The position numbers and the translations under genes are program-made. Under the pieces are notes generated by a model. That model searched no databases. It saw nothing but the letters and a program-made list of their open reading frames with translations, and was not told the DNA's origin. Of a stretch of 32,440 nucleotides of DNA, positions 1 to 32,440 are shown piece after piece. The stretch comes from Comamonadaceae bacterium (lineage in GTDB: Bacteria; Pseudomonadota; Gammaproteobacteria; Burkholderiales; Burkholderiaceae_C). Location: assembly GCA_947449895.1 (NCBI GenBank), contig CANFSO010000013.1:1-32440 (forward strand). Reading direction: 5' to 3'. Numbering within the stretch: the stretch's first letter is position 1; the number at the start of each line of letters is the position of its first letter.

Positions 1-261
1 GAAATGCATGCCCGCTTCCTGACCACCAACAAAAATCGCAAGATCGCCATCGAAGGTCACACCGACGAACGTGGCGGCCGAGAGTACAACTTGGCTCTCG
101 GTCAGAAACGATCTGAGGCCGTTCGCCGCTCTTTGGCCTTGTTGGGCGTCGCCGAGACCCAAGTAGAAGCTGTCAGTTTTGGTGAAGAAAAGCCAGCCAT
201 GACAGGTGAGACGGAAGAAGCCTTCGCCAAGAACCGTCGCGCTGAAATCAGCTACCGATGA
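1..261 (+). CDS. pal: Peptidoglycan-associated lipoprotein Pal, C-terminal OmpA-like domain (5' truncated by window edge)
   Basis: Translation contains the OmpA/Pal motif 'IAIEGHTDERGGREYNLALGQKRSEAVRRSL...RRAEI'; open reading frame from base 1; directly followed by cpoB (Tol-Pal operon order). Confidence 0.93.
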   Translation, partial: EMHARFLTTNKNRKIAIEGHTDERGGREYNLALGQKRSEAVRRSLALLGVAETQVEAVSFGEEKPAMTGETEEAFAKNRRAEISYR

Positions 262-1067
262 ATCGACGGATTGACGCTGTGATGCCATCATTGAAGCAGC
301 GCTTTCGGGGCGCCTTTTTGGTCGCGGTCTTGCTGTCAATGAGCGCAGCACAGGCCGCATTGTTCGAGGACGATGACGCTCGCAAAGCAATTTTGGAGTT
401 GCGTCAAAAGGTTGAATCACTTCAATTGAAAAGTGTTGAAGACCTGCGCAAAGCGACTGATGAGAGCGCGCAGCAAATAGCGCAGCTTCGTCGAAGCATG
501 CTTGAATTGGCTGGTCAAATTGAAAGCTCGCGCGGTGAGTTGGCTCGTATGCGGGGGCAAGACGAGCAATTTGCACGCGAGCTGGCTGAGGTTCAACTGC
601 GTCAAAAGGACATGTTGCAGTCGATGGAAGACCGGCTCAGAAAATTCGAACCCAGCAAGGTTCGGGTAGACGGTCTTGATTTTGTTGCTGAACCTGCGGA
701 AGTACGCGATTTTGATGCGGCATTGGCGACATTGCGCAAGGGTGATTTTGCTCAGGCCCAATCATCGTTCACAGACTTCAATAAGCGCTACCCCAACAGC
801 GGCTACAACCCCTCGGCCTTGTTTTGGTTGGGCAACGCTCAGTATGCGCAGCGCAACTACAAAGAAGCTGTGACCAACTTTCGAGCTTTGATGAGCGCTG
901 CGCCAACGCACTTGCGTGCGCCTGAAGCACTTTTATCGATAGCCAATTGTCAAATTGAGCTGAAAGAGACCAAGGGTGCACGCACAACTCTGGGTGAGCT
1001 TCTCAAGGACTACCCACAGTCTGAAGCTGCGAAGGTTGGCAAAGATCGTCTTGCCAAACTGAAGTAA
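258..1067 (+). CDS. cpoB: Cell division coordinator CpoB / YbgF, TPR-containing periplasmic protein
   Basis: Signal peptide, coiled coil, then C-terminal TPR 'DFAQAQSSFTDFNKRYPNSGYNPSALFWLGNAQYAQRNYKEA'; ATGA overlap with pal stop; real start may be 282. Confidence 0.92.
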   Translation: MNRRIDAVMPSLKQRFRGAFLVAVLLSMSAAQAALFEDDDARKAILELRQKVESLQLKSVEDLRKATDESAQQIAQLRRSMLELAGQIESSRGELARMRGQDEQFARELAEVQLRQKDMLQSMEDRLRKFEPSKVRVDGLDFVAEPAEVRDFDAALATLRKGDFAQAQSSFTDFNKRYPNSGYNPSALFWLGNAQYAQRNYKEAVTNFRALMSAAPTHLRAPEALLSIANCQIELKETKGARTTLGELLKDYPQSEAAKVGKDRLAKLK

Positions 1068-1103
1068 TCCGATAAGCCTCTCCATCACCCTAAAATACGG
1101 GTG

Positions 1104-2219
1104 ATGGATATCATTGCGCTTCAAATTCTCAACAGCCAAATTCTTTGGGCTGCATTTACCTTGTCGGTGCTTTTTGGTGCTATAGCACAACGCACTCACT
1201 TTTGCACGATGGGTGCCGTCAGCGACATTGTGAGCATGGGCGACTGGACCCGTATGCGGGTGTGGGGTCTGGCGGCCGGTGTTGCCCTCATTGGTTTTGC
1301 CGTCCTAGCTGCTGCCGGACTGATTGATCCCACCAAGACACTTTACATCTCCAATCGATTTCTCTGGCTTTCAGCCCTTATTGGCGGCTTGCTATTTGGT
1401 TTCGGCATGGTTTTGGCATCCGGCTGCGGCAGCAAAACTCTGGTGCGCTTGGGTGGTGGCAACTTGAAGTCTTTGGTGGTTTTTATCGTCATGGGTCTAA
1501 GCGCTTTTGCCACGCTTAAAGGCATAACGGCTGTGTTGCGGGTCAATACAGTTGATAGCGTCGCCATCGATTTTTCAACACCAGCAACACTTGGTCAGTG
1601 GCTCGCGAATGCAAGCGGCTTGCCGCCTGCTTCAACTGCTCTGGCGCTGGGTTTTGCACTCGGATTAGGCTTGATTGTGTGGGCTATGTCTGGCCGCGAC
1701 TTTCTGCGCTTTGACAATTTTTTAGCCGGCCTTGGTGTCGGCGCCATCATCACGGCGTTGTGGTGGGTCAGCGGTAGCTTTGGTTTCGTGCCGGAACACC
1801 CTGAGACTTTGGAGTCCGTATTTATCGCTACCAATTCCGGCCGCGCTGAGGCCATGAGCTTTGTTTCCCCGGTGGCTTACACGCTTGACTGGTTGATGTT
1901 CTTCAGCGACAAAAGCAAGGTGTTGACCTTAGGCATCGTCTCTGTTGTTGGTGTTGTTGCCGGCTCAGCCTTCTATTCATTGGTCACGCGCTCGTTCCGT
2001 TGGGAAGGCTTCGGCGGGACTGAAGACACCGCCAACCATCTCTTCGGCGCAACCCTCATGGGCGTGGGCGGTGTGGCGGCCATGGGCTGCACTATCGGGC
2101 AAGGTTTGTCCGGCATTTCAACCTTGAGTGCCACGAGCTTTGTGGCTTTGGCGGCCATCTTGTTGGGCGCTGTTGCCGCGCTCAATTACCAGATCTGGCG
2201 CCTCGAGCGCACGCTGTAA
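1104..2219 (+). CDS. YeeE/YedE family sulfur-compound transporter-like membrane protein
   Basis: Polytopic membrane protein with 'RTHFCTMGAVSD' and 'GFGMVLASGCGSKTLVRLGGGNLKSL' and 'GCTIGQGLSG', typical of YeeE/YedE; ORF track start 1101 is GTG, ATG at 1104. Confidence 0.88.
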   Translation: MDIIALQILNSQILWAAFTLSVLFGAIAQRTHFCTMGAVSDIVSMGDWTRMRVWGLAAGVALIGFAVLAAAGLIDPTKTLYISNRFLWLSALIGGLLFGFGMVLASGCGSKTLVRLGGGNLKSLVVFIVMGLSAFATLKGITAVLRVNTVDSVAIDFSTPATLGQWLANASGLPPASTALALGFALGLGLIVWAMSGRDFLRFDNFLAGLGVGAIITALWWVSGSFGFVPEHPETLESVFIATNSGRAEAMSFVSPVAYTLDWLMFFSDKSKVLTLGIVSVVGVVAGSAFYSLVTRSFRWEGFGGTEDTANHLFGATLMGVGGVAAMGCTIGQGLSGISTLSATSFVALAAILLGAVAALNYQIWRLERTL

Positions 2220-3034
2220 TGACTTCACTCCTTGCGCCGGATGGCGGCGCTGCGCAGGCTGATCTTGAGCGTCGTTTCGGCGGCCTTGCCCGTCTTTATG
2301 GCCAAGCCGGCGCGCAGCGTATTCGCCAAGCCCATGCCGTGGTGGTCGGTTTGGGCGGTGTCGGCTCCTGGGCTGCAGAAGCACTCGCCCGCAGCGGTGT
2401 TGCCAAGCTCACGCTGATTGACCTTGACCATGTTTCTGAGTCCAACATCAACCGACAACTTCACGCTTTAGACAACACGCTAGGTCAGTCCAAAGTGGTG
2501 GCCATGCGCGATCGGATTCACCTGATCAACCCAAGCTGTGAAGTGATTTGCGTTGAAGAATTTGTAGATGCCACCAATTGGCCCCTACTCGCTGGTCTTG
2601 ATCTGCTCGACGACACAGCGCAGTTAGCCGTGTTGGACGCCTGTGATCAAGTGCGGGCCAAAACTGCCATGGCTGCGTGGGCAATTCAGCAAGGTGTTAA
2701 CTTCATCACAGTCGGCGCGGCAGGCGGTAAGCGTCATGCGCATCGGGTTGACATTGAAGACCTCTCACTCACCACACACGACCCTCTATTGGCGCAGCTG
2801 CGCTACCGACTGCGCAAAGAGCAGGGCGCTGCACGCGTTGGCAAGATTGGTGTTGCCTGTGTGTTCAGCCGAGAGTCAGTCGTTCAGCCTGATGCCTCAT
2901 GCGATATCGTTAATGCCGACGGCAGCTTGAATTGCCACGGCTACGGATCGGTGGTCAGCGTCACTTCAACCTTCGGCGTGTGTGCTGCAGGTTGGTTGTT
3001 AGATAAAATTGCATCAGTTTCTCAAATCAAGTAA
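2219..3034 (+). CDS. tcdA: tRNA threonylcarbamoyladenosine dehydratase (ThiF/E1-like, TcdA/CsdL)
   Basis: 'VVGLGGVGSWAAEALARSGVAKLTLIDLDHVSESNINRQLHALDNTLGQSKV' ThiF-type nucleotide-binding signature and 'GAAGGKRHAHRVDIEDLSLTTHDPLLAQLRYRLRK'. Confidence 0.93.
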   Translation: MTSLLAPDGGAAQADLERRFGGLARLYGQAGAQRIRQAHAVVVGLGGVGSWAAEALARSGVAKLTLIDLDHVSESNINRQLHALDNTLGQSKVVAMRDRIHLINPSCEVICVEEFVDATNWPLLAGLDLLDDTAQLAVLDACDQVRAKTAMAAWAIQQGVNFITVGAAGGKRHAHRVDIEDLSLTTHDPLLAQLRYRLRKEQGAARVGKIGVACVFSRESVVQPDASCDIVNADGSLNCHGYGSVVSVTSTFGVCAAGWLLDKIASVSQIK

Positions 3035-3108
3035 AAAAGGACGCTATAATTTGAGGCTCAGCTGAAGACGACAAAATCTGAATCAGATGAGAGTTAAGAA
3101 GAATAAGT

Positions 3109-3184
3109 GGGACGTTAGCTCAGTTGGTAGAGCAGCGGACTTTTAATCCGTTTGTCGTGGGTTCGACCCCCGCACGTCCCACCA
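3109..3184 (+). tRNA. tRNA-Lys (anticodon TTT)
   Basis: GGGACGTTAGCTCAGTTGGTAGAGCAGCGGACTTTTAATCCGTTTGTCGTGGGTTCGACCCCCGCACGTCCCACCA; full cloverleaf, anticodon loop CTTTTAA, encoded CCA. Confidence 0.97.
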
Positions 3185-3201
3185 GATTCTTCAAGGTAAT
3201 C

Positions 3202-3236
3202 AAGCACTTCCGAGTCATCGGCAAGTGCTTTTTTTA
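3202..3236 (+). terminator. Rho-independent terminator of tRNA-Lys
   Basis: AAGCACTTCCGA-GTCA-TCGGCAAGTGCTT followed by T-run (TTTTTTT). Confidence 0.85.
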
Positions 3237-3436
3237 CGTCTGGATTGCAAGTCATTATGAGTGTCGGCATTTAGCGAAACGTTCGCAATGAATCGATGAC
3301 ATCCTTGAATGGATCTGAATCCCGCAGTCTAGTGAGCTTGATCATAGGAGTCCAAGGGCCGGATTTGTCATTGGTAAGTTGTTGTCCTTTGAGGGCAATA
3401 AGTTGCCGACTGAATGGCCCAAAGGGTGCACAACTC

Positions 3437-4198
3437 TCAGGGCGTAAAAAGCCGCGTTGCCAAGGTTGTTCTAGCTCTCTGCAATGCCGGCAGAAAAGCC
3501 TCCCGAAACTCGACCATGGTCATGCGCTCGGCTCTGACCGCAATGCTCATAGCGCCGACGGCAGTGCCTGCGCGATCAAATACCGGCACCGCCATTGAGC
3601 GCACACCAATCTCAAGCTCGCCATCGTTGGTGGCGTAGCCATCAACGCGACAGCGCTTGACTAGGCTCAACACCTGCGATGCATCAACCACCGTGCCGGT
3701 GGTGAGCTGCGGCCGCGCCATGCCATGTATCCGGCGTGCGGCTTCATCGGGTGCCATGCTCGCCAGCAACACGCGACCCATGGCAGAACAATAGACCGGC
3801 AGCCGCGAGCCAATGCCCAAGCCCGTGCTGAGGCTGCGCCGGGCGGTTGAGCGCGCGATGATGATGGCGTCGTCGTCAATCAAGGTTCCAAGGGACGCAG
3901 ATTCGCGTGTCCGCTCCGACAAAGCGTCCAGCAGCGGCTGAGCCAGCGAAGGGGTAGGGCGCGACGCCAAGTAGGCATGCGCCACCAGCAAGCAACGCGG
4001 CTGCATCCAGTAGTATTTGCCGTCACTGTCAAGGTAGCCCATGGTCTGGAGCGTGAGAAGTGAGCGCCGTGCAGAGGCTGGAGACGCGCCTGTCAAGCGG
4101 GCCACATCAGAGACTGTTAGCCGCCCATTCTGTCGCCCAAAACAGGTCAGAACCTCCAACCCTTTTTGCAAAGAAACGACAAAATTTTTATCTTGCAT
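3437..4198 (-). CDS. tphR: IclR-family transcriptional regulator, probable TphR (terephthalate operon activator)
   Basis: N-terminal wHTH 'SLQKGLEVLTCFGRQNGRLTVSDVARLTGASPASARRSLLTLQTMGYL', C-terminal IclR effector domain; divergent from tphC as in Comamonas tph operons. Confidence 0.85.
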   Translation of the reverse strand: MQDKNFVVSLQKGLEVLTCFGRQNGRLTVSDVARLTGASPASARRSLLTLQTMGYLDSDGKYYWMQPRCLLVAHAYLASRPTPSLAQPLLDALSERTRESASLGTLIDDDAIIIARSTARRSLSTGLGIGSRLPVYCSAMGRVLLASMAPDEAARRIHGMARPQLTTGTVVDASQVLSLVKRCRVDGYATNDGELEIGVRSMAVPVFDRAGTAVGAMSIAVRAERMTMVEFREAFLPALQRARTTLATRLFTP

Positions 4199-4317
4199 GC
4201 TTTGATCTTTGTCAACTAGTGGGTGTTATTTTTGCGCATCACGAAAATGTAGCTTGTTTTAAGGTGCGACAAATAACACACTGAAGGTCATCTAGAAGTG
4301 TTTAAGGAGACAACGAA
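4199..4317. promoter_or_regulatory. Divergent tphR/tphC intergenic control region with inverted repeat
   Basis: Only intergenic DNA between divergent regulator and operon; arms GTGTTATTT (4223-4231) and AAATAACAC (4271-4279) form a perfect 9-bp inverted repeat. Confidence 0.6.
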
Positions 4318-5289
4318 ATGAAGACATCTGTCACACGTCGCAGCAGTCTGACGCTGCTCGCCAGCCTCTGTTTGGGCAGCCAGGCTATCGCCCAGCAACC
4401 CACCAAACCGATCAAACTCATTGTTCCTTTTCCCGCCGGTGGAACGGCCGACATTCTGCCGCGCATCTTGGCCGACAAAATGCGCGCGGCATACCCTGCA
4501 GGTATCGTGGTGGACAACCGAACAGGTGCGGGCGGGAACATTGGGGCCGATATTGTTTTCCGTGCTGACCCGGATGGCGCAACGTTTCTGGTCTCGCCGC
4601 CGGGTCCGATTGCCATCAATCACAACCTGTACAGCAAGTTGTCTTTTGACCCGACGCGCTGGACACCCATCACGGTGATTGCAACCGTTCCCAATGTTCT
4701 GGCTGTGAGCAACAAACTGCCGGCGCAGAACTTGCAGGAGTTCATCGCTTACCTGAAGGCCAACCCCGGTAAGGTCAGTTACGCCTCGCAAGGCAATGGG
4801 TCAACTTCACACCTGACCGCCTGCCTGTTCATGCAGCTGACGGGAACCAGCATGACGCACATCCCCTACAAGGGAACCGCACCAGCTTTAGTCGACATCA
4901 TCGGCGGTCAAGTAGATGTTTTTTTTGACAACCTGAGCTCGTCGATGCCTTACCACCACGCTGGCAAGCTACGCATCCTTGCGGTGGCCGACGAGAATCG
5001 GTCACCCGCCTTGGCGTTAGTCCCGACATTTGTCGAATCGAAACTCCCGGCCATGATTGCGGTGACTTGGTTCGCTATCGTGGCCCCGCCCAACACCCCG
5101 GCGGCATTCACAGGGGCCCTGCAAAAGGCCGCTGCAGACGCATTGGCTCTGCCAGACGTGCGGCAGAAATTTTCTGAGCAAGGTGCGGAGCCACGCGGTT
5201 GGTCTCCAGAGCAGACCGGGCGCTTTATTCGCGCCGAAACTGAAAAATGGAACAAGGTCATTAAAACGGCTAACGTGAAATTGGAGTGA
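4318..5289 (+). CDS. tphC: Tripartite tricarboxylate transporter (TctC/BUG-type) substrate-binding protein, probable terephthalate binding protein TphC
   Basis: Signal peptide + '[26 protein letters not shown]...[23 protein letters not shown]' BUG-family signature; position immediately upstream of tphA2. Confidence 0.87.
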
Positions 5290-5294
5290 GTGAG

Positions 5295-6527
5295 ATGCAC
5301 GAACAAACCATCCACTGGAAAACCCCTGCGCTGACGCGGATCCCCTTCGGGCTTTACACAGACCGCGATTTACCGGCCGAAGAACAAAGGCGCATCTTCA
5401 GGGGCAATGTCTGGAACTTTCTTTGCCTTGAAGTTGAACTGCCTGAGCCGGGCAGCTACCGCACCACCTTTGCGGGGGAAACTCCGGTGGTGGTTGTACG
5501 CGACGTCGACGATGAAATCTACGCCTTTGAAAATCGTTGCGCCCATCGAGGTGCGCTGATCGCGCTTGAAAAATCGGGCAAAGCCGAGAACTTCCAATGC
5601 GTTTACCACGCTTGGAGTTACAACCGCCAGGGCGACCTGACCGGTGTTGCGTTTGAAAAAGGTGTCAAAGGGCAGGGCGGTATGACCGCAGATTTTTGCA
5701 AAGAAGATCATGGTCCGCGTAAGCTGCGAATTGCCACCTTCAGTGGCCTGGTGTTTGGGAGTTTTTCGGACGATGTGCCTAGCATCGAGGATTACCTAGG
5801 TGACGAGATCTGCCAGCGCATTGAGCGCGTGATGCACAAACCGGTGGAGGTCATCGGACGTTTCACCCAGTCATTGCCTAACAACTGGAAGCTCTACATG
5901 GAGAACGTCAAGGACAGCTATCACGCCAGTTTGCTGCACATGTTCTTCACCACTTTCCAATTGAACCGGCTGTCGCAAAAGGGCGGCGTGATCGTCGACG
6001 AGTCCGGTGGCCACCATGTAAGCTTCTCCATGATCGACACTACTGCGGAAAAAGATTCCTCCTACAAAGAGCAAGCCTTGCGCTCGGACAATGACCAGTA
6101 TCGGCTCAAAGATCCCAGCCTGCTGGCGGGCTTCACCGAGTACGACGACGGCGTCACGCTGCAGATTTTGTCGGTGTTCCCGGGCTTTGTTTTGCAGCAG
6201 ATCCAGAACTGTCTGGCGGTGCGTCAGATTTTGCCCAAAGACGTCGACCGCACCGAGTTGAACTGGACATACTTTGGCTACAAAGATGACACCCCAGCGC
6301 AGCGAAAGGTGCGCCTGAAGCAGTCCAACTTGGTCGGACCGGCAGGCTTTATATCGATGGAAGATGGTGCCGTCGGTGGCTTCGTGCAGCGCGGCATCGC
6401 GGGCGCTAGCGACAAAGAAGCGGTGGTTGAGATGGGCGGTGACCACGCCGAATCAAGTGAAGGTCGCGCCACAGAAACATCGGTGCGCGGCTTCTGGAAA
6501 GCCTACCGCCACCACATGGGTGCCTGA
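5295..6527 (+). CDS. tphA2: Terephthalate 1,2-dioxygenase, terminal oxygenase large (alpha) subunit
   Basis: Rieske motif '[28 protein letters not shown]'; mononuclear Fe region '[23 protein letters not shown]'; very close to recalled TphA2 of Comamonas ('[18 protein letters not shown]', '[20 protein letters not shown]', '[19 protein letters not shown]'). ORF track start 5286 is GTG; ATG at 5295. Confidence 0.93.
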
Positions 6528-6551
6528 GGCGCTCTAATGCAGGAAACCCCC

Positions 6552-7016
6552 ATGATTGACTTGCTGGCGCTGTGCGCCTTCAACGCGGCCTACGCCCACA
6601 CCATCGACAGCGACGCGCTGGAGCAATGGCCGGCCTTCTTTACACCGGACTGCCACTACCGGATCACCCACGTTGAAAATGAACAAGAAGGCTTGGCCGC
6701 AGGCATCGTGTATGCCGATTCGCGTGCCATGCTGGAGGACCGAATCGCCGCCCTGCGAGAAGCCAACATCTACGAACGCCAGCGCTACCGGCACATTCTG
6801 GGCATACCATTACTGACGCCCTCAGAAGCTGGGTCTGCGCACGCACGCACGCCCTTTCTGGTGGTTCGCATCATGGCCACCGGCCAGTCTGAGGTCTTCG
6901 CCAGCGGCGAGTACCGCGACCACTTCGTCCAGCAAGATGGCCAGCTTCTGCTGGCTGAGCGGGTGGCGATCTGCGACAGCACCGTCACCGACACCCTGAT
7001 GGCCTTACCGCTGTGA
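6552..7016 (+). CDS. tphA3: Terephthalate 1,2-dioxygenase, small (beta) subunit
   Basis: '[76 protein letters not shown]...[14 protein letters not shown]', ring-hydroxylating beta-subunit fold, close to recalled TphA3; ORF track start 6537, likely start 6552 preceded by AGGAAA. Confidence 0.91.
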
Positions 7017-7990
7017 CACCGTCGGTACAACGTCTTGCGCTGGCGCTAGGAGATCCCAACGGGATAGGCCCAGAGATCGCTTTAAAGGCGCTGCAGGCAC
7101 TCGACGCTGAAGCACGTGGACGCATCACGGTCTTCGGTCCGTCCGCCGTTCTGGAGCGTGCTGCTGCCGTGACGGGCCTGCGGGCGCTGTTGCCACAGCT
7201 GACACTGGTGGAAGCTGGAACGCTGCCCGACAGCGCAGCTCAGCCGGGTCGGATTGATCCGGTCGCAGGTGCCTCTGCGGTTGCATCGGCAACCGCCGCC
7301 ATCAACGCCTGTCGGGGGGGCCAATTCGATGCCGTGATCGCCTGCCCGCACCATGAAACCGCCATCCATCAGGCCGGCATCGCGTTCAGTGGCTACCCGT
7401 CTTTGGTGGCTCGCGTGTGCGGTGTGCCCGAAGACGAGGTCTTCATGCTGCTGGTCGGCGGCGGTCTGCGCATCGTTCATGTCACGCTGCACGAAAGCGT
7501 GCGAACCGCTCTAGACCGGTTGACGCCTGACCTGGTGCAACGGGCGGTGCGAGCCGGCGCACGCGCCTGCGCTTTCCTCGGGGTAAGCAACCCGTCCATC
7601 GGTGTTTTTGGCATCAACCCACATGCCTCTGAAGGAACGCTGTTTGGCCCCGAGGACGCCAACATTGTCTTACCCGCAGTGGCGCAGTTGCGTGCTGAGG
7701 GTTACCGCATGGACGGCCCCCAAGGCGCCGACGTGTTGCTGGCGCAGCGCCGCCACGACCTGTACGTGGCGATGCTGCACGACCAAGGCCACATCCCCAT
7801 CAAACTGCTGGCCCCCCACGCGGCCAGTGCCTTGAGCATTGGTGCGGACGCATTGTTATCGAGCGTTGGACATGGCAGCGCCATGGACATCGCGGGGCGG
7901 GGCGTTGCCGACCCAACGGCCCTGCTGCGAACCATCGCCTTGTTGTCGGGTGTTCAAACGCAAACGGCCGAAAAGTACCTGTCGGCATGA
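7013..7990 (+). CDS. tphB: 1,2-dihydroxy-3,5-cyclohexadiene-1,4-dicarboxylate dehydrogenase (PdxA family), TphB
   Basis: PdxA-family '[20 protein letters not shown]...[27 protein letters not shown]...[16 protein letters not shown]'; located between tphA3 and tphA1; overlaps tphA3 stop (GTGA). Confidence 0.88.
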
Positions 7991-9003
7991 CCCATCGCAT
8001 TGCCATAGAGAACAGCGACATCGCTTTCGACTGCGACTCAGGCCAGAGTGTTCTGGACGCCGCATTGCACGCGGGGATTGAACTTCCCTACTCTTGCCGC
8101 AAAGGTGTTTGCGGCAGTTGTGCTGGTAGCATTACCGTCGGCGAGGTCTCGGGCGTCAACGCTGGCGCGGTTCGCAACGACACATGTTCAGCCGACCAAG
8201 TGCTGTACTGCCTGTGTGCGCCGACCAGCGATCTCGTGCTCAAGCCCTTGTCGTGGAAGCGGCTTGATCCCTCTGCACGCAAAACGTTCACCGCCAAGGT
8301 TTACAGCAATGAACTGGCCGCACCCGATATCTCCCTTCTGCGGCTGCGGCTGCCAACCGGCCAGCGTGCCAAGTTCCAGGCGGGTCAATACCTTCAGGTT
8401 CTGCTAGACGATGGTAGTAAACGGAGCTATTCCATGGCTAATCCGCCGCAAGAAAGCGATGGCGTCACGCTTCACATTCGCCATGTGCCGGGCGGACGAT
8501 TCAGCGCGCAGGTGACCCAGCTCAGGCCCGGCGACACGCTGCAAATTGAGTTGCCTTTTGGCCATGTGACGCTGCTTGAGGATGACTCGCGCCCGATTGT
8601 TTTCGTTGCCGGCGGTACTGGTTTTGCGCCGGTGAAGTCGATCCTCGACGATATGCTCAAACGCCGTGTCAAACGCCCCATGACATTGATCTGGGGCGCA
8701 CGCGAGGCGCAAGGTCTGTACTTGCCCGCAGCCGTGGAGCGCTGGCAAAAACAGTGGTCTGATTTCCGTTTTATTAAAGCGCTCAGCGACGTTCCAACGG
8801 AATCCATGGATGACGCTTACGCCGGTCGTGTCGACCAGGCTTTACGAGCGCATTGCCCAGATCTGACTGAGCACGTCGTTTATTGTTGCGGTTCACCGCC
8901 GATGGCGGCAGCTGTACGCAGCGCCGCCCATAACTGTGGTTTAGCATCAAGCGATTTTCACGCTGATGTTTTTGTACCCGGGCCTGCAGCGGTACAGCCT
9001 TGA
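7987..9003 (+). CDS. tphA1: Terephthalate 1,2-dioxygenase reductase component (2Fe-2S ferredoxin + FAD/NAD domains)
   Basis: Plant-type ferredoxin '[15 protein letters not shown]...LYCLC', FAD 'RSYSMANPP', NAD '[15 protein letters not shown]', 'VYCCGSPPM'; ATGA overlap with tphB. Confidence 0.92.
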
Positions 9004-9038
9004 CGGCCTCGATTTTTGAAAAAATTAGGAGTTCATAC

Positions 9039-10784
9039 ATGACCCTCGATAACCGCGCAACCGTGGCCGCTGTCACGACGGCACGTCGTCTACTTGAAGA
9101 AGCCGCTCGCTTGGGTGTGGACTACATCTTCACCAATTTGGGTAGCGACCACCCGGCCTTTATCGAAGCCTTTGCCCAGATTGAGATGCAGGGCGGAAAG
9201 ATGCCGCAAATCATCGTCTGCCCGCATGAGATGACCGCACTCAGTGCCGCGCACGGCTATGCCATGCGCACACGCCGGCCGCAGATGGTGCTTGTGCATG
9301 TGGACGTCGGCACACAGAACTTGGGCTGCAGCATTCACAACGCAGCGCGCGGTCGTGTTCCTGCCATCATTGTTGCCGGACTGTCCCCGGTGTCCGTCAG
9401 CGGTGAAAGAACCGGCGCTCGCACTGAGTTCATCCACTACACGCAGGACACATCGCGCCAGCACGAAATTGGGGGCCAGTACATGAAGTGGTCCTATGAA
9501 GTGCGGGCTGCGGAGATGATTGACCAAGTGCTGATGCGCGGCATGCAGTTGGCGTGCACCGTGCCTGAAGGTCCGGTCTACCTGACGGGGGCACGTGAAG
9601 TCTGGGACGAACCCGCCGTCTCGCCGCAGCAACCAGCGCTGCACTGGCAACCGGCCCAGATGGCCGGCCTGACACCCACTGCTGCGCGTGAATTGCTGAG
9701 CGCACTGGCCGCAGCGCGCAAGCCCTTGGTCATCACGAGCTACTTGGGCCGGCAGCCTGAAGCGGTAGAGCGCTTGGCAGCACTCTCGCTGCAACTGGGC
9801 TTGGCGGTGTGTGAGGTCAACCCGCAATACGTTAACTTTCCGGGCGACCACCCAAACCACATTGGCTATCGCCGCAACACGCTGGTAGACGAAGCTGACC
9901 TGATTTTGATGCTTGATGTGGATGTACCTTGGATCGTGTCACGCGTTAAACCGCGTGCCGATGCTCGGTTGTTCCACTTGGATTGCGACCCATTGAAGCC
10001 GGACCTGGGCTTCTGGCATTTCCCAGCAGAGCAGACTTGGCAGGCCGACAGCTTGGTAGCGCTCGAGCAGCTGCTGGATTTGGCGAAAACAGACATCAAT
10101 GACGATGCGCTGCACTCGGAACGAAGCGACTGGATAGCTGGCGCACGCCAACATCTAGCCTTACCCAATATGCCCGTGCCTGCGGACGGGAGCATCAGCC
10201 TACAACAAGCCTGCGAGGCCATCGCAGCGCTCGTCACCGAGAAGACGGTCATCGTCTTCGAGGAGCCAGCGGCGACTGAACGCCTGCTACACACACTGCG
10301 CATGCGACGCCCCGGCAGTTACTACGCTAACGGCGGTAGCGGACTAGGTTGGAGCATCAATGCGGCCATCGGTGTGAAACTGGCGCAGCCCAATGCGGAG
10401 GTCATCACCGTGGTTGGCGACGGCAGCTATGTGTTTGGTGTGCCCACCAGCACCTACTGGGTTGCGGAGACTTATAAGGCCCCTCAGCTGACCATCATCT
10501 TTAACAACGGCGGTTGGAATGCGCCCAAGGTCTCAACCCTGCTAGTCCACCCTGAAGGGACTGCCAAGCGTCAAGATCGTTTCTGGACGACCGTTGGCGC
10601 ACGCGCCCGTTTGGCAGATGTGGCTGCAGCCGCTGGAGGTGCTGCAGCCTTTCGGGTGAGTGAGTACGCCCAGCTCCAAACCACGCTGGAACAAGCTATG
10701 GCGATCGTCCGCGGCGGTCGCAGCGCCGTGGTCGACGTGGTGCTACCGAGCACCGCTACCCAAGTGCTGGGTCCTACGGCGTGA
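9039..10784 (+). CDS. Thiamine diphosphate-dependent enzyme, acetolactate synthase/benzoylformate decarboxylase-like, substrate unknown
   Basis: Catalytic Glu context 'CPHEMTALSAAHGYA' and ThDP/Mg motif 'VVGDGSYVFGVPTSTYWVAETYKAPQLTIIFNNGGWNAPK'; SD AGGAG upstream of ATG 9039; ORF track start 9000 is a non-ATG extension. Confidence 0.85.
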   Translation: MTLDNRATVAAVTTARRLLEEAARLGVDYIFTNLGSDHPAFIEAFAQIEMQGGKMPQIIVCPHEMTALSAAHGYAMRTRRPQMVLVHVDVGTQNLGCSIHNAARGRVPAIIVAGLSPVSVSGERTGARTEFIHYTQDTSRQHEIGGQYMKWSYEVRAAEMIDQVLMRGMQLACTVPEGPVYLTGAREVWDEPAVSPQQPALHWQPAQMAGLTPTAARELLSALAAARKPLVITSYLGRQPEAVERLAALSLQLGLAVCEVNPQYVNFPGDHPNHIGYRRNTLVDEADLILMLDVDVPWIVSRVKPRADARLFHLDCDPLKPDLGFWHFPAEQTWQADSLVALEQLLDLAKTDINDDALHSERSDWIAGARQHLALPNMPVPADGSISLQQACEAIAALVTEKTVIVFEEPAATERLLHTLRMRRPGSYYANGGSGLGWSINAAIGVKLAQPNAEVITVVGDGSYVFGVPTSTYWVAETYKAPQLTIIFNNGGWNAPKVSTLLVHPEGTAKRQDRFWTTVGARARLADVAAAAGGAAAFRVSEYAQLQTTLEQAMAIVRGGRSAVVDVVLPSTATQVLGPTA

Positions 10785-10840
10785 CGCCACCCTTTTGCCT
10801 CTTTTGAAACGCGCTTATAAAAAAAACTGGAGACCCTTTC

Positions 10841-11827
10841 ATGACCACTAGACGCATTCTTTTCATCGCCCTGTTGTTCAGTGCCAGCGCAAGCTCTTTG
10901 CCGGCGTTAGCGCAGACAGACAGCGTGGCGAATTATCCGAGTAAGCCGATCCGCATCATCGTTAACTTCCCGCCCGGTGGGACGGTGGACACGCTGAGCC
11001 GCGTCGTGGGTCAGAAACTCGCGGAAAAGTGGGGGCAAGCCGTGGTTATCGAAAATCGCACAGGTGCTGGGGGCAACATCGGCGCTCAAGCCGTGGCCGT
11101 CGCGGACCCCGATGGTTACACTTTACTGGCAACACCTCCCGGCCCGATGACGATCAACCAGAATTTGTACAAGGACATGCGCTTTGAACCCGAGAAGCTA
11201 GTCCCGATCATCATGCTGGCAAGCGTTCCTAATGTCATCACGGCGCGTGTAGACTTTCCAGCCGCTTCTGTCAAAGAGTTGATTGCCTATGTCAAAGCTA
11301 ACCCCGGCAAGGTGACTTATGCATCGCAAGGCAATGGGTCAACTTCGCACCTCACGGGTCAAATGTTTGCCAGTATGACCGGCACAAATATGCTGCACGT
11401 ACCGTTTAAAGGTGAAGGCCCGGCGCTGAATGAATTACTCGGCGGCCGCGTCGATTTGTTCATGGGCAATATTTCCGCAGTTCTCAAGTTCCAACAAGAC
11501 CAGCGCGTTAAATTTCTGGCTTTGGCCGCACCACGCCGTGGATCTATGGCACCCGGCGTTCCGACCGCAGCCGAAAGCGGTTTGCCAGACTTCGTTGCTT
11601 CCGCCTGGTTTGCGATGGCAGCACCCCCCGGCACGCCTACTGCGGTTGCGCGCAAGCTGAACGCAGCTATCGCTGAGATTCTGAAAATGTCCGATGTGCA
11701 GCAAAAATTTGTGGCGCAGGGCGCAGAGGTAGTGGGCGGATCACCAGCAGAAATGACGACCTTCATGGATACTGAGCGCGTGCGTTGGAAAAAAGTGATC
11801 GACACGGCAAATGTCAGGATTGACTAA
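10841..11827 (+). CDS. Second tripartite tricarboxylate transporter (TctC/BUG-type) substrate-binding protein
   Basis: Signal peptide + '[62 protein letters not shown]'; paralogous to the protein at 4318-5289. Confidence 0.88.
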   Translation: MTTRRILFIALLFSASASSLPALAQTDSVANYPSKPIRIIVNFPPGGTVDTLSRVVGQKLAEKWGQAVVIENRTGAGGNIGAQAVAVADPDGYTLLATPPGPMTINQNLYKDMRFEPEKLVPIIMLASVPNVITARVDFPAASVKELIAYVKANPGKVTYASQGNGSTSHLTGQMFASMTGTNMLHVPFKGEGPALNELLGGRVDLFMGNISAVLKFQQDQRVKFLALAAPRRGSMAPGVPTAAESGLPDFVASAWFAMAAPPGTPTAVARKLNAAIAEILKMSDVQQKFVAQGAEVVGGSPAEMTTFMDTERVRWKKVIDTANVRID

Positions 11828-11886
11828 AGCCTAGCGCGCTGGGCGTACACCGCTCAACTGAATGTATGGAAAATCTAGAAAGCAAA

Positions 11887-11919
11887 AAGCCCTTATAAAT
11901 CAAAGACTTATAAGGGCTT
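11887..11919 (-). terminator. Rho-independent terminator downstream of tRNA-Ser (minus), possibly bidirectional and also ending the tph operon
   Basis: Perfect 12-bp inverted repeat AAGCCCTTATAA-N9-TTATAAGGGCTT; T-run in minus orientation (plus-strand A-run at 11884-11888). Confidence 0.8.
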
Positions 11920-11927
11920 AAATACTC

Positions 11928-12017
11928 TGGCGGAAGAGGCGGGATTCGAACCCGCGGTGGGTATAACCCCACGTACGCTTTCCAGGCGTATGACTTAAAC
12001 CGCTCATCCACCCTTCC
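11928..12017 (-). tRNA. tRNA-Ser (anticodon GGA)
   Basis: Reverse complement GGAAGGGTGGATGAGCGGTTTAAGTCATACGCCTGGAAAGCGTACGTGGGGTTATACCCACCGCGGGTTCGAATCCCGCCTCTTCCGCCA; long variable arm, GGA anticodon, encoded CCA. Confidence 0.96.
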
Positions 12018-12081
12018 GCGAAGCCTCACATTATAGCAGTGGAAGTGGCTCCGTAACAGTGGTTTAAGGCATCGAACTCAT

Positions 12082-12456
12082 TCATTGATGCTCGCCTTTG
12101 AACGCGTGACTTTCAAGAACTTCCAAGCTCACGACACGGGTAGCGTAAGCATGCGTGCTTTCCAAGATGACCGGCGGTGCAACGCCGGCTGCCAGAGCTT
12201 CTTTCCAGCGATTGAGGCACAGACACCAGCGGTCGCCAGCCTTGAGGCCAGCGAAGCGCCACTGAGGCTTGGGCGTGACCAAGTCGTTGCCACGAGAAAG
12301 CGAAAAGTCCAAAAAGGCTTGCGTCATTCTGGCGCAGACGAGGTGTGAACCAGCGTCTGTTTCGTCGGTCTCGCAGCAGCCGTCACGAAAATAGCCGGTC
12401 AAAGGGTCGTAGGAGCAGGGCACCAAGGGTGTGCCCAACACGTTCAAAGTAGTCAT
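12082..12456 (-). CDS. DUF2237 family protein
   Basis: 'NVLGTPLVPCSYDPLTGYFRDGCCETDETDAGSHLVCARMTQAFLDFSLSRGNDLVTP...GLKAGDRWCLCLNRWKEAL', typical DUF2237. Confidence 0.88.
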   Translation of the reverse strand: MTTLNVLGTPLVPCSYDPLTGYFRDGCCETDETDAGSHLVCARMTQAFLDFSLSRGNDLVTPKPQWRFAGLKAGDRWCLCLNRWKEALAAGVAPPVILESTHAYATRVVSLEVLESHAFKGEHQ

Positions 12457-12460
12457 TCGC

Positions 12461-13378
12461 TTATTGTGGCGCCTTATTCACTTGCAGCATGGTCATAGCA
12501 GAGGTGATCAGGCTCGAAACTTCGGTCATGTTGCTCGGCACGATCAACGTGGTCTTGGCTTGGCTGGCGACTTGGGCGTAGGCTTCAACGGCTTTTTCGG
12601 CGACTTTCAACTGAACGGCCAATTCGCCACCTGGCTGGCGGATCGCGGCTGCGACGCGCTCAATAGCCAGGGCGGTTGCATCGGCCACTGCAGTGATGGC
12701 GCCCGCCTCACCTTGAGCGTTGTTGATCGCTGCAAGTTTGGCGCCTTCAGAGCGGGCAATGAAGGCCTCACGTTCACCAGTGGCTATGTTGATTTGCTCT
12801 TGGCGCCGACCTTCAGACGCTGCGATCAAGGCTCGCTTTTCACGTTCAGCGGTGATCTGGGACTGCATGGCCAGCAAAATTTCTTTCGGTGGAGTCAAGT
12901 CCTTGATCTCGTAACGCAGAACTTTCACACCCCAGTTCAAGGCAGCTTCATCAATGGCAGCAACAATTTGAGCATTGATGATGTTGCGTTCTTCAAAGGT
13001 CTTGTCCAACTCCAGCTTGCCAATAACGCTTCGCAAGGAAGTTTGTGCCAATTGGGTAACGGCCATGATGTAGTTAGACGAACCATAACTAGCTCGGATA
13101 GGGTCTGTGACTTGAAAGTACAAAATCCCGTCAACTTGAAGCTGCGTGTTGTCCTTGGTGATGCAGATCTGGCTTGGCACATCCAGCGGAATTTCTTTCA
13201 GGCTGTGCTTGTAGGCCACCCGGTCAATGAAGGGCACTAAAAAGTTAAGCCCTGGCGTGAGCGCTATTTGGAACTTACCAAGTCGCTCAACAACCCAAGA
13301 GTTTTGTTGGGGCACCACCTTGACAGATCGGGTGATAAAGATAACGGCGATAGCCAAGATGACAATTGCAATTTCCAT
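12461..13378 (-). CDS. SPFH/Band 7 (stomatin/prohibitin-like, QmcA-type) membrane protein
   Basis: 'SVKVVPQQNSWVVERLGKFQIALTPGLNFLVPFIDRVAYKHSLKEIPLDVPSQICITKDNTQLQVDGILYFQV' Band 7 signature; adjacent NfeD-like gene. Confidence 0.93.
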   Translation of the reverse strand: MEIAIVILAIAVIFITRSVKVVPQQNSWVVERLGKFQIALTPGLNFLVPFIDRVAYKHSLKEIPLDVPSQICITKDNTQLQVDGILYFQVTDPIRASYGSSNYIMAVTQLAQTSLRSVIGKLELDKTFEERNIINAQIVAAIDEAALNWGVKVLRYEIKDLTPPKEILLAMQSQITAEREKRALIAASEGRRQEQINIATGEREAFIARSEGAKLAAINNAQGEAGAITAVADATALAIERVAAAIRQPGGELAVQLKVAEKAVEAYAQVASQAKTTLIVPSNMTEVSSLITSAMTMLQVNKAPQ

Positions 13379-13495
13379 GGGTTCTTTCTATTTAATCTAA
13401 AAAAGCAGAAAATGACCTTTGCTGACTCAGAAGTGGACAAGTTGCGAAGACATCGTCAGAGACGAAGTAAAACATAAAGTTCAAATTTATGCGGA

Positions 13496-13924
13496 TTAAA
13501 AATGTTTTTCAACAATTAAACGCGTACCAATGACCTCTAGTATTCTGTGGGCGCCCACATTTTCAGGTTCATTGGGCCGGCGTATCGCAGTCCAGTTTGC
13601 GCCTCGATATTTAACGCTGGCTGTGCCATCAGGATTCCAACCGTAAACCATCACGGTTTCGCCAATGTCGAGGTTCAGTGCTGGGTTACTGTCTTTGGGT
13701 AGTGCAGCTTTGAGCCGTTTTTTGACAAAATACCAAATCACGACTGCGCCGCCCCCAACGGCAGCGGCGACCAGTAATTGCAAAACAACGTCTGCGCCGG
13801 CATGGGCTGCCAATGCACCCGCAGCCATGGCTGTGCTGATCATCAGCAGGAAAAAAGTGCCAGTGAGCAGTTCCGCGACCACTGCACCGCCCGCGAGTAG
13901 CCACCAAATGGTTGCAGCTGCCAT
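13496..13924 (-). CDS. NfeD-like membrane protein (partner of SPFH protein)
   Basis: N-terminal TM segments and C-terminal OB-like domain 'LNLDIGETVMVYGWNPDGTASVKYRGANWTAI'; upstream of SPFH gene on same strand. Confidence 0.85.
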   Translation of the reverse strand: MAAATIWWLLAGGAVVAELLTGTFFLLMISTAMAAGALAAHAGADVVLQLLVAAAVGGGAVVIWYFVKKRLKAALPKDSNPALNLDIGETVMVYGWNPDGTASVKYRGANWTAIRRPNEPENVGAHRILEVIGTRLIVEKHF

Positions 13925-14063
13925 GGGTTACCTCCTGTTAAGTAGAGTCTTATTTTGAAGCAAAAGAGAAGATCAGCCAAAGGTCAGGGCATTAATTCCG
14001 TACACTTTGCCCTTTTAAACGTCACAGCAATTCCCGGATCAGGCATTCAGCCCCGCGCACACC

Positions 14064-16352
14064 ATGAAATTTCGCTTCCCCATCGTCATCATTGATGAAG
14101 ACTTTCGCTCTGAAAATACCTCTGGTCTGGGGATTCGCGCGCTGGCGCAAGCCATTGAAACCGAAGGCTTTGAAGTTCTGGGTGTGACCAGTTACGGTGA
14201 CTTATCGCAGTTTGCGCAGCAGCAAAGCCGCGCCAGCGCTTTCATTTTGTCGATCGACGACGAAGAGTTCACACCCGGTCCCGATCTTGATCCGGCGGTG
14301 CTGAATTTGCGACATTTCATCGCTGAAGTCCGCCGCAAAAATTTGGATGTGCCTATCTATGTGTATGGCGAGACCAAAACCTCTCGCCACATTCCGAACG
14401 ACATCTTGCGTGAATTGCATGGCTTTATTCACATGTTTGAGGACACGCCTGAGTTTGTTGCGCGTCACATCATTCGCGAAGCCAAGAGTTATCTGGAAGG
14501 TGTGCAGCCCCCGTTTTTCAAAGCTTTGCTGGACTATGCCGAAGACGGTTCCTATTCTTGGCATTGCCCGGGCCACTCCGGCGGCGTGGCTTTTTTGAAA
14601 AGCCCGGTGGGGCAGATGTTCCACCAGTTCTTCGGTGAGAACATGTTGCGCGCTGACGTTTGCAATGCAGTAGAAGAGCTCGGTCAGTTGTTGGACCATG
14701 ACGGTGCGATTGGCGCCAGCGAGCGCAATGCAGCGCGTATTTTCAATGCAGATCACTGTTTCTTTGTCACCAATGGCACCTCCACCAGCAACAAGATTGT
14801 TTGGCATCACACCGTAGCGCCTGGCGACGTGGTCGTGGTCGATCGAAACTGCCACAAGTCGATCTTGCACGCGATCATCATGACCGGCGCGATCCCGGTG
14901 TTTTTGAAGCCGACGCGCAATCACTTTGGCATCATCGGCCCGATTCCGCAAAGTGAGTTTGAGCCTGAGGCTATCCGCGCCAAAATCGCTGCGAATCCGC
15001 TGCTCAAGGGAGTGGATGCCAGCAAGGTTAAACCGCGCGTGCTGACCTTGACGCAATCAACCTATGACGGCGTTTTGTACAACACCGAGACCATTAAGGG
15101 CATGCTGGACGGTTACATTGACAACCTCCACTTTGACGAAGCTTGGTTGCCGCATGCGGCTTTCCATCCGTTCTATGGGACGTACCACGCCATGGGAAAA
15201 AATCGAATTCGCCCCAAAGAAGCGGTGGTGTATTCAACGCAGTCTATTCACAAACTGCTCGCAGGTATCAGCCAAGCCAGCCACGTGCTGGTGCAAGATT
15301 CGCAAACAACCAAGCTCGACAGGCACCTCTTTAATGAGGCTTACCTGATGCACACCTCTACCTCGCCGCAATACAGCATCATTGCCAGCTGCGACGTGGC
15401 TGCGGCGATGATGGAGCCGCCCGGCGGCACTGCCTTGGTTGAAGAAAGCATTGCCGAGGCGTTGGACTTCCGCCGTGCCATGCGCAAGATTGACCAAGAG
15501 TACGGCGATGACTGGTGGTTCAAGGTGTGGGGCCCCGACAAGTTGGTTGATGAAGGCATTGGCGAGGCCAAGGACTGGATCATCAAGGGCGAGTCACGCA
15601 GCGCCAAGACAGCTAAAAACGGCGCCAACAACTGGCATGGTTTTGGTCAAATGGCCACCGGTTTCAACATGCTAGACCCGATCAAGTCGACCATCGTCAC
15701 GCCAGGCATGGACTTGAATGGCAAGTTCGCCAAGACAGGCATTCCGGCCAGCATCGTGACCAAATTTTTGGCCGAGCATGGCGTGATCGTTGAAAAAACG
15801 GGTCTCTACAGCTTCTTCATCATGTTCACCATCGGCATCACCAAAGGCCGCTGGAACACGCTGCTGACGGCGCTGCAGCAGTTCAAGGACGATTACGACA
15901 AGAACCAGCCGATGTGGCGCGTCTTGCCCGAGTTTTGCCAAAAGTACCCTAAGTACGAGCGCATGGGACTGACTGATTTGTGTCAGCACATCCACGCGCA
16001 GTACGCCAAGTACGACATAGCCCGTTTGACGACTGAGGTTTATTTGAGCGACCTGACGCCGGCCATGAAGCCGAGCGATGCGTATGCGCACATTGCGCAC
16101 CGCACCACAGAGCGGGTCGAGATTGATCACTTGGAAGGCCGTATCACGGTCGGCTTGGTAACGCCTTACCCACCGGGTATTCCTCTGCTGATTCCTGGTG
16201 AAGTTTTCAACAAAAAAATTGTCGATTACCTGAAGTTTGCGCGCGAGTTCAACAGCCAGTGCCCTGGTTTTGAAACAGATATCCACGGCTTGGTCGAACA
16301 GGAAGACGCGAAAGGCAAGAAGCGTTATTACGCGGACTGCGTGAAGCGCTGA
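14064..16352 (+). CDS. Orn/Lys/Arg decarboxylase (fold type I PLP, with N-terminal wing domain)
   Basis: 'WHCPGHSGGVAFLKSPVGQMFHQFFGENMLRADV', PLP-Lys context 'STQSIHKLLAGISQASHVLV', 'FVTNGTSTSNKIV'; substrate specificity not resolved. Confidence 0.93.
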   Translation: MKFRFPIVIIDEDFRSENTSGLGIRALAQAIETEGFEVLGVTSYGDLSQFAQQQSRASAFILSIDDEEFTPGPDLDPAVLNLRHFIAEVRRKNLDVPIYVYGETKTSRHIPNDILRELHGFIHMFEDTPEFVARHIIREAKSYLEGVQPPFFKALLDYAEDGSYSWHCPGHSGGVAFLKSPVGQMFHQFFGENMLRADVCNAVEELGQLLDHDGAIGASERNAARIFNADHCFFVTNGTSTSNKIVWHHTVAPGDVVVVDRNCHKSILHAIIMTGAIPVFLKPTRNHFGIIGPIPQSEFEPEAIRAKIAANPLLKGVDASKVKPRVLTLTQSTYDGVLYNTETIKGMLDGYIDNLHFDEAWLPHAAFHPFYGTYHAMGKNRIRPKEAVVYSTQSIHKLLAGISQASHVLVQDSQTTKLDRHLFNEAYLMHTSTSPQYSIIASCDVAAAMMEPPGGTALVEESIAEALDFRRAMRKIDQEYGDDWWFKVWGPDKLVDEGIGEAKDWIIKGESRSAKTAKNGANNWHGFGQMATGFNMLDPIKSTIVTPGMDLNGKFAKTGIPASIVTKFLAEHGVIVEKTGLYSFFIMFTIGITKGRWNTLLTALQQFKDDYDKNQPMWRVLPEFCQKYPKYERMGLTDLCQHIHAQYAKYDIARLTTEVYLSDLTPAMKPSDAYAHIAHRTTERVEIDHLEGRITVGLVTPYPPGIPLLIPGEVFNKKIVDYLKFAREFNSQCPGFETDIHGLVEQEDAKGKKRYYADCVKR

Positions 16353-16353
16353 T

Positions 16354-17289
16354 TTATGGGGTGGGCATGCTGGCTTCTGCGTCGCTACGGATACGCATGA
16401 AGCTGGCAAAACGCGGAATGCCGCTCTCGTTCAAGCCTCTGAACCGAAAAGTCACTGTAGAGCCAATCGGCGGGGGTGCGATGCGTTCAGCATCACTCAG
16501 TCCGGTGCCGATTTTGAAGCGCAAGGGCTTTTGCCCTGACGCGGCCGGCATTTCGACCCATAGGGCGCCCAGCGCACCCGCATATTTACCTTGGCCTAGC
16601 AAATGCCCGACGACTCTCGCTTCGGCATCCTCGTGGGTTTTGACTTTCAGCAAGTCATCGGTGCGGCCGCCGCGATAAAGCGATGCGCCGCGGTGCAGCA
16701 TCAAACCTTCACTGTTCGCCTTCACATGCTGTGTGAGCTGCTTGCGCAGTGCCTGATGGCTGGGGACTTTCCACTGAGGCACCGCCTGCACCCAAGGCTG
16801 ATGAATCTGTTGGACTAAGCTGTTGAGCGCCGGGATGCGCTCCGTGAAAGTGCCGCCATGGGCCGGCAAGTCAAACACCATGAAGCGAATGCTGTGCCAA
16901 GCAACGTCATCTGGTGTTTGTTTCCGCACGGTGGACACGGTCTGTTGAAACTCTCCACGGCCAGCCCAGAGTTCACCGTCCATAGGCACATTCGGCCAAC
17001 CAGCGGTAAACCACATGGGTGCAAAAACGGTTTCTCCACCGCGAGTCAGTAGTTTTTGGCCATCCCAGTAGCCACGCATACCGTCGTATTTTTCACTCAC
17101 CCAATAGTCCCGCAGGTCAAGCCCCGGGTGGTAGACCTTGGCCAACATCATCGGTGGATTGTTCTCGGCCGCCGACAGCGGCGAGGCAGGCGCTATCAAA
17201 AGCGCGAGAACCAGCCCGAGCGACATCAACCTCAGCCAAGCCATGCCCACCTTGGCACGGCGAGCAACGGAGGGGAGGCTGCTGTGCAT
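16354..17289 (-). CDS. ATP-dependent DNA ligase with N-terminal signal peptide (Lig E-like, predicted periplasmic)
   Basis: Adenylation motif 'SEKYDGMRGYWDG' (KxDGxR), 'PMDGELWAGRG', 'SEGLMLHRG', 'LLKVKTHEDAEARVVGH' (motif V), preceded by hydrophobic leader 'LMSLGLVLALLIAPASPLSAAEN'. Confidence 0.88.
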   Translation of the reverse strand: MHSSLPSVARRAKVGMAWLRLMSLGLVLALLIAPASPLSAAENNPPMMLAKVYHPGLDLRDYWVSEKYDGMRGYWDGQKLLTRGGETVFAPMWFTAGWPNVPMDGELWAGRGEFQQTVSTVRKQTPDDVAWHSIRFMVFDLPAHGGTFTERIPALNSLVQQIHQPWVQAVPQWKVPSHQALRKQLTQHVKANSEGLMLHRGASLYRGGRTDDLLKVKTHEDAEARVVGHLLGQGKYAGALGALWVEMPAASGQKPLRFKIGTGLSDAERIAPPPIGSTVTFRFRGLNESGIPRFASFMRIRSDAEASMPTP

Positions 17290-17295
17290 GGAGCG

Positions 17296-18093
17296 TTAGC
17301 TTTGTTCGACGGGTTCTGCAATGCCGCCGACGACATGGCTGAAACCGCCATCGACGTAGGTGATTTCAGCCGTCACGCCACTCGCCAAATCGCTCATCAG
17401 AAACGCTGCGACGTTACCAACTTCGTCAATCGTCACGTTGCGGCGAATCGGCGAGGCCGCAGCCACTGCGCCCAGAATTTTGCTGAACCCGGCAATGCCG
17501 CTGGCCGCCAGCGTCTTGATCGGTCCGGCGCTGATGCCGTTGACGCGCATGCCCTTGGGGCCCATGGACTCGGCCATGTAGCGTACCGAGGCCTCCAGAC
17601 TGGCCTTGGCCAAACCCATCGTGTTGTAGTTGGGCAGCACGCGCAGCGCACCCAAGTAGGTCAGCGTCAGCAGCGCTGATTTTTTGTTCAGGTAGGGCAG
17701 GGCGGCTTTGGCCATGGCCGGAAAGCTGTAGGCGCTGATGTCATGCGCGACCTTGAAGCCTTCGCGCGACAGACCTTCTAAAAAGTCACCGGCAATCGAT
17801 TCGCGTGGGGCGTAGCCAATCGAGTGAACAAAGCCGTCGAAGGTCGGCCAGTGGGCTGACAGGTCACCGAACAACTTCTCGATTTGCGCGTCGTCACCGA
17901 CGTCGCAATCAAAGATCAGAGTCGAGTCGAAGTCGGCTGCAAATTCGGTGATGCGGCCTTTGAAGCGCTCACCCACGTAGCTGAACGCCAGCTCGGCACC
18001 TTGTGCGTGGCAGGCCTTGGCGATGCCGTAGGCGATCGAGCGGTTCGACAGCACGCCGGTGATCAGCAGTTTTTTGCCAGTCAAAAATCCCAT
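17296..18093 (-). CDS. fabI: Enoyl-[acyl-carrier-protein] reductase (NADH)
   Basis: '[42 protein letters not shown]', '[12 protein letters not shown]', '[45 protein letters not shown]'. Confidence 0.96.
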
Positions 18094-18171
18094 GTTCTTA
18101 TTCCAATCAAGTTTTTGTTGGCCGTCACCGTTCGCCCAGAACGGGACAGATAGTTAAGGCAGAATTGTCGC

Positions 18172-19989
18172 ATGCGGTGTCTTCGTCTTGTTGCGGTTTT
18201 TCTGTCTCTGGCTTGGGGCCTTGGCGTCAGTGCGTCGGCTTGGGCCGGATACGGCTACGCGCTTTGGGGCAACCTCAAATACCCCGCCGGCTTCAGCCAT
18301 TTTGACTATGTCAACCCAGCCGCGCCTAAAGGCGGCGAGCTGCGTTTGGTGAGCAATCTGCGCACCTCTACCTTTGACAAATACAACCCATTCACCATCA
18401 AGGGCAGTGCGCCGGCCTACTTGGCCGACTTGATGTTTGACACCTTATTGGTCGGCTCGCTTGACGAAACCGCGGCAGGTTACGGCCTGCTGGCCGAAGA
18501 CGTGACGGTGGCGGCCGATGGTTTAAGCGCGACCTTTGTGCTGCGCCCAGACGCCCGATTCCACAATGGTGAGCCGGTGCAAGCCGCCGACGTGAAGCAC
18601 AGTTTTGACGTGCTCATGGGCCCTTACACCTCGCCGGCCTACAAGTCGTTGCTAGAAGACGTGGCCGGCATAGATGTGCTGGGCGAACGCCGCCTGCGTT
18701 ACCGCTTCAAAAAACCAAACCGTGAACTGCCGCTGACGGTGGGTGGCTTGCCGGTTTTCAGCCGCAGCTGGGGCATGGAAGGGGGTCAGCCCAAAAGCTT
18801 TGACAACGTGGTGATGGACATTCCCATCGGCAGCGGTCCCTACAAAATCGGGCCTGTGCGCTTTGGCAAGGACATTACCTATGTTCGCGACCCGACCTAC
18901 TGGGCCAATGACTTGAACGTGCGTCGCGGCATGGTCAACTTCGACCGCATCACTGTCAAAATTTACAAAGACAACACCGCCAAACTGGAAGCGCTGAAGG
19001 CAGGTGAGTTCGATCTCATGCGGTTTTTTTCAGCCGGTGATTGGGCTCGGCGCGTCAACGGCAAGCGTTTTGATTCTGGAGAGCTGGTCAAGGGTGAGTT
19101 CAAGCACAGCCTGCCGTCGGGTTTTCAGAGCTACGTCATCAATGTTCGGCGTGACAAGTTCAAGGATGTGCGGGTCCGCGAAGCCTTGGGTCTGGCGATT
19201 GATTACGAGTGGATGAACCGGCAGATGTTCTACAGCGCTTACCAGCGCGTGGTCGGTTTGTTTGGCAACACCGCTTGCCAAGCCAGCGCTTTGCCCAGCC
19301 CGCAAGAGCTGGCCATTTTGACGCCGTGGCGCCAGCAGATTCCCGCTGCAGCACTGGGCCCGATGTTTGCACCACCGCGTACCGATGGCGACAGCTCACT
19401 GCGGGCTAACCTGCGCCGCGCCCGTGACCTGTTGGCAGACGCCGGTTGGCACATTCAGGGCAGCGTGTTGCGTAACAGCAGCGGTGAGGCCATGGTGATT
19501 GAGTACCTCGACAGCAACGAAGGCGGCGCACGCGTGGTGGCGCCTTGGGCCCGCAACCTTGAAAAACTCGGAATTCAGCTCAACTACCGTGCCGTCGATT
19601 TCGCGCTCTACCAGCAGCGCCTCAGCAAGTTTGAGTTCGACATCGTGTCCTTGGCCTACGGCGGCACCCACAACCCAGGGCAAGAGTACGCCAACATGTT
19701 CGGCAGCCAAGCCGCCGTCACCGAAGACTCCGGCAACATGGCGGGCGTGAGCAGCCAAGCGGTCGATGCGATCATTGCGCGCATGACCAGTGCCAAAACC
19801 CAGGCCGAATTGCTGCCGGCTTGCCGCGCGCTAGACCGCGTCATCAGCCACAGCCACTACCTCATTCCTCAGTGGACGGCGTCCACCCACCGCATGGCTT
19901 TCAATGACCAGCGGCTCGCTCGCCCGCCCTTAACGCCGGCTTATTCCACGGGCGAGGCCTGGGCCATTTTCACTTGGTGGGCGCGCTGA
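18172..19989 (+). CDS. yejA: ABC transporter extracellular solute-binding protein family 5 (YejA-like)
   Basis: Signal peptide, 'YALWGNLKYPAGFSHFDYVNPAAPKGGELRLVS'; followed by yejB, yejE, yejF. Confidence 0.9.
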   Translation: MRCLRLVAVFLSLAWGLGVSASAWAGYGYALWGNLKYPAGFSHFDYVNPAAPKGGELRLVSNLRTSTFDKYNPFTIKGSAPAYLADLMFDTLLVGSLDETAAGYGLLAEDVTVAADGLSATFVLRPDARFHNGEPVQAADVKHSFDVLMGPYTSPAYKSLLEDVAGIDVLGERRLRYRFKKPNRELPLTVGGLPVFSRSWGMEGGQPKSFDNVVMDIPIGSGPYKIGPVRFGKDITYVRDPTYWANDLNVRRGMVNFDRITVKIYKDNTAKLEALKAGEFDLMRFFSAGDWARRVNGKRFDSGELVKGEFKHSLPSGFQSYVINVRRDKFKDVRVREALGLAIDYEWMNRQMFYSAYQRVVGLFGNTACQASALPSPQELAILTPWRQQIPAAALGPMFAPPRTDGDSSLRANLRRARDLLADAGWHIQGSVLRNSSGEAMVIEYLDSNEGGARVVAPWARNLEKLGIQLNYRAVDFALYQQRLSKFEFDIVSLAYGGTHNPGQEYANMFGSQAAVTEDSGNMAGVSSQAVDAIIARMTSAKTQAELLPACRALDRVISHSHYLIPQWTASTHRMAFNDQRLARPPLTPAYSTGEAWAIFTWWAR

Positions 19990-21023
19990 TGCTGGCTTAC
20001 ATCCTCAAACGTTTGCTGCTGATGGTGCCGACCTTGCTCGGCGTGCTGATCATCACCTTTGCCGTGGTTCAGTTTGTGCCCGGTGGGCCGGTCGAGCAGT
20101 ATTTGGCCGAAGCCAAAGCGGGTGCAAGCAGTGGGGGAGGGGCAGAAGGGGGCGGCTTCAGTTACCGGGGGGCACAGGGCGTTGACCCGAAGCGCATTGA
20201 GCAGATCAAAGCGCTGTATGGCTTTGACAAGCCAGCGCATGAACGCTTCTTTCAAATGCTTGGGCAGTTTGCGCGTTTTGACTTGGGCACCAGCTTTTTT
20301 CAAAACAAAGACGTGTCGCAGCTGATCATTGAAAAGCTGCCAGTCTCCATCAGCCTCGGCTTGTGGACTTTTCTCATCAGCTACTTGGTGGCGGTGCCGT
20401 TGGGTGTTGCCAAGGCTGTGCGAGCGGGGTCACGGTTTGACCTCGTCACGACCTTGCTGGTGCTGGTCGGTTATGCGATTCCGGGCTTTGTGCTGGGCGT
20501 TGTTTTGCTGGTGATTTTTGGCGGGCAACTGCAGTGGTTTCCGCTGCGTGGTTTGACATCGAGCAACTGGGACGAGATGACTTGGACGGCCCGCGTGGTG
20601 GACTACCTGTGGCACATCGCCTTGCCGGTCACGGCGATGGTCTTGGGCAGTTTCGCTGTGACCGCCATCTTGACCAAAAATGCTTTTCTGGAAGAGATCC
20701 GCAAGCAGTACGTCATCACCGCGCGGGCCAAGGGTCTGGCTGAGCGGCAAGTGCTTTACAAACACGTTTTTCGGAATGCGCTGATTCCCATCATCACCGG
20801 CTTTCCGGCTGCTTTTGTAGGTGCCTTCTTCACCGGCTCGCTGCTGATTGAAACGCTTTTCTCGCTCGACGGCTTGGGTTTGCTGAGTTATGAAAGTGTG
20901 ATTCGCCGTGACTACCCTGTGGTGCTGGGCACGCTGTACTTTTTCACACTGATTGGCTTGCTCACCAAGCTGGTGAGTGACCTTTGTTATGTCTGGGTGG
21001 ACCCGCGTGTTAAATTTGAATGA
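19989..21023 (+). CDS. yejB: ABC transporter permease YejB
   Basis: 'LAYILKRLLLMVPTLLGVLIITFAVVQFVPGGPVEQYLAE' and EAA loop; ATG at 19989 overlaps yejA stop (TGATG). Confidence 0.92.
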   Translation: MLAYILKRLLLMVPTLLGVLIITFAVVQFVPGGPVEQYLAEAKAGASSGGGAEGGGFSYRGAQGVDPKRIEQIKALYGFDKPAHERFFQMLGQFARFDLGTSFFQNKDVSQLIIEKLPVSISLGLWTFLISYLVAVPLGVAKAVRAGSRFDLVTTLLVLVGYAIPGFVLGVVLLVIFGGQLQWFPLRGLTSSNWDEMTWTARVVDYLWHIALPVTAMVLGSFAVTAILTKNAFLEEIRKQYVITARAKGLAERQVLYKHVFRNALIPIITGFPAAFVGAFFTGSLLIETLFSLDGLGLLSYESVIRRDYPVVLGTLYFFTLIGLLTKLVSDLCYVWVDPRVKFE

Positions 21024-21110
21024 CCCCCCCGAAGCGGCCTCTGGCCGCCTCCCCCCCGGGGGGGCGCCCGCTGCGGACGGGCTGAGCCCGATCCGCGCCG
21101 GCACTTGGGA
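21022..21110. repeat. REP-like GC-rich palindromic element in yejB-yejE gap
   Basis: GCGGCC-TCT-GGCCGC (21034-21048) followed by CCCCCCCGGGGGGG (21051-21064) and further GC-rich complementary segments; resembles intergenic palindromes seen in Comamonadaceae. Confidence 0.65.
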
Positions 21111-21132
21111 AGTCGGGGTTGGGTCGGCTACT

Positions 21133-22158
21133 GTGTCCTTATCGCCATCTCGGCGGGCTTGGCAGCGCTTTCGCCGGAACCGTCTCGGCTTCAGCAGTTT
21201 GGTGCTGTTTTGTGCGCTGGTGTTGGTCAGTCTGTTGGCTGAGGTGGTCTCGAACGACAGGCCTTTGCTGCTCAAGTACGAGGGCAGTTATTACTTTCCG
21301 ATCGTCACGGTGTACCCAGAAAAAATCTTCGGCGGTGATTTTGAAACAGCCACCGATTATCTTGATCCGTTCATTCAAAATAAGCTGACAGCGGGCAGCA
21401 ATTGGGTGATTTACGCGCCCAACCCTTACGGCCCGAGGACGCTGAATTACTTCGCCAAGGAACCGAATCCTTCGCGGCCGACGCGCGACAACTGGCTGGG
21501 CACCGACGACCGCGGCCGTGACCTGCTGGCGCAACTGATTTATGGCTTCAGAGTCAGCGTGCTGTTTGCCTTGGCTTTGACTTTTACCGGCGTGGTGTTG
21601 GGCGTTTTGTCGGGCGCGCTGCAAGGCTATTTTGGCGGCAAGGTGGATTTGGCTTTTCAACGCTTCATGGAGGTTTGGGGCTCTATGCCGGAGCTGTATT
21701 TGCTGATTATTTTCAGCGCTGTCTTCGCGCCCAGCATCGCTTTGTTGCTGGTGCTGCTCAGTCTGTTCGGCTGGCTCGGACTGTCAGACTACGTGCGCGC
21801 TGAATTCTTGCGGAATCGGCAACTCGACTACGTGCGTGCCGCACGCGCCATGGGCTTGAGTCCGTGGCAAATCATCATCCGCCATGTGCTGCCCAACAGC
21901 ATGACGCCGGTGGTGACCTTTCTGCCGTTTCGCATGAGTGCCGCTATTTTGGCTTTGACCTCTTTGGATTTTCTGGGCCTGGGCGTGCCGCCCGGAACAC
22001 CGTCCTTGGGCGAATTGTTGTCCCAAGGTAAAAACAACATCGATGCGTGGTGGATTTCGTTGTCAACTTTCACCGTGCTGGTGACGACGCTGCTGTTGCT
22101 GACCTTCATGGGTGACGCTCTGCGCGATGCGCTAGACCCGCGAAAGGCTGATCGATGA
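21133..22158 (+). CDS. yejE: ABC transporter permease YejE
   Basis: 'WQRFRRNRLGFSSLVLFCALVLVSLLAEVVSNDRPLLLKYEGSYYFP...NWLGTDDRGRDLLAQLIYGFRVS'; GTG start at 21133 gives 341 aa, similar to E. coli YejE; ORF track start 20977 reads through yejB end and repeat. Confidence 0.85.
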   Translation: MSLSPSRRAWQRFRRNRLGFSSLVLFCALVLVSLLAEVVSNDRPLLLKYEGSYYFPIVTVYPEKIFGGDFETATDYLDPFIQNKLTAGSNWVIYAPNPYGPRTLNYFAKEPNPSRPTRDNWLGTDDRGRDLLAQLIYGFRVSVLFALALTFTGVVLGVLSGALQGYFGGKVDLAFQRFMEVWGSMPELYLLIIFSAVFAPSIALLLVLLSLFGWLGLSDYVRAEFLRNRQLDYVRAARAMGLSPWQIIIRHVLPNSMTPVVTFLPFRMSAAILALTSLDFLGLGVPPGTPSLGELLSQGKNNIDAWWISLSTFTVLVTTLLLLTFMGDALRDALDPRKADR

Positions 22159-23804
22159 GCGCGCTGAGTTTATTGGACGTCAAGGGTCTGCGCGTGTCTT
22201 TCGCCGGCAAAGAAGTGGTGCGCGGCATCGACTTCTCTGTCGCCGCAGGAGAGAAGCTGGCCTTGGTGGGGGAGTCGGGCTCAGGCAAAACCGTCACCGC
22301 TTTAAGTTTGCTGGGCTTGGTGCAAGGCGCTCAAACCTCGGGGCAGGCGGTTTTTCGAGGTGTCCAAGACAGGTTAAATAGCGTAAGCAGCGTCAACTTA
22401 CAAGGCGATGCGCAGGCCGACTTGTTGTCGCTCTCAGAGCGCGATTTACGCGCTGTTCGCGGACGCGACATCGCGATGATTTTTCAAGAACCGATGACGG
22501 CCTTGAACCCCCTCTTCAGTGTCGGCAATCAGATCGCTGAAGTGCTGCAGCTCAAAGAAGGGTTGAGCCCGGCCGAGGCACATCAAGCGGCGGTGACTTT
22601 GTTGGCAGACACCGGCATTTCCGAGGCAGAGCGCCGCTCGCATTCTTTTCCGCACCAGTTATCGGGCGGGCAACGGCAGCGCGCCATGATCGCGATGGCA
22701 CTGGCTTGTCAGCCGCGTCTGTTGCTGGCTGACGAGCCGACCACGGCACTGGATGTCAGCTTGCGCGCTCAAATTTTGGATTTGTTGTCGGCGCTGCAAA
22801 AGAAAAAAGGCATGGCCGTGCTGCTCATCACGCACGACTTGAACTTGGTGCGCCGCTTTGCAGACCGCATCGCGGTGATGGAAAACGGCTTGATCGTCGA
22901 GCAAGGCCCAGTGGCCAAGGTCTTCGCCAAGCCGCAACACCCGTACACCCGTAAATTGATGGACAGCCGGCCTGTGCGGGATGTGACCGAGGCTTTTTCA
23001 AGCGTCGCGTCCGCACCCGTGATGCAAAGCCGAAACTTGCGCGTCAGCTACCCGGTGCCCATCGCGGGCTTTCGTGGTTGGTTCAAAAAAGGCGAGTTTG
23101 TAGCGGTCAAGTCCGCCAGTTTCACCTTGGAGAAGGGCCGAACATTGGGCGTTATCGGCGAGTCGGGTTCAGGGAAATCTACCTTGGCACTGGCCGTACT
23201 GGGCTTGCACCCGAGTCAGGGTGAACTGCAGTTGGCGGGTAAAACTTGGAGCCGCGACGCAACCAACAACAAAGCCATGCGGCGGGCGGTGCAAGTCGTC
23301 TTTCAAGACCCGTTTTCGTCTCTGTCGCCGCGCATGAGCATCGAAGAAATAGTCGGCGAAGGCCTGCGTGTGCACCAGTCTCAGCTGAGCGTCGAACAAC
23401 GATACCCGCGTGTGGTGAAGGCTTTGGCAGATGTCGGCATGGCTGAAACTCAGTTTCCGCGTCTGTTGCAACGTTATCCACATGAGTTTTCCGGCGGTCA
23501 GCGCCAGCGCATAGCGATTGCCCGGGCCCTGATGGTCGAGCCTGACATGTTGGTGCTGGACGAGCCCACCAGCGCGCTCGACGTGACTGTTCAAAAACAG
23601 GTGCTGGAATTGCTTCAGCGCTTACAACGGGAGCGAGGGCTGAGTTATTTACTCATCACACACGATGTCGACGTGATTCGGGCCATGGCGCATGATGTGC
23701 TGGTCATGCAAAGTGGTGAAGTGCTTGAATCGGGCACGGTTGACCAAGTGCTGCTGTCGCCGCAACATCCTTACACACGCTTGCTGGTAAGGCAAACCTC
23801 CTGA
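22155..23804 (+). CDS. yejF: ABC transporter ATP-binding protein YejF (two fused ATPase domains)
   Basis: Two Walker A (GESGSGKT, GESGSGKS), two signature motifs (LSGGQRQR, FSGGQRQR), two Walker B. Confidence 0.94.
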   Translation: MSALSLLDVKGLRVSFAGKEVVRGIDFSVAAGEKLALVGESGSGKTVTALSLLGLVQGAQTSGQAVFRGVQDRLNSVSSVNLQGDAQADLLSLSERDLRAVRGRDIAMIFQEPMTALNPLFSVGNQIAEVLQLKEGLSPAEAHQAAVTLLADTGISEAERRSHSFPHQLSGGQRQRAMIAMALACQPRLLLADEPTTALDVSLRAQILDLLSALQKKKGMAVLLITHDLNLVRRFADRIAVMENGLIVEQGPVAKVFAKPQHPYTRKLMDSRPVRDVTEAFSSVASAPVMQSRNLRVSYPVPIAGFRGWFKKGEFVAVKSASFTLEKGRTLGVIGESGSGKSTLALAVLGLHPSQGELQLAGKTWSRDATNNKAMRRAVQVVFQDPFSSLSPRMSIEEIVGEGLRVHQSQLSVEQRYPRVVKALADVGMAETQFPRLLQRYPHEFSGGQRQRIAIARALMVEPDMLVLDEPTSALDVTVQKQVLELLQRLQRERGLSYLLITHDVDVIRAMAHDVLVMQSGEVLESGTVDQVLLSPQHPYTRLLVRQTS

Positions 23805-23840
23805 TTCATCAAAATGCACGGCGTTTGGCATGTATTTTGT

Positions 23841-23869
23841 TTGCAGAGAGGCGTACTGGGGGCTACAAT
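23841..23869 (+). promoter_or_regulatory. Candidate sigma70 promoter of rimP-nusA-infB operon
   Basis: TTGCAG (23841-23846) - 17 bp - TACAAT (23864-23869). Confidence 0.5.
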
Positions 23870-23886
23870 ACTGTCTTCACGACCAA

Positions 23887-23916
23887 ATGGGCGGGTTTTC
23901 ACCGCTCATTTTTTTT
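23887..23916 (+). terminator. Terminator/attenuator-like hairpin in rimP leader
   Basis: ATGGGCGG-GTTTTCA-CCGCTCAT (one G.U pair) followed by T8. Confidence 0.6.
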
Positions 23917-23957
23917 GGGCGTTTGTTTTTGCACTGCGGATGAATTTCAGAGACTGA

Positions 23958-24563
23958 ATGGCTTTACACGATTTACACAGCACGATTAGTCAAACCGTTA
24001 CCGGGCTTGGGTATGAGCTGGTTGACATTGAGCGCACGACCGGCGGATTGCTGCGCGTGACGATTGACATGCCCTACGTGTTGGGTACAGCCCCCGGTGC
24101 AGAGCAGCACATCAACGCAGAAGACTGTGAAAAAGTCACCCGCCAGCTGCAGTTTGTGCTGGAAGTTGAAGGTACTGAGTATTCCCGGCTGGAGGTCAGC
24201 TCGCCCGGAATAGACAGGCCACTGCGCACGGAACAAGATTTTGAGCGTTTTATCGGTGACTTGATTGACATCACCTTGAAGGCACCGATCGGCATTGCCG
24301 CCAGTGCAGGCACGGAGATTTCAGCCAATCGCAAAAAATTTCGCGGCACGCTGGAGCGTGTCGATACCGGCTGGCAGATCGTCTGGGCTGAAGAGCCAGA
24401 GGTCAAGCCGGGTCAAAAAGTGAGCAAGCACAGAGTTCCCGCACCTTTGCAGGCGCTGGGCTTCACGCTTGACGAGATCGCCCAAGCGCGTTTGGCGCCC
24501 GTGGTTGACTTCAAGGGACGCCGACCCAAAAGCGTCCCACCTGTAGATAAACAGACTGAGTAA
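23958..24563 (+). CDS. rimP: Ribosome maturation factor RimP
   Basis: '[22 protein letters not shown]...[44 protein letters not shown]'; upstream of nusA. Confidence 0.95.
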
Positions 24564-24586
24564 TTAGAGAAAGGCAGGCTTGTGAA

Positions 24587-26089
24587 ATGAATCGCGAACT
24601 GTTGATGTTGGTTGATGCCATATCGCGTGAGAAGAATGTTGAACGTGACGTCGTTTTTGGTGCCGTCGAGCTCGCGCTCGCTTCGGCCACCAAGAAGGTC
24701 TATCCCGAAGGCGTGGACATCCGCGTCGCTGTGGACCGCGACAGCGGCGTTTACGAAACCTTCCGCCGTTGGCTGGTAGTCCCTGACGAAGCTGGCCTGC
24801 AAAACCCTGAGGGTGAAGAGCTGGTCAGCGATGCACGCGATGAAATCGCGGACATCGAAGAAGGCGACTACATCGAAAAACCAGTCGAAAGCCTGCCGAT
24901 CGGCCGCATTGGCGCGCAAGCTGCCAAGCAGGTGATCTTGCAAAAAATTCGCGACGCTGAACGTGAAATGCTGCTGAACGACTTCATGTCGCGCGGCGAG
25001 AAAATTTTCGTGGGTACGGTCAAACGCATGGACAAGGGCGACATCATTGTCGAGTCCGGTCGTGTTGAAGGCCGTCTGCGCCGCAGCGACATGATCCCGA
25101 AGGAAAACCTTCGATCTGGCGACCGCGTGCGCGCCATGATCATGGAGGTCGACACCACTTTGCGCGGTGCGCCCATCATTCTCTCGCGCACTTCGCCTGA
25201 GTACATGATTGAGCTGTTCCGCCAAGAAGTGCCTGAAATCGAACAAGGCTTGCTGGAGATCAAATCCTGCGCCCGTGACCCCGGTTCCCGCGCCAAGATT
25301 GCCGTGCTCTCGCACGACAAGCGCGTTGACCCGATCGGCACTTGCGTCGGTGTTCGCGGCACCCGTGTCAACGGCGTCACCAACGAACTCGCTGGCGAAC
25401 GTGTTGACATCGTGTTGTGGAGCGAAGACCCAGCCCAATTCGTCATCGGCGCGCTGGCACCTGCCAACGTCTCCTCCATCGTGGTTGACGAAGAGCGTCA
25501 CGCCATGGATGTGGTGGTTGATGAAGAAAATCTGGCCATTTCCATCGGCCGCGGTGGACAAAATGTTCGCCTTGCCGCTGAGCTGACCGGCTGGAAGATC
25601 AACATCATGACGGCCGACGAGTCTGCTCAAAAGCAGGCAGTCGAAACCGACAGCAGCCGCAAGCTGTTCATGGAAAAGCTCGATGTTGACGAAGAAATCG
25701 CCGACATCCTCATCTCCGAAGGCTTCACCAGTCTCGAAGAAGTGGCTTATGTGCCGATCCAGGAAATGCTTGAGATCGAATCTTTCGATGAAGATACCGT
25801 CAATGAGCTGCGTACGCGCGCCAAAGACGCCTTGCTGACGATGGAAATCGCCAAGGAAGAAGACGCTGAAAAAGTCTCGCAAAATCTGCGCGATGTTGAA
25901 GGTCTGACGCCTGAACTGATCGCCAAGTTGAGCGAGTCGGGTGTGAACACCCGCGATGATCTGGCCGACTTGGCCGTTGACGAACTTACCGAAATCACAG
26001 GCCAGTCTCCGGACGAAGCCACAGCCCTGATCATGACCGCACGCGCCCATTGGTTTACCGATGACGCCTCTGCAGCTCAAGAGCAATGA
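24587..26089 (+). CDS. nusA: Transcription termination/antitermination protein NusA
   Basis: '[37 protein letters not shown]', S1/KH domains, '[30 protein letters not shown]'. Confidence 0.97.
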
Positions 26090-26116
26090 TCATGGAGGCC
26101 GCACGGAAACCTAATT

Positions 26117-29047
26117 ATGTCCAGTACCACTACCGTCGCTGAATTCGCAGCTGAACTGAATAAACCCACCGCAACCCTGATCGAGCAATTGACCAGCGCC
26201 GGCGTCGCCAAGGCAGCAGCCAGCGATCATTTGTCCGAGGCCGACAAGCAAAAGCTTTTGAGTTATTTGCAGGCCAGTCACGGCACTGCCAGTGCCGAGC
26301 GCAAAAAGATCACGCTGGTCAAGAAATCGACCACCGAAATCAAACAAGCTGACTCGACTGGCCGTGCTCGCACGATTCAAGTTGAAGTGCGCAAGAAGCG
26401 TACTTTCGTCAAGCGTGAAGATGGCTCCGACGTGGCTGTTGAAGACGTTCTTGTGGCTCCGCAAGAACCCGTCGTCGACAACTCTGAGTTGCTTCGCGCC
26501 CAGCAAGAAGCCAGCCAAAAGGCTGAGCTACTGCTGCGTCAAGAAGAAGAAGAGTTTGCAGAAAAGTGCCGCCTGCGTGATGCGCAAGAAGCCCAAGCCG
26601 CAGCTCAGGAAAAAGAACGGATCGAAGCTGAACTGAGCGCACAAGCGGCGGCCGAAGCGGCACGAGCTGCTGAAGCGAAAAAAATTGAAAAAGCAACTGC
26701 CGTCAAACCAGTCATCGGTTCACGTGTATTCCCTGACCAGAGTGTGGTGAATGCAGAAGCTGCCGCCGCGGCTGCCGTCGCAGCAGAAGCCGCTGCAGCA
26801 GTACAAGCCGCCAAAGCTGCTGAAGTCACTGCGGCTCAAGCTGCTGTGAAAGCCAAAGCCACTGCAGAGTTCCAAGCTGACGCCGCCAAGGTGCAAGACT
26901 TCCAAGACCGTCGCAAAAAGGCCGAGGCAGAAGCTGCCGGCATCCGCGCCATGATGAGCGCCCCTAAGCGCGTCTTGGTGCCGCACGTCGACCCGAAAAT
27001 CGCCATGAAAGGCACGCTGCACAAGCCTGCCGTGGTGCCTGGTGCCGTCAAGCCCGGCGCCCCTGCGGTGGCCGGTGTGGCTGGCGCTGCTGGCAAGAAA
27101 GAAGTCAAGTCGGAGAATTTGTCTTCGACGTGGAAAGACGACGCGAAGAAAAAGACCGAACTAAAGACACGTGGTGCCCCAACGGCACCAGGTCGCGGCA
27201 ACTTCCGCGGTGGCCCGCGTGGCCGTCGCTCATCAGACCGCGATGCGCGTTCCGAGTCAACTTTTGTCGCACCGTCAGAATTCAAGGTCATTGAAGTTCA
27301 TGTGCCAGAAACCATCACCGTGGGTGAGTTGGCACACAAGATGAGCGTGAAGTCCTCTGAGGTCATCAAACACCTGATGAAACTCGGTCAGATGGTCACG
27401 ATCAACCAGCCGCTAGACCAAGACACCGCCATGATTGTGGTGGAAGAAATGGGTCATAAAGCCGTCACGGCAGCGCTGGATGATCCAGAAGCTTTCACCG
27501 ACGAAGACGTGCAAGGCCAACAAGCTGAGTCGTTGCCGCGTGCACCGGTGGTCACTGTCATGGGTCACGTTGACCACGGCAAAACTTCCTTGCTCGATTA
27601 CATCCGTAAAGCCAAAGTCGCCTCAGGAGAGGCTGGTGGCATCACCCAGCATATAGGCGCTTACCATGTGGAAACCCCACGCGGCATGGTGTCCTTCCTG
27701 GACACGCCGGGTCACGAGGCCTTCACGGCTATGCGTGCCCGTGGCGCACAAGCGACTGACATTGTGATCTTGGTGGTTGCGGCGGATGACGGTGTCATGC
27801 CGCAAACTCGCGAAGCCATCAAGCACGCGAAAGCGGCTGGCGTTCCTATCGTCGTGGCCATCAACAAAATTGACAAGCCTGGCATCAACCTTGACCGCGT
27901 CAAGGGTGAACTGGTCACTGAAGAAGTTATTCCCGAAGAGTTCGGCGGCGATGTGCCTTTTGTGGGCGTTTCCGCTCACACCGGTGCCGGTGTTGACGAT
28001 CTGCTGGAACAAGTCCTGCTACAAGCCGAGGTGCTCGAATTGCGTGCACCGGTCGATGCCTTGGCCAAGGGCCTGGTGATTGAAGCCCGTCTCGACAAGG
28101 GTCGTGGGCCGGTTGCGACCGTGCTGGTTCAGTCCGGTACCCTGAAGGCTGGCGACGTGGTGCTGGCCGGTTCGACCTTTGGTCGTGTGCGCGCCATGCT
28201 CGACGAAAACGGCAAGACAATCAAGACAGCGGGCCCTTCGATTCCAGTCGAAATTCAAGGTCTCACTGAAGTGCCGCAAGCTGGCGACGAGTTCATGGTC
28301 ATGACCGACGAGCGTCGTGCCCGCGAAATCGCGACTTACCGTGCTGGCAAGTTCCGCAACACCAAACTGGCCAAGCAACAAGCTTCCAAGCTCGAGAACA
28401 TGTTCTCGGACCTGTCGGCTGGCGAAGTCAAGATGCTGCCGATCATCATCAAAGCCGACGTGCAGGGTTCGCAAGAAGCCTTGGCCCAGTCGCTGCTCAA
28501 GTTGTCGACTGACGAGGTCAAGGTTCAACTCGTGTACTCCGCAGTTGGCGGGATTTCCGAGTCGGACGTCAACCTCGCGATCGCATCCAAAGCAGTGCTG
28601 ATTGGTTTCAACACCCGCGCCGATGCGCAGGCTCGCAAGCAAGCCGAGAACAACGGCATTGAGATTCGTTACTACAACATCATTTATGACGCTGTTGACG
28701 AATTACGCGCCGCGATGTCGGGCATGTTGACTCCGGACAAGAAAGAAGAAGTCATCGGCAATGCCGAGATTCGTCAAGTCTTCAAGGTCAGCAAGATCGG
28801 TTCCATTGCTGGTTGTATGGTTACTGCGGGTGTGGTTCGCCGCAACGCGCGTCTGCGACTCCTGCGCGAAAACATGGTCATCTTCACGGGTGAACTTGAC
28901 TCACTCAAGCGTTTCAAAGACGATGCACGCGAAGTCAAAGAAGGCTTCGAGTGCGGCTTGAACGTCAAGGGCTATAACGACATCCAGGTGGGCGATATTC
29001 TTGAGTTCTTCGAAATCAGGGAAGTCGCCCGGACGCTCGAAGCCTAA
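26117..29047 (+). CDS. infB: Translation initiation factor IF-2
   Basis: Ala/Lys/Glu-rich linker, G-domain '[19 protein letters not shown]', 'DTPGHEAF', 'NKID'. Confidence 0.98.
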
Positions 29048-29064
29048 AGCACGAGCGGCCAACA

Positions 29065-29093
29065 GACCCGTGACAGCTATGTTGTCACGGGTC
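29065..29093. repeat. Perfect 11-bp stem hairpin between infB and rbfA
   Basis: GACCCGTGACA-GCTATGT-TGTCACGGGTC; no T-run. Confidence 0.7.
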
Positions 29094-29127
29094 CGTCACC
29101 ACCCCCAGTTAACATTTTCATTTTTAA

Positions 29128-29496
29128 ATGCGTAAGAAATCTTCCACACCCAACCGCGGTTTTCGCGTAGCCGACCAGATCCAGCGTGATCTGACGGCGC
29201 TGATCGCGCGCGAGTTGAAAGACCCGCGGGTGGGCATGGTGACGGTGCAATCAGTCGAGGTCACCCCCGACTACGCACATGCCAAAGTGTATTTCAGCGT
29301 TCTGGTCGGAGATCCGAAAGAGTGTGAAGAAGCCTTGAACCAAGCCGCAGGTTTTCTGCGCAATGGCTTGTTCAAGAAGCTGATGATCCACACCGTGCCA
29401 ACACTGCATTTCTTGTTCGACCGAACCACAGAAAGTGCTTCTGACATGAATGCCTTGATAGCCAAGGCTGTTGCCTCCCGCGCTCAAGACGACTGA
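29128..29496 (+). CDS. rbfA: 30S ribosome-binding factor A
   Basis: '[50 protein letters not shown]'. Confidence 0.96.
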
Positions 29497-29513
29497 TCCA
29501 GCGCCGTTGCCCT

Positions 29514-29578
29514 TTGACAGGTTCGGGGTTAACGGTGCTAGCCAGCGAGCAGACAAATTTGCTCGCCGAGCCTGTCGA
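29514..29578. repeat. Nested inverted repeat / degenerate intergenic repeat between rbfA and truB
   Basis: Outer arms TTGACAGGTTCGG (29514-29526) / CCGAGCCTGTCGA (29566-29578), inner GCGAGCA (29545-29551) / TGCTCGC (29560-29566). Confidence 0.65.
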
Positions 29579-29583
29579 TATAT

Positions 29584-30657
29584 ATGACGCAAACATCCAG
29601 TCCCCGCCAGAAAATTCAGCGACGTCCCGTGCATGGCGTGCTGCTGCTCGACAAACCGATAGGTCTGTCGAGTAATCAGGCCTTGCAAAAGGCCAAGTGG
29701 CTGATGCGCGCTGAAAAAGCCGGCCATACTGGCACGCTCGATCCGCTGGCGACGGGCGTTTTGCCGCTATGTTTTGGTGCGGCTACCAAGTTCAGTCAGA
29801 TGCAGCTGGAAGCAGACAAAACCTATGAAGCGGTCTTGCTGCTGGGCCAAAAAACGACCACGGCAGATGCCGAAGGCGAGGTCATTGAAACCCGTGACGT
29901 GCCTGAGATCACTGCTGAGTTGCTTGAAAAATTGACTGCACAGTTCAGCGGTCCGCAGGCCCAAATTCCCCCCATGTATTCGGCGCTTAAAAAAGACGGC
30001 AAGGCACTTTACGAATACGCCCGTGCGGGCCAAGTAGTCGAGCGCGAGCCGCGGCATATCGTGATTCATGAGATGCAGATGGCCGTCGCCCATGATGAAC
30101 GGGCGCCTGCCGCCATACGCATCATCGTGCGTTGCAGCAAGGGCACCTACATCCGCACGCTCGGTGAAGACATCGGCGAAGCCATTGGTTGCGGCGCGCA
30201 CCTCGGCTTTTTGCGTCGCATTGAAACCGGTGGTTACTTGGCCAGTCACTGCGTCAGCTTGAGCGCGCTTGAAACCATGAGCGAAGCCGATCGTGATGCT
30301 TGCCTGTTGCCGCCGCAGTCGTTGGTGTCTGCCGCGCCGTCGGTCAGCTTAGATGCTGATAACGCCGGTCGATTTTTAAGTGGTCTGCCTCGCCGTGGCG
30401 AAGCCGGTCAATGGGGTCCGCAGATTGCCGAGAACCAGCCCTTGGTGCAGGTTTTTGGTAACGACCCTTACGCATTTTTAGGCACGGCCCACGTGACCGA
30501 CAACGAGTTGATTCCTGAGCGTTTGCTCAGCCCCATTGAAGTACAGGACATGCTGAAGAGCGCCGCCATTGGCAGCGCAACTGCAGCATCGGCTGGTCCA
30601 GCGCTTCATTCCGATGAGCCCCCCAGCCTTGACTTGATGTCACACCAGACCGTCTAG
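29584..30657 (+). CDS. truB: tRNA pseudouridine(55) synthase TruB
   Basis: 'RRPVHGVLLLDKPIGLSSNQALQKAKWLMRAEKAGHTGTLDPLATGVLPLCFGAATKFSQ'. Confidence 0.97.
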   Translation: MTQTSSPRQKIQRRPVHGVLLLDKPIGLSSNQALQKAKWLMRAEKAGHTGTLDPLATGVLPLCFGAATKFSQMQLEADKTYEAVLLLGQKTTTADAEGEVIETRDVPEITAELLEKLTAQFSGPQAQIPPMYSALKKDGKALYEYARAGQVVEREPRHIVIHEMQMAVAHDERAPAAIRIIVRCSKGTYIRTLGEDIGEAIGCGAHLGFLRRIETGGYLASHCVSLSALETMSEADRDACLLPPQSLVSAAPSVSLDADNAGRFLSGLPRRGEAGQWGPQIAENQPLVQVFGNDPYAFLGTAHVTDNELIPERLLSPIEVQDMLKSAAIGSATAASAGPALHSDEPPSLDLMSHQTV

Positions 30658-30689
30658 TCAAAAAGTTTTGAAGTTTTAGAAAGCCCACC

Positions 30690-32440
30690 ATGAGTCATAA
30701 ACAGATCCGTAACATCGCCATCATCGCCCACGTTGACCATGGTAAGACCACCATGGTTGACCAATTGCTGCGTCAGTCCGGCACCTTCGCCGAACACGAA
30801 AAAGTCGTGGACACCGTGATGGACAACAACGCCATTGAAAAAGAACGTGGCATCACGATTCTGGCCAAAAACTGCGCCGTGACCTGGAAGGGCACGCACA
30901 TCAATATCGTTGACACCCCAGGCCACGCTGACTTCGGTGGTGAAGTCGAACGCGCTTTGTCAATGGTTGACGGTGTCGTGTTGCTGATTGACGCGCAAGA
31001 AGGCCCGATGCCACAAACGCGTTTCGTCACTAAAAAGGCATTGGCTCTAGGCCTGAAGCCAATCTTGGTGGTGAACAAAGTTGACAAGCCAGGCGCACGT
31101 CCTGACTTCGTCGTTAACGCTGCTTTTGATCTGTTCGACAAACTCGGTGCGACCGACGAACAATTGGATTTCCCAGTCGTCTACGCCTCCGGCATCAACG
31201 GCTGGTCGTCGATGGAAGAGGGCGCACCCGGTGAGCAGTGGGGCCCAGACATGTCGGCTCTGTTCGACACCGTGCTGAAGCACGTGCCAGCGCAATCTGG
31301 CGACCCAGCTGCGCCACTGCAGCTGCAAATTTCCGCACTTGACTTCTCGACATTCGTTGGTCGTATTGGTGTTGGCCGTATCAAGCAGGGCACGATCAAG
31401 CCAATGATGGACGTCGTTGTCATGGAAGGCCCGGACGGCAAAGCCATCAAAGGCCGTATCAATCAAGTGCTGACGTTCCAAGGCTTGGAGCGTGTGCAAG
31501 CCACTGAAGCTGGCCCAGGCGAAATTGTGCTGATCAACGGCATCAATGACATCGGTATCGGCGTGACCATCACCGACCCGGTGACCCCGATGCCGCTGCC
31601 TATGCTCAAAGTCGATGAGCCAACACTGACCATGAACTTCTGCGTCAACACCAGCCCATTGGCCGGCCGCGAAGGCAAGTACGTCACCAGCCGTCAAATC
31701 TGGGACCGCCTGCAAAAAGAACTGCAACACAACGTCGCTTTGCGCGTGAAAGAAACCGACGAAGAAGGTATCTTCGAAGTCATGGGTCGAGGCGAATTGC
31801 ACCTGACTATCTTGTTGGAAAACATGCGCCGTGAAGGCTTCGAAATGGCTGTTTCGAAGCCACGCGTGGTGATCAAAGAAGTCAACGGCGAGAAGTGGGA
31901 GCCTATCGAGCTGGTCACCGCTGACATCGAAGAAACCCACCAAGGTGGCGTGATGCAAGCCCTGGGCGAGCGCAAGGGCGACTTGGTCAACATGGAATCT
32001 GACGGCCGTGGTCGCGTTCGTTTGGAATACCGCATTCCGGCTCGTGGCCTGATCGGTTTCACCAACGAATTCCTGAACTTGACGCGCGGCTCTGGCTTGA
32101 TCGCCAACATTTTTGACTGCTACGAACCGCACAAAGGCGACATCGGTGGCCGTAAAAATGGTGTGCTGATTTCCATGGACGCTGGTGAAATTTTCACCTA
32201 CGCACTGGGCAAACTGGACGACCGTGGTCGTATGTTCGTCAAGGCGAACGACCCTGTATACGAAGGCATGATTGTCGGTATCCACAGTCGTGACAACGAT
32301 CTGGTGGTGAACGCCACGCGTACCAAGCAGCTGACTAACTTCCGTGTGTCAGGCAAAGAAGACGCGATCAAAATCACGCCACCGATTGAATGCACACTGG
32401 AATACGGCGTTGAGTTCATTGAGGATGACGAATTGGTTGA
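30690..32440 (+). CDS. typA: Translational GTPase TypA/BipA (3' truncated by window edge)
   Basis: 'MSHKQIRNIAIIAHVDHGKTTMVDQLLRQSGTF...IEKERGITILAKNCAVTWKG'; open to end of window, not listed in the ORF track because no stop is reached. Confidence 0.97.
   Translation, partial: MSHKQIRNIAIIAHVDHGKTTMVDQLLRQSGTFAEHEKVVDTVMDNNAIEKERGITILAKNCAVTWKGTHINIVDTPGHADFGGEVERALSMVDGVVLLIDAQEGPMPQTRFVTKKALALGLKPILVVNKVDKPGARPDFVVNAAFDLFDKLGATDEQLDFPVVYASGINGWSSMEEGAPGEQWGPDMSALFDTVLKHVPAQSGDPAAPLQLQISALDFSTFVGRIGVGRIKQGTIKPMMDVVVMEGPDGKAIKGRINQVLTFQGLERVQATEAGPGEIVLINGINDIGIGVTITDPVTPMPLPMLKVDEPTLTMNFCVNTSPLAGREGKYVTSRQIWDRLQKELQHNVALRVKETDEEGIFEVMGRGELHLTILLENMRREGFEMAVSKPRVVIKEVNGEKWEPIELVTADIEETHQGGVMQALGERKGDLVNMESDGRGRVRLEYRIPARGLIGFTNEFLNLTRGSGLIANIFDCYEPHKGDIGGRKNGVLISMDAGEIFTYALGKLDDRGRMFVKANDPVYEGMIVGIHSRDNDLVVNATRTKQLTNFRVSGKEDAIKITPPIECTLEYGVEFIEDDELV

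Follow-up and report, generated by a model that had tools for sequence, protein, structure and literature searches.

Positions 3437 to 9003 of the window, by which we mean the whole 32,440-nucleotide stretch of DNA that was analyzed (contig C13 of a 2.7-Mb host assembly that comprises 209 contigs and is 78.5% complete), contain six ORFs in the order tphR<>tphC-tphA2-tphA3-tphB-tphA1, all of which are intact. On the reverse strand, tphR (3437 to 4198) encodes an IclR-family regulator (PF09339 and PF01614) of the PcaR/PcaU/PobR subgroup, for which the best NCBIfam model, TIGR02431, scored 266 bits and, thus, below its cut-off of 284.75. The forward strand carries tphC (4318 to 5289) for a predicted terephthalate-binding protein with the TctC domain of tripartite tricarboxylate transporters, tphA2 (5286 to 6527; alternative ATG at 5295) for the predicted Rieske-type alpha subunit of terephthalate 1,2-dioxygenase, tphA3 (6537 to 7016; alternative ATG at 6552) for the beta subunit, tphB (7013 to 7990) for a predicted DCD dehydrogenase/decarboxylase with a PdxA domain, and tphA1 (7987 to 9003) for an NADH/FAD/2Fe-2S reductase with plant-type ferredoxin, FAD, and NAD domains (Fer2, FAD_binding_6, and NAD_binding_1). 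The catabolic ORFs overlap or almost touch their neighbors. In a search of solved structures, TphA3 matched the beta subunit of 7q04 (E=8e-69), while the PdxA-type protein TphB had terephthalate (TPA) dihydrodiol dehydrogenases as its nearest solved proteins (8zj3/8zhy, E=4e-128; 4aty, annotated as terephthalate 1,2-cis-dihydrodiol dehydrogenase, E=1e-81). The six-gene order was found again in most of the Burkholderiales loci retrieved, and relatives likewise have a divergent tphR at most of their tph loci. With intact ORFs and family matches far past chance, these data bear out the six genes, their order, and the divergent IclR regulator described in the first-pass annotation.

The tphR-tphC intergenic region contains the imperfect palindrome TTTTGCGCATCACGAAAA (4230 to 4247; no strand assigned), which is a candidate TphR operator or promoter region. 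This site is kept in most of the aligned tphR-tphC intergenic regions that extend that far. The corresponding regions of relatives have in common TTTTGCGCAT..CG.AAA followed by TAGCTTGTT, and three relatives have a cleaner palindrome of the TTTGCGCATAGCGCAAA-type (TTGCGC-N3-GCGCAA-type).

Substrate residues of TphA2 and TphC and the lower pathway

TphA2 is 80.1% identical to 7vju, the crystallized Comamonas terephthalate dioxygenase (TPADO), and matched 7vju/7q04 with E=4e-232 in the search of solved structures; the earlier wording "near-identical to Comamonas" was, thus, too strong. In TPADO, H210, H215, and D356 are the iron ligands, and R309, I290, S243, N224, and R390 contact the substrate; among characterized relatives, N224, S243, and R390 are limited to TPADO and have been proposed as the TPADO recognition motif (PMC9060491). 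In an alignment of alpha subunits, in which the mis-extracted rows L034 and L035 were given no weight, window TphA2 has kept the iron ligands (H213, H218, and D360 for H210, H215, and D356, respectively) as well as the substrate residues (N227, S246, I294, R313, and R394 for N224, S243, I290, R309, and R390, respectively). The host's two other close alpha subunits are 47% and 39% identical to window TphA2. Where window TphA2 has NSIRR as its five substrate residues, they have SFIRK and WMMRM, and both are without the N224/S243/R390 motif. In a maximum likelihood (ML) tree, window TphA2 paired with the protein of the close relative L001 (96% identical) and that of Polaromonas sp. AER18D-145. 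A starred clade unites window TphA2 with Comamonas TphA2, Ideonella sakaiensis (L018) lies in a larger clade, and Rhodococcus jostii RHA1 TpaAa joins outside the group containing I. sakaiensis, still inside a starred clade. The host's two other alpha subunits fall outside this grouping. Some intermediate supports in this tree are weak (86/66), and the placement of the long paralogue branches is uncertain.

TphC is 66% identical to TphC of Comamonas E6 (7ndr) and matched the terephthalate binding protein 8hka with E=5e-148. The residues P86, Q150, T155, and T242, which are used for recognizing TphC (PMC8556258), are all kept in the terephthalate pocket of the window protein, as judged by alignment; TphC also binds several close terephthalate analogues (PMC8556258). 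The host genome has four TctA genes elsewhere, and the membrane partners lie outside the tph operon, as they likewise do in Comamonas.

As stated previously, the window has no genes for cleavage of the protocatechuate ring. On other host contigs, family searches identified LigA/LigB proteins and genes for protocatechuate 4,5- and 3,4-dioxygenases, i.e., a gene for the alpha subunit of the 4,5-dioxygenase (PRK13379, over cut-off) together with a LigB-type beta gene on contig C139 and PcaG, PcaH, and PcaQ (all over cut-off) on contig C31; contig C10 carries a LigK-type aldolase and a 4-oxalomesaconate tautomerase (over cut-off) as well as two amidohydrolases. Because both types of ring-cleavage genes are present in the draft genome, complete mineralization of TPA by the host is plausible. 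The tph cluster in the window contains no hydrolase gene.

Two genes behind tphA1 and the genomic setting

The extent of 3437 to 9003 originally given for the module fits the six-gene core but probably not the end of the operon, because two further same-strand ORFs had been overlooked. The first (9039 to 10784, forward strand; alternative TTG at 9000) encodes a predicted TPP-dependent decarboxylase/lyase of the PRK08327/NF006203 family, and the second (10841 to 11827, forward strand) a second TphC-like TctC binding protein, as assigned by structure match. The TPP gene starts 35 nt behind tphA1, and 56 nt separate it from the second tctC gene. A simple sequence scan, which is weak evidence, gave no convincing promoter or terminator between tphA1 and these genes. 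Judged by gene arrangement, the tph operon probably continues through both genes to 11827, all of which would be co-transcribed.

The TPP enzyme scored 592 bits against NCBIfam NF006203 (cut-off 456), and its nearest solved relatives are benzoylformate decarboxylases, with ~26% identity across the N-terminal part that was compared. It aligned with S26, E47, and H70 of benzoylformate decarboxylase and has the GDGS...NN TPP motif, while the H281 region falls beyond the aligned stretch; rows L137 and L169 of this alignment were mis-extracted and given no weight. Because its score for NF005485 was 151.7 against a cut-off of 493, we did not file it as a member of the benzoylformate decarboxylases. 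Among solved proteins, the second TctC protein best matched the terephthalate binding protein (E=3e-96), and it is 47% identical to window TphC. Its pocket reads P86/Q150/T155/A242 (PQTA) with V36 and E179, of which A36V and T179E are at positions that touch the second carboxylate through backbone atoms. L001, L012, and L022 have homologues with the same set of PQTA, V36, and E179.

TPP-enzyme matches at E<=1e-120 were present in 4 of the 401 sampled family genomes. We found the TPP gene together with the second tctC gene behind a tph cluster at only two other places, i.e., in L001 and in the separate lineage of L012 (Schlegelella koreensis) and G714, which are probably one and the same genome; L022 has the second TctC protein without a TPP match. 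In Comamonas sp. 7D-2, a 53% identical TPP enzyme has an aldehyde dehydrogenase as its immediate neighbor and a reductive dehalogenase gene close by, in a cluster of plasmid pBHB that we take to be a halogenated 4-hydroxybenzoate cluster, and in Novosphingobium an aldehyde dehydrogenase lies ~5 kb from the homologue. Other homologues have a dihydroxy-acid dehydratase, MFS, or nothing informative as neighbors. With contexts this mixed, we rejected them as a clue to the substrate, and our literature search on this enzyme family returned no useful papers.

The 8.7-kb tph cluster occupies the whole gap between tRNA-Lys(ttt) (3109 to 3184, forward strand) and tRNA-Ser(gga) (11928 to 12017, reverse strand), which form the left and right borders, respectively, of the interval. 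In most genus members examined, the left flank (YbgF, YeeE, TcdA, and tRNA-Lys) is kept, with a YeeE-like gene in between in most. In one genome, G024, tRNA-Ser adjoins Stom-NfeD-Ldc, and this block lies ~21 kb from tRNA-Lys with other genes in between. Because this distance is ~21 kb compared to 8.7 kb of tph cluster here, we regard the interval as variable. Our search revealed neither an integrase ORF between the tRNA genes nor an attachment repeat or a second copy of a tRNA end flanking the cluster. We therefore call it a variable interval rather than an integrative element and rejected a tRNA-targeted integrative island. An assembly chimera is also unlikely because the left (YbgF, YeeE, and TcdA) and right (Stom, NfeD, and Ldc) flanks both match the genus and are separated in G024 by ~21 kb, again with this tRNA-Lys and tRNA-Ser pair between them. 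Sequence-named ORFs of the flanks (lysine-decarboxylase-like, FabI-like, NusA, IF-2, TruB, and TypA-like) agree with the housekeeping character that the first-pass annotation ascribed to the surrounding segment. Among 37 genus genomes, only G000, G004, and G006 have a TphA2 that is at least 80% identical, and 25 of the 401 sampled family genomes (about 6%) have a match at E<=1e-180. TphA2 of L002 is identical to that of G004, and TphA2 of L025 to that of G006; both G004 and G006 are listed in the genus of the host, which is, thus, very probably Polaromonas.

Proposed pathway, alternatives, and known systems

As a tph operon, the core is ordinary and well supported, and based on its sequence we consider it very probable that the cluster is a Comamonas-type tph operon for the catabolism of TPA. 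This reading, already proposed in the first-pass annotation, is supported by the TphA2 tree, the TPADO residues, and the TphC pocket residues. In the pathway that we propose, TphC would capture TPA in the periplasm and deliver it to a membrane transporter of the TctAB type, whose genes would lie elsewhere. TphA1 would pass electrons from NADH to the Rieske oxygenase TphA2A3, which would cis-dihydroxylate TPA to DCD, and TphB would convert DCD to protocatechuate by oxidative decarboxylation. TphR would respond to TPA and control expression at the intergenic region between tphR and tphC. Ring cleavage of protocatechuate would fall to the products of genes on other contigs, i.e., to PmdAB in the 4,5-route followed by the OMA tautomerase/hydratase and the LigK-type aldolase and/or to PcaGH in the 3,4-route. 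Together, the second TphC-like protein and the TPP enzyme may import and process a related aromatic acid, and this is the least certain part of the scheme.

It is highly unlikely that the dioxygenase acts on another aromatic acid (anthranilate, salicylate, hydroxypicolinate, or another mono-acid) and resembles tph in gene order only. While the nearest NCBIfam models are those of the anthranilate dioxygenase AndAc/AndAd and hydroxylation in the wider subfamily extends to several aryl carboxylates (PMC9060491), the AndAc score was 471 against a cut-off of 750, all three residues limited to TPADO are kept, TphA2 did not fall into a clade of other aromatic-acid dioxygenases in the tree, and the same operon encodes a TphC-type binding protein and a PdxA-type dehydrogenase. 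On the grounds of score, residues, and tree, we rejected an anthranilate/salicylate-type dioxygenase. We note that other para-dicarboxylates are possible substrates, which we counted against the TPA reading.

Because the TPP enzyme has no place in the published route from TPA to protocatechuate, the operon may handle more than TPA. The true physiological substrate could be a para-dicarboxylate that occurs in nature or an aromatic 2-oxo acid with a para-carboxy group; in the latter case, the TPP enzyme would yield 4-carboxybenzaldehyde, oxidation of which would produce TPA as a mere intermediate of the full route. We assign this alternative a small chance. It would fit the likeness to benzoylformate decarboxylase at S26/E47/H70, the second binding protein, in which the TPA pocket is largely preserved apart from V36/E179/A242, the pBHB homologue, which has an aldehyde dehydrogenase for a neighbor in a cluster for aromatic acids, and the report that TphC has no known natural ligand (PMC8556258). 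It fits less well that the window cluster is without an aldehyde dehydrogenase, that the extension is missing from most tph loci, and that other homologues of the TPP enzyme occur in unrelated contexts. Moreover, we know of no environmental occurrence of 4-carboxyphenylglyoxylate. A specific form, in which the second binding protein and the TPP enzyme extend the tph pathway upstream, is likewise improbable; here, a para-carboxylated aromatic 2-oxo acid (e.g., 4-carboxyphenylglyoxylate) would be taken up and lose CO2 to yield 4-carboxybenzaldehyde, the oxidation of which would give TPA. That the last two genes are an unrelated pair hitch-hiking behind tphA1, i.e., a binding protein and a TPP enzyme for another 2-oxo acid, is possible but somewhat unlikely: TctC genes are abundant in the host's order, and a distant TPP paralogue of the host (C2) also lies beside TctC genes, but the pair is found behind tph genes in L001 as well as in the separate lineage L012/G714, and the proteins that its TctC member resembles most closely are terephthalate binding proteins.

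Compared to the tph operon of Comamonas, the window has the same genes, order, divergent regulator, and TphC pocket residues; it differs in having the TPP gene and the second tphC-like gene after tphA1 and in that the cluster fills a tRNA-Lys/tRNA-Ser interval. Ideonella (Piscinibacter) sakaiensis 201-F6 has the same six genes (TphA2, TphA3, and TphC are 81%, 81%, and 68% identical, respectively, to the window proteins), but its tph-like operon, unlike the window, gave no TPP-enzyme match; that operon contains a hydrolase gene (PMC8556258). The tpa cluster on pRHL2 of R. jostii RHA1 shares the IclR regulator, alpha subunit (68% identical), beta subunit, PdxA-type protein, and reductase, but is flanked by ABC and MFS transporter genes in place of tphC and is without a TPP enzyme. 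The pBHB cluster resembles the window in that the TPP enzyme is encoded in an aromatic-acid cluster with TctC and extradiol dioxygenase genes and differs in having its own aldehyde dehydrogenase and no Rieske dioxygenase within the stretch read.

The core provides a new homologue for enzyme work in an apparently complete operon of a Polaromonas-like draft genome. Operons of this kind have already been described in many Burkholderiales. The rarer, conserved two-gene extension matters more. Terephthalate is not known as a natural compound, and the origin of its recognition is open (PMC8556258). The TPP enzyme and the altered binding protein are two specific proteins that could bear on an upstream or alternative substrate. 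If the upstream extension were real, it would suggest that tph operons had a natural source of terephthalate before there were plastics. The two extra genes could hint at the purpose that this pathway served before terephthalate became a building block of PET plastic.

Rieske alpha subunits in the host and in other genomes

In the host genome, a locus on contig C139 (positions 4359 to 6876) carries genes for LigB-type and LigA-type dioxygenases with a Rieske alpha subunit gene immediately after them, an unusual pairing. This alpha subunit is 47% identical to TphA2 and has SFIRK at the five substrate positions that read NSIRR in terephthalate dioxygenase; among PDB proteins, gallate dioxygenase is a closer match to the LigB protein than LigB itself. 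Contig C88 (8466 to 10240) encodes a third pair of Rieske alpha and beta subunits, possibly a salicylate- or anthranilate-type enzyme; its alpha subunit is 39% identical to TphA2 and has the residues WMMRM. The alpha subunits of loci L078 and L079 (genomes G048 and G033) have all five NSIRR residues despite only 45 to 50% identity to TphA2 and are possible divergent terephthalate-type dioxygenases.

Genes downstream of tphA1

Downstream of tphA1, the window encodes a TPP enzyme and a second TphC-like binding protein (9039 to 11827). Both also lie downstream of the tph genes in a close relative (L001) and in Schlegelella koreensis (L012), while locus L022 encodes the second binding protein but shows no match to the TPP enzyme. 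The gap between the second binding protein gene and tRNA-Ser contains a 15-bp hairpin (11887 to 11919) that leads into a run of T on the minus strand and resembles the terminator of tRNA-Ser.

A TPP-enzyme homologue on pBHB

On plasmid pBHB of Comamonas sp. 7D-2, genes for an aldehyde dehydrogenase and a TPP enzyme 53% identical to that of the window (7460 to 10707 of the analyzed stretch, L164) are close to reductive dehalogenase and extradiol dioxygenase genes. This neighborhood suggests that the TPP-enzyme family has a role that recurs across aromatic-acid clusters.
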